Shown piece by piece: positions 1 to 64,000 of a stretch of 64,000 bases of DNA; the first letter of the stretch is position 1, and every line of letters begins with the position of its first letter. Made by a program: the position numbers and the translations under genes. The stretch spans positions 1-64,000 of the forward strand of contig JAKSYS010000127.1 of the NCBI GenBank assembly GCA_022925895.1, read 5' to 3'. Below the pieces are notes generated by a model, which worked only from the letters and a program-made list of their open reading frames with translations, was not told the origin of the DNA and made no database searches. The stretch comes from Fragilaria crotonensis (lineage: Eukaryota; Bacillariophyta; Fragilariophyceae; Fragilariales; Fragilariaceae).

Positions 1-149
1 ACCCTACTGTAGGCTTCGAAACCAAAGAATGTCTCGAAGTTCACAGCAACTCCACTAATGGTGAGAGTTGCTTGTCAAAGGTGACAGTGCGTGAACAATG
101 AGAACACCCTACCACAGCTACTACAGTTTCACTGGTGGTGGTCGCCAAT

Positions 150-800
150 CCTTATCAATCGCAGTTGGTTCCTCTGTTCCAAATGACAGCTACTTCAAAA
201 CAAATGCTTCTAATGGAAGACTGTTGTACAAAGTGATCGCTGCAAAACCAGGAACTCGTAGTCCTTGAGAATTGTGTCAATCACGAAGTGCTACCAAGTG
301 CTACCAAGTTTTCGTTTCAATTCGAGTCAGAATCCGTTTCCAACACTTCCAAACAAATGCTTCTAATGGAAGACAATTGTTAAAAGAGATCGATGCGGAA
401 TACCTCCTCGCAGACCAGATCTTCCTTGTCCCAAAGGAGTGCCGGTTAGCTACTTGTCCCAAATTGAGTCCGATCAGGTACAACACTTGAAAACAAATGC
501 TTCAAATTGAAGACAAATGCTCAAACTGATCGATGCCTTGCCACAAGGCAGCACTTGCTTGTTGAAATCAGAATCAGGTTGCCTATCTTCCACTTCGAGA
601 CAAATGCTTCTAATGGAAGTCAAATGCTAGAAGAGAATGATGTGGCACCAGGTCCTTGTCGCGGAGCATCTACTTCCTTACAATGGTATTTGTTACAACC
701 CGAGTCAGATCGGGTATCAAACAGTTCGATCAAAGGCTTCTAATGGAAGTCGATTGATCGAAGTGATTGATGCAAGAAACAATCAACACGCATTCGAGAC
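150..800. repeat. Degenerate interspersed repeat, about five copies
   Basis: A core resembling ACAAATGCTTCTAATGGAAG recurs near 200, 354, 494, 601 and 731. Each is followed by a less conserved stretch that often contains GATCGATGC or GATTGATGC. A weaker relative lies near 50. The spacings are about 153, 140, 107 and 130 bases, mostly not multiples of three, so the repeats change frame and are not one coding repeat as they stand. Short open frames spell a TNASNG-like peptide at each copy. I do not recognise the family. Confidence 0.6.
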
Positions 801-839
801 TGTTTTGTGCACTTCCCACTGCTCTTATCGCACGAGCAT

Positions 840-2090
840 CATGACGTGAAATGGGACTGCATGCGCACTATAGGAATGATAGGACATAGAAGTCCACCAA
901 GAAATAAAGTCCCACAAAACACTACCTGGGACTACACTTTCGATCATACAATTTGTAAGACTAAGAAAATACGTATGCTAATTTTCTTTTGTGTGTAAAG
1001 TGTACATAGAAAAGACTATATTTAATTGTACGCATGCAACGTATATATATTGTGATGATTTTAGCTTAAATACAGGCGAAAATGCATGTAAGAAAACACT
1101 GTATGTAATGTTATATATTCAGATGTATATAGGCTTAATACATGCAAAAACACGAGTGGACACGATCGTTGCATCATATGCACTATTCACCGTGCAGTTA
1201 CACGAATGTTTTTCGCATGACTGCCACCAAAACACATGGAGGAACGGAAAACGTCACCGTAGTAACACGAGACCGATAGGGTGTAAAATGCGGATACAGA
1301 GTCTATCACCACATCGTGACCCGGTCAAAATACACGTACGTCACAGCGCACGCAAAAATTACATGTAATGCAAACGTACTTAGACCAGCACTGATATGTG
1401 GTACATTGACGTACTATACTGCGCAAGCATGGTGTGACGTGCAGTACAAATGCACAACAGCGTGAACGTCGACGTGACAGGAAGTATCGCCATTCGCCAT
1501 ACTACAGCGTACAGTGTGACCAACGGCTCGCACAGCGTTGTGTGTATGCATACAATTTAACGTACCGGTACGTAGTATACGTACACTATCATCGTATTGA
1601 ACAAAGCAATACAGCAATACAGCATGCACAATCCAGTGTGCTCTACAGGTACATACTACACTGAACATGAACAATGCTAGTACCGCCGTACCTGCTAGTA
1701 CAAGAACACGGTACAAGTGTACTAGTACTGTTCTTCACTGTGACTAATGTACTATACTTCTTAGGCACTCGAACCAGCATTCCTTGAACGACTAAAAATT
1801 CAAATGCAGACACTATCATTTTTTGGATACATAACGGAAATGCATTTACATACCACTTTGTAGTATGATACGAATAGAAATGTAATCAGTACGAATAAAA
1901 TATGAATTACAAGTACAACCAGCCTTTGTGATGTATGTACAAATTGTTAAGCACTAGTAATGTATATACAATATATTGAAATTTGGTTGTGGATGTGTTT
2001 GAAAACATGGCGCAGCAACACAAAATATAAGGAGCACGAGCACATGTAGGAGAGCATTACAAAATCACTTTGTGCAACACGGAATCACAC
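840..2090. other. GTAC-rich intergenic DNA, no gene seen
   Basis: No convincing coding region. From about 1,370 to 1,760 the tetramer GTAC and nested palindromes around it (for example CGTACCGGTACG near 1,560) occur far above chance. The rest is AT-rich. Only short, low-quality open frames are present on either strand. Confidence 0.5.
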
Positions 2091-2096
2091 ACCTGA

Positions 2097-3789
2097 GTGA
2101 GAATCATGGCAGGGAGGAAGAGGAGATCACGTGAAGACAATGAAGGAAATGAAGAGAACGTGGACCCGAATGAGGATAGGAGGGACAAGAGGCAAGAATG
2201 GCAAGAGAAACAAGGAGGTCAGGTAGGCACAGCACAAGGAAGAAATGAACGAGAGCCAAATGCACCAAATCAAGACCAGGTAGATCATTCGAGAAGCCAA
2301 TCTCCCACTAGAGGTAGTGGAAATGCAGCTGATCACCACTCTCCATTTAGAGGTGGTCATCATGCTCGGCACCACTCTCCATCTAGTAGAGGTGGTAATG
2401 AAGGCTCTCACCAACATCAACAAGGAATACAAGAGAGACAGCGGAACCAGCAAAATCAAGGACGGACTGATGACTCAAGAAGCCAATCTCCCACTGGAGC
2501 TAGTGGTAACGCAACTGATCACCACTCTCCATTTAGAGGTGGTCTTCATGATCGGCACCGCTCTCCATCTAGAGGTGGCAACCCAGGATCTCGACAATAT
2601 CGAAACAATCCTCATGATTGGCATCGACATAATTGTCAACCTGATCATCGCTCTCCATTTAGAGGTAATGATCAGGTGCAGGATGACACTCCATTTAGAG
2701 GTCGTCCTGCTGACAGATTGTGGCAACGTCAACGTGCCCATGAATCCCACCGTTGTCATCCGCGGGAAGGTGGCGCCAGATCTCGAGGACGATGGAGTCG
2801 GAGGGATGAGGCTTCTTTGTCTGGAAGTGAATCCAGTTATGATTCAGGATTTTCCTTGACTGACGATGACGGTCCTCTGTCTCGTCGATCAAGAGGACAA
2901 ACTGGTGAGGATAATATCCGAAAAAGGCTATGTCATACAGAACTGCCCATGATAGTCAAAGAAGCACATCGTTGATAGAATTCAAGTCGTTGTAAAGGGA
3001 ATGATATTCAGGAAGATGAAGTTCATTACGAGTGAGGCAATGTTCAATAGAGCAATGAAGATTGTTCTTGAAACTGAAGAACCAGATGACGAGGACGAAT
3101 TTGTGAGGATATACAAGACATGTGTTGTTGGCAGCATCAATGGCAAGAGAAGTACCTGTGAGCAGGCAGGTGGGAGGATTGTCAAGGAACTACTTCGTCA
3201 ACTTGATTACGCCAACGCAGATGATCTTAACCCACCATACTCAATGCAGACACTTGAAAATTGAGGCAAGGAGAACATGAACTTGACAAGAAAGCATTTC
3301 AGTGGTTTATTGGGGAGTTTCTGGCATGTGTGTCGGAAAGAAAGTTGGGGAGGAAAAGTACTATTACAGGGTATCTGAAGCTGTTGTGGACAAGGGAAGT
3401 CAAGAACTTGTGGTAACAGTGTCTGATGAGGCTTTTGCTCTCCTCCTTTACGAGAATTACATTGAAAAATGGATAACACGGTATCACACAGAACGCCGTG
3501 GCGAGAAGGCTGATACGAAGATCACGGGCAAATACACATCATCGGTAATGGATCACTGCCTGTATGGAGGGTGGAGGAGGGAGTTGCGAGATTCAATGAA
3601 TTGTCGATGCTTGTAGATAGGGACAGAAAGAGTGCTAATGCAAAGAAAGCTGAAGAAGAAGTGCTCCTTGCATTGAGGAGACAAAAATTTGGAGATCGCG
3701 TGGACAATGACATTCTGAGAGACCCCGAGGAAGAAGGAGGGAGACGGCGTGTTATGCCTGAAGCAGTAGAGGCGTTTTGTGAATTGTAA
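2097..3789 (+). pseudogene. Arg/Ser/Gly-rich protein plus conserved C-terminal region, unknown family, broken reading frame
   Basis: I do not recognise this gene. The first open part (2097-2975, about 290 residues) is hydrophilic and rich in R, G, S, H and Q, with repeated HHSPFRGG and SRSQSPT blocks like those in RNA-binding or nuclear speckle proteins. Directly downstream, three further open stretches (about 2960-3264, 3267-3412 and 3302-3789) in changing frames read like an ordinary globular protein. Recognisable pieces are a stretch with EPDDEDEFVRIYK, one with SDEAFALLLYENYIEKW, one with KYTSS...CLYGGW, and a final coiled-coil-like segment rich in K and E. At least three frame changes separate them. 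This could be a decayed member of a multicopy family, a gene with unrecognised small introns, or a gene affected by base-calling errors. No promoter or TIR could be assigned. The assignment as a single locus is inference from order and spacing. Confidence 0.45.
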
Positions 3790-4378
3790 TTGTAACAAGA
3801 ACAATGAAATGCTCACGATATAGAATTTTGTCATTATAGGGACACATTGCACAGAGACGCACTACTGGGAGTACATCGGTACAATCAGATGGTGTGTTGT
3901 ACGGTGAATGTGACAGATGGAATACAAAGAAGAGAGCGTAACATAGATATCACATGATCAAAGATGTGACACACTGTACAGTCAGTGTGACAAGGCTGTA
4001 CTATAATCGAAAAACATTAGTCCTTTGTACCATTTTGTGGTACGCAATTAGTAGGGGGAGTACTATTTTGTTCAGGTGTACCAAAAATTGATACACAAAA
4101 AAACCATGGTACAAATCTGTACCGGACTCAAAAAAATATTTTACAGTTACCACCATATGGTAGGTGTACAACCCGGAACCCTCTGAGGTATGTGCATGAA
4201 TTCAAATTCAAATTCAGAGCAGGGAGGGCAGGCGTGGTGAATTGATTGAGAAAATATGTCGAGGAAAGGAAACAAAATTCCCATCTTGAACAGCTTCCAC
4301 TTGTAGCTAAATTTTCTACAAGGTCCTTAAGTAACGTGTCGTACGATGACGAAAAATAGGTGACAGTTAATCGGATCC
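3790..4378. other. Intergenic, no gene seen
   Basis: Follows the broken 2.1-3.8 kb locus. It holds short GTAC-containing palindromes around 4,000-4,150 and a small direct repeat of TTCAAA near 4,200. No coding region is supported. Confidence 0.4.
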
Positions 4379-4765
4379 GTTTAATTAAGGCGATCCGGCC
4401 GGCGCGCCTTCTGACGCCTTAATTAGTGGATTAAGGCGCGAAATTTGGGTCCATAGAAGGCGCAGCGGAAGGCGCAGGTAGGTTTCTACTGGGCTACAGT
4501 ACTACGGAAACGATTGACAGTACAGTGTACAGTGTATACTGTAGTACTGTGTACATTAGAGAGGTGGTTTCTCTAGTAAGATATTCACGTACAGTGCGTA
4601 CGGTAGTATGTTAACTGTGTAGAAGCTACTCTAGTATAACATTCACGTACGATGCCAACGGTAGTATGTTAACAGCGTAGATTGTACGTGCCTTTCAGAA
4701 GGAGCGATTTTGAGGTCTTGAGAAGGCGATCCAGCTGTTGTGCCAGGCAGGCGCCTTAATTAAAC
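4379..4765. mobile_element. MITE-like element with 14-bp terminal inverted repeats
   Basis: The sequence GTTTAATTAAGGCG at 4379-4392 is repeated exactly in inverted orientation at 4752-4765. Both ends contain TTAA directly next to GGCG/CGCC. If TTAA is the target site, the element proper would run GGCG...CGCC (about 4389-4755). The subterminal parts carry further AAGGCG/CGCCTT motifs in both orientations. The interior has no coding capacity and includes a 58-bp direct repeat. A TTAA target would fit piggyBac-type elements, while GGC...GCC ends also occur in PIF/Harbinger MITEs. The palindromic ends prevent a choice between them. Confidence 0.55.
4571..4686. repeat. 58-bp direct repeat, two diverged copies
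   Basis: Copies begin CTCTAGTA at 4571 and 4629 and share ATTCACGTAC and GGTAGTATGTTAAC at the same offsets, with scattered substitutions. They lie in the middle of the MITE-like element and form its internal duplication. Confidence 0.7.
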
Positions 4766-5102
4766 ACCCCTGTGTATGCTTCATCCAATTACTACCGTAG
4801 ACCCCCTCTATCGTACATAACTCCGGTACTATCCACACTTAATGTCACTGTCTCTAACTACGGGGCACTACAAAGTATGCATATGTACATACAATATACA
4901 GTACGCGGCCAACGGCCGCCCGCCAGTTTGTCGTAGCCCATATACCGATTGCCGCGCGGCCAACGGCCGCCCGTCAAACTACGGGGCACGGGGCACTACA
5001 AAGTATGCATATGTACATACAGTTTGGCGTACAACGTACCCCATATACCGATAGCCGCGCGGCCAACGGCCGCCCGTCAGACTGGTTACTTCATTATGTA
5101 AA

Positions 5103-5244
5103 TAATAAGATTGTCTTGTGTCCCATAAGATAAAAAATTCCACAGACATGAAGAACCGGACGAAATAGATGGAGACAACGATGGCGTACATGTATACGGA
5201 ACGCTGTGTACCAGTACCGTGCACGCCCCGGCCAGACGTCTTTA
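5103..5244 (+). repeat. 145-bp dispersed repeat, copy 1
   Basis: About 95 percent identical by eye to 7396-7544, in the same orientation. Shared landmarks are ATAAGATTGTCTTGTGTCC, GAAGAACCGGACGAAATAGA, GATGGCGTACATGTA and GCCCCGGCCAGACGTC. Confidence 0.8.
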
Positions 5245-5782
5245 TCAAAAGTATACGTACCTGAAATTCGGCTTCCATGGACCGTTTCCGTCCGGACCGG
5301 ATGTACGTCCGGACGAAATCTTGGCGTAGCGCACATACCGAAATCTCGGCCAGACTTTTGTGATATCCTCACGCCGGTTATAAAACGTTTTTGTTGGCGG
5401 ACGAAACTATTTGTACTGATTGCCGTAGGCATGAATGGTATGCTCGGCCAGACGATTGTTCCTGACCGAACGATGCATTTTTTCATACGGAAAGCCGTGT
5501 GCCAGTATGCCAGTACAGTGCACGGCTCGGCAAGACCACGAAAGTATTGAACACTGAACTTTGGAAAACAGTACTGCATACCAGTGTATTTATGTACATT
5601 TAACGGAGCTGCAGTACAGTACTGCAGTGTGTCGCAGAGCTGCAGTATGTATGACATAGAGTATGTACTGCACGTCTGCAGGATGTCATGCAGGATGTCC
5701 AAGTGCTGCAGTATGAAAACGTATATAGTATAGTAGTATAGTATATATGACATGCGGATACTTCCAACAGGAGCTGCAGTAA

Positions 5783-6873
5783 GGCCCACCCTTTTACGGT
5801 ACAGTAGCGAAAAGTTGCAATGAAAAACTGACCCCCCAACTTTTTTTTTGTGTTCGCCAGTTGGTCCGATGTCCGATCTCAACTTTTCGATGAAAAGTTG
5901 AGAGCATCGAGTCGAGTGAATCATAAAGTGGAACAACACCAGCGACGACGACCCCGGCACCAGACGTCGCGAGTCGCGACGACGACACTAGCGACGGCAA
6001 TGTCGCTCGTCGTCGACGTCAACGAGCAACACTGACGACGACAGTGTCACTTGACCTCGCGGCGATGACGACGAACGACGACGGCGACTAGAGACGCTAG
6101 CGACGACGAGGAGGCGACACGAAACCTCGCCACGACGACGACACAGGCGAAAACGGCGACACTAGATGTTACCAACGAGGACGAGCGACACTAGCAACGA
6201 CGAAGACGGCGACTAGAGTGGCGACCATGACGAGGACAACGGCACTATGATAGACCTCCTGGCGACGACGACGACGACGACGACACTAACAACGACAAGG
6301 CGACAGTGGACGTTGTCGACAAAGACACAAGCGACGCTCGCGACGGCAACACTAAATCTCGCGACGACGAAGACGACGGCATCACTTGACGTCGTCGACG
6401 ACAACGACACTAGCGACCCTACTCCTTGCGACACTAGACGCTAGCGGCCATGATGGCGACGCTTTCCGAGAACTGCTTCCTCAAATGTTACCATGTATGG
6501 CATTAGCTTATATTTGGTCTAAACTAAGGATTTACTACGTCTACTCTCTAGCTAATCCTAACAAAACAACTATCGTGCATTATTGCCACTCGTCGTCGTC
6601 GTTCTCGAGATCAGTAGGGAAACGAATGCGGGAGGGGGCTGCAAGCTGCAAGTATTCTCTGCAGTCATCAATGAGACAGTGTGCGGTGGAATTGCCTGAA
6701 AGAATACTGGAGTACTCCAAGTATGGAATAAAATGCGACACTAGGATAAAGAATGACCCGGAAAACACAACTTTATTTGTATTCACGATAAGGCCGGGGA
6801 AACGACATTTTCTCAAACAAAAGTTGGGGGGTCAGTTTTTCATCGCAACTTTTCGCTACCGTAAGGGTGGGCC
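5783..6873. mobile_element. Non-autonomous PIF/Harbinger-like DNA element with ~60-bp TIRs and TAA target duplication
   Basis: The left end (5783-5843) begins GGCCCACCC and contains GCGAAAAGTTGC, then ATGAAAAACTGACCCCCCAA. The same sequence appears inverted at the right end (about 6820-6873), with one substitution and two small length differences. The element is flanked by TAA at 5780-5782 and TAA at 6874-6876. A 3-bp TAA/TTA duplication with GGC/GGG-starting ends is typical of PIF/Harbinger elements. No transposase is visible. About 5,930-6,450 is low-complexity DNA made of CGA-type triplets (GACGACGAC and variants), and the remainder has no conserved gene. I therefore infer a non-autonomous element whose interior has been filled by triplet expansion. 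Confidence 0.65.
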
Positions 6874-7395
6874 TAAGACAAATGAATTCAGAACAAAACA
6901 TTTTTTGAACCAGACCCCCTCTACAACATTCGAGGCCAACGGCCGCCCGTCAGACTGGTTACATAATAAGATTTTCTTTTCCGGTCCGGACGAAATACTG
7001 CCGTAGCCCAGATAGGGAAAGCCCGGCCAGACTTTTGTGATAAGGGACGCCGGTCCTTTAACGTCTCTATTGCCTATTAGTACTCATTGCCGTAGGCAAT
7101 GGACGAACTGTTACTTCTCAAACATCCAGAAAAGATTTTCTTGCGTCCGTCCGCAACGGACGAAATACTGGCGTAGCCCAGGTACGGAAAGCCCGACCAG
7201 CCAGACGCCGAATGTCCTTTAACGTCTCTGTTGCCGGACGAAACACGAATCTATTCGCACTCATTGCCGTAGGCATACAGTATATGTACAGATCGTACTA
7301 AAACTACTAAAACAACGCACACCATAAAAACTGAACACTAAAAATCTACACAGAATCAACGCGGCCTTGGGCCGCACATATCCAGTCTGGTAATA

Positions 7396-7544
7396 TAATA
7401 AGATTGTCTTGTGTCCGGTAAGATAAAAAATTCGAAAGACATGAAGAACCGGACGAAATAGATGAAGACAACGATGGCGTACATGTAATGTATACGGAAC
7501 GGTGTGTACCAGTACCGTGCACGCCCCGGCCAGACGTCTTTATC
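7396..7544 (+). repeat. 145-bp dispersed repeat, copy 2
   Basis: Direct copy of 5103-5244 with a few substitutions and a small insertion after GTACATGTAA. It ends about 40 bases before the glycosyltransferase start, so it may lie within that gene's promoter or 5' leader. Confidence 0.8.
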
Positions 7545-7585
7545 TGTACTGAGTTCTTGTATTCTATCCATTTGCACAACGCGAG

Positions 7586-8446
7586 ATGAGCATGACAAAG
7601 ACATGGATGGTGGTGCGCCTTTCCTTGGTGACCATGCTGCTTTGGAGATCTTGTGATGTGATGTTTGGTGCTTTTTCATCCTTGACAAATGGTCAACACC
7701 ACAGGTCCTTGCCACTCATGACGAATGAGTCATACTCGGAATACTGTGCTGGAGTGGACACATCTGATGATTCGTATGTGCCTCGTATTGTTCATCAAAC
7801 GTACAAAAGTCATGACCTTCCAGAGAATTTTCGCATGTGGCGAGATGAGTGTCAAAGGTTGAATCCATGCTGGGAGTTCAGACTTTGGACCGATGAAGAC
7901 AATTTGGATCTGGTGAGGACATCGTTTCCAGAGTTGCTCCCAACCTACGAAGGGTACAATCTCAACATTAAGCGAATCGATGCAGCTCGCTTCATGATGC
8001 TCCACAAATTCGGAGGTGTCTACATGGACTTGGATCTAGCGTGTATCCGAAGCTTCAATGAATCCACCTTTCAAGAGCCAGATACCTTCTATGCGGCACA
8101 GCAGCATTCTAATTGGGCATCTATATCGAATCGTCTTCAACGAGTCGCCAACGCCTTCATGGCATCACCACCTCGTCATCCATTCTTGGACAAGATACTC
8201 CAAAAGTTACCCACCACCATGGAAGAAATGGTAGTGTGTGCTGCCGGACCATGCTTTTTGACCAATGCGATTGATCAAGAAGGGCAGAATGAAACGATTG
8301 TTGAATATGCTCTCAAAGACATGTTCTCCGTCAGCTGCCACGATGATAGAACCGGACTAGAGCTGTGCGCTACGAATACAACTGCATGCAAGGAACGTTA
8401 CCCAGGATACTTGGTCTCGTATTGGACACATACTTGGACTAATTGA
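7586..8446 (+). CDS. DXD-motif glycosyltransferase (Gly_transf_sug / GT32-like)
   Basis: Encodes 286 residues. A short N-terminal hydrophobic segment (about residues 8-30) looks like a signal anchor, so a type II Golgi enzyme is likely. The catalytic region starts with PRIVHQTYKS (about residue 59), followed by a W..C...NP.WE...W stretch. It then has the I(K)RIDAARFMMLHKFGGVYMDLDLAC block (about residues 130-155), in which DLD is the nucleotide-sugar and metal-binding DXD motif. This arrangement is that of the OCH1/SUR1-like alpha-mannosyl- or glucosyltransferase family, which transfers a sugar from a nucleotide donor to a glycan or lipid. Acceptor and sugar cannot be read from the sequence. 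Length is near normal for the family and the frame is intact. A second ATG lies two codons in (MSM), so the start could be either. No operon partners are expected in this genome. Confidence 0.88.
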   Translation: MSMTKTWMVVRLSLVTMLLWRSCDVMFGAFSSLTNGQHHRSLPLMTNESYSEYCAGVDTSDDSYVPRIVHQTYKSHDLPENFRMWRDECQRLNPCWEFRLWTDEDNLDLVRTSFPELLPTYEGYNLNIKRIDAARFMMLHKFGGVYMDLDLACIRSFNESTFQEPDTFYAAQQHSNWASISNRLQRVANAFMASPPRHPFLDKILQKLPTTMEEMVVCAAGPCFLTNAIDQEGQNETIVEYALKDMFSVSCHDDRTGLELCATNTTACKERYPGYLVSYWTHTWTN

Positions 8447-9753
8447 TCATGATTCCGACCGTGATCTTTGATGTAGTACCAGTCAATCTACGAATCCTTG
8501 TCTTGGTGGAGCTCAAGGAACTTGCGATCTTTTACGTCAAGGGTAATGGACACCATCCATCTCCTCCGGAAAGTGACTCCCAGTGCCGGTCGAGGGCCAC
8601 TTGTCAAAGGCTTCTTTAATATATAGATCTTTATGTTCGTTTATTGTAAGCTTCTTGAAGCTGCGCTCCGAGCATATCTATTGCTCTTGCCACGCGTGGG
8701 GGGGGGGGACCCAACTCGATATCGAAGCAGGTGGAAACCATCGTTCCCGCTAAGGTCAGCTGCTCTTCCAAATACAGCTTTAAGCCCTAGATCGGCAAGT
8801 CGAGATCCTTGAAGCGTGTAGGGCTGCGGTATTTATAGTGAGTTTGCGGGAGAGAGTTGACGCGCCGTTGCGCATGGTTCATAGCTGGCGCAAGGATCTG
8901 AACTAATCAATCTATAGGTCCAACGCAAATGCCCATTCGGGGTATCTTGAGGGATTGGCACGACTGATGATGATGCATGTTAGCGTATTTGAGAATGATG
9001 CAGGTGCACCGTCAGACGTATGATCGAAGGGCTAATGTTGGCAGCAATGTACATGGTTCTTTGAGTGCTTCTGGAGATCGGGCACAGCATTCTGTCGAGG
9101 CAAGCATAAATCTGGACGATGGCAACAATGTTGGTAGAAGGTGGTCGTGGTGAAGTCATAAAAGTCTACGACAACTTCACATTCACAGTACCAGTACCAG
9201 GTAGAGCATTCGCTATATGCATAGTGCCATAGTCTACAAATATCTACTGGAGTACATGTACTGGGACATCGGAGTACTGTACTGTGTCTTCGGTGGAATG
9301 TGGGATCGAAACGTTTAATGGTGACGGTACACTGTACACCTTACACTGTACACGATACACGATACACGGTACACGGTACACGGTACACGTTACGTCTACT
9401 AGTACCGTACTTCAATGCAGTACTCCTGTACGAGGTGTTACTGGTATGCATATGCATACAGGTACATGTATCATACTATCATACTGATCTCCGTGCTTTA
9501 CGATCCTCACGCAATGGGCAAATATCACACAGAGAAAATTCACAGGATTCGAACACTCGAAGCAGGCGATGCTTGCTCCTGATAGTAAACATTTATACCG
9601 TCTGTTTGTTTTCATACGTGAACACATCGCTTTATAATCCACATGATTCAGCCTTCAGACTGCATAACTCTGTCAGTCTGCAACCGCTAACGCAAAGTGA
9701 AGATTACAACCCAAATCGCTTCCTCCCCCCCTTCCTTCGCGTTTTGAAACACG
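8447..9753. other. Intergenic, no gene seen
   Basis: Contains a G run of about ten near 8,700 and GTAC-rich DNA from about 9,180 to 9,490, including a 7-bp minisatellite. I see no supported coding region or structural RNA. The last 50 bases precede the LRR gene start. Confidence 0.4.
9351..9392. repeat. 7-bp tandem repeat CACGRTA
   Basis: Six units: CACGATA twice, CACGGTA three times, then CACGTTA. The array sits within GTAC-rich DNA upstream of the LRR protein gene. Confidence 0.8.
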
Positions 9754-12311
9754 ATGAAACCGTCTCGCTCTACACCTGCAACGCAACCAGGTGCGATTGC
9801 AGTTTCGGCAGGAAATGACAGCCACAACCACGCAGCATTACCCGATGTCGTGGAACCTGATGCCATGATTTTGCCACGATCGTCTCGTGGTGTTGATACG
9901 GATACCAAGCCACACGCTGCTGCTGCAACAACGAACTCCTCTTCTCCGGAACCAATTCAAGTGACAGAACCAGACAATGATTCAATTCCCACCGGTGGCG
10001 CTGCTTCTGCAACCGCCGGAGCCGCTGCCGCGGCCATGACAAATCTTGAAGCTCCAACGTCTACCAACAGTCTCACCAGTACAAGTATCAGTAGTCAACG
10101 TGAACGTCATCAGAATAACCTCAAGGGTAAGGAGAAACCAAAGGTTGCAGCCACGACCCCTGGTGCTGTGGCAGTATCCGCCACGAAACCAGAACCGACG
10201 GCATCGGATTACGTCCTTAACGACAACAGCAGCCACTCGGACCTTGCCTCGCCGTCTAGTTGGCATTCAGACAAGAATGCCAAACATCGCAAAGGCAGAC
10301 GTACTCCTACCGCTCTTGTTCCTGGAGCAGTCGCGGTTTCGAACCATGACTCAACCACCACCACCAGCACAGCAAGTCCACGATTGGCCAAGAAACTGAG
10401 TGACAAGGAGGAAAAGAGACAGAACGCGGCGTCCAAGCCTGGTGCCGTCCGTGTCGATGGCCCTGTCGGAGAAGTACTGGCCTCGAAAGAAGGATTTGCC
10501 AAGCGAGCACCACTTCGATCGACATCATCATCCTCATCAACAACAACATCTGCTGCTATTTATGCATCGGATAGTTCCATGAAACCTGCTTCGACCAAAT
10601 CGCCATCCCAAAAACCTGGAGCGACGGCTGTATCCGGTGCTGACACATCTGAAAGTATCTTGTCGGCAAAAGAGCGCTTTGCGGCGCGACGTGCACGACT
10701 TGGACAAACCGATGCACCCACTAGTGGTGACCCTGCCATTATGACAGTCGATTCGAAAGGAGTCGAGGAGGATGCTGGTACTACGTTGATGGCAGAAGTG
10801 TCATCCGTTTCTACAACCAATGACAGGGATTTGTCAATGCGTCCATCCACTACTTCGGAACATACAACAACCACGTCGTCGTCTCGGGACGCGTATCACA
10901 CTCACGTTCCGGCTGATATCCCACATGTCTCGTATGAGAAAAGTGGTGACTTTGATTTGGAAAAGAGCAAGGCGTTTACAACGACCCAGTATGCTGAAGT
11001 TACCGCAGTTTCTGCTATTGACGCACCAAAGGATGAGACTCTTCCAATTGGCTGTCGTCGTAGGAGATGGATCATTATTGGTGTGATTGTCCTTGCAGTC
11101 ATTGTTGGGATCGTTGCAGCAGTTGTGAGTACGAATTCGTCGAAATCAAGCAACAGCAGCAGCAGTCCCAGTAACAGCAGCAGTCCTCCAGTGTCTGTTC
11201 CAACAGCAGCACCCACCATTTCCTCGCAAGAAGCAGATCGTCGTAAGAAATTGATCCAAGATGCAAGTCCCAGTACTTCAATTGTGGACGACACTGCGTC
11301 GCCTCCGACTCTGGCATTGGAGTGGATGGCATCCGACCCGGTGTCGGCAACTCTGGATGACAATGCCTTTGTACAACGATTCGCAGTTGTCACTCTCTAT
11401 TATAGTACCAACGGTTCCGATTGGACATCACAACCGGACCCACCATGGCTCAGTCCTGTCGATGAATGCGAGTGGGGTGGTATCGTCTGCGGGTCGGATG
11501 GTGTCGTCTTGGAATTAAATCTCGACAACTTTGGTGTATCGGGATACCTACCTCTCGAGATTGCATTACTGTCACAACTCATATTGTTGAGCATGTTCTC
11601 AGGAAGTCTCGCCGGCAGTCTTCCGACTGAGATTGGGCAGCTTACTGTCTTGTCGTCGTTAACACTTTCAAGTCAGAGTCTCGAGCGTACAATCCCTACA
11701 GAGGTCGGGATGCTATCACAACTGCGAATTCTCAACCTCAACGAGAACTCTTTGACTGGCGTGATCCCTGAAGAAGTGAGCCAACTCGAAGGCTTGGAGT
11801 CTCTCAAACTTGATGATAATGGTCTAGTGGGATCGCTCCCCCTGAATCAGTTGCCAACAAGCTTGACAGAGCTGGATCTTTCGAGGAACAGCTTTCAAGG
11901 GTCCATTCCTGCCAGTGAATTGGGGCGGTTGACGAAGCTGACATTGCTCACTCTAAGTCGGAACAGTTTGGGAGGAGGAATTCCGACAGAGTTGGGCGTC
12001 CTATTTGGATTGACGTCCTCAGTCTGGATAGCGCTCAACTGAATGGCACCATTCCGACAGAAATCGGACTCCTGGTTTCTTTGGAGTTGTTGAATCTTGT
12101 TGACAATGATCTGGAAGGTTCCATTCCAACGGAACTGGCTGTGCTAACAGGCCTTCAAGGGATTGATGCCCTTATGCTCTACTCGAATGCGTTGACGGGG
12201 AGTATCCCAGATTCCATGTGTGCCGATGCCGCAGATATCAGTCCTGTCATTGATTGTGCGGAGGTGACATGTACCTGCTGCAGGGGTTCCAATGCTGAAT
12301 CCTGTCCCTAA
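9754..12311 (+). CDS. Type II membrane leucine-rich-repeat receptor-like protein
   Basis: The N-terminal half (residues 1 to about 430) is hydrophilic and Ser/Thr/Ala-rich. It has five spaced PGA(V/I/T)xV(S/D) motifs near residues 12, 137, 190, 229 and 288. Next come CRRRR and a hydrophobic helix WIIIGVIVLAVIVGIVAAVV (about 438-460). A Ser/Asn-rich stalk follows, then an N-terminal LRR cap (FAVVTLYYSTNGSDW...CEWGGIVC) and plant-type LRRs with LxGxIPxE spacing. Basic residues before the helix and the distal LRRs suggest a cytoplasmic tail and an extracellular LRR domain that binds ligand or wall. Such LRR proteins with PGAVAVS tails are, to my knowledge, a diatom expansion. The frame stops at 12042 in the middle of an LRR, and the next LRRs continue in another frame to 12311. 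A one-base loss in the CC run near 12017 would explain this: a real mutation or a consensus error. Confidence 0.82.
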
Positions 12312-14230
12312 GTATCGAGTGATGCAGCACAACAGTCGCAGTAAGTCTATTCCTACATGGCGCAGTAGGTATCGGTTCCATGAAAGGTGAATGTTTGGTT
12401 GCTCTTCAGATGCAAAAAAAAGGTTATTCCCGCATGAGTCCACAACGTTCAGGGGCATTTGACAATGTTGTCCGTAGCACGATTACAATGTACCTGGTCC
12501 TATGCGACGCTCGCCACATTTGTTTGAACTTTGTAGGGCTGACCATGACATTGTCTGGTTGTATCCAATTTGTTTCGGATTATGTACTCGTGTTATTATT
12601 CTACAAAAACATTTGATTTTGTGTTGCTTCTTCAACCCCACCACAACTCACTACTAGCGCCTGCATCTGGAAACAATGCATTATTAGGACACGAGATGAA
12701 GACCATACTTTCAATGCCTGCAGACTCTTTTGCCGTTGCCTTTGTTTCCATCAACAACTAAAAAGATGAAGAGTCCATGTCGCCACGACGTTGCAAGGTA
12801 GTAGCAGCTTCCTGGCATATCATGTCGAATTGTCATTGGATGGCGCTCACTCTCGTCAACAACAGCTGGTCTCCATGATGTACGAGATTTACTGCCATGA
12901 CTACTAGCATGCCTCGATCGGATCCCACCATCCAGCGGTGGCATGTTGCCATTTGGGAGGATTCTGTCGGTAGTTGAGCTAAGTAAGGAGTCTTCAGAAG
13001 GCAACAGAACTTGGTTCTGTCGACGAATCAGTGATTTTAAAGCAATCCGCAGACTGTAAGCGAACGCGAAAGAAGAAAAACTTGAAGAAGAACGTCATTG
13101 CAAGTCAATCAAGGGGAGTGCAAATTTTGAATGCAAACTTGTTTCCTGCGTTCTCCGTGCTTAGATGGTTGAAGTCTTCTCAGAGAAGAGGTTGATGGAC
13201 CCCCATAATCCTATCACGTGCTTCATTGAGCTCCTTGCCTCGACAATGGTAGTTGTAGTTTGTGACGATCACTTTGCAGCAATTAATCGTATGGGCGGAA
13301 TTCCATCATACGATTGCTGAGATTCAGGAAGGTATGTACCGAAGCAAATATCGCGTTACGCGGAACGCATAAAGTCATGGTCATTGTGCAAGGTTTGTCT
13401 CACCACCAAAAACCGAATCTGAATGGGGAATCTCGTATGCCGTGTACTGTAGGAACTATAACAACTTCACCTAGGATAATGAGCTGGAGCACGTTATATA
13501 ACCATATTCATTCACTATCGTCTTTCAACTTGCGACCCAGACATGCATTCGAAAGGTTGGATTGGCAATTATAATGGTATGACATAATTGCGTCATTTAT
13601 GTTTGTCGAAAGCCATTTCGTCTCATGTATGATTTGTCATTGCAAACTATACTTCACGTAGCATGAGGAATTGCGATTTTTGTCGGTCGTTTCAGCGGAA
13701 ACCATGACCGTGATAGCATCACAGCTTCTGATGCCGATTGCGATTGCTATAAATGTGTGTCATGGAAACTATGCCATTCAAGTCATTTCAATGTGTTTCG
13801 AGTCACGTAAACAGTTACAACGAATTTGATATAAGATATAACCGAGGAGAAAGGAATGGTCAATCGTACAACGTGGTCTGTGTCTGTCATATCTCAGCGA
13901 CAGTTCCGTATAGCCACGAATCTCCCAACGTATAAGACTACGAGGATAAAAACGAGCCCAAGGAATCAGAGGACGTTCGAGTTTCCATTGGTCATACACA
14001 AGACACAGAGCACGTCGGTGACCTGTGACACTCTCTCATCACCCCCAGAATCATTACACAACAAGCAAAAACAACAACAACGATAGTAGAGATGCAACGT
14101 ATATGCACACCCGCGTTGGTCAGCAACTATTAGTTCCCCACCAAACCTTTTAGTCGTCGCACGCCAAACTGAAGTGCTACAACAACGATAGTTGAATCAC
14201 TTCGGGGTGTGAATTCTTGGAGTATCGCTC
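12312..14230. other. Intergenic, no gene seen
   Basis: About 1.9 kb between the LRR gene and giant gene A. Only short open frames without recognisable features occur (for example about 97 residues on the minus strand at 12711-13004). No RNA gene or clear repeat was identified by eye. Confidence 0.4.
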
Positions 14231-14360
14231 ATTAGTTCGAGAAGAACGGGATTGGCACGGGGAAAAAAGGGGACTGTTGACTATCTCACCTATATCAAGG
14301 GACGAATTGCAAATTTTAGACTCGCTTTCCTCCTGCCTTCCAGCTCCAACAGTATCAAAC
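14231..14360 (+). promoter_or_regulatory. Conserved upstream region of giant gene A
   Basis: This stretch matches the upstream region of paralogue B (31623-31750, opposite strand) in order and spacing. Shared words are AGAACGGGATTG, CGGGGA, GGGGACT followed by TTGA, CTCGCTTTCCT and ATCAAA just before the start exon. Conservation outside coding DNA implies a core promoter and 5' leader retained since the duplication. Confidence 0.6.
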
Positions 14361-17300
14361 ATGCGGTAAGTGAACATGAGCAGTTGTATCGAATCCAATT
14401 GGAATCAAGAAAACGCTAACGATTCCTCTCTTCATTCATCCTGATTACGTTTCAATCACGAATTGTCATTCGCGATTCGCCAAAAATACGCCTCTCGCGC
14501 TCTCTCTATACTGTCCACACAACACGAACAATTTGCCCCCACGTTTCTTTTTTCACTTTTTTACGCCCATGACGACGACGCATTTATTCAACAATACGCA
14601 CACTCCATTCTGAATTGATCATTATATATACATCAATGCAACACATTGCAACCATGTGAAAAAAATAGGGAAACAACAACAACGACAACACTTTTGGATG
14701 CAACCAATCATTCTCTTGAAGCACAACTCAGTCTCATCAGCCAACACAGTGGTGTTCCGAATCAACAACAACCGCGAGAACGTGGTATTGAAGATATCGA
14801 TAATGATTCACCCGACATTGATATTTATGAAAACAATTCGGCAAAATCATCCACAACGCCGGAAGAGCAGCAAGAACAAGTGGAACGTGTACCTCAATCC
14901 CCGGATACGCCAAAACGGCACAATCGAACGTTAACCTATGAGGAAGCTAGTCAATGGAGCGATCATGATGATGACGAAAACGACGACAAGAGCAAACAAG
15001 GTTCCAAACCGAAAAGTTTATATGCTGTAGGTGCAGCACTCATTTTTACAGTCGGAGCGGCTAGTGTCGTGGCGGACACGCTACTGAACGACGATGACGA
15101 TCTTGGTGCCTTTCACAATTTTACAACCACCCACAACCATATTACAGGTGGAAACCCCCTGCAAGGAAATCCCACGTCGTCACTCCAGACCACACCTGAT
15201 TTCAGTCAAACGGCACAACTAGCGTCGGCGCCGCCGCCGCCAGTGGCGGCACCTCCTCCTCCCGTACCCATACTGTCACCAGCGGAACTTCAAGTCATGC
15301 AACAAATGGCATGTCAAGCTGCTTCCAATGCAGCAGGCACTGCGGGTTCCGCATCGGCGGCTGTATCTGGTGCTGTAACAGGGGGTGCAGGGGCTGCCAC
15401 AACGTACGTGACAAACATTCTCTCAATTGTTGTTTTTGACCTTTTGTAGTACTGCCTGCTATACGAATATGACTGATTGACTCACTCATTAATTTTTCTT
15501 CTCATGACATTTACAGAACTGCCGTGAATGCAGTTATAGCGTCGGTACTAGCGCTAGCTATCGCGGCATCTGTCGCTGGGGGGATGAGTGTTCGCAATCG
15601 AAGTGCTCCGATGACAACGGTACCACCAGTCCCGTCGGCAGCGCCAAGTATATCGCTAATCCCATCCCTTGTGCCAAGCACATCGCAATCACCGTCCATA
15701 GAGACTTGTTATGAAGATCCTGTGTTCAAGAATGGACGAGCTGTACTAGAATTTGAAGGTTTCAAGCGTATTCTTATTGGGAATGAAAAGGTGCTAGTGG
15801 AGGATGCATTCAAGACAGCGTACAACGATGTGTCCGCGGGATGCTTTGACATTTATCAACGATTCCTGGATGCATCTGAGATTGTGAATCAAACTCTGCT
15901 TACTGATCCAACCGGTCCACCAATTCTGGTGGCAGAGTTTGCGGCGACTGTTCGATGTCGGGATTGTTACGATCGTGAACCACTGTTTGGGCATACCAAT
16001 TCGTCACAAGGCGTATCACAACGATCCGCACCAGCACTTGTTGGACATTCCCATTTTCCTGGAGGCATCTTTCATAGGAGTTCACCATTAATTGGCCACC
16101 CGCATTTAGCTGGGGGCATATTTCAGAGGGGCAAGCACGATAGACGTTTACAGGGGATCGACATCCCACCGACCCCCGCACCGGTCCAACTATCAGACAT
16201 TAAATATGTTGATGTCGCCCTTGCACTTGAGAAGATCATTTTCGGGATTCTTGGCTCTCCTGGGGGAGATGGGTTACTTCCGTGTTGCTTCGTAAGGGTG
16301 AAAGAAGGCAGAGCTCTGGATAGCGAAGGAAATGTCGTAGACATGTTCGATTTTGATTCTGCTGTGCCGACCGTTTCTCCATCACCATCATCACAACCTT
16401 CGCCAATTCCATCGTCGAATCCGACTTTGTTGCCTTCGATGCAACCAACGTTATTCGTATCATTTCAGCCATCAACACGTCCATCCCCGATACCATCGTT
16501 TCGTCCGACAACTGGTTCACCAAGTTCTTCTCCTTCGGAAAGATCTTCCATTACCCCGTCTATCGCACGAAGTTCGATACCTTCGCCCAATCCAAGCGGC
16601 CAACCGAGTGATGGACCATCGTCAGCTGCAAGTTTTCCTCCTAGTGAACGACCCAATTCGCCGATTTCCCCGGATGCAATCCTACCACCCTCCGCAACGC
16701 CTTCCCAAACACGATCCATCGGACCCTCGATTCTGAGAAGTGCCATACCATCAGGAAGACCAAGCCGGATGCCGACGCAACAACCGAGTGTATCTCCATC
16801 AAATATCCCAACGTCTGTTCCATCTGAAAGAGCTTCCGATGAACCCTCGCTGGAAAGGAGCGCACTTCCTTCGCCGAGGCTCAGCATATCCCCGAGGCTT
16901 GTGTCATCTTTGGATCCTTCTACTGAACCCAGTCGTTTACCGACAGCGTCGCCCTCCTTTATTCCAACGACAAGTCCGTCAATGCGGAGAAGTGCGATAC
17001 CTTCACCCAGTCCTAGCGAAGCTCCGACAGTTTTATCATCATTGCAGCCCTCAACAGCTCCAAGCAGAACTCCAAGTAAACGACCTTCAAGTTCGCCGTC
17101 AGTGCAAAGGAGTGCCATCCCATCCCCAAGCCCCAGCGTGTCGCCAACAGTGGACGCATCGAAGGTGCCTTCAGTTGTACCAAATCAAGTGCCAAGCGTC
17201 GTTCCGAGCTTTTCGCCGACATCACTACCAAGCTTAGCCCCAACTGAAAGTCCTTCAAGCTCGCCGTCAGTGCAGCGGAGTGCCATCCCGTCGCCTAGTC

Positions 17301-20300
17301 CCAGTGTGTCACCGACAGCGGACGCCTCAAAGGTGCCTTCGGTTGTTCCAAGTCCAGCTCCAAGCGTCGTTCCTAGCGTTTTGCGGACATCACTTCCAAG
17401 CGGTGGTCCAAACCAAAGTCCTTCAAACTCGCAGTCAGTGCAAAGGAGTGCTGTCCCATCGCCAAGCCCCAGCGTATCGCCGACAGTGGTGGCCTCAAAG
17501 GTGCCTTTGGTTTCACCAAGTCAATGGCCAAGTGTCGTTCCACGCGATTCACCGACATCACTTCCAAGCGGGGGTTCAAGCCAAAGTGCTTCAAGCACGC
17601 CGTCAGTGCCAAGGAGTGCCATCCCATCGCCGAGCCCTAGTGTGTCGCCGACAGTGGTTGCCTCGAACATGCTTTCGGTTGCACCAAGTCATGCCCCAAG
17701 CGTCCTTCCGAACGTTTCGCCGACATCGTTCCCAAGCGGGGGTTCAAGCCAAAATCCTTCACGCTCGCCGTCAGTGCCAAGGAGTGCCATCCCATCGCCG
17801 AGCCCTAGTGTGTCGCCGACAGTGGTTGCCTCGAACATGCCTTCGGTTGCACCAAGTCATGCCCCAAGCGTCGTTCCAAGCGTTTCGCCGACATCGTTCC
17901 CAAGCGGGGGTTCAAGCCAAAGTCCTTCAAGCTTGCCGTCAGTGCAAAGGAGTGCCATCCCGTCGCCTAGTCCCAGTGTGTCGCCGACAGTGGTTGCGTC
18001 AGACGTGCCTTCGGTTGTACCAAGTCAAGCTCCAAGCGATTCACCGACATCATTTCCAAGCGGGGGTCCAAGCCAAAGTCCTTCAAGCTCACCGTCTGTG
18101 CGAAGGAGTGCTATCCCATCGCCTAGTCCCAGTGTGTCGCCGACAGTGGTCGCCTCGAAAGTGCCTTCGGTTGTACCAAGTCAAGCACCAAGCGTCGTTC
18201 CTAGCGTTTCGCCGACATTACTTCCAAGCGGGGGTTCAAGCGAACGTCCTTCAAGTTCGCCGTCAGTGCAAAGGAGTGCCATCCCATCGCCGAGCCCAAG
18301 TGTGTCGCCGACGGTGGTCGCGTCGAAGGTGCCTTCGGTTGTACCGAGTCAAGCCCCAAGCGTCGTCCCAAGCTTTTCGCCGACATCACGTCCAAGCCAA
18401 AATCCTTCAAGCTCGCCGTCAGTGCAAAGGAGTGCCATCCCATCGCCAAGCCCCAGTGTGTCGCCGACAGTGGTTGCCTCGAAGGTGCCTTCGGTTGCAC
18501 CAAGTCAAGCGCCGAGTGTCGTTCCAAGCTTTTCGCCGACATCACATCCAAGCTTATTCCCAACCGAAAGTCCTTCAAGCTCGCCATCAGTGCAAAGGAG
18601 TGCCATCCCATCGCCAAGCCCCAGCGTGTCGCCGACAGTGGTTGCGTCAAACGTACCTTCGGTTGTACCGAGTCAAGCCCCAAGCGTCGTCCCAAGCTTT
18701 TCGCCGACATCACGTCCAAGCCAAAGTCCGTCAAGCTCGCCGTCTGTGCAAAGGAGTGCCATGCCATCGCCGAGCCCAAGTGTGTTGCCGACAGTGGTCG
18801 CCTCGAAGGTGCCTTCGGTTGTACCGAGTCGAGGCCCAAGCATCGTTCCGGGCGTTCCACCAACATCACTTCCAAGCCGGGATCCAAGCCAAAGTCCTTC
18901 AAGCTCGCCATCAGTGCAAAGGAGTGTTGTCCCTTCGCCAAGCCCCAGCGTATCGCCGACAGTGGTGGCCTCAAAGGTGCCTTCGGTTTTACCAAGTCAA
19001 AGCCCAAGCGTCGTTCCTAGCGTTTCGCCGACATTACTTCCAAGTGGGGGTCCAAGCCAAAGTCCTTCAAACAAACCGTCAGTGCAAAGGAGTGCTGTCC
19101 CATCGCCAAGCCCCAGCGTGTCGCCAACAGTGGTCGCCTCGAAGGTGCCTTCGGTTTCACCAAGTCAAGTGCCAAGTGTCGTTCCGAGCGGTTTACCGAC
19201 ATCAATTCCAAGCCAGGGTCCAAGCCAAAATCCTTCAAGCTCGCCGTCAGTGCAAAGGAGTGCCGTCCCATCGCCAAGCCCCAGTGTGTCGCCGTCAGTG
19301 GTCGCCTCGAATGTACCTTCGGTTGTACCAAGTCATGCCCCAAGTGTCGTTCCGAGCGTTTCACCGACATCACGTCCGAGCTTATCCCCAACTGAAAGTC
19401 CTTCACGCTCGCCGTCTGTGCAAAGGAGTGCCGTCCCATCGCCAAGCCCCAGCTTGTCGCCGTCAGTGGTTGCCTCGAACGTGCCTTCGGTTGTACCAAG
19501 TAGTGCCCCAAGCTTCGTTCCGAGCGTTTCACCGACATCACTTCCAAGCTTATCCCCAACTGAAAGTCCTTCAAGCTCACCGTCAGTGCAAAGGAGTGCT
19601 GTCCCTTCGCCAAGCCCCAGTGTGTCGCCAACAGTGGTTGCCTCCAACGTGCCTTCGGTTGTACCAAGTCAAGCACCAAGCGTCGGTCCGAGCGTTTTAC
19701 CGACATCACTTCCAAGCCGGGATCCAAGCCAAAGTCCTTCGAGCTCGCCGTCAGTGCAAAGGAGTGCTGTCCCTTCGCCGAGCCCCAGTGTGTCGCCGAC
19801 AGTGGTCGCCTCCAAGGTGCCTTCAGTTGTACCAAGTCAAGCACCGAGCTTCGTTCCGAGCGTTTCACCGACATCACGTCCAAGCGGTGGTCCGAGCCAA
19901 AGTCCTTCCAACAAACCGTCAGTGCAAAGGAGTGCTGTCCCATCGCCTAGTCCCAGTGTGTCGCCGACAGTGGTTGCCTCCAACGTGCCTTCGGTTGTAC
20001 CAAGTCAAGCGCCAAGCTTCGTTCCGAGCGTTTCCCCGACATCACTTCCAACTGGTGGTCCAAGCCAAAGTCCTTCAAGCTCGCCGTCAGTGCAAAGGAG
20101 TGCTGTCCCATCGCCAAGTCCCAGTGTGTCGCCGACAGTGGTCGCCTCGAAGGTGCCTTCGGTTGTACCAAGTCAAGCGCCAAGTGTCGTTCCTAGCGTT
20201 TTACCGACATCACTTCCAAGCCAGGATCCCAGCCAGAGTCCTTCCAACAAACCGTCTGTTCAAAAGAGCTCGGTTCCATCTCCTACTCCAACTGGTTTGC

Positions 20301-21111
20301 CAAGCGCTATGCCCAGCCGTTCTGTTTCCCCCACGATATCGCCGAGCAATACTCCTTCGCTTTCGCTTGGACCGAGTCAACATCCGAGTGAAGTTCCATC
20401 CGTATCATTGTCGCCTTCGCGTTTACCAAGTGTTGTTCCATCAACATCAAAAGGACCAAGTGAAAGACCCAGCATTGGACCTTCGCTTTCAATCATCCCA
20501 TCGAGTGTTCCTTCTATTTCGTCAATGCCTTCTGTCCGGACAATCTGTCTTGTGGAAGCGAATGAAGATTTCGAAACTGGTCTTGCACCTGGCTGGACAA
20601 ACTTCACTTCCGTGAATAGTCAGTACCCGGGGTATTTCTCGAATTTCCTTGGACCCTTTGAGAGGTCCCAACAGCCGATGAAAAGCTTTGAATTGTCACC
20701 TGCTACGACGAAAGTTCGTGTTCAGTTTGATTTTTATCAAATCGACACTTGGGATGGGAACTCGTTCTTCGGTCCGGACAAATTCAAAGTATTTGTCAAC
20801 AATAACCTGGTTGATTTGGGTTTTTTTACCAAGGAAACGACTGACAATCGGGCAAGTGGGAGTACGCCGGTGGATGGTGGTATCCGATGGAGACGTGAGT
20901 ACATGGATAGCAGCCGATCTCGTATCTTTGGACCCACGGTGGATGAGCGCCACCATATAACCATTGATATCCCTGAAAGCAAGCTTGCACCGTCAGAATA
21001 CTGACTCTTCAGTTCTTTGCGGATGTAAACGAAGGGAATGGCAATGAACCTGCAGGCATTGACAATTTGGTCATTGTCTCGTGTCCGAACAATACACCGT
21101 TTCCAGTATGA
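14361..21111 (+). CDS. Giant PSxxPS-repeat membrane/wall protein (gene A), three exons
   Basis: Exons are inferred as 14361-14365 (ATGCG), 14669-15403 and 15517 onward. Introns begin GTAAGTG and GTACGT and end AAAATAG and TTTACAG; both are phase 2 and both are conserved in gene B. The protein is about 2,075 residues. An acidic N-terminus leads to a hydrophobic segment (SLYAVGAALIFTVGAASVVA), a proline and alanine-rich linker, and a second hydrophobic segment (VNAVIASVLALAIAASVAGG). A cysteine-containing domain follows (CYEDPVFKNGRAVLEFEGFKR...ATVRCRDCYD...LPCCFVRVKEG). Next is a very long PSxxPS stalk of about 56-residue repeats, and then a C-terminal domain with GWTNFT, FLGPFERSQQP and TWDGN..FGPDKFKVFVNN. 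Role inferred: secreted or wall-anchored structural or adhesive protein. The frame stops at 21004, but the conserved tail LTLQFFADVNE...FPV continues in the next frame to 21111, so one base appears lost near 21000. Confidence 0.75.
17090..20270 (+). repeat. Coding tandem repeat of about 168 bp (gene A stalk)
   Basis: About nineteen units with the peptide pattern SVQRSAxPSPSPSVSPTVVASxVPSVVPSxAPS, mostly 165-171 bp long, with two or three shorter units. Units keep the reading frame. Because codons are biased, the second forward frame (17280-20615) and several minus frames also stay open. These are by-products of the repeat. Confidence 0.88.
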
Positions 21112-22563
21112 TAGTAATAATCTAATGCTGGGTTTGGAGGTAAATGACGAAATCAACTGTTTATCCTCTACTAGCTAGAATTGCTTGGATTGGTGTTAGA
21201 TCAAACCTTTCAGTCGGCGAGCTACCAAATGTCTGTGGAGAGACATCCACTTGACTTGACGATTCCATGCTCCTCAACAAATGCGAGTTGTGAAAGCAAA
21301 ACCATTTTCGAGATTGGAAGGAACCCCGATATCCCCAAAAGGTTGAATAGATTTTAGTTCCGAGATGAAGCTATCCGACCAGTCTCGCATTCATCGACAA
21401 CTGGTATCAGTGAGGCAAGTACCCCTTGGCATGACCGCGGCAATCGTCATCACGATTTGCCGAGACAGGGTCCGATGACACGGGTGTTGTCCAACGTTGA
21501 ATCAGGACTAGCCGACTGCGGTAGCTACTAGTAGGCGTCATGGCGTCTAGTTCGAGAGTACTTTCGGGACTTGCGCGCGACGATCTGCTTCGTCACAACA
21601 ATTGTTGGAGGGTTAACACCTTCCAAACCGAGGGAGCGAAAAGACATAAATTCTGCTCCCATATAATCCGTACTCCGGAGCGAGTATTGTACGCCTATAG
21701 TACATGTATGTACAGGTAGAGCAGACTTGTTGCTTGTCGCCCCCTGTGTTGGTGCATCGGATAGATGCGAAGTGGTCCGACGTCCGACGCAATAGAGTTT
21801 CATTTCACGAGAGCTAAATTTATAGCTGGATGTGAAGTTCCTTTTTCAGAAAAGTCGATCATCCAGTACTCGTACTCCGGTAAATCATACTCCAGTACAA
21901 TATCCTACTGTAGCAGTGTCTCTAGTAGGCAAGTGAGTAGAATTCGCAGTATGAGTACACAAGGTAGCGTTCCACGGTACTGTAGTACACCACAATCCAG
22001 TACTACTGTACTGGAGTAACAGATACTACCGGTAGCTAGTGTTAGGAATCGGGTTAACGGAACCTGTCAACGCATAGTCAACGTAGGGTTCGGGTTCAAA
22101 ACGAGGACATGACCGTTACGGGGCAAGCCCCCAGTAGGTGAGTGTCTAGTACGACACTGACTACTGCCCAGCGTACGTGCATACGGTATCTGTAGCTCGA
22201 AAATGCTGTCTACCGCGGTGTCCATAGAGAACGTGAGCGTGAACGAGCATGCATGTACTATCGGTCTGTCTCTATCGCTACCTGGTATGCATACGAGTAC
22301 AACTGCGTAGGCCTCCTAAAAAGACTTAAATCTACTGGTAGTAGTATATGAAACCTATCGACAAAAAGCAACGATGGTAAAAAAGGTAAACACAAACCTG
22401 CATCAACCATGAATTCGTATCGTTTTATGGTCGGAGGGGGGGGGGGGGGAATAGGCTCGCAACTCATTAATAACCAATTATAGCTGCACAACGTCGTTCG
22501 CTCTGACCTGCAAAACACCGATGCACCTTCGCATCCATGTGCATATCCACCCTAGCAACATAA
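21112..22563. other. Spacer between convergent genes A and B
   Basis: No gene supported. GTAC and AGTACT palindromes are dense from about 21,650 to 22,060. A G run of about thirteen lies near 22,437. It should contain the 3' ends of both flanking transcripts, but no clear poly(A) signal could be assigned. Confidence 0.45.
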
Positions 22564-25500
22564 TTAACCAGGCAACAGTCCATTCTGATCACACGAGACA
22601 ATGCCTAAATCATCAATGGAACCGAATTCTCCAGTGATCTCATTGACATCGGCAAAGAACCGAAGAGTCATGGCTCCCTTGGGAGACATGTTTTGAACAG
22701 GGATTTCCATTCGCATACCATAGCGCACGAACGGGTACGTTCCATTCAAGTACGTGCGGCGCCAAATGATATCACCAAATGTTGTGGTAGTGGTACCAGA
22801 ACCACTCAAATTCGGTTGGGGCCATCCAAAAAATTCAAAGTCCACAAGTTGATTGTTCACGTATACTTTGAATTTGTCGGGACCCCAATAGCTGTCGTTC
22901 CCATCCCATGTTCCGTTTTGATTGAATGTAAAGCTGACGAGCGCTTCCTTCCTCTGTGATGGAAAGTTAAAAGTCTTGGTAGGCTGCTGACTTCTTGAAA
23001 AAGGACCCAAGAATTTGGAAGAACCTGCGGCAGTACTGATCGTCGTGAAGTTACTCCAACCAACGGAAGAGCCGTTTTCGAAATCTTCAAAGGCATCGAG
23101 ATAGCAATTACTAGAAAGACCTGAAGGTCCGGTTGGCGATGCTGTGGGGGGAAATGTTGGTGCAGCTGTAGGGATCCTCGTCGGTGTACTCGTTGTCGGA
23201 GCAGAGGTTGGCATGGAAGTCGGAACACGAGTGGGAGGAGCAGTCGGAGACTGAGTCGGTGCCTTCGTGGGAGCTTTGGTTGGAGATGATGTGGGGTTTG
23301 AAGTAGGAGGAGCAGTGGGAGAAGCAGTTGGAGACCGCGTCGGTCCACTCGTTGGAGCATCAGTTGGAGTTCCCGTAGGACCTCGAGTTGGTGTAGCGGT
23401 TGGCGTAGCCGTTGGCATGGAAGTCGGAGCACCAGTCGGAGCAACAGTCGGAGACTGGGTTGGCGCCCATGATGGAGCATTAGTTGGAGACACCGTAGGG
23501 CTAAGGGTTGGTGACGACGTAGGCGTGGTGGTTGGCATGGAAGTCGGAGCACCAGTAGGTGAATGGGACGGCACACTTGTAGGAGCACCCGACGGAGTTG
23601 CTGAGGGAAGCAGGGTTGGCACAGCCGACGGAGTTATCGATGGAATTGATGTAGGACGACCCGTCGGATAAGCAGACGGAATCCTCGAAGGCATATGGGA
23701 CGGATCAGATGTGGGGGTTGAGGTTGGCCAAACAGTTGGGGCGACACTTGGGATGCGGCTGGGGGTCAACGAAGGGACATTCGAGGCGACCACAGTGGGT
23801 ATAAAACTAGGAGCGGAAGAAGGACCACTACTGCTCTGCACCGAAGGTGTCCTTGATGGACTTTCACTCGGACCTGAACTAGGAATTGTAGTGGGTGGAG
23901 CGCTTGGCACGACGCTTAGGGAACGACTTGGTTCAGTGGAAGGGGACATCGATGCGACCACTGTCGGTGATTGACTGGGACTTGCAGATGGAATGGCGCT
24001 CCTCTGCACCGATGGTGCGCTTGAAGGACTTGCGCTCGGACCTGAGCTAGGAATTGTAGTGGGTAAAGCGCTCGGAACGACGCTTGGGGACGACTTGGTT
24101 CAGTCGAAGGGGACATCGATGCGACCACTGTCGGTGATTCACTGGGACTTGCAGATGGAATGGCGCTCCTCTGCACCGATGGTGCGCTTGAAGGACTTGC
24201 GCTCGGACCTGAGCTAGGAATTGTAGTGGGTAAATCGCTCGGCACGACGCTTGGGGAACGACTTGGTTCAGTCGAAGGGGACATCGATGCGACCACTGTC
24301 GGTGATTGACTGGGACTTGCAGATGGAATGGCGCTCCTCTGCACCGATGGTGCGCTTGAAGGACTTGCGCTCGGACCTGAGCTAGGAATTGTAGTGGGTA
24401 AAGCACTCGGCAGGACGCTTGGGGAACGACTTGGTTCAGTCGAAGGGGACATCGATGCGACCACTGTCGGTGATTCACTGGGACTTGCAGATGGAATGGC
24501 GCTCCTCTGCACCGATGGTGCGCTTGAAGGACTTGCGCTCGGACCTGAGCTAGGAATTGTAGTGGGTAAAGCGCTCGGCATGACGCTTGGGGAACGACTT
24601 GGTTCAGTCGAAGGGGACATCGATGCGAACACTGTCGGTGATTGACTGGGACTTGCAGATGGAATGGCGCTCCTCTGCACCGATGGTGCGCTTGAAGGAC
24701 TTGCGCTCGGACCTGAGCTAGGAATTGTAGTGGGTAAAGCGCTCGGCAGGGCGGCAGGGAACGACTTGGTTCAGTCGAAGGGACGTCGATGCGACCACTG
24801 TCGGTGATTGACTGGGACTTGCAGATGGAATGGCGCTCCTCTGCACCGATGGTGCGCTTGAAGGACTTGCGCTCGGACCTGAGCTAGGAATTGTAGTGGG
24901 TAAAGCGCTCGGCACGGCGGCAGGGGCGACTTGGTTCAGTCGAAGGGGACATCGATGCGACCACTGTCGGTGATTCACTGGGACTTGCAGATGGAATGGC
25001 GCTCCTCTGCACCGATGGTGCGCTTGAAGGACTTGCGCTCGGACCTGAGCTAGGAATTATAGTGGGTAAAGCGCTCGGAACGACGCTTGGGGAACGACTT
25101 GGTTCAGTCGAAGGGGACATCGATGCGACCACTGTCGGTGATTCACTTGGACTTGCAGATGGAATGGCGCTCCTCTGCACCGATGGTGCGCTTGAAGGAC
25201 TTGCGCTCGGACCTGAGCTAGGAATTGTAGTGGGTAAAGCGCTCGGCACGACGCGGGGGGCGACTTGGTTCAGTCGAAGGGGACATCGATGCGAACACTG
25301 TCGGTGATTGACTGGGACTTGGAGACGGAATGGCGCTCCTCTGCACCGATGGTTCGCCAGAAGGACTTTCGCTCGGACCTGAGCTAGGAATTGTAGTGGG
25401 TAAAGCGCTCGGAACGACGCGTGGGGAACGACTTGGTTCAGTCGAAGGGGACATCGATGCGACCACTGTCGGTGATTCACTGGGACTTGCAGATGGAATG

Positions 25501-28500
25501 GCGCTCCTCTGCACCGATGGTGCGCTTGAAGGACTTGCGCTCGGACCTGAGCTAGGAATTGTAGTGGGTGGAGCGCTCGGAACGACGCTTAGGGAACGAC
25601 TTGGTTCAGTCGAAGGGGACATCGATGCGACCACTGTCGGTGATTGACTGGGACTTGGAGACGGAATGGCGCTCCTCTGCACCGATGGTTCGCCAGAAGG
25701 ACTTGCGCTCGGACCTGAGCTTGGATTTGTAGTGGGTAAAGCGCTCGGCACGACGCTTGGGGAACGACTTGGTTCAGTCGAAGGGACCGTCGAGGCGAAC
25801 ACTGTCGGTGATTGACTGGGACTTGGAGACGGAATGGCACTCCTTTGCCTCGACGGTGCGCTTGAAGGACTTCGGCTCGGACCCCAGCTTGGTAGTGTAG
25901 TGGGTGAAGCACTCGGCAGGACGCTTGGGGAACGACTTGGTTCAGTCGAAGGGGACATCGATGCGAACACTGTCGGTGATTCACTGGGACTTGGAGACGG
26001 AATGGCGCTCCTCTGCTCCGATGGTTCGCCTGAAGGACTTTCGCTGGGACCTGAGCTTGAAAGTGTAGTGGGTGAAGCACTCGGCACGACGCTTGGGGAA
26101 CGACTTGGTTCAGTCGAAGGGACCATCGATGCGAACACGGTCGGTACTCGACTGGGACTTGGAGATGGAACGGCACTCCTCTGCACCGATGGTGCGCTTG
26201 AAGGACTTTCGCTCGGACCTGAGCTTGGAAGTGAAGTGGGTGGTACACTCGGAACCAAACTTGCGATTCGGCTTGGCGAACTTGAAGGAACTTTCGATGC
26301 GACCACAGTGGGCACTTCACTTGGACTTGGAGATGGAATTGCACTCCTCTGCATCGAAGGTTTGGCTGAAGGACTTTCGCTCGGACCGGAGCTAGGAATT
26401 GTAGTGGGTGGAGCGCTCGGCACGACGCTTGGGGAACGACTTGGTTCAGTTGAAGGAATCAAAGAGGCGACCATTGTGGGTGCTCCACTAGGATTCGGAG
26501 AAGGGATGGCACTCCTCGCACCTGATGGATTTCCAGACGGAGTTGTTGTTGGCAAAGCACTCTGGCTATAACTTGGGATACGGCTTGGTGCACTAGACGA
26601 CACTGACGAGGGAACTGTTGTCGGTGAATCACTCGGATGGGGAGAAGGAATGGCACTCCTTTGAATTGACGGTTTGATTGATGGACTTTTGGTGGGTGAG
26701 CCACTTGACTGGCGACTTGGGCTAAGACTTGGTGCCGCGGAGGGACCAATTGATGCAAGCACTGTCGGCGAGTAACTTGGGCTCGGTGAAGGGACGGCAC
26801 TTCTTTGGACTGATGGTTGGTCAGAAGGACTTCCAGTCGGCGAAGCACTCGGTTCGTGGCTAGGGATTCGGCTTCGTGTCGCGGACGGAGCCCTAGATGT
26901 ATACACTGTCGGCAATCCACTAGGACTCGGGGAAGGAACGTCACTCCTCTGCATAGAGGGTTTACTGGAAGGACTTTCGGATGGCGACGAGCTCGGCAGT
27001 TGACTTGGTGCTGAGGAAGGAACTTTGGCTGCAACCCCTGTTGGCGTTTCACTAGGGCTATGAGAAGGAATGGCACTCCTTTGCGCTGATGGTCTCCTGG
27101 AAGGTCCGTCAGTAAGGGAAAAACTTGGAAGTCGACTTGGTGCCGTTGAAGGAAATTTGGATAGCAGGTGACTTGGAGCCTTTGAAGGGAGCTTGGACGC
27201 AATCACAGTTGGCAGTTCACTAGGACTGTGAGACGGAATGGCATTCCTTTGTATCGACGGGGACACAGACGAAAGTCCCGTAGGACGTGACGTAGGTATT
27301 GAGCTTAGCGTACCGCTAGGGGCCATACTCGGGATCCTGCTTGGTGCAGTTGAAGGAGTCTTCGACGCAATCCCTGTCGGTGACTCACTAGGACTGGGAG
27401 AAGGAATGGCGCTTCGTTGCACGGACGGGACGCTTGAAAGCCCTTCGCTTGGACCAGAGCTTAGGACTAAAGTGGGAGCAGTGCTTGTGAGAACACTTGG
27501 GATTCGACTTGTAGCAGCCGAAGGAGCATTCGATGCAAACACTGTAGGCTCATGACTTGGACTGGGGAAGAATGGCGCTTCGTTGCACGGACGGGACGCT
27601 TGAAAGCCCTTCGCTTGGACCAGAGCTTAGGACTGAAGTGGGCGCAGTGCTCGTGAGAACACTTGGGACTCGGCTCGTAGCAGCCGAAGGAGCGTTCGAT
27701 GCAAACACTGTAGGCTCATGACTTGGACTGGGGGAAGGAATGGCGCTTCGTTGCACGGACGGGACGCTTGAAAGGCCTTCGCTTGGACCAGAGCTTAGGA
27801 CTGAAGTGGGAGCAGTGCTCGTGAGAACACTTAGGACTCGGCTTGTAGCAGACGAAGGAGCTTTCGATGCAAACACTGTAGGCTCATGACTTGGACTGGG
27901 GGAAGGAATGGCGCTTCGTTGCACGGACGGGACGCTTGTAAGGGCTTCGCTTGGACCAGAGCTTAGGACTGAAGTGGGAGCAGTGCTCGTGAGAACAGTT
28001 GGGACTCGGCTTGTAGCAGCCGAAGGAGCTTTCGATGCAAACACTGTAGGCTCATGACTTGGACTGGGGAAGGAATGGCGCTTCGTTGCGCGGACGGGAC
28101 GCTTGAAAGGCCTTCGCTTGGACCAGAGCTTAGGACTGAAGTGGGAGCAGTGCTCGTGAGAATACTTGGGGCTCGGCTTGTAGCAGCCGAAGGAGCTTTC
28201 GATGCAAACACTGTAGGCTCATGACTTGGACTGGGGAAGGAATGGCGCTTCGTTGCACGGACGGGACGCTTGAAAGGCCTTCGCTTGGACCAGAGCTTAG
28301 GACTGAAGTGGGAGCAGTGCTCGTGAGAACAGTTGGGACTCGGCTTGTAGCAGACGAAGGAGCTTTCGATGCAAACACTGTAGGCTCATGACTTGGACTG
28401 GGGGAAGGAATGGCGCTTCGTTGCACGGACGGGACGCTTGTAAGGGCTTCGCTTGGACCAGAGCTTAGGACTGAAGTGGGAGCAGTGCTCGTGAGAACAG

Positions 28501-31500
28501 TTGGGACTCGGCTTGTAGCAGCCGAAGGAGCATTCGATGCAAACACTGTAGGCTCATGACTTGGACTGGGAGAAGGAATGGCGCTTCGCTGCGCTGACGG
28601 GACGCTTGAAAGGCCTTCGCTTGGACCAGAGCTTAGGATTGAAGTGGGAGCAGTGCTCGTGAGAACAGTTGGGACTTGGCTTGTAGCAGCCGAAGGAGCA
28701 TTCGATGCAAACACTGTAGGCTCATGACTTGGACTGGGGGAAGGAATGGCGCTTCGCTGCACGGACGGCACGCTTGAAAGGCCTTCGCTTGGACCAGAGC
28801 TTAGGATTGAAGTGGGAGCAGTGCTCGTGAGAACACTTGGGATTCGACTTGTAGCAGCCGAAGGTGCATTCGATGCAAACACTGTAGGCTCATGACTTGG
28901 ACTGGGGGAAGGAATGGCGCTTCGCTGCACGGACGGGGCGCTTGAAAGGCCTTCCCTAGGACCAGAGCTAGGATTCGAAGTGGGCGAAACGCGAACACTT
29001 GGGCTTTGGCTGGCAATAGATGAAGGTGTATTCGATGCAAACGCTGTCGGCTGAAGGCTTGGATCAGGAGAAGGAACGACTATTCTTTCTGTAGAGGGAT
29101 TGCTTGAAATGGCTGAACTTGGCCCAGAGCGTACACTCGATGTGGGCAAAACACTCTGGGTTCGGCTTGGAGCGTTTGTCGTTCCATTCGCCATTACCTG
29201 TGGAGGCGACTCGCTCGGAAAGGCTGATGGAAATTCTTTTCTCAGCTGTGTAGGGCTGTTTGATGCCCATTGGGAAGGTGATGAAGAGGACGTTACTGGT
29301 AAACCAGGAGTTGGTACTGGAGTGGGATTTTGGTTTGGAGTGAGACTGGCAGCTAACGAGGGTCTAGTGGTGGGTTGCCTCGTTGGGTAGGCTGGAGGTA
29401 CTGAACTTTGTTCGACTGACGGCTTGGTTGAAGACGGCTCAGGAGGCGGAGAACTTGGTGAGTCTTGTGTAGGAAGGATGGACGTAATGGATGGCTGAGA
29501 TGGAACCAACGTTGTTGGTAAACGTGTACTTAACAAAGTCGGGTTCGACGATAGAATTTCCGAAGGTTGTAATGACGGTGATGGAGAAATGGTCGGCACA
29601 GCTGAATCAAAATTGAACAAGTCTACAACATTGCCGTCGCTGTCCAGTGCTCTGCCTTCTTTCACCCGCAAGAAGCAACACGGGAGTAATTTGTCGCCAC
29701 CAGGCGAGTCAAGGACCTCGAAAATGATCTTCTCAAGTGCGAGGGCGACGTCGACATATTTAATGTCTGACAGTTGGCCTTGGACAGGGCTCGGAGGCGT
29801 TTCGATCTGTTGTAAATTTCGTTCCTGCTTGCCCCTCTGAAAAACGCCCCCAGCTGTATGATGATGACCATTTAGTGGTGAACTCCTCCGAAATATACCT
29901 CCAGGTAATTGGCTATGTCCAATTAGCGGTGTGGACTTCTGTGTCATGCCCTGAGACGAATTGGTAGGTCTAAACAGTGTTTCGTCATGAAGTGGCGAGT
30001 TCCTCAGAAATGAACGTCCTCGTGAATGGGAATGTCCAACAACTGGTGCGGATCTCTGTGATACGCCTTGTGACGAATTGGTATGCCCAAACAGTGGTTC
30101 ACGATCGTAGCAATTCCGACATCGAACAGTCGCAGCAAACTCTGCAGATAGAATTGGTGGACCGGTTGGATCAGTAAGCAGCGTTTGATTTACAATCTCA
30201 GATGCGTCCAGGAATCGTTGATAAATGTCAAAACAACCGGCAGACACATTGTTGTACGCTGCCTTGAAAGCATCCTCCAGTATAACCTTTTCATCACCCA
30301 CAAGAATACGCTTGAAACCTTCAAACTCTAGTACAGCACGTCCATTCTTGAAAACAGGATCTTCATAACAAGTCGTTATTGACGGTGATTGCGATGTGCT
30401 TGGCGCAAGTGACGGTGCTGGCGATATACTTGGCGGCGTCGACTCGACTGATGGTACATTAGCAGTCGAAGAATTTCGACTTGAAAGATTAACACCCCCA
30501 GCGACAGATGCCGCGACAGCAAGGACTAGCACAGAAGCTACAAAAGCAGTCACAGCAGCTCTGCAAGAAAGAATTAAAAAACAGTGAGTGAGTCGGTCAT
30601 TCTTCTTTGGATCCAAAACAATCGAGACAACGTCACGTACGAGGTGGCAACGGCAGCACCCGCTGCCGCAGCTCCTGCTGCCGCCGTCGCTACGGAACCC
30701 GCAGTTCCCGCCGCATTGGATGCGGCTTGTCGTGCCATTTGTTGCACCATTTGAAGCTCTGCTGGTGACATGGCGGGCGCCGGCGGAGCAGGAGGCGGCG
30801 CAGATGCCATTTGTGCAGTTTGACTAACATCTGGTGTGGGCTGGGCTGATGACTGTGACGTGGGATTTCCCTGTGTCGACGTTGCTCCATTACCATCGCC
30901 ATTTGTGTGAAAAGCGCCTTGATCGTCAATGTCATCATCGTCTTCCAGTGCAACCTTAGCCATCATTCCCCACATTCCGATAGCTGCCACTGCTGTTGCG
31001 CCGACAACGTATAAACTTTTATTGTTCTTAACCCCTTCACTTTCGTCGTCAACATGTTCATCGTCATCATCGTCTGATTGAGTGGCTGCCTCGTACTTTA
31101 AAGTATGAATGGTACGTTGCTGCACATCCAGGGCATTCGGTTCGCTTTCGTGATCCTGCTCCGGTGTTGATGACGATGTCACAGACTCGTTTTCAAAAAC
31201 ATCAACGTCGTTTGAATCAGTATCGATATCGTCAATACCACGTTCTTGCCGAACATCGCTTTCGCCAACAATACCAAGTTGCCATTGCTGATTATCATTG
31301 GGTTCGTCCAAATTGGCTGGTTCCCTATTTTGCATAGCGTTATTATGTTTGCCGAGATCATTTTACATCAAATGTAAATGTAACCATTTCGAAATAGAGA
31401 CAGAAATGGGAACAAAGGAGCCATCACGTCAAATTTGAATCGATGCATATTGTTGAATAATTTGTGAACGAAACAGGAGCAAAATCCGTTGTACGCATGT

Positions 31501-31622
31501 TGTGATATCGCCAAGGTCGTGATTGAAACGACGTGAAAGTTGATCAAGTGAAATTGAATGCAATTAGCGTGTGATTTGATTCCATTGAACTCAAAATGAC
31601 TGCTCATGATCACTTACCGCAT
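22564..31622 (-). CDS. Giant PSxxPS/PTxxPT-repeat membrane/wall protein (gene B), frame interrupted
   Basis: Paralogue of gene A on the other strand. Inferred exons are 31622-31618 (ATGCG), 31324-30641 and 30560 down to 22564. Introns start GTAAGTG and GTACGT and end AAAATAG and TTGCAG, with the same phase 2 positions as in A. The head is like that of A: acidic region, hydrophobic segment SLYVVGATAVAAIGMWGMM, Ala-rich SPAELQMVQQMARQAASNAAG, second hydrophobic segment FVASVLVLAVAASVAGG, and the cysteine domain CYEDPVFKNGRAVLEFEGFKR. The stalk has two repeat types and turns from PSxxPS into PTxxPT near the end. The C-terminal domain (CYLDAFEDFE...TWDGN..WGPDKFKVYVNN) is closest to that of gene C. 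About seven frame changes occur within the stalk. Three of them (near 27.57, 28.07 and 28.23 kb) sit where a run of five C is shortened. It is either a recent pseudogene or a gene hit by consensus errors. An intact protein would be about 2,900 residues. Confidence 0.7.
23850..26500 (-). repeat. Coding tandem repeat of about 165-168 bp (gene B distal stalk)
   Basis: About fifteen units with the peptide pattern PSTEPSRSPSVVPSALPTTIPSSGPSASPSSAPSVQRSAIPSASPSESPTVVASM. Neighbouring units near 24.0-25.4 kb are almost identical. Some contain local scrambles around the GCTTGGGGAACGAC word, where frame changes cluster. Confidence 0.85.
27390..28960 (-). repeat. Coding tandem repeat of about 168 bp (gene B proximal stalk)
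   Basis: About nine highly similar units with the pattern SHEPTVFASxAPSAATSRVPxVLTSTAPTSVLSSGPSEGLSSVPSVQRSAIPSPSP. This unit type differs from the distal array, so gene B has undergone at least two separate expansions. Confidence 0.85.
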
Positions 31623-31750
31623 ATTTGATAATGTTGGAAGCAGGAAAGCGAGCCAAAGATTAGCGATTCGCCCCTTATTTCACCGGAATCAATGAAAAGT
31701 CCCCTTTCTCCCCGCAGTCAATCCCGTTCTTGCAATATAATGTTACAATA
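31623..31750 (-). promoter_or_regulatory. Conserved upstream region of giant gene B
   Basis: Read on the minus strand it repeats the gene A upstream words AGAACGGGATTG, CGGGGA, GGGGACT..TTGA, GGCTCGCTTTCCT and ATCAAAT in the same order, ending at the ATGCG start exon. The first intron also shares CATGAGCAGT just after the donor and GTTTCAATCACGA further in. Confidence 0.6.
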
Positions 31751-32186
31751 ATCCGCAAAGCTCTGCAAAACCTTGACGATGCACGAGGCTTGGATTCAAA
31801 AAAGGATTCGATTGTCGTTTTAGCACTGTAGGTAGGCGTGCAATGCGACGACAAGAAGTTTACGGTGACTGATGGTCAACACCGATGACAATAATTTGCA
31901 TAGGCGGAGAGGTATGTTGGTTGTTTGTTGCGTGGTTCGAGGCACGCGTTGGCGTCGTATACTCATGTCTCTAAATGTAGGATGACCACTCTCGAAAGAA
32001 AACTCATAAGACTGTCTTATAAACGTTGGAGATTCATGGCTGTGGCAATAGCAATCGTGACTTGGTCTCACAACAAAAACATCCCAGAGACACGACGAAA
32101 CTCGTAACGAATCGACTGCTCGGAAGCAGTCTGCAGTCTGTACTCGAGTAAAAAACAGATATGCGACAAAATGGAATGTCTTTCCT
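31751..32186. other. Spacer between gene B and the DIRS-like element
   Basis: No gene supported. It separates the upstream region of gene B from the left terminal repeat of the retroelement. Confidence 0.4.
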
Positions 32187-32343
32187 TGGCATGTCCGAAG
32201 ATCGGGAAAGGACGGGCAGTCGCCATCAGACAGACGAACACGAGACACAGACAGACGAACACCACGACACAACACAACACAAGATACGAATTGCTCACAA
32301 TCCGAACGAACTCGAATCGACAAAGACACTACTCTAGTTAATC
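32187..32343 (+). repeat. Split direct repeat A1
   Basis: 157 bp, beginning TGGCATGTCCGAAGATCGGG and ending CTCTAGTTAATC. It matches A2 at 38562-38718 without a difference that I can see, and forms the left end of the DIRS-like element. Confidence 0.9.
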
Positions 32344-32380
32344 TGGCCTCTCCCCCGACCCGACTTGAACCACAGACGCA

Positions 32381-35349
32381 ATGGAGGGGTCAGACGACGC
32401 TCGCTCACCGATGACGATGACCTTGACGTGGTTGGACGTTTTCAGGAAGCTCGACCAGTGGGAGGTCGTCGAAAAGCTCAGCGCTTTGAATTCGAAGACG
32501 AACTCGGTCAGTACAAATTCTACAGGATTCGTACACTTGTGCTCTCCGGAAGTCGCCCACCTTATGGTAAACACGCACGGAGTCATCCGACTCTTTCACC
32601 ACTTCCACCACGACGCTGACGATGGACTCAACGACGGGACGAACGCCCTTTGGGCACTGATGGGGCTGGCGGCTTCGCCGCCGCCATGGCGGTCGACACG
32701 AAACAGGTCGTAGAGCGACACATCGGAACGCCTTTTGATTGGTCGAGGATGCTCTCGTGGAATTCTACGTCGGACGTACTGGCGGCGATCAATGAATCTC
32801 TGACGACACGTGACCAGGTGCCAGGCGTCAGCACCGGAGCCACGCGCGAAGCCGAGCCAGCCGGCACCCTGCCGACTGCAACCAGAGGACGACCGAAGAA
32901 AGGAAGCGGAACGAAGCACCGGGCGAAGCCAAGCAAGCCAGTCGAAGCGAGCGAGGACGACACAGACGACGTCACGGTCGTCGGGTTCACGATAAACCCA
33001 CCGTCCCGGTGCCGGCCTTCATCGCAGCCGCCATCATGGACACTTACGTCACCGCGCCAGAGGAGCTCGCCCTACTGATCGTCAACGCCATTAAACAGAG
33101 AGCGAGCGAGGACCCAGACCCGTCCAGAGCAACCATCCGCGCGGAGGCAGCCTCTTACATCCCCGCGGTGGGTCCTCAGCGTAGCGGTAAACTCGAGGAG
33201 GACCCCGGGACCGACAAAGCGAGGGGTGGCGGCATCAAACGCATACTCCAAACGATCGGACGAATGGGCGAAATCGCTACACCTCAAGCATCTGGCGGTC
33301 AGAGCTAGGAGCCTCATTCGGACGGACGACCATGCCAGCACGCCAGGACGCACAGAGGACGCCATTCGAAACCTGTCAACGTTACTGGAGCGACAGGCAG
33401 CAAACGCAGCGACCTCGTCCCCCCAAACGTCGAAGACAGGCTTTGACTCTTTCCCGCCGTCGACGAAACGAATGGTCCTTTTCGTGTCCGAAAGGGACGC
33501 CGACAGGATGATTCGCAGCCGCCCGGTCCAGTCTTTCTCGGACATCCTGACGCTTAGCAACGTGGCCTACGTACAAAACCACATCCACCACTTCTTGAGG
33601 AACACCAAAGGTCGAGACGCGTTCATTCCCATGGGCTTCTGCGCCGCAATCCGCACCGCTTCTTTCACGGCCGACACACCTGACCGGCCAGGGGCCTTCA
33701 GCCTCTTCTGTTGCGGTCCCCAGACGTTCGCCCGAGCAGCAGCGATCGGGCGAGAAGCCTCTGATCACGCCAGCACCCTTGTGCAAATGCAACTCAAGAC
33801 GACCGACACGACCACGGGCTTCTCGGAGAAGGACATCAAGAGCATGACAAAACTCAACTTCACGGTGCCGAAAGATTTTCACGAACTCGCGCGGCTTATC
33901 GAGAACATGAGCGGAGTGCTGGAGCTCCTTTTCGGAGCCAATTCCCCGCTCACACACATGTTGGACGAGTGGAGCCGTTTCCTGACCAGGGCGGTCGGCT
34001 CCACACTGGCGACGCTCCGCCAGCTAGCGCACGCTGACCCCTCAGCCGCGTGCAGGTTAGGTTGGTTCATCGAAAAAAACGCATGCAACAATACCTAGTT
34101 CTCTGCGCTGGAGTCGAACACGAGGACGAGATCAACCCAGCACTCCTAGAATTCAGGTCCACCCGGCAGCAGTTGGAGGACGGCGCCTTTGTCTTCCCGG
34201 CCTGCGACTTCCTCAAGGAGCGGCTGGGACGTGGAGTCGACCAAAAAGGGCGACTCGCAGCCTGTAGCCGCCGCCGGGAGCGCTCGAGCCGGACGTCGCG
34301 GGCAACCCGCGGACGCAGTCACAAACCCACAGCAGGACCTTTTCCCGAGAGACGCGAACGACACTTGGCAGGTGTTCCTCGATCACGTCCGAAGTGGACC
34401 GATCCCGAACATGTGCTGCAGGTGGCACCTAAACGGGAAGTGCGTCAAGAGCTGTTTCTTGAGCGCCTCGCACGTCGCCCTCACGACCGAACAGACGACC
34501 GCCGTACGAGCGTGGATAGAGCAGTGCCGGGCGCGCATGCGCCGCCCCTCGTCCGACGCGACGCCGCCCAGCAAGAAAACAAAATTAGGACCCTCTGCAT
34601 CTGCTTACTTCCAGCCCGCCTTCGTCGCACAGCCGTCGCAATGGGCGTTCGACCAGGAACGGTCGACGGCCGAGTTCCACAACAGACGCCACGTAGGACG
34701 CCCCGGACTTTATCGGAATCTGCCGCCCGAGACAGTCCCGCGGGAACCCACGCGCACGAACCTTCTCGCCCCCGCCACGTCGCCGACGCCCCGCATCTCT
34801 CGCCAGCCCGCGACGACCCGTCACGAAACGAAGTCGGGCCTGGAGCGCTACGCTCCCGCCCTCGACTCGCCACCGACCGACCACTCCGTGGCGCGCGCAT
34901 TGTCGCCCGGAGACGCCCACGACGCGCCGACATCAGCCCTCGCAGACACGCCACGCCCGCTTCCCGGTAAGTTCCCATCGTTGGTGCCATTGCCGACGAT
35001 CCCGCTCCCGAACGTCGACTCGCCGTTCCCACGACTCCCCGAACCACGCCTGGCCGATGCCCTTGCCACTATTTTGCACTCCGGCCAACCGCGCACCCAC
35101 GCGACGGAGTTTCGCTTCGACTGGACGCACGACGCCGCCCGCCACAACCTCGCGGTGCTCAAACGGTACGCCCTCGACCTCGACGCCGCCCTTCGGGCCC
35201 AGCCGTTCAGCGCCCTGACGCCGGGATCCGAGTTTCGCCCCACCGAACTTCTCGCCCCGCTCCTGTCCGCCCACCCCCTCTGGCCGCGTTTTCAGGAGCG
35301 CATCTCCGAAGGGGCCGAGTTCCCCGCTTCGCGAGATCTCGGATTCTGA
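32381..35349 (+). mobile_element. DIRS-like element: gag-like part
   Basis: Open frames in this span encode basic and helical segments with no enzyme motif. Near 34.4 kb there is a small Cys/His cluster (CCRWHLNGKCVKSC), followed by a proline-rich, highly charged tail. Position upstream of the reverse transcriptase and the Cys/His cluster support a nucleocapsid-like role. G+C content is higher than in the surrounding host DNA. Confidence 0.6.
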
Positions 35350-35362
35350 CCGCCTCGCGGAC

Positions 35363-36907
35363 GTGCGCGCCAACTTAGCTCGCGGCAATCACAAATCGGC
35401 CCGAGGCCACGAGGCAAAGTTGATATCCATGCTGAAGGACGAAGCCTCAAGGGGTTGGCAGCTACCACTGCCGCGAGAAGCCGCCTTAGAGATCAAGGGA
35501 TGCGAGGTCGCGCCTCTGGGGATGGTCGCGCAGACGTCGATCGACGAGAAAGGAAATTCAATAGAGAAACTCCGACTGACACATGACCAGTCATTCAGCC
35601 CGAGCGGAGTGGCAGGACGAAGCGTAAATGAACGCGTGGACACATCCCAACTGACAGAAGCACGTTTCGGAAAAGCATTCAGCAGACTCATGTACCACAT
35701 CTCGTTCCTGCGCCAACTATGGCCAGACGAGCCTATCTGGATGACGAAGGTCGACTGCAAATCCGCCTACAGACGAATCCATCTCAAAGCAGCCACAGCC
35801 ATGAAGTCCTGCACGAGTATCGACGACCTGCTGTTAGTGGCGCTGAGGATGACGTTCGGTGGAGCGCCAAACCCATCGCAATGGAGCGACGTGTCGGAGA
35901 TGATCACGGACTTGGCAAACGACCTTGTCCGCAGGGACGACTGGGATCCGAGCGTCTACCACTCGCCGCACCAGCACCTCCTGGACACCGAAGGGGCAGT
36001 GGACAATGACAAAGGGTCGGTCGACAAAATGAGTGTTTTCGGCAAGGCGGACTACTTCGCAGTGAACTATCCACCCTACGACGACCTCCCTCGCTTCGAC
36101 TGCTACCTGGACGACATTTTTGGGGCCTTCAACCCCCGCGACGCAGAAAAGAGCGCTGCCGCGATCCCGCTGGCGCTCCACCTGGTCGGGAGGCCTTGCG
36201 ACCCCGAGGTTAAGGAGACTTTTCCCAGAGACGATATCCTTGCGATCCCAAAGTTCCTGGCCGAGGCCAAACCATCCGAGAGGAAGATGATCCTCGGATG
36301 GATCGTGGACACACGCCGCTTCGTCGTCGCACTGCCTCACGATAAGCACATGAGCTGGACGCAAGCCGTTGACAGGATGCTGACGCACAGACATGCCTTC
36401 GTGACGACGAGAGACCTAGAGACGACCCTCGGACGTTTTAGCCACGCCGCCTACGTCATCCCTTACGCAAGACACTTTATGGGAAGGCTATACAAGGCCT
36501 GCGAGCGTTCGAAGCAGGCCGGGAAGGCGAGACTGACCAAACCCCAACTGGACGACCTGATTCTGTGGAAGGCTTTCCTTCAGAAGGCGTCGCGAGGTAT
36601 CTCGATCAACAGGCTGGTTTGCCGGTGGCCGACGCGCATAGTGAGGGTGGACGCATGCCCACAAGGCATCGGAGGCTACTGCCTCAAGAGCGGCCTGGCG
36701 TGGCGATATCAGCTACCAGAGCACCTGCTGGGGCGAGCGACCCTAAACACTCTCGAGTTCCTTGCTGCCTTTGTGGGGATGATCGTGGAATTCCACGAAG
36801 GGGCCGCGTGGACGGACGAAGACGTTCTGCTCAGTCAGGAGACAGCACCTCAGCAGCGGGATGGCTTGCTAAGTCGAACTTCAACGACGATTGTCCGCTT
36901 CACCTGA
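35363..36907 (+). mobile_element. DIRS-like element: reverse transcriptase and RNase H part
   Basis: The reverse transcriptase region shows TKVDCKSAYRRIHL, a LRMTFGGAPNPSQW segment and the FDCYLDDIFGAF active-site block. Downstream, RIVRVDACPQGIGGYC and LNTLEFLAAFVGM fit the RNase H-like domain of DIRS elements. This is the best conserved part of the element. Confidence 0.82.
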
Positions 36908-38195
36908 CGATAGCCCGAGCGTTCGCTGATTTCTGCCTCACGCACGAGATAGACCACTACACGCAGTGGTTCCCGGGAAAGAGAACAAGGTGGCGGACAT
37001 GCTCTCGAGATTTCGCTCTAGACGACGCGGCACTGACAGACTTGATCACGAAAAACTGCTCACCGTTTGTTCCACAGAACTTCAGGATCATCCCTTTGCG
37101 GCCAGCCCTTATTTCGCAGATTGGAGGCTGGCTGCAGCTGCTGCCCAAAACGCAGCTCTTGCCGACTCAACCCGTGCCAAGCGCGATAGCAGCTGGCGCT
37201 GTTACGAAAGATTCCTCGGACGAATCGACGGAGTCGGGAGGGAGCCTTTTCTCCAAGGACTCGGACGAGAAGCGAAAGCAGAAACGTTCGCCTGCTTCGC
37301 CGCCGCCCTTCGGGACGGACGGCTTCGCTCCCGACAACCTCAGGAAGCTGGCAATGGACCCTTGTCCGGTTCCATTCGTGCCACCCTCGACGGTGTGGCT
37401 CAGGCCTTCAGGCTTAACAAATTTGAGAGCCCAATCCACGACGCCGCCGGACGACTCGACCCCTTCTGGCTTTACAACTGAAACGTTACGCCGACGAGGA
37501 CCCAGGACCTACCCACAGCAGGCGCTGCCGTTAGAGGTGATTCGAAAGGTTCGATCCTGGGCAAGAAACGAGACGGACATCGCTATTGGACAACTTGTGG
37601 TGGTCGCGTTCTTTTTCGCCATGAGGTCGTGCGAATATTCCGATGTCGGAAGCCGACGGACGACATCAGTGATCAGAGTGGACGACGTTCGTTTCCGACA
37701 GAAGGGACAGGACCTGCAGACAACCGACCGAGGACAACTGGAGAATGCCGACACCGTGTCGATCACCTTCCGGCGACAAAGAACGGGGACAAAGGCGCGA
37801 CAGTGACTCAGCATCGAAACGACAGGCAGGGACAAACGGACATCTGCCCCGTCCGCGTGCTAGCGGACCTGACGACGAGGGTACGGAGTTACGATTGCCA
37901 TTCACGGACGAACCCGAAGATTAACGCCGTCAGGACGCAGGACTCAGACGAACCCCAACACATCTCTTCCAAGTCCATACTGAGGCAGCTCAGGATGGCG
38001 ACGACTCTCGCAGGGAGGAGAGGCTTGGCCTCCAGGCGAGTGGCATCGGCACTCACTCGATCAGATCAGGCGCCGCGATGGCCATGCACCTCGCCGGAGT
38101 TCCAAGTGAGACGATTCAGATGGTGGGGAGGTGGCGAAGCCAGACGTTCATGAGATACCTCCGAATTCAAGTGCCGGACTCGACACTCGGGTAGC
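36900..38195 (+). mobile_element. DIRS-like element: tyrosine recombinase part
   Basis: A segment near 37.5-37.8 kb resembles the central part of phage-integrase-like recombinases (IGQLVVVAFFFAMRSCEYS). The region at about 38.05-38.17 kb carries the conserved C-terminal box with the SGAAMAMHLAG and MVGRW pattern. Such recombinases insert DIRS cDNA through a circular intermediate. Confidence 0.75.
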
Positions 38196-38268
38196 CGCAC
38201 GCATGACGAGTCGACAATCTTTCTACACGATCGCCCCAGATTCTGCGGACGAACGACAACCGGAAAAT

Positions 38269-38561
38269 GGCGGAAACCAGGTCGACTCACAATCGCGCGA
38301 CGGACCCCGCTAGATAACTATCACGGGACCGACACCGCGAGACGAACCAGGAGAGAGACAAAACTATTAGGACCAGATTCCGATGCCATCTATTTATTTC
38401 TACTAGTCTCACGAGCACAAAGAGAAACGAGAATGACCACAGACAACACACGAATCGACGCGACAGTGCGCGAGACAACGGTACGACGAAACCACGAAGC
38501 AGACGACTCATCCGACTAAACGGACTTAGAGAAATTTGGACAAGACTCGGAATTTATTTCG
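38269..38561 (+). repeat. Split direct repeat B1
   Basis: About 293 bp, beginning GGCGGAAACCAGGTCGAC and ending AATTTATTTCGTG, directly joined to A2. It matches B2 (38817-39105) except for a few length differences in short runs. Confidence 0.9.
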
Positions 38562-38718
38562 TGGCATGTCCGAAGATCGGGAAAGGACGGGCAGTCGCCA
38601 TCAGACAGACGAACACGAGACACAGACAGACGAACACCACGACACAACACAACACAAGATACGAATTGCTCACAATCCGAACGAACTCGAATCGACAAAG
38701 ACACTACTCTAGTTAATC
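38562..38718 (+). repeat. Split direct repeat A2
   Basis: Second copy of A1, joined directly to B1 on its left and followed by a 98-bp linker (38719-38816) with a GGCGCC palindrome. Confidence 0.9.
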
Positions 38719-38816
38719 CCACCCACCCACACCTCCTCTCCTGGCCCGATGCCTAGGTTCATCGGCGCCCCTGGCGCCGGTTACCTCCTGGCCATGCTCT
38801 GCATGGGGCGGAAACC

Positions 38817-39105
38817 AGGTCGACTCACAATCGCGCGACGGACCCCCGCTAGATAACTATCACGGGACCGACACCGCGAGACGAACCAGGAGAGAGAGAC
38901 AAAACTATTAGGACCAGATTCCGATGCCATCTATTTATTTCTACTAGTCTCACGAGCACAAAAGAGAAACGAGAATGACCACAGACAACACACGAATCGA
39001 CGCGACAGTGCGCGAGACAACGGTACGACGAAACCACGAAGCAGACGACTCATCCGACTAAACGGACTTAGAGAAATTTGGACAAGACTCGGAATTTATT
39101 TCGTG
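38817..39105 (+). repeat. Split direct repeat B2
   Basis: Second copy of B1, forming the right end of the DIRS-like element. Host sequence resumes at TGAAAGAAATAG. Confidence 0.9.
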
Positions 39106-41405
39106 TGAAAGAAATAGCGCTGCGCCTCATGGGGAACAATGTTTTGAAATGGCACCAGAAGCAAATGATTCTGTCACGGTCATTTATGTTTGTTATAGTT
39201 TAGAAATATAGAAGATTCTACTTGGATGACTCTGGTGAGGCGAAACCCCTCAGAAAAACTACGACTACCAAGTTCGTTCTTCGTTCGGTTTCTTTAAGAA
39301 ATATTTTATCAATGACTTTCTCAATGTGTGACGATATACAGTGTATATATCAGCGAACTTTTTTCATCTCGCATCGCGTTCTGCGCAGACGTTTTTTTTG
39401 TGTCCCGTTTTCCGTCACCATGTTCATTCTGTACACATAACCCATCCATTCCTGAATCAACTTTGATGTTCGAGTGCGCCTTGGGACTGGGGACTCAAAA
39501 CAGCAACGTCACGTTGACGAAACAAAGAGACCTTTCCTATATATGATACATGGCTGGTGGCTGGTTCATTGCCCATTTTCATTTGCCTTTGTTGTCACCA
39601 ATGGCAGTGGATAAAATTATTGTCTCACCATTTGATTCAACTTGCAGAACAAGTCCGATAGGCTACCCATCATCGCACTGCGCGGTCCTGTTTTGGAATT
39701 ATAAAGGTAGGATATGCATTTCTGTCACTCCTATGGACTCAATCACACACTTGTTCACTAGGAACCCTTGAGATTCTTTCTTGAAGAAATCTACCTGCAT
39801 CTGTGGAACAGGAAATGGCTTGCAAATGTATTGGGTGAGAGTCCTCCACCATTCCCAATGAATCTTTTTCAGTAGTAGTAGCCTATACTATTTCTTCAAT
39901 CCTCATGCGTCCGCTGTCAAATAAGTCATTGCGACTGCATTTTCTGACTTGGGTTCAATAGTTGTTGATATTCGATCACTTTGTTCACCAAAATTATTTG
40001 ATTCTTTTCTTTCCTTTATTTCCATGGCAAGCATGTCTTCATCCTTCTTCAATGAAAAGTTGCTGTTTCTCCTTGAAGTGTCATCAAGACAACACGGCCT
40101 TCCATTTCAATTATCTCTTTACCTGAGTAACAAATGTCAATTTTCAGCTCCTTTAACACATTGCAAGCAAGTATAGCATCACATCAACAAACATTTTTGG
40201 TATTGTGTACCCAAGCTTTCAGGTAATGACAATAAATAAAGCGTCGTGACATACGATTTACACATCATGTCAGAGCCACCAAGCGGCATCCTCGCTCGTT
40301 GTTCTATCGGAGGAGAAATGGTTATGGTTCCCTTTGGCAGTTTATATTTCTCTTCACAAATGAATTAGTGCTCCCAATTTGTTGGCTGTTGACTAATCTC
40401 CTCCTGCATAATTGTGCAGGGAACCGATCCTTTCCCATTCGGATTCTCTTGTTTTTCTTGTTACCATAAAACAATTCACATGAAAACCATGCATGCTCAC
40501 ACAAACTATATACTCCACCTAAAGTTGGTTGCGACTCCTTATAACCATTGTTCTGTGATTCTCAGTTCCATTTAGGAGTCCCACCATTGGTCAAGAAATA
40601 GTGATCATGACAACTTGTTTTGATCGTGGACTCCTTGCAACATTCCCCGCTGTTGTTACGATTACGTTTGTGTTGGAGTCATTCTTTGACTGCCATTCCC
40701 ATCATTGTTTTAATAATAAGTGGTGTCCTTGCACCTTGAAACATTTCCTCAACCCTGGAATTGTTATTCTTGCCTAGGTTGCCTGTCCTTGGCCGGCAAT
40801 TGTCACCGTTGGGACTAAGAAAGCATTCTCACTTCTCGAACCTTGAACCATTTCGTCGACCCTGGAATTGATATTCTTGTCTGGGTTGCCTGTTCTTGGC
40901 CGGTAATTGTCCCCATAGTAGGGATTAAGAAAGCATTCTCGCTATTTGTGTCTGACATGAATAGCAGGGCAAGGCTCCTCATTCTGAGTTCGACGATGAT
41001 TGCTGCCTGTCATTTCTGCCACCACTCCAATTGTGACAGCTGAGCACGCCTTTTTTAAACAGGTCCACTCAAGTTGCAATACATGCTATCCAAAGAAAGA
41101 AACAGTAGAAGTGGTATTTGAAACCTTCCAAGTCCTCTTTCATCTCTGATCAGAAAGCGCAACCTTGAAGGAAAAAAGTATACGAAGACCGAAACCCTCC
41201 TGCTTCGAACACAATTGCGCGCAGATCGAAGTCCATCGTGACTCATGATGACTCATGACTCATGACCATCAAAGCGACACGCACGGAATTCCTTGGTACG
41301 GGCAATAGCGACCAGAGGTCGCTTTTGCAAGAGTGCGCGAAGCGTAACGGTCGCGAACACCTTTAAGTAAAAAAAGATTGTATGTAACTAGACTTGCGAA
41401 TGGTG
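39106..41405. other. Intergenic, probable old element remnants
   Basis: No intact gene. Around 40.3-40.6 kb the minus strand has short protein-like stretches rich in H, C, N and K that could be remains of an old gag-like region, but they are too decayed to name. A two-copy 107-bp tandem repeat lies at 40734-40948. Confidence 0.3.
40734..40948. repeat. 107-bp tandem duplication, two diverged copies
   Basis: Both copies share CCTTGAA, CCCTGGAATTG, GGTTGCCTGT, CTTGGCCGG and AAGAAAGCATTCTC at the same offsets. They differ at roughly one position in seven, so the duplication is old. Confidence 0.75.
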
Positions 41406-41508
41406 TTGCACCCAGATGAGTTGACTACCTGAGAATTTACATGGTGCATCCTTGATTGGTAAGGATCCCCCACTTAAATTTTGAGGTAGTCAACTTGTCT
41501 GGGTGCAA
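41406..41508. repeat. Imperfect palindrome, 33-bp arms
   Basis: TTGCACCCAGA with AGTTGACTACCT at 41406-41438 is repeated inverted at 41476-41508, with about four mismatches in 33 bases and a 37-bp loop. It lies about 270 bp upstream of the first cassette gene, and could be a small fold-back element, an end of a larger element, or a regulatory hairpin. Confidence 0.7.
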
Positions 41509-41680
41509 AAGTAGGTTTTAGGCTTCAAGTGGGTAGGTCATAATATTCCGACGAAAATGTCCGGCTCAAAACCTGATAGAGACGTGCAATGAACGTAGAG
41601 GTCATTTCAGAATTCTCACGGTTGCAGAGCAAAAAGATTTTGTCGTTACCCTCCATCCATGGGACGAGATTACTTCTGAA

Positions 41681-44600
41681 GTGTGTGATTGTGATCATCT
41701 CCCCCACTCGTACCCTCATCCCCAAAAGCCGCTTCTGGTACCGTTACAATATCTTCAGCAGGCATCGCAAAAAGGGATGGTTCAAACACGATCTGGAAAT
41801 GTTGTTATTCACACGGAAGCTTCGTATGGACGAGCAGCGAGGAGCGAATCGTCAAGGAAGCGCCGGAAAAGAAAGGCAGAAAATGATCAGAATGCAGCAA
41901 ATGCGACAACACCAAGGAGACGGGCACCTACAAGATCACAAATTCAATATGATGAGGCATTAGCAACTCCTCCCGGTGCATCTGCTAGGGTTGGAAGCAC
42001 CCCATCGCCCAACAAGACTGATCGAATTCTACGAGGTACTACAAGAAAACCACGATGCTCCGACTTTGGAAAGACACGTCACTTTGCATTTCATGGTCAA
42101 GGATTCATGTTCTGCAATGCCTGTGATTTGTGGGATGCTCTCCCACCTGATGCAACCAATAAAGTGTCAATTGATTCGCTCAAGTTTGGTTGCACTGCCA
42201 ATCATACCTACTTCTCGCATCCGACTACACTCCGGAAACAAGACTGTTATATACGACGAAAGAGGAAAGTGGTGATCCCCATACTCAACGTGCAACGCAG
42301 GGTTGTACCAAACTATGGTGTTGCCTTCAACGAAGAATCGGATTCTTCTTTCGCATCAAGTTTTGATGGTGAGGTTGTTGTAGTTGATCAAGGTAATGGC
42401 GGCAGCAGTGCACACCACAATAACAACAATTCTCGCACGACGACAACAAGTTCAACCGATGACCCAAGTGACAACGACGACAATCAACCAATCCTTGGAA
42501 GCTCAACTACAAATGCGATGCCGATGGATGTGATAGCTACTACCACAGCAGGTGTCGGCTCTTCTATCACTGATGTTGAGAGCAGTCTGCTGAATGTACA
42601 ACAGCATGCACTAGTGGTCGAACAACTTAAAGGTAAGATTGCGTTGCTGCAAGAAAGGAATGATCGGCTAGTCAGAGAAGTCAAAGCCCTACAATGCAAA
42701 GTAATGAAACATAACGCAACGACAACCGATGAGGGTGCTACTGTTGGTGCACTTTCCACCAGCAGTCGGAACGAGAGCTTCACGCAACAAGTTCTTGCAG
42801 CCTTGAATGGTGTCCTGCAAAAGCATCGACGCTGGAGTGCAAATCGAGTCGGTGCTTTAGTTGCAAAAGCTGTTTGGAATCATGACACGTATCTTCCACA
42901 TCTGCTTCGGCATGCTCGCAAACATTTGCGAGAAAAGGTCTTCACTACTTACAATATCCTACGAGAAATGGATCTCGCTGGAGGCACGCTCTCCTACGAA
43001 GGAATCGAAGTGTTGAGACGTGTGGAGACATGCGGTGTGAAGAGATTCCGAGGCTCAATGATACCATCAAAGTCTGAGCTTAAACGAATGGCTGGAGTTG
43101 TCGAATGGTTTGCAAGAGAGCATTGCCCATTCGAATTACAGCAAACCAAAAAGGGTGAGTCGGTTCAGTTCAATTATGGGAAGGCAATGTTGTGCATAAC
43201 GCAAGCATTCCACCTGGATACGATTGGAAAATTGCGAAGCTTATCGATCGCATCCTCAATTGATGGGGCCTCACTGTCAAAGAATCTTTCAGTCATTGCT
43301 GGGGGGATCAAGATTACTGACCGTGCTGCTCGGTGTCCAATAACATGCAGACCTTTGCTTGACAATCCGTGTACAATGAGTGCACAGTCTCGGAACCTTT
43401 GCATTCCATTGAAGATCATGATGGGGCGGGAGACCAAGGAAACCTTTGTTGAATTCGGTTCCCTTTCAAGTTTCTTGACAATCTTGCCGATGAAGCAACT
43501 ATTCCTCCCGAGATGGCAGGATTTCTACCTTTCTCGTGCATGACCAACTGTGACCTGTCAGCACAGTGGAAGGGTTTGTGCAAAGGTGGTGCGGCAAAGA
43601 TTCATACACTTCCTTGCACTGGGTGTGCAACGGAGTCAGATGAGTTAGCCACTCCAAACCCAGAACGTTGCACAAGATGGTGCATCGAGCATTCCATTGA
43701 CCCAGATTGGCTTTGTTATCACAAGCCTATGGCGACGCCCGAGAGAGTTGTTGCAATGCAGGCTGAAGTTGAGGAACTTGTATCGACACTAGAGAGGGCT
43801 CTCATTGAGATTCTTGCCGAGTCAAAAGTTACTCGCCACGATATTGAACTCGACACTCCACCAGAAAGTTCGGTCAACGACAATGCCTCCATCCACTTTT
43901 GCCCCAACAGCGCAAGTCAGAGGCACTCATTTTCTCGTTTACTAACAAATGAACTGATTCTGCGAGGGCTCGACATCAACGGAAGCTTGGAAATCAGGCG
44001 AGAAGGATTAAGAGTTGCTCTCAAAGGTGAAGCAACGATAGTTAGGCTTTCGAAAGAGATTGCTCATGGCGAGGTTAAGGAAGGAGCCTACTTTCTACTG
44101 ATGCAGAGGTGAAGCAACGATAGTTAGGCTTTCGAAAGAGATTGCTCATGGCGAGGTTAAGGAAGGAGCCTACTTTCTACTGATGCAGACTCTCCCGTGT
44201 GTGCTTCACATGGAGAATCGAAATGGCATAAAGATTCTCTCGATGCTGCTTGTTGAAGGAATGTCAAATGCAAAAAAGCGGCTTATATACAATGATGTCA
44301 AGGCTGAGGGTACGAGAGTAACTCGTTTCGTTACAGACATGGAAGATATAATCAATCGATCAATATTAGGAACAGACGAAGACCCGTGTCAATGGATGTG
44401 CCCATTTGATTTCCAGAAAAAGGAGCTTGGTCCCATAACCATGGACAATGTTCGAACTCGACGTATCATCGATGCACTTGATCTGATTGTGGATCTTTGT
44501 GTGATAGATGACGCTCGCAAAGCGCGATGGATGACAGGACTTAACCATTACAGGATTGCTATGGTACTACTAAGAAAGAAGGAGGATTTTACGAATGACA

Positions 44601-45001
44601 TGATTGCATCGTATCAGAGTCATGCCGACAAATTCTACCAGGCATGGCTTCAGCTTTGGCAAAAGGAGGGTGTAACAAATTATCTTCATATGATGGGGTC
44701 CGGTCACATCGCTGACTATCTCTACAAGTGGAAGAATCTCTATCGCTTCTCGCAGCAAGGCTGGGAGGCGATGAACTCACTCATCAAGACATTCTTCTTT
44801 CGACGAACTAGTCATGGTGGCGGCGTTCGGGGAGCTGGCAACAAGAAGTCTCGGCTTATTCCAATAGCACGATGGTTACAAAGGCGGATGATATTTCTTT
44901 GTCGCATCGACGAAAGTGTGATCCATCAATACACAGCAGATCATCCTATGCCCGAGGGTTTCTGCACACAAGCATCATCACAAGATGATGTATACGACTA
45001 A
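41681..45001 (+). CDS. Large conserved-looking protein of unassigned, possibly transposon-derived family
   Basis: The likely start is the ATG at 41777 (MVQTRSGNVVIHTEAS), since the upstream extension is poor. A basic KRRKRK stretch is followed by a Cys/His segment (CSDFGKTRHFAFHGQGFMFCNAC), a low-complexity N/T/S region, and a coiled coil (LKGKIALLQERNDRLVREVKALQ). A large globular part follows, with IASSIDGASLSKNLSVIAGGIKI, LSAQWKGLCKGGAAK with nearby Cys pairs, TLPCVLHMENRNGIKIL, and GSGHIADYLYKWKNLYRFSQQGWEAMNSLIKTFFFRR. I recall similar large proteins as dispersed families in algae and invertebrates but cannot name the superfamily, and no DDE triad is certain. The reading changes frame once near 43.46 kb and again across an exact 82-bp tandem duplication at 44.0-44.2 kb, which may be an intron. 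An intact protein would be about 1,050-1,100 residues. Confidence 0.6.
44025..44188 (+). repeat. Exact 82-bp tandem duplication starting with AGGT; candidate newborn intron
   Basis: Copies 44025-44106 and 44107-44188 are identical by eye. Each begins AGGTGAAGC and ends CTACTGATGCAG. The coding frame before the first copy and the frame after the second differ by one, as 82 is not a multiple of three. Splicing from the GT at 44027 to the AG at 44107-44108 would remove exactly 82 nucleotides and rejoin the two frames. A CTGAT branch-point-like word lies just before the acceptor. The alternative is a plain duplication error in the cell or the assembly. Confidence 0.85.
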
Positions 45002-45045
45002 CGAGAAGCACTATACTTCTACCTGAATTTTATCTTAGCCTGAAT

Positions 45046-46405
45046 TCAATCAACACCTTTGTTGTGTTGCGGATAACAACACTTAGCGCAAACGTAAGTA
45101 GCATGTATGCTTACCACTCGGTAGAGACATCCGTCGTGATCCTCAAACTCACTCCCGTTCATGATCATTCCTTGGTGATGATCCTCCTGCACCACATCCT
45201 CGGGATCACAGGGATATGGATTGCAACGATGAATCAATGAAGACAACAGTGGATCACATTCCTCAGTCGCAACAAGACCTCTTCTTGAAGAATACGTGAA
45301 TCGCCTGTATCGAATGGTTATGAACAATTCATTACATCCGTCAAATTCCAGATCGATGCCATCGCGAACAGTCTTGGAATTAAAGCCAGGTTCGTGGTCA
45401 TCAGAACCACAGACCACGTTGATGATGTCATTCTGCCACAGGCTTTTAGGTGCTGATATTTTGGGCAGTCGACATCGCTGCCCTGCAGTTGTTGATTCTC
45501 CAAAACATAACAGAGATGCTGAAGATGAGCCTTTGTCTCGAATCTTAGAATGGTGCAGCGCTTACTAACTTGAGCAGCTTTAACAACCAACCCACTTTCG
45601 ATAACTCTATGCCGTCGGGTTCGAGATGAAACTCCACAGCCAGCAGCATCAAAAATGTTGTCGAACTGTAATCGAAGAAACCCCCATGCCTCGGCGGTGA
45701 AATTTGACAAGCGACAGACTTCTTTTCCATAAAGTCCTTGTTGGTGTGAATATCGTCCTAGTAACCTCGTCATCTCCAGCTTCACACAGATCACGCTATT
45801 CCACATCCTACTGGGAAAACAATCATGGTATCGTGAGTTTTGGTAGCTTGATGGAAAAGGAAGGCAGCAGTTGTCCGGCAGCTTGATTAGAATCGGTTGA
45901 TCATTTCCGAGGTGGGACCGATACCTTACTACAAACGCGAATGTCATTCCCTGACAAGTGTAGAAAAGATTGCTGGTATCCTGCAGCGATGCCATGGTAA
46001 ACACGAATGCCAGGTTCATTATCTCATCACTTGAAATTGTTCGAATCTCTTGTGTCTGCACAATTTCGGCTAGATGCCGTAGATGATTTTCATCCAGCAA
46101 TCTTGGATGCAAAAGCCTTCTGTCGCTGAAAAGTCATTCAATCGCTTGAATATATTCACTTGGACTGAAGTTCTGCTTGATGGCAGGCTGGTTTCTGCAC
46201 CAACAATTCTCGCCACTGTCATACAAGCATCCTGACTTCTGGTTTCAATGCTCGTGTTTCGTGGTGCCAGTAGCACAAATGTACCTGGCAGAAGATCCGC
46301 CTTGAGTGTTCGGCTGTAACATGCCATTGGAACTTCGTTTTGCTCGCAATGGGGCTCAACCCTGTCCCAAGAAAAGGAGCCGGCTGGAACTGCTGCGGTG
46401 ATCAT
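45046..46405 (-). CDS. Hypothetical protein, convergent with the large cassette gene
   Basis: Unrecognised. The N-terminal part (from 46405) reads as a structured protein (SFSWDRVEPHCEQNEVPMACYS...LPGTFVLLAPRN). The middle (45318-46112) has HLRHLAEIVQTQEIRTISSDEIMNLAFVFTM. The C-terminal part (45046-45417) has FDGCNELFITIRYRRFTYSS and ends with a Cys/His-rich tail (HATYVCAKCCYPQHN). Two frame changes (near 46.1 and 45.45 kb) link these parts. Both fit a single missing base in a short T or C run. The total is about 440 residues. The stop codons of this gene and of the plus-strand cassette gene are only about 50 bases apart, so the two are tail to tail. The shared location suggests one accessory unit, which is inference. 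Confidence 0.45.
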
Positions 46406-46906
46406 GATGGTGAGTAGCTGACACCTTCGACGTTCTCCTTGTTGGAGGTGAACTCGAGAAGGGTGCGATGGTCTCTATTATGTAACAGACCAGCACTTCA
46501 TAAGAAAAGACGTTATCCATCTGAAAGAATTTACTTACGCAAGAACTGTTTACATGACGTTACAAATAATTCAGATTAAATAGTAAACCAGTAAGAAGTA
46601 AGTAAACACGACATCGATAATTATTCAGATGCATATATCAACATAGAGTGCCTAACCTGAAATGGTCGAGACATCCGGAAAAGTCATGAGGGCCCTTGGT
46701 CGCTATTCCTACAGTAGCTAGTACCAGGTAGTTAATAAAACTCATGGGTTCACCAACAGCACCAGCATCATCGTCAACACGCAGCTCATACACAACGTTA
46801 ACAACTGTCAAACTATTTGTAGATGTGGTCGAGGCTGAAGAACAACAGAGAGCAGCTATTCTCAAGAAAGGTTTACTTTTTGTTCTCATAATAGAGTGTA
46901 CTCTCA

Positions 46907-47551
46907 ATGACACGGACTGCACACGGCATGACCATGGTGTTGGGCAGAAATTTATATTCTTCAGAGTTCTGCATCATCCGACTTATGCCTGTCATGTTCT
47001 TGAATCGAACAATCCTCAGTATGGCCAGAATTTTCTGTGAAGATACCGTCATATTGACAAGAGCTCAGCAGGCTACGATTGAACAACAAACCTGCTCTCA
47101 TTTTGCCCGGAGACTGATCTGCACCATGCGTCGCATGTCCGATCCGATTTTTTCAATTGAAGAAGGGAATGTCATGCATTACATCACAATTCGACACTAC
47201 AATCATCACACAGAATCGCTCTTGTTCCTTATTGGAATGCAATCCGTGGTGGTGTTTGAAAGCCCTATAGCGTCAGTTTCTCGATATTTCCCACGCATCA
47301 ATCAACCTTTTACTTGTACTGACATTCCACATATCATCCGCAAGCAACAACCCCAGTTTGCTTTGGGTCAACGTCGTGGTATCGAATATGCCAGTTGTGG
47401 AAATCCAAGCCGATGCAAGGAGTATAACGGTGTCCGATTGCTACACTCGGGTAACAAATGGGTGTTGAGTGCCACGCACAATGAGCCACTCCCTCCAATA
47501 TTTCCGGTAGTAGACCAGATACTTCAGAAAGGAAACAACAAATATCCCTAG
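46907..47551 (+). CDS. Hypothetical protein of the 41-48 kb cassette
   Basis: About 210 residues, divergent from the minus-strand gene ending upstream at 46405. The region from about residue 45 (EDTVILTRAQQATIEQQTCSHFARRLICTMRR) onward looks like a real protein, with YITIRHYNHHTESLLFLIGMQSVVVFE and a Cys-containing end. The N-terminal 40 residues are doubtful, and an upstream exon may exist between 46.6 and 46.9 kb. No family is recognised. Confidence 0.35.
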   Translation: MTRTAHGMTMVLGRNLYSSEFCIIRLMPVMFLNRTILSMARIFCEDTVILTRAQQATIEQQTCSHFARRLICTMRRMSDPIFSIEEGNVMHYITIRHYNHHTESLLFLIGMQSVVVFESPIASVSRYFPRINQPFTCTDIPHIIRKQQPQFALGQRRGIEYASCGNPSRCKEYNGVRLLHSGNKWVLSATHNEPLPPIFPVVDQILQKGNNKYP

Positions 47552-47842
47552 TTTCGGTATGCATTGATTTGCTCCGCACATGTGACGGAACAGAGGTCAA
47601 AGACCACAAATCTGGATCGTCTTGGGAGGCATACAATGGAAGCTCCAGCAAACACGGAGGACACGACTTGCACTGCCATTGGCATATAGCTGAGTTGTCT
47701 TTGCTGTCTTGAACCCTCGAGACGGTGGCTAATCAGTTCGAGATAATTGCACTAACAGGTATACTTCCCTTTCCCTTCGATTCTTGAACAGGTGGCAATT
47801 TTCAAGAGGTTGACGCATTGATCGGCTTCAAAATTTCGTTCA

Positions 47843-48244
47843 TCAGTTCCTTCTAAACTCTGTATTTGACTGGGACTGGCAAAAGACCTTGCGCTTCGAT
47901 TCGACCGTCGTGTTGAGATGCATGTACCAGAGGACAAAGTTGGTGCAATCAAGGCGCCAGACACTAGAGATATCGGCAATAATGTTGAATAAGGTTCGAA
48001 GGACGGGCGCTGAATCGAACTTGATGTAGGGACGTGTATCATCTCTACGGATATCCGAAAGTTCTACCGCTCTACCGCTAGTTAGCAACACCTTCTGATC
48101 GAGGGGCATCCGCAAAATCTGCATTTTAGTTGTCCACATAACCACGCAGAAGTGCGTTTCCGGATTTTTCTTGGACTCTGGAGTATTATTTGAAGATTTG
48201 AAGTACTCCGAGTACCACAGTACTAGAGTATACTCGAGTACCAA
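47843..48244 (-). CDS. Possible small hypothetical protein
   Basis: 133 residues with a mixed, protein-like composition (TPESKKNPETHFCVVMWTTKMQILRMPLDQ...FNIIADISSVWRLDC). No family, signal peptide or membrane segment is seen. The 5' part overlaps GTAC-rich DNA, so the first 15 residues are doubtful. It may be chance. Confidence 0.2.
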   Translation of the reverse strand: MVLEYTLVLWYSEYFKSSNNTPESKKNPETHFCVVMWTTKMQILRMPLDQKVLLTSGRAVELSDIRRDDTRPYIKFDSAPVLRTLFNIIADISSVWRLDCTNFVLWYMHLNTTVESKRKVFCQSQSNTEFRRN

Positions 48245-48336
48245 CTGGCTCGGTCATTGCAGTTATTGGTTGCACATTGGCCGTTAATATTCGTGCTGTG
48301 ATTGTAGTAAAATTTGTGTGAATGGGGAAACAAGTC

Positions 48337-48629
48337 TGAAAATGACCCCAAGACATTGCTCCCCACAATTTCAAGTTTCAATCGCATAGAATCATGTTCG
48401 TCGCCTTCGGCAAGCTCAAAGATACACCACAACCGCATTGTAACGCACTATAGATACGTGGTATGCTGGGATTTGTGAAAAAACCGAGCTCTCGTAGTTT
48501 ACATACTTCTCACGCTGTAGAATTTTTACATTCGGACAAACAAAGCTAAAAATGACCCCAACCTCAATTTCAATCGCATGTAGTATCATCAATATTGCGT
48601 AGCATTTTCGTTGCCTTCCTAACGCACAA
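48337..48629. repeat. Degenerate direct repeat upstream of the 48.8-kb gene
   Basis: Two stretches (about 48337-48450 and 48547-48629) share AAAATGACCCCAA, CAATTTCAA, CAATCGCAT, TCGTTGCCTTC or TCGTCGCCTTC, and TAACGCAC in the same order. They may be a duplicated promoter segment of the following gene or an old repeat. Confidence 0.45.
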
Positions 48630-48827
48630 AGGAAGTGGCTGCCAAATGTGCATAAGTATCATTGCATTTGCACCAATCGGAATCCGTAGAGAGGTCATCA
48701 TTATGGCATTAGTTGTCAAAAACAGAAAATGATGACGTCAAAGCTGATTCGATCGGTGAAACTGCTTCATAGGCGCTTTTAATGCGAAGTACATGAGCCA
48801 TTTTCTGCAAAGAAAATTACGGCCGCA

Positions 48828-50291
48828 ATGAAGCTTTTCAACATTCTGGTCGTTGCACTTACCTGCGCTGCTTTTTCCAGCGCTGTCGACATGTTCGATT
48901 GGTATTTGAAGCGCGTTGGAACTATCGATGCGAAATTCGGAAGCATGGGTGGGATGCCAAACATCAAATTGACCTACGAGATTCCGCAACGAAGATCGTC
49001 GGTCCAGGTCTTTGAGATCGACTGTCTCACCCCTGTACAAGTGGGGGTCAATACAAGTGAAACCGCTGCTAATTCAGGACACTACTATCTCCATGTAGGC
49101 CTTTTCATCGACCAAGCGTCCGTCACTAGCACCCCTATATGGAGGGATGTCGACAACACTACAGGCATGATCGAGTTGTGTGTTCGTGTCGATTTGTTTC
49201 TCATGAACGACTACCAACAGAGTATGTCTTACAACTTTGACGAGCAAAAGATGTATTTGACAATTGATCTTACTCAGGGCTTCAGTGCCTCCCAGATCGA
49301 CGTCGTTCATGTCGCTGCCTCAGAGGGTAACACGAACGCTCAGACTAATTATGGGCTCTCCGTCTGTCAGTGTAACCAAAATTCTGAGTGCACTGGAGCG
49401 AAGCTTATCCAAGGAGACGCGGCGCTCATTTGCATCAACTCAACAGACGGCAGCGGCGTTGAGATCTCCGCCATCCAGCAACTGCAGTATACTCAAACAG
49501 ATACCTCCACTACTGCGGTTTCGAATGTTGAAGCTTCTGGATTGGATGTTGCTCAAGGTACTAACGGTAATCAAGGTACTAATGGCAATCAAGGTACAAA
49601 CACTACTGATGGTACTAATGGAAATCAAGGTAATAATGGCAACAATGGGAATAATGGGAACAATGATAATGGCAACAATGGCAATAATGGGAACAATGGT
49701 ACTCAAGATAATAATGGCAACAACGGCAATAATGGGAACAATGGTAACAATGGCAAGGGCCCAAAGGTGACCATTCCTGCGATTGCTAACGGGAAAGCTG
49801 GTGGATTGACCAAGGTGAAAAACAACGGGAAAAAAGCAGTCATTGAATCCGTGCTTCCGAGTAATGTGTTTGACCCTGAAAACATCAATCTTCCTCTTGT
49901 CGGAAGTGGAACAGTATTGATCCGCTTTGGCAGTGGCAACGCCCGCTATCTCCGCTTTACCGTCGGCGATTCTGCGGGCCAGATTGGCGACAGTGTTTCT
50001 CGCAGGATGCAAAACGAGTTGACTGAAGCTGAGACTGGATTTTTAGTCAGCATGACTTTAGCTGCCAGCCGCGACGAATCGGAAGAACCTCCAACGTCTG
50101 ACACCAACACTGGTGCCATCATCGGTGGAATTTGCGCAGGTATTGTTGGTGTCGTCATCATCGGTGTGTTGGTGCTCGTAGCACGCCGAAAGAAGGACGA
50201 TGACAAGAAAGAAGAAGCCAAGAAAGGAGAAGCCATGAAAGAACAAGCCCAGAAGTTAGAGTCCCGGCGTAGTTCGAGCTTTTTTGCTTGA
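48828..50291 (+). CDS. Secreted type I membrane protein with Asn/Gly-rich repeat
   Basis: 487 residues. A clear signal peptide (MKLFNILVVALTCAAFSSA, residues 1-19) is followed by an extracellular domain of about 220 residues. It contains the CLTPVQVGV segment, a RVDLFL...MYLTIDLTQGF segment, a CQCNQNSEC cluster and several N-glycosylation sequons. Residues about 243-310 are an Asn/Gly/Gln/Thr repeat (NGNQGTNGNQ, NNGNNGNNG). A second folded stretch follows, then one membrane helix (about 430-452, IIGGICAGIVGVVIIGVLVLV), a stop-transfer RRKK and a lysine/glutamate-rich cytoplasmic tail of about 30 residues. I recall related secreted proteins as a diatom family without assigned function. A cell-surface or wall role is inference. 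The frame is intact and the start is fixed by the signal peptide. Confidence 0.8.
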   Translation: MKLFNILVVALTCAAFSSAVDMFDWYLKRVGTIDAKFGSMGGMPNIKLTYEIPQRRSSVQVFEIDCLTPVQVGVNTSETAANSGHYYLHVGLFIDQASVTSTPIWRDVDNTTGMIELCVRVDLFLMNDYQQSMSYNFDEQKMYLTIDLTQGFSASQIDVVHVAASEGNTNAQTNYGLSVCQCNQNSECTGAKLIQGDAALICINSTDGSGVEISAIQQLQYTQTDTSTTAVSNVEASGLDVAQGTNGNQGTNGNQGTNTTDGTNGNQGNNGNNGNNGNNDNGNNGNNGNNGTQDNNGNNGNNGNNGNNGKGPKVTIPAIANGKAGGLTKVKNNGKKAVIESVLPSNVFDPENINLPLVGSGTVLIRFGSGNARYLRFTVGDSAGQIGDSVSRRMQNELTEAETGFLVSMTLAASRDESEEPPTSDTNTGAIIGGICAGIVGVVIIGVLVLVARRKKDDDKKEEAKKGEAMKEQAQKLESRRSSSFFA

Positions 50292-51012
50292 GCTCGTTTC
50301 ACTGATGCTAAGGTTGCCACCGTTTGACATGGGAGTGAGTGCGTGGTAATCCTTTCGGCGGGGTAGCTAAATCATAACAATAGACAATACATGATCCTTC
50401 TTCAGTATATGTGTAGCGTTTCGTGGCATCTGGGTTGGCATCGCACGATGTATACTGTACATCCACGATCGCGACCGGGAAGGGTTCATTTGATGAAATG
50501 AATTTCCTCCAAGCTTTTTCTGAGCTCCTCAAACTGGCACTTTACATCAAGAGAGTGATCACGACATCTCGTCCCTCCACTGTTTCAGGCCTCGATTCCA
50601 CCCTTTCTTCATTCCATCTATGCCGACACACGACTGATGCTACTGGAATATATGCTGTTTGTTTTGGAGAGCGGCGACCCTACCAAGACAAGTAAATATA
50701 CGTAGAGCAGATCGAGAGCATCCGGCCACGACGCGCGATACGTCAGCCGTACAAGTACCGGTACAATGTACGGCTACATGTACTTCTACTCTAGCTAGAG
50801 GCACTTAATTCTACAGTACTCGTTACGCGTCACCAGTCTCATATCCTGATGTCAAGAAAGCGTATCAATGTCACCAGTCACCAGGCACGATCAGTGATGA
50901 GCTGATGACTGATGACTGATGACCATAGATATGAGTTTTTTTTAGAAACAAAAACATCGCGTTCGCCGCAACAAAAATTTCGTTCGACAGTATTTGACTG
51001 CACCAGTAGACA
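50292..51012. other. Intergenic, no gene seen
   Basis: Contains GTAC-rich DNA (50,700-50,830) and short GATGACT repeats near 50,900. A 90-residue open frame at 50423-50695 has no supporting feature. Confidence 0.4.
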
Positions 51013-51060
51013 GTGACGCCCCGAAACTGTCGCGGATTGTTGCTGCTCGGGTGGATTCGG

Positions 51061-52020
51061 ATGATTCCATGTGCAAACAAAGGGAAGCCCGCGTGCATTG
51101 AATGTCTATTCACTACAAGGAAGAAACAAATCACAGGCACCAAGAAACCTACGGCTCCCAAAACCAAGAAACCAACGTCTTCCCCCACCAAGAAACCTAC
51201 TTCTTCCCCCACCAAGAACCCTACTTCTTCCCCCACCAAGAAACCTACTTCTTCCCCCACAAAGACACCGAACGTGATGAAGAAAGGTAAGACTAAGAAA
51301 CCTACGACTTCGCCCACCAAGAAACCCACTTTAGCTCCAAGTTCAGCGCCGAGCCGCAGCCCCTCAAGAGCACCGAGCCGCAGCCCCTCGAGAGCACCGA
51401 GCCGCAGCCCCTCGAGAGCACCGAGCCGAGCTCCTAGTGCGAGTTCAGGACCGAGCAGTCCCTCGAGAGCGCCGAGCCGCAGTCCATCGCGAGCACCGAG
51501 CCTAGCTCCAAGTTTAGCACCGAGCCGCAGTCCCTCGAGAGCACCGAGCCGCAGTCCATCGCGAACACCGAGCCTTGCTCCAAGTTCAGCACCGAGCCGC
51601 AGTCCGTCGAGAGCACCGAGCCGAAGTCCATCGCGAACACCGAGCCTTGCTCCAAGTTCAGCACCGAGCCGCAGTCCGTCGAGAGCACCGAGCCGAGCTC
51701 CAAGTTCAGCACCTAGCCGCAGTCCATCGCGAACACCGAGCATAGCGCCAAGTTCAGCACTGAGCCGCAGTCCGTCGAGAGCACCGAGCCGAGCTCCAAG
51801 TTCAGCTCCGAGCCGCAGTCCATCGCGAACACCGAGCCTAGCTCCAAGTTCAGCACCGAGCCGCAGTCCGTCGAGAGCACCGAGCCGAAGTCCATCGCGA
51901 ACACCGAGCCTAGCGCCAAGTTCAGCTCCGAGCCGAGCTCCAAGTTCAGCTCCGAGCCGCAGCCCGTCGCGAGCACCGAGCGGAGCTCCAAGCTTGGCTC
52001 CGAGCAGCACTCCGACCTGA
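51061..52020 (+). CDS. KKPTSSPT / PSRSPSRAPS repeat protein, 5' end uncertain
   Basis: From the first ATG (51061) the frame gives 319 residues: a short cysteine-containing lead (MIPCANKGKPACIECL), a KKPTSSPT block repeated about five times, a second KKPTTSPTKKP stretch, then about 200 residues of PSRSPSRAPS/LAPSSAPS repeats ending SSTPT. Lysine-rich PT repeats and serine/arginine PS repeats are frequent in diatom wall-associated proteins, where serine modification and polycation binding to silica have been described for other families. That role here is inference. There is no signal peptide at this start and a stop lies just upstream, so an upstream exon encoding one is possible. The opposite strand is also open (LGAELGARLG pattern), a by-product of the repeat. 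Confidence 0.55.
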   Translation: MIPCANKGKPACIECLFTTRKKQITGTKKPTAPKTKKPTSSPTKKPTSSPTKNPTSSPTKKPTSSPTKTPNVMKKGKTKKPTTSPTKKPTLAPSSAPSRSPSRAPSRSPSRAPSRSPSRAPSRAPSASSGPSSPSRAPSRSPSRAPSLAPSLAPSRSPSRAPSRSPSRTPSLAPSSAPSRSPSRAPSRSPSRTPSLAPSSAPSRSPSRAPSRAPSSAPSRSPSRTPSIAPSSALSRSPSRAPSRAPSSAPSRSPSRTPSLAPSSAPSRSPSRAPSRSPSRTPSLAPSSAPSRAPSSAPSRSPSRAPSGAPSLAPSSTPT

Positions 52021-52532
52021 GCACTGTCGCAAATTCACCAGATGTTTTCACTAAAATTGTTGCTCGTCCCTCAAAAGACAGTTTGAACTTTGAACCTCCC
52101 GGTGACTCCAGTGGCACCACCTTGCAAATCTTGTCCTACCTCATGATTCGCTTTATCTGGTTCCTCTCTTTGCCTCCTATACGTACCTTGTGTGATGGTT
52201 TCGGTTTCTCACTAATAGTAGTTCCTGTGGTTTTAGTGGGTGTGAAACGACGAAAGCTGTCGTGAAGCCGACGAAGTGAACATCAACATGTCACATGGCA
52301 TATACATATCATCAAATCTTAGATATCCATATTTGCAGATTGTATAGGATACAAATGAATTCTTATTCCATCCGAAAATGGAATGGAGGCAAACCGAGAA
52401 ACTATTTGTATACCGCTTTGATACCATCGACGAGCACATGGTACCAACACATTCAGCGTTTCAGGTTTCAGGTCATCTGACATGTTCTCATCGAATCACT
52501 CATCACTTTTCAAGTCTTGAACAGTACTAATA
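52021..52532. other. Intergenic, no gene seen
   Basis: Lies between the PS-repeat gene and the fold-back element. No coding or RNA feature is supported. Confidence 0.4.
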
Positions 52533-53432
52533 CCATGAGGTTCCGGAATTTCGGCTCTTTTATGTGTCTCGTACCTTTTACGCAGATTATCTACCAGAAA
52601 TTTGTTCGACAAACATCTAAATAATTCCACGTTTCCAAAATGATAGAATATCTTCTGTTGATACACTATAACTAAAACCGTGCTTTATTTTGGAACTGTT
52701 GTTAACATCGTTTGTTATGACAAGTACGACATCGATTCAATGTCTTGGATGAACTAGTACTATGTAGGGATATTCAAAAAAGACGTTGGCTCTTGAGCCA
52801 TCGGCTCTTGAGCCACTGGCTCTTGAGGCATTGGCTCTTAAGCCAGTGGCTCAAGAGCCACTGGCTCAAGAGCCAATTTACCTCGTCCAACTAGTCGAGG
52901 AACGTGTTTTCTTTAAATGAGAACTCGCCACACGGGGAACGGAAAAAAAATGACAGGTCATCTAAGGTCGATGGTATGCGTATGCGTTACGTCTCCTAGT
53001 GGTATGACATAAAGTGCGAGCACGTTTGAGGACGAGCTCTATGACACACACAAAACGTGTGTTCTTGAGTTTGACTTCGCCGGGGGGCTGTTGTTCAGCC
53101 GTTGGCTCTTGAGACAACGGCTCTTGAGCCAATGGCTCTTGAGCCGTTGGCTCTTGAGACAACGGCTGCCGACACTTCAAATGTCGAATATCCTTAAGTA
53201 GGATTTTCATAAAACGTCGATTCCGTTGTCGCATAGTCTAATCTCAAGTTCTTTAGTTGAAGCTCAAAATTTGTCACGTCATGAGATTGATGTACCTAAT
53301 GATCCGGACATTTGAAGTGATGGAACGTGGAATATTTGTCCGGCGTGACGAACGAAGTTGTAGAATTAGTATCCGTAGCCAGTAGTAGACACTTATAGGT
53401 AAAAGAGCCGAAATTCCGGAACCTCCATGTTC
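52533..53432. mobile_element. Fold-back-like element with degenerate inverted arms
   Basis: GAGGTTCCGGAATTTCGGCT at about 52537-52556 is repeated inverted near 53406-53425. Weaker inverted similarity extends inward for roughly 100 bp (shared AAATATTCCACGT or AAATAATTCCACGT near 52620 and 53330). The interior has no gene and contains two blocks of a 15-bp minisatellite. No target duplication was recognised. The class is uncertain. Confidence 0.5.
52788..53168. repeat. 15-bp minisatellite GGCTCTTGAGCC + 3, in two blocks with an inverted part
   Basis: Block one (52788-52878) has about four GGCTCTTGAGCC-type units, then two GGCTCAAGAGCC units in the opposite sense. Block two (about 53101-53168) has four to five units alternating with GGCTCTTGAGACAAC. 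The core is nearly palindromic. On the minus strand, block two lies in an open frame (52962-53234) that reads SQEPTAQEPLAQEPL, but there is no other sign of a gene. Confidence 0.75.
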
Positions 53433-53668
53433 TCGCACCTGACGGAAGCGATACGGACCAATCATGGAATGAAAGACGTGAAAATACCATCATCTGACCT
53501 ACGGACGCCATTATGTGTGTGTGTGGTGTGTGAGTCCCCCACGTCATGCGAGTTGCTATAGAGCTTGATAAGGTTCTGTTCATTTAGCAGCTGCAATGTT
53601 TACCATTCCGTAACTACTGTACAACATCAAACATTCATGAAAACGCGAACTCAATGTGGTCGACGTGT

Positions 53669-54171
53669 GTTGAGAATCCCAGATATCGTGAGCGCGGTAC
53701 CACAGTACTTGCTCTGGTTATGGGGTGATAACTGCGGTTGTCAGGCCTTGACAAAATCAGCAAAGTAAAAGTTATGAGTTTAGGTTCTAACTAAACTCCT
53801 CTTCCAGGTTCCCTTCTCTGTCTCTCCAGAACCTTCCTCTGTCTTCTTCCTTCCTTGTGTCTCCTTCTTGTTCTTCCCAGTTCTTTTATAGTGGACTTCT
53901 GTCCAATCTCCTACATGTTTAATGTTTTCCTCCAACTTTCCATAGTTTTCGTCCTCCGATGGAATCTTGGTTTGTTGGACTCTTTGGAAATCCGTATCGC
54001 GATTAATTTCGAATTCTTTATCCCAGTTCAGTCGTGTGTTCAATTCCGAGTTCACGTCTGACTCGAATCTGACATTCCGTCCAAACGTCGAATCTCTCTC
54101 AGCTTCGCCAACGACAGTATTCACTGTCTCACCGGTACTGGACTTATCCAGTAGCCTACTATCCTCGACAT
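53669..54171 (-). repeat. Copia LTR (3' with respect to the element)
   Basis: 503 bp, matching 59209-59711 except at about three positions. The pol reading frame runs into this LTR. Confidence 0.93.
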
Positions 54172-57100
54172 CCTCCCTCCAACAATCCAGGGTTCCATCT
54201 CGTATGTTCTTCGCGTGTTTCGTATGTAATTTCTCAGGACAGTTCTTGTTCAATATGTCCGCTGCATTCTCTTCCGATCGAATAAACTGCACGTTCAAAT
54301 AACCGTTATCTTCCAGTTCACGGATAAAATGAGCACGTACATCGATATGCTTCGTTCTGGCTCCGACATGTTGATTCTTGACCAAATAAATAGCTCCAAG
54401 ATTGTCCTCGTACACTTTTCCCATATGACGTTTCTCATCCGGTCTTCGTATGCCTTCGTCGAGTAACATCATGATGAACTTGTTCTCGCATGCACCTCTC
54501 GCCAAACTGATATACTCCGCTTCGGTACTCGATAGTGTAACGACGTGTTGGGTCTTTGATTCCCAATGTACCAACGTTCCACCTAACGTATGCAGTCCCG
54601 AAGATATACTCTTGCGATTGTCCGTATTCTTGGCATAGTCGGAATCCACCATAGAAATAGGTCGTAGTTCCTTGGGTCTTCTGTACGTGAGTCCCTCGTA
54701 CGGTCGTAGCTTGATATGACCGACCATTCTGTCCAATGCCTTCCAGTGATCCTCACCTGGGTTCGATAGGTGCTGTGCCAGTTCTCGAGCTGCGTTGGCC
54801 AAATCCGGTGCCAGTTTCGTCGTTAAATACATGATCTTTCCAACCATTGACCTGTAATCCGTCATATTAACCGTAGGTCCTTCGTTTTTACTTAGGTACT
54901 TGTTCGGGTATCCGGGCGTGTCGTATGTCTTGACTTCCTTGCCAGTAATCTTCTCGTAGGTTTCCACGATTTCATCTTCAAGTTTGTTCATCTTCGCAAT
55001 GATAATGACATTTCCGTTTTCGTCCACGCTCCAATCGTACCATACTCCCAAGTGCTTCTTCAACTTTCCGAGATCAGATATATTGAATCGTTCCTTAAGC
55101 TTCGTCTTGAATTCCTCAATCGCCTTCTTCGATCCAACCAAAATTACGTCATCCACGTGCACAACTGCCATCAGGGTCATACGCCCTTTCGTGTCTTTCC
55201 AGTAGTACATGCACGGATCAACCAGACTTTGAATCATTTTCATGTGCTTCGTCAGGTACTTACGTAGTGTCTTCATAAAAAGTCTTGGGACATCCACTCC
55301 TCCATACATAGGACGTGTCAGCATAATACAATAACGTCTCAATTCGTCTTCCGTTATATATCCCAATTCAACAATACCTTCCGGCCACTCAGCAAATACT
55401 GGCTTGTCATCTTCAAGTTCCGCATTTAAGAACGCTGCTTCAATATCGATCATCTCAATCGTCCAACCTTCGTCTTGCCTGTACAGCGCGATAGTAATCG
55501 CGAGTCTGACCGTTGTATCCGTTGCCACAGGTGAAAATGACTCTGTGTAGTCAACACCAGGTACCATCACGTAGCCCTTCAGTACGATTCTGCTCTTGTA
55601 CCGTAGTGTGCCGTCTTGTTCCTCCTTGATCTTGAAAATCCACTTAACAGGTATCGGTTTTCGTCCGTTTAACTTGTCCCTGGGAATTTCTTCCATGCGT
55701 CGCGTGATATGAAATTATTAATTTCGGACTTAGCAGACGGTATCCACTCTTGCTTCTTCGGTCCGGTCACAGCTGCACGAAATGTCTTAGGTTCGCCTGG
55801 GTCCGACGTAAGCATGGTATTAAATACCAGATGCGCAATTCGAGTTCTGCTTCTTGTACGCGTCCCGGGCTCGTCGTTTTCGATCACAACTGGACTCTCA
55901 ATTCCAAGTTTTTTCAATTCTCTTTCCAATGGTGTTGTCCTCTGTTTTTGCTCTCTCTCAACCATTTCTTCGGCATTTTCGATGATTGTTTGTTCTGTAG
56001 GCAACTCCACGATTCGCTCTTCAACGCTGTCGCCTTCCTTTCGCAATATGATGACGTCTTCGTCGTCATCGGAGTCGGAATCGAAAAGAATTGATGTTGG
56101 GGGCACGTCCATTTTCGTTTCGTTCTCGTCGTGTACCTCGTCTTCTTTCGTTCTCTCTCGCTCAATCATCGACTCTATCCTCCCTGCTGAAGACATGGGA
56201 GTTTCAGCCGGTTGCAATGCAGTCATGGTCGCGATTTCCTCATCATACTCTGGAATGAGATGAATTTGGGGAGTCAATTCCTCTTCATCTGCCGCCAATT
56301 CAGCTTCCACCTCTTCCAGATCTTCGCCTAGGACCATCTGACGGTCAAAGGCCTCGGCCATTGTCAATCTGATGTCATTTTCAGCCTTTGTCAAGTCAGC
56401 CCATGCATGAATATCTCTTGTTTCAACAATTTTTCCACTGTAGGGATTGTACATCCTGTACACATCTCTTGCATGGTTCTCAGCATAGCCAACCATGATC
56501 ATCTTGGTGGCTTTCTCCTTGAACTTCCCCCTCATTGTCCCTCTGTTTGTAACATAGCCAATTCGGCCATATTCCACTGTGCTACCGTATATGGTGCACG
56601 GGGTACCGTAGAACAGTTCGTCTGGGGGTACTGTACTGCGGGTATTGGGTAGTGTATTCCCGAGTACCGCCGCAGTCTTCGTCGCTTCCGCCCATAGTTT
56701 TCCTTGTAGAAATTTGGTCCATCCTGCAGACAGCATCATAGCCAGTGCTCTGTTGGCGTCTCGTGCAAACATGCGTTCAACAACTCCGTTATGCTGTGGT
56801 GTGTGCGGTGCCGTATACTCCATCTTGATATTGTACTGTCCTTCGCACATCTTCTTTAAATCCGAAATGTGTTCTCCGGCATTGTCGCATCGGACGTACT
56901 TCACTTCAATACCAGCCGCCTTCAATTTGTCCAGAAGTTCTTGAAGGTGCGTCTTTATCCCACTCTTCTTAGCGCCATAAAAGTCCCATGACTTCCTCGT
57001 TTTGTCGTCGACAATCTTGAACCAGTATCGTGATCCCGCAACCGTCTCGTTGTATGGACCACTCGTATCCATATATAGGCGTTCGCCACGTTCTTCAGCC

Positions 57101-57320
57101 TCGTTTCTGCGTAGCTTTCGCACGTGCACAACCATCGCACACAGCCCACTCTCCCGTAGGTTTGATACCAAGCGTTTTAAGCAAGCTCCGAACCACTTTT
57201 TCCGTCGCATGTCCAAATTTTCGATGCGCCTCATTGATGTCCATGGCTTCATTCTTCTTGTTCTCGATGGTTTCGTCGCCTCGTTTCGCAATTCCTTCGG
57301 CATTAAAAGCCTCTCTTTCA
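53780..57320 (-). mobile_element. Copia element: integrase, reverse transcriptase and RNase H part
   Basis: A GAG-pre-integrase HxxxGH-type segment and the integrase core (MDTSGP, RCDNAGEH, PQHNGVVER) lie at about 56.7-57.2 kb. The reverse transcriptase core lies at about 54.9-55.7 kb (KARLVLKG-like start, IDIEAAFLNA, VHVDDVILVG). RNase H lies at about 54.3-54.6 kb (STEAEYISLA, YEDNLGAIYL, KHIDVRAHFIRE). Order and motifs are those of Ty1/copia. Confidence 0.9.
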
Positions 57321-57499
57321 AACGAAACTCGTCGCGCTTTCAGATAAGTCATCCCGTCTGTTTCCTTTTCAAATTTCATCGTGTCACCAGATGGGTTCTT
57401 GAGCTCAGATTCGTCTTTCCTGCTCACAAACTCGTTCCCATTCTCATTCAAACGTCCCACACTGATCAGGTTTCGAGCGAAGTCGGGGATAACCATCAC

Positions 57500-59158
57500 T
57501 TCTCGCAAAATCATCCGTTTATTGGAGTGTTTTTGCTCCAAACACAGATCTCCAATTGCTGTAGCTTTTAGGGTCTCATTGCTTCCAACTCTGACATGCT
57601 CTCCATCCAAAGTAGCCTTCAAATTAAACATGTTGTTGGTGGTCTTGGCAACATGTGTAGTGGCGCCCGAATCCATCAACCAGTTCTCAAAACCATCTTC
57701 ATCATGGTCAGCAACAAACTTAGTTTTGCAGGAATTCGCCATGAAAACTTCTTCGTCCCACTTCCAATTACTTAGGCCTCGCGGGGTGTCCATACGGTAC
57801 TCAGTCGTGTCGGATTCCTTTTTCTTGTCTTTTTCGTCGTCGTTCCAGAAATCGTCTTCGTCATCGTCGTCATTGTCTTCGTGATTGCTTTCGTCATCGC
57901 TCGTTTCGCACATATCAGCCCAACTCACGGGCTTTTCGATCCTTCGGAGATCTTCTTCGAGTTCGGTGTCGTTCTTTTCAATCCCATCGTAGTATTGACC
58001 AATTAATTCTTCTTCCGGTTCCGATACGTCGAGGGCAATAATCGTCTCGGCAAATTTCTTGTACTTGCGGTCCAACTCCGTATCAGGTTTACGTTTCCTG
58101 TTATCGTTCGCGATGTCGTTGAGAATCTCCAGGGCAAGCTTGTCCAGATCGATGTCGTTTTGTACCATTGGTTCCTCCCTGTTTCTCGTTTCGTGAATAG
58201 CCATTCCGACAAACATTCCCGAGTCGTTTCCTTGAGTTTTGCAGTGTTGCGCTCGGTGCCCAACTTGGCCACATTTGTAACATTTTCCCGAAAACGAATT
58301 TTGCACTCCATTGCCATTCTTGACATTGCCTCCATTTCTCTCTTCATTGCTCTTGCAGTCTCGTGCCTTGTGCCCTTGTTTTCCACACTTGTTACACTTC
58401 CCTTTAAACTGCCGCCAGCTGTTTCGTCCGCCGGTCGTCGTGAGCGCCAAATGCTTCTGATTTCGTTCGCCTCCTTTTTCGTCTCTCTTTTCTTGAATTC
58501 GTCCCTTAAACGGCTCAATGAACATCTGATAGTGCCCTGTGATCTCCTCAACGAAGTCTTGATGGTCCATACCCTCACGCCCAATCTTGCCGTTCAACGA
58601 AGTGATGACGGCCTCGTAGCGTCGTTTTGGCAAACGTGCCAAAATTGTTGCTTGCATCTGTTCTTGGCTTCTCATGGTCCCATTTTCGCACTTACCGACC
58701 TCTCTGTTCAACCTTTCGAGCTCCAATATCCACATGTGCGGGTCCTCCATGTCATTCTTCATGTAACACTTTTCTAATTGCGTAGTCGCCTTCACAAGGT
58801 CTTTCGTCTTCTTCGAATCGTACCGACTTTTCAACGCTTTCCACATGTCGTTCGCCGTCTCTTCGGCCTCAATAATCGCAAATGCGTCGCCCTGGCATGA
58901 CATAATCAAAAAATTGCGAGCATCGTTGTTCCACTTCTGCGCTTGTTCTTCCTCTCTTGTCAACTCCACAGCCCCTGGGCTTGGCAGCTTCAACTTTTCC
59001 AGCAGGCCCCTCTCAAAGCCTTTGGACGCAGCAAACACTTCTGCCTTCTTGAAGAACTCTCGCGGTTCCATACCGCCCTTCGTCTTGTCATTTCCCCAGA
59101 AGGGAATGACCTTGATCGTCTCGAGCGGACTCGACTTCATCGTCGCTTCGCTCGCCAT
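57500..59158 (-). mobile_element. Copia element: gag and protease part
   Basis: Begins MASEATMKSSPLETIKVIPFWG near the 5' LTR. Two zinc knuckles (CNKCGKQGHKARDC and CYKCGQVGHRAQHC) lie near 58.25-58.4 kb. An acidic linker is followed by the protease signature WLMDSGATTHV near 57.67 kb. Confidence 0.88.
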
Positions 59159-59208
59159 CGTCGTCGTCGTTAGATCTTAACTCTCAAAAACAATCGTTTT
59201 ATAAAACG

Positions 59209-59711
59209 TGTTGAGAATCCCAGATATCGTGAGCGCGGTACCACAGTACTTGCTCTGGTTATGGGGTGATAACTGCAGTTGTCAGGCCTTGACAAAATCA
59301 GCAAAGTAAAAGTTATGAGTTTAGGTTCTAACTAAACTCCTCTTCCAGGTTCCCTTCTCTGTCTCTCCAGAACCTTCCTCTGTCTTCTTCCTTCCTTGTG
59401 TCTCCTTCTTGTTCTTCCCAGTTCTTTTATAGTGGACTTCTGTCCAATCTCCTACATGTTTAATGTTTTCCTCCAACTTTCCATAGTTTTCGTCCTCCGA
59501 TGGAATCTTGGTTTGTTGGACTCTTTGGAAATCCGTATCGCGATTAATTTCGAATTCTTTATCTCAGTTCAGTCGTGTGTTCAATTCCGAGTTCACGTCT
59601 GACTCGAATCTGACATTCCGTCCAAACGTCGAATCTCTCTCAGCTTCGCCAACGATAGTATTCACTGTCTCACCGGTACTGGACTTATCCAGTAGCCTAC
59701 TATCCTCGACA
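59209..59711 (-). repeat. Copia LTR (5' with respect to the element)
   Basis: 503 bp. The sequence immediately inside it is a 14-bp perfect palindrome (CGTTTTATAAAACG, 59195-59208), where a tRNA primer-binding site is expected. A standard initiator-tRNA match is not obvious. Confidence 0.93.
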
Positions 59712-59717
59712 GACGTG

Positions 59718-59984
59718 CTCGAGAGTTTCCCAGATAGAGATGTTTCAAACAAATTACTGTGACGCTGTAGTACTGGAGTATATCTTGTACTGTCCGTCGA
59801 GTCCAACCAGTGAAATCATGTGTGCGAGGCAAACGAAAAACAAGCACTTGCATTTGTCAGGCTGTCAGCCAGATGCACGCGAGTACACAATGGAGTATCC
59901 CTACATGAAGGAGGTAACGTCGGTTCGCAGTCATCCATTCCTAACTAATAGCTGGATAATGATCGTACCCACTCCAATACAACG
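59718..59984. other. Spacer between the copia element and gene C
   Basis: No gene supported. It continues the host sequence interrupted at 53668 and contains a few GTAC words. The 3' end of the gene C transcript should lie here. Confidence 0.4.
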
Positions 59985-62900
59985 TTAACTCGGCAACTGC
60001 CCATTCTGATCACATCCAATAAACACCAAATCATCGATGGATGCGGATTCACCTTGGTTCTCGCTTACATCGGCAAAGAATCGCAGAGTCATCTTTCCCT
60101 TTGGAGAAAGGTCTTTAATAGGAATTTCCATTCGCAAAGTATAGCGCACAAACGGATACATCCCATCCAAGTACGTGCGACTCCACATGATATCACCAAA
60201 CGTTGTGGTACTGGTGCCGGCATCACTCAAATTTGGATGGGTCCAACCAAAAATCCGAAGTCCACAACTTGGTTGTTCACATAAACTTTGAATTTGTCGG
60301 GACCCCAATAGATGTCATTCCCATCCCACGTTCCGTTTTGATACAAGGTAAAGCTGACTACCCCTTCCTTCCTTTGTGACGGAAAATCAAATGTCTTGGT
60401 TGGCTGCTGGCTTTTTGAAAAAGGGCCCAGAAATTTGGAGGAACCTGCAGAACTACTGACCGTCGTAAAGTTACTCCAACCGTCAACTTCGCCGTCTTCG
60501 AAATTTTCAAAGGCGTCGAGATGACAAGTACTAGAAAGTGGGGTTGGAGGTCGAGTGGGAAAAGCTGTAGGGGATGATATTGGTGCTGCTGTCGGGTTCA
60601 TAGTAGGTGAATTCGTGGTCGGAACTGCCGTTGGCATAGCTGTCGGAGCGTCTGTTGGTGAGACAGTCGACGATACAGTCGGTGCACGTGTTGGAGCATA
60701 CGTTGGAGATGCCGTCGGATTTAAAGTCGGTGCACGCGTTGGCGCTCCTGTCAAAACAGCAGTGGGAGATTGGGTCGGCGCATTTGTTGGAGCTTCGACT
60801 GGAGACACCGTTGGCGTTGCCGTCGGTATTGGAGTTGGTGAATCTGTGGGAAAAGCAGTAGGAGACTGAGTCGGTCCTCTTGTTGGAGACTCCGTAGGGC
60901 TCTTGGTTGGTGAAGCCGTTGGCGCGGCGATCGGCATTGAAGTCGGAGCTCCAGTGGGCAAAGCAGTCGGAGACTGAGTCGGTACACTCGTTGGAGCTCC
61001 AGTTGGGAGAACCGTAGGGGTCAGAGTTGCTGAAGCCGTGGGCGTGGTGGTTAGCATTGAAGTCGGAGCTCCAGTGGGCAAGGCAGTCGGAGACTGCGTC
61101 GGTACACTCGAAGGAGCTCCAGTTGGAGAAGGCGTAGGGCTTAGGGTTGGCGAAGCTGTGGGCGTGCCGGTTGGCATTGAAGTCGGAGCTGCAGTGGGAG
61201 AAGCAGTCGGAGACTCAGTCGGAACACTTGTTGGAGGTCCAGTTGGAGAAGCCGTAGGGCTTAGGGTTGGCGACGCTGTGGGCGTGGCGCTTGGCATTGA
61301 AGTCGGAGCTGCAGTGGGAGAAGCAGTCGGAGACTGAGCCGGTACACTCGTTGGAGCTCCAGTTGGAGAAGCAGTAGGGCTTAGGGTTGGCGAAGCTGTG
61401 GGCGTGCCGGTTGGCATTGAAGTCGGAGCTGCAGTGGGAGACGCAGTCGGAGACTGAGTCGGTACACTCGTTGGAGCTCTAGTTGGAGAAGCAATAGGGA
61501 TAACGGTTGGTGAAGCCGTGGGCGTGGTGGTTGGCATTGAAGTCGGAGCTGCAGTGGGAGAATCAGTCGGAGACAGAGTAGGTACACTCGTTAGAGCTCC
61601 AGTCGGAGACACCGTAGGGCTCAGAGTCGGTGAAGCTGTGGGCGTGGCGGTTGGCATTGAAGTCGGAGCTGCAGTGGGAGAATCAGTCGGAGACTGAGTC
61701 GGTACACTCGTTGGAGCTCCAGTTGGAGAAGCCGTAGGGCTTAGGGTTGGCGAAGCCGTGGGCGTGGCGGTTGGCATTGAAGTCGGAGCTGCAGTGGGAG
61801 AAGCAGTCGGAGACTCAGTCGGAACACTTGTTGGAGGTCCAGTTGGAGAAGCCGTAGGGCTTAGGGTTGGCGAGGCTGTGGGCGTGGCGCTTGGCATTGA
61901 AGTCGGAGCTGCAGTGGGAGAAGCAGTCGGAGACTGAGTCGGTACACTCGTTGGAGCTCCAGTTGGCGACGCCGTAGAGCTTAGGGTTGGCGAAGCTGTG
62001 GGCGTGGCGGTTGGCATTGAAGTCGGAGCTGCAGTGGGCAAAGCAGTCGGAGACTGAGCCGGTACACTCGTTGGAGCTCCAGTTGGAGAAGCCGTAGGGC
62101 TTAGGGTTGGCGAAGCTGTGGGCGTGGGGCTTGGCATTGAAGTCGGAGCTGCAGTGGGCACAGCAGTCGGAAACTGAGTGGGTACACTCGTAGGAGCTCC
62201 GGTTGGAGACGTCGTAGGGCTAAGAGTTGGTGAAGCCGTGGGCGTGACGGTCGGCATTAAAGTCGGAGCTGCAGTGGGAGAAGCAATTGGAGACTCAGTC
62301 GGAACACTCGTTGGAGCTCCTGTTGGAGACTCTGTTGGGCTGAGGGTTGGTGAAGCCGTAGGCGTGGCGGTCGGCATAGAAGTTGGAGCTCTACTGGGCA
62401 AAGCAGTCGGAGACTCAGTCGGTACAGTCGTTGGAGCTCCAGTTGGAGAAACCGTAGGGCCTAGGGTTAGCGAAGCTGTGGGCATGGCGGTTGGCATTGA
62501 AGTCAGAGCTGTAGTGGGAGAAGCAGTTGGAGACTCAGTCGGAACACTCGTTGGAGCTCCTGTTGGAGACTCTGTTGGGCTCAGGGTTGGTGAAGCCGTA
62601 GGCGTGGCGGTCGGCATAGAAGTCGGAGCTCTACTGGGCAAAGCAGTCGGAGACTGCGTCGGTCCACTCGTCGGAGCTTCAGTTGGAGACGCCGTAGGGC
62701 TTAGGGTTGGTGAAGCCAATGGCGCTGGGGTCGGCATAGAAGTTGGAATGCTAATGGGAGGAGCAGTCGGAGACTGAGTCGGTATACTTGTCGGAGCAAT
62801 TGTCGGCGTGGCGGTCGGCATTAAAGTTGGTGCACCAGTGGGAGAGGTAGTAGGAAACTTGGTCGGTAGATTTGTTGGGTCACCGGTGGGAGCCAGCGGC

Positions 62901-64000
62901 GCTGTTGTTGGCATTGAATTCGGAGCAACTGAAGGCGTTTCTGGAGGAGTCGCAGGCGGTGGTGAACCTAGAGGAAGGGTAGGTGCAGTTGTTGGAGTAT
63001 CCATCGGAGCGAGGGTAGCGTCCACGGTTGGTATAGTCGTCGGCGTGGCTGCCGGCACTGAAGTCGGAGGAACTATTGGCGTGTTCGTCGAGAATTCGTT
63101 TGGCGATCCGATTGTTGGAGATGTTGTCTCTTGCGTTGGTACCGGTACGCTTGTTGGCGTATCGGCCGGTGAAGCTGTGTTAACTTGCGTTGGTGCTGTT
63201 GTCGTGATCGAAAGTGGCGAAAACGTTGGACTACTTGGCGACGTCGTTGGCACAGACGCGGATGTGGGCGTGAATGGCACAGGTGATGTCGTTGCAAACG
63301 TCGGCGACTGATTCGGCACTGCAGTCGTTGGAATTCCTGACGACGACTGTGCCGGGGTACTGTTAGGTGTCGCAGTTGTTAATACTGTTGGGGCTTGGTT
63401 TGGTGCAGCATTTGGAGTAGCCGTCTCAGTCTGACCAGGGGCCGCAGTCAGAACCGCCAAAGGCGGCGGGGTAAGAGCATTTGTCGGGCTACCATTTGGC
63501 GACGCCGATTGAACCGTTCCTGTGGTCGGCGTGACAGGTGCAAGTGATGTCGGGAGTGCTGTTGTTGATTGAGTCGGGACGGTATTCGGTCCGATCGTTG
63601 GAGACGCTGCTGTGTCTTGGTTTGGAGCAGCCGTCGGTGTGGTCGCCGGCAAAGGTGCCTGTGTATTATTCGGCACTTCAGTGTTGGCGATTCCTCCGTC
63701 TACTGGCTGTTCAGTTGGCGATGAGCCAAATGTGGGTCCTCCGGTTGTTAACTCTTGCGTTGGCGCTGCGGATGGCAACACTCCAGGAACTGGAGTTTCA
63801 TTCGCATCTCCAGATGTTGGCTCTCCGGTACTGGACACTGCAGAAGGCATTTCGTTACTTGATTCTGGCTGTGTAGGCCACTCAGTATTTTGACCAGGAG
63901 ATGGAAGTGTCAATGCGGGTGCTCCAGTTGTCGGCAATTGTGTGGATCCACCGTTTGTCGGTACGCCAGATGTGGACACTACATTCGGTCCACTTGTGGT
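59985..64000 (-). CDS. Giant PTxxPT-repeat protein (gene C), 3' part, runs off window
   Basis: The minus-strand frame enters from beyond the right edge and runs to 60227, giving 1,250 residues. The first part is Thr/Ala/Pro/Asn-rich with irregular spacing. From about 62.8 kb it becomes a regular PTxxPT array of 40-residue units (SPTAAPTSMPTATPTASPTLSPTASPTGAPTSVPTQ). The C-terminal domain begins CHLDAFENFEDGEVDGWSNFTTV and includes FLGPFSKSQQPTKTF and NGTWDGN..WGPDKFKVYVNN. It resembles the gene B tail much more than that of gene A. The rest of the domain (FGWTHPNLSD...MTLRFFADV...DQNGQLPS) continues in another frame to 59985. The frame changes at the A5 run 60249-60253, where gene B has six, so one base seems lost. 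Role inferred: secreted or wall-bound glycoprotein with a heavily O-modified stalk. The start lies outside the window. Confidence 0.75.
60900..62820 (-). repeat. Coding tandem repeat of exactly 120 bp (gene C stalk)
   Basis: About fifteen units keep a strict 120-bp period (40 codons, ten PTxx steps). Neighbouring units differ at only a few positions, and longer blocks of two or more units recur, which points to repeated unequal exchange or gene conversion. Confidence 0.9.

What the first reader, a model, noticed from the sequence alone, without database searches (positions are those of the whole stretch)
44025..44188. Candidate spliceosomal intron born by tandem duplication of an AGGT segment
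An exact 82-bp tandem duplication lies inside a long coding region. The unit starts AGGT and ends CTACTGATGCAG. Splicing from the GT of copy one to the AG at the start of copy two removes exactly one unit (44027-44108) and links the two reading frames, which differ by one because 82 is not a multiple of three. Intron creation by tandem duplication of an AGGT-containing exon segment is an established model, but fresh cases with identical copies are rare. The length fits short diatom introns (80 and 113 bp are inferred elsewhere in this window). A fresh duplication without splicing, or an assembly artefact, remains possible.
Basis: partly seen in the sequence, partly recalled or inferred. Interest (0 to 1): 0.8.

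Follow-up and report, generated by a model that had tools for sequence, protein, structure and literature searches.

The report
Small duplication in a transposon copy
An 82-base stretch is present twice in a row in one copy of a repeated mobile element in an alga-like genome; sister copies have it once, and it looks like an ordinary recent duplication (or possibly an assembly error) rather than a newly born intron.

Summary
In detail: 44025-44106 and 44107-44188 are an exact 82-bp tandem duplication, and removing 44027-44108 would join the two frames. The intron reading is weakly supported. The window lies in a 62.1-Mb eukaryote-like assembly that I could search. The segment belongs to the long gene of a ~5.4-kb dispersed element (41303-46707). 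Of 20 other loci fetched (27 other contigs matched), none shows it twice: 18 show it once, one in part, one does not reach it. The duplication is private to this copy and derived. Sites were scored against 20 introns inferred from this genome. The donor lacks the +5 G found in 19 of 20. Exact excision needs a GAG acceptor (0 of 20), two bases after a much stronger CAG; use of that CAG gives an 80-nt intron and a frameshift. The same donor/CAG pair exists in a single-copy sister, inside coding sequence. About 21% of all possible 82-bp duplications in this gene would offer an exact AG|GT excision. The frame from the gene's start already stops at 43541-43543. Most likely: a young tandem duplication in a decaying transposon copy. 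Assembly error cannot be excluded; no RNA data were available.

The parts
41303..46707 (.). Dispersed ~5.4-kb element that holds the finding; ends AATAGCGACCA (from 41304) and TGGTCGCTATT (to 46707), 11-bp inverted termini; no target-site duplication recognised by eye
   Evidence: Five other copies 99.3-100% identical per long aligned piece, whose matches stop at or within about 10 bp of these ends, except L010, which differs left of 41656
41537..43543 (+). First part of the element's long gene (668-codon open frame); its frame stops at 43541-43543
   Evidence: continuous with the later parts in copy L009 (1127 codons)
43453..44112 (+). Second part of the gene in a shifted frame; runs through copy one and stops at TGA 44110-44112 just inside copy two
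44025..44106 (+). Copy one of the 82-bp tandem duplication
44107..44188 (+). Copy two of the 82-bp tandem duplication (1-bp microhomology with 44189)
44027..44108 (+). Proposed 82-nt intron (AAG|GTGAAG ... TGCAGAG|GT): donor 3.98 bits, GAG acceptor 1.92 bits
44027..44106 (+). Competing 80-nt GT...CAG pair (acceptor 7.88 bits); leaves +2 nt and a stop; the same pair is 80 nt apart in single-copy L009
44102..45001 (+). Third part of the gene, downstream of the duplication
   Evidence: conserved with relatives
45046..46133 (-). Second, convergent gene of the element, frame-broken here (ORFs 45046-45561 and 45318-46133); one 490-codon frame in L009

Best explanation
A recent tandem duplication of 82 bp, with 1-bp microhomology at its breakpoint, arose in one copy of a dispersed two-gene mobile element of this genome. 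[quoted passage not shown] Shown: the duplication, its absence from the sister copies examined, the stop, and the coding nature of the segment in relatives. Inferred: slippage or microhomology-mediated end-joining as the cause, and no efficient exact splicing. If the spliceosome acts here at all, the sequence predicts mainly the 80-nt GT...CAG excision, which does not restore the frame.
For: Exact duplication with 1-bp microhomology. Of 20 other loci fetched (of 27 other contigs with matches), none shows two copies: a motif of the unit occurs once in 18 of 20, L024 matches once in part by tblastn, L018 does not reach it; overlapping BLAST pieces agree. In 14 of the 20 loci the whole unit reads through as protein without stop or gap; L027 and L028 match up to or near its end, L011 and L026 are frame-broken within it, L024 is partial, L018 lacks it. 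The window copy also has a private 44-bp loss at 45058 and 1-bp losses at 45501 and 46110, and shares a frame break near 43463 with some copies. Splice sites against 20 inferred introns: donor weaker than 18 of 20, +5 G in 19 of 20 but absent here; acceptor position -3 is C/T/A/G in 13/5/2/0, and G here; CAG at 44104-44106 scores 7.88 against 1.92 for GAG. Of all 3136 possible 82-bp duplications in a coding stretch of L009, 663 (21%) allow exact AG|GT excision and 166 (5.3%) score at least as high.
Against: The length is typical of this genome's introns (5 of 20 lie in 76-80 nt, one is exactly 82 nt). The combined score of the exact pair (5.9 bits) is not outside the range of inferred introns: 3 of 20 score lower; only 5.3% of possible duplications score as high, so it is somewhat better than a random one. 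A pyrimidine-rich stretch precedes the acceptors. No RNA was available, so absence of splicing is not shown. The 1-bp lesions may be base errors of the assembly, in which case the gene could be intact up to the duplication.
Confidence: 0.77

Rival explanations
1. Newborn spliceosomal intron: the duplicated AGGT supplies GT and AG, and the spliceosome removes exactly one unit (44027-44108, or 44074-44155), making the duplication silent.
For: Exact excision joins the frames; length within the genome's range; combined score above 3 of 20 inferred introns and matched by only 5.3% of possible 82-bp duplications; mechanism is established elsewhere (passages of PMC4974935, and PMC2891723).
Against: GAG acceptor (0 of 20) behind a stronger CAG two bases upstream; donor without +5 G; the second AGGT pair scores -0.77 (donor) and -6.38 (acceptor). 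The same donor and CAG lie 80 nt apart in single-copy L009, in a stretch that reads as protein in 14 of 20 loci, which argues against efficient use. The copy is otherwise damaged. 21% of possible duplications here would qualify on AG|GT alone.
Confidence: 0.06
2. Assembly artefact: an unmerged overlap or a wrong join inside a repeat family with near-identical copies left 82 bp twice.
For: Seen in one of six near-identical copies. The assembly shows many small gaps: among the six close copies (from 41656 on) one search lists 16 indels of 1-2 bp against 7 substitution columns (one search shows two more), and two conserved chaperonin (PF00118) genes show a one-base frame break (C238, C485, my reading of the frames).
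Against: A single exact 82-bp duplication is not a typical base-calling error; no second exact case of period over 40 outside a repeat array in 259 kb; no N in these sequences. Not testable without reads.
Confidence: 0.15
3. Cryptic splicing with a different outcome: the strong CAG is used (80-nt or 162-nt intron from 44027), giving frameshifted transcripts.
For: GT 44027 with CAG 44106 scores 11.9 bits, above 7 of 20 inferred introns.
Against: 8 pairs of 60-170 nt score at least this high in 3258 bases of L009 coding sequence, so the score is not specific; the pair lies in coding sequence there.
Confidence: 0.02

Closest known systems
[quoted passage not shown] ATP2A1/ATP2A2 of Hellsten et al. 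2011, both as summarised in passages of PMC4974935; Drosophila cases in passages of PMC2891723)
   Same: Coding segment with AG|GT duplicated head to tail; excision of one unit would restore the protein; derived state relative to relatives.
   Different: No evidence of splicing; acceptor is GAG behind a CAG; host is a damaged mobile-element copy, not a conserved host gene.
Short microhomology-associated tandem duplications (general mutation class; recalled)
   Same: Two exact copies, 1-bp microhomology, young, inactivating.
   Different: Nothing seen that sets it apart.
Terminal-inverted-repeat DNA transposons (general class; recalled)
   Same: Dispersed near-identical copies with shared ends and short inverted termini, two genes.
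   Different: No Pfam match over its cut-off for either protein of L009, no PDB match better than E 0.68 for the long one (the short one was not tried), no target-site duplication recognised; superfamily not assigned.

Membership tests
Spliceosomal intron born by tandem duplication | Tandem duplication of an exonic AGGT segment, derived relative to relatives | tested here: met
   two copies in the window, in none of 20 other loci fetched (27 other contigs matched)
Spliceosomal intron born by tandem duplication | Exact excision of one unit restores the reading frame | tested here: met
   for the frame entering copy one; but the frame from the gene's start stops earlier, at 43541
Spliceosomal intron born by tandem duplication | Functional splice signals at exactly these borders | tested here: inconclusive
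   donor low in range, GAG acceptor unseen in 20 inferred introns, better CAG two bases upstream; combined score above 3 of 20
Spliceosomal intron born by tandem duplication | Transcripts lacking one unit | not testable with these tools
Tandem duplication mutation | Exact adjacent copies, single copy in sister sequences, breakpoint with little or no homology | tested here: met
Assembly artefact | Not present in single DNA molecules | not testable with these tools
   no reads available
DNA transposon with terminal inverted repeats | Dispersed copies with common ends in unrelated flanks and inverted termini | tested here: met
   the flanks of the window copy give no other full match in the assembly (self only; self and five partial matches of 65-73%)
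DNA transposon with terminal inverted repeats | Recognisable transposase and target-site duplication | tested here: inconclusive
   no Pfam match over its cut-off, no significant PDB match for the long protein; no target-site duplication seen by eye in the flanks

The most novel reading that the evidence does not exclude
A just-born intron caught in a mobile element: one of six near-identical copies carries an exact 82-bp AGGT duplication that is spliced out as one unit, with five sister copies that have the segment once as ready-made ancestral controls in the same genome.
Probability: 0.05. Interest if true: 0.6.

Novelty: already known. Interest (0 to 1): 0.13.

Why it matters
Proven recent intron gains are few (PMC4974935, abstract and passages). 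If spliced, this would be one with identical copies and five sister sequences as ancestral state. As it stands it is mainly a caution: an AG|GT-bearing duplication alone is weak evidence, since about a fifth of all possible 82-bp duplications in this gene would satisfy it.

Tried and rejected
Allelic copy: searches with both flanks (46712-48750; 39300-41298) found no second copy of the locus (one search gave only five partial matches of 65-73%), so no empty or unduplicated allele could be compared. Relatives in viral contigs: none confirmed. Pfam and PDB: no match over cut-off or significant. A trend of similar duplications: in 259,418 bases no other exact case of period over 40 outside a repeat array; a looser TRF listing gave 11 rows, mostly repeat arrays; L009 7978-8146 (period 90, 1.9 copies, 96%) and L027 5616-5843 (period 114, 2.0 copies, 91%) are the nearest in kind and were not followed up. 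Dating by the identity of the two halves: rejected as uninformative, since the whole copy has only 3 private substitutions in 41660-46705. Splice model: 24 gaps between exon matches were fetched (L029-L052), chosen by eye (contributed none); 20 were used. Dropped: L030, L037, L038 (near-duplicates of L029, L035, L039) and L047 (no clear intron). Borders were set by hand from protein continuity, so they are inferences, and 20 is a small training set.

Full report
What was checked. The units 44025-44106 and 44107-44188 are letter-identical; TRF gives period 82, two copies, 100% match. One further base matches, so the breakpoint has 1 bp of microhomology. Unspliced, the frame through copy one ends at TGA 44110-44112; removal of 44027-44108 opens 488 codons. 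The unit contains a second AGGT at 44072 that allows another exact excision.

Where it lies. The window is part of a 62.1-Mb, 881-contig assembly. A 2-kb query around the finding matched 27 other contigs; I fetched regions of 20 of these. Five of them (L009-L013) carry near-identical copies, 99.3-100% per long aligned piece over 41303-46707, with common ends and unrelated flanks; L010 differs left of 41656, and L013 lacks about 380 bases at 43109-43488. The ends are inverted, AATAGCGACCA and TGGTCGCTATT. The element bears a long forward gene and a convergent gene; both are single open frames, 1127 and 490 codons, in L009. Fifteen more diverged loci (65-77% in the pieces) carry the same long gene or parts of it. 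Neither L009 protein has a Pfam match over its cut-off, and the long one has no PDB match better than E 0.68.

Polarity. No other fetched locus has the segment twice. A protein motif for the unit occurs once in 18 of the 20 fetched loci, and twice in the window; L024 matches once in part by tblastn; L018 does not reach the unit. The other 7 matching contigs were not fetched. In 14 of 20 loci the whole unit reads through as protein; L027 and L028 match up to or near its end, L011 and L026 are frame-broken in it, L024 is partial, L018 lacks it. The duplication is thus derived and, as far as seen, private to the window copy.

State of the copy. Between 41660 and 46705 the window copy has 3 private substitutions, 3 private deletions and 1 private insertion, the duplication itself. 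The deletions are a 44-bp loss at 45058 and 1-bp losses at 45501 and 46110. The same count for the others is: L009 0/0/0, L010 1/2/0, L011 0/2/0, L012 0/0/0, L013 1/3/0. Near 43463 the window also has a 1-bp frame break seen in some other copies, so that the frame from the gene's start stops at 43541-43543, before the duplication. These 1-bp differences must be read with care. From 41656 on, one search lists 16 indels of 1-2 bp against 7 substitution columns (one search shows two more), and two conserved chaperonin genes of this assembly show one-base frame breaks (my reading of the translated frames). Some may be sequencing errors.

Would it be spliced? I inferred 20 introns from protein-family matches (24 fetched, 4 dropped as told under Tried and rejected). 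They measure 64-166 nt, median about 89, and one is 82 nt. Donors have G at +5 in 19 of 20; acceptors have C, T, A, G at -3 in 13, 5, 2, 0 (from the contexts printed). The proposed donor AAG|GTGAAG scores 3.98 bits, above 2 of 20 leave-one-out scores. The proposed acceptor (GAG) scores 1.92, above 5 of 20. The CAG two bases upstream scores 7.88, above 15 of 20. The pair sum for the exact unit, 5.9, is above 3 of 20; the pair to the CAG, 11.9, above 7 of 20. So splice signals are not absent, but they point to the CAG, which gives an 80-nt intron and a stop after 196 codons of the read-in frame, against 488 for exact excision. Single-copy L009 has the same donor and CAG 80 nt apart inside its 1127-codon frame, which argues that the pair is not efficiently used; I did not test this pair in the diverged relatives. 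Such scores are not specific: 8 pairs of 60-170 nt score at least 11.86 in 3258 bases of L009 coding sequence.

How special is the AGGT? Of all 3136 possible 82-bp duplications in that L009 stretch, 663 (21%) permit an exact AG|GT excision and 166 (5.3%) do so with a score at or above the observed one. The coincidence is mild.

Literature. Passages of PMC4974935 describe the AGGT model of Rogers, the experimental ATP2A2 reproduction by Hellsten et al., and that proven recent gains are few; the same paper notes that nearly identical regions can be assembly errors. Passages of PMC2891723 score proto-splice sites much as done here. For other papers I saw only search listings. The search for diatom cases (diatom, intron gain, tandem duplication) found 38 papers; of the 12 listed no title announces such a case, and I opened one (PMC2891723). 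I make no claim that none is in print.

Verdict. A real feature of the assembly, correctly described, but best explained as an ordinary young tandem duplication in a damaged mobile-element copy, with assembly error as the main rival. Exact splicing remains possible and is decided by RNA reads.

Noticed in passing
41303-46707; L009-L013; diverged relatives L014-L028: Dispersed 5.4-kb element family with 11-bp inverted ends, two convergent genes (1127 and 490 codons in L009), no Pfam match over cut-off and no target-site duplication seen: possibly an undescribed transposon family.
   Followed up: partly
G000 C238:4110-4260 (L053) and C485:5190-5345 (L054): Two chaperonin (PF00118) genes show a one-base frame break at the same profile position (92/93); read as likely base errors in the assembly, since the local DNA differs.
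   Followed up: partly
45058: A 44-bp segment present in the close copies (42 bp in L009) is missing in the window copy, with 3-bp microhomology (TTG) at the joint.
   Followed up: partly
L039 (C238) and L038 (C430): An inferred chaperonin intron contains tandem repeats of a unit of about 23 bases (GAGAGCAATGTGAAGTTTCCGAA) and a TACTAAC sequence like a branch site.
   Followed up: no
41406-41453 and 41461-41508: 48-bp, 83% complementary inverted repeat with a 7-bp loop near the left end of the element.
   Followed up: no
32182-39105: Stretches of 40-145 bp near 38269-38563 recur at 38807-39105, and 32182-32343 recurs at 38557-38718 (99%): may be terminal repeats of another mobile element.
   Followed up: no
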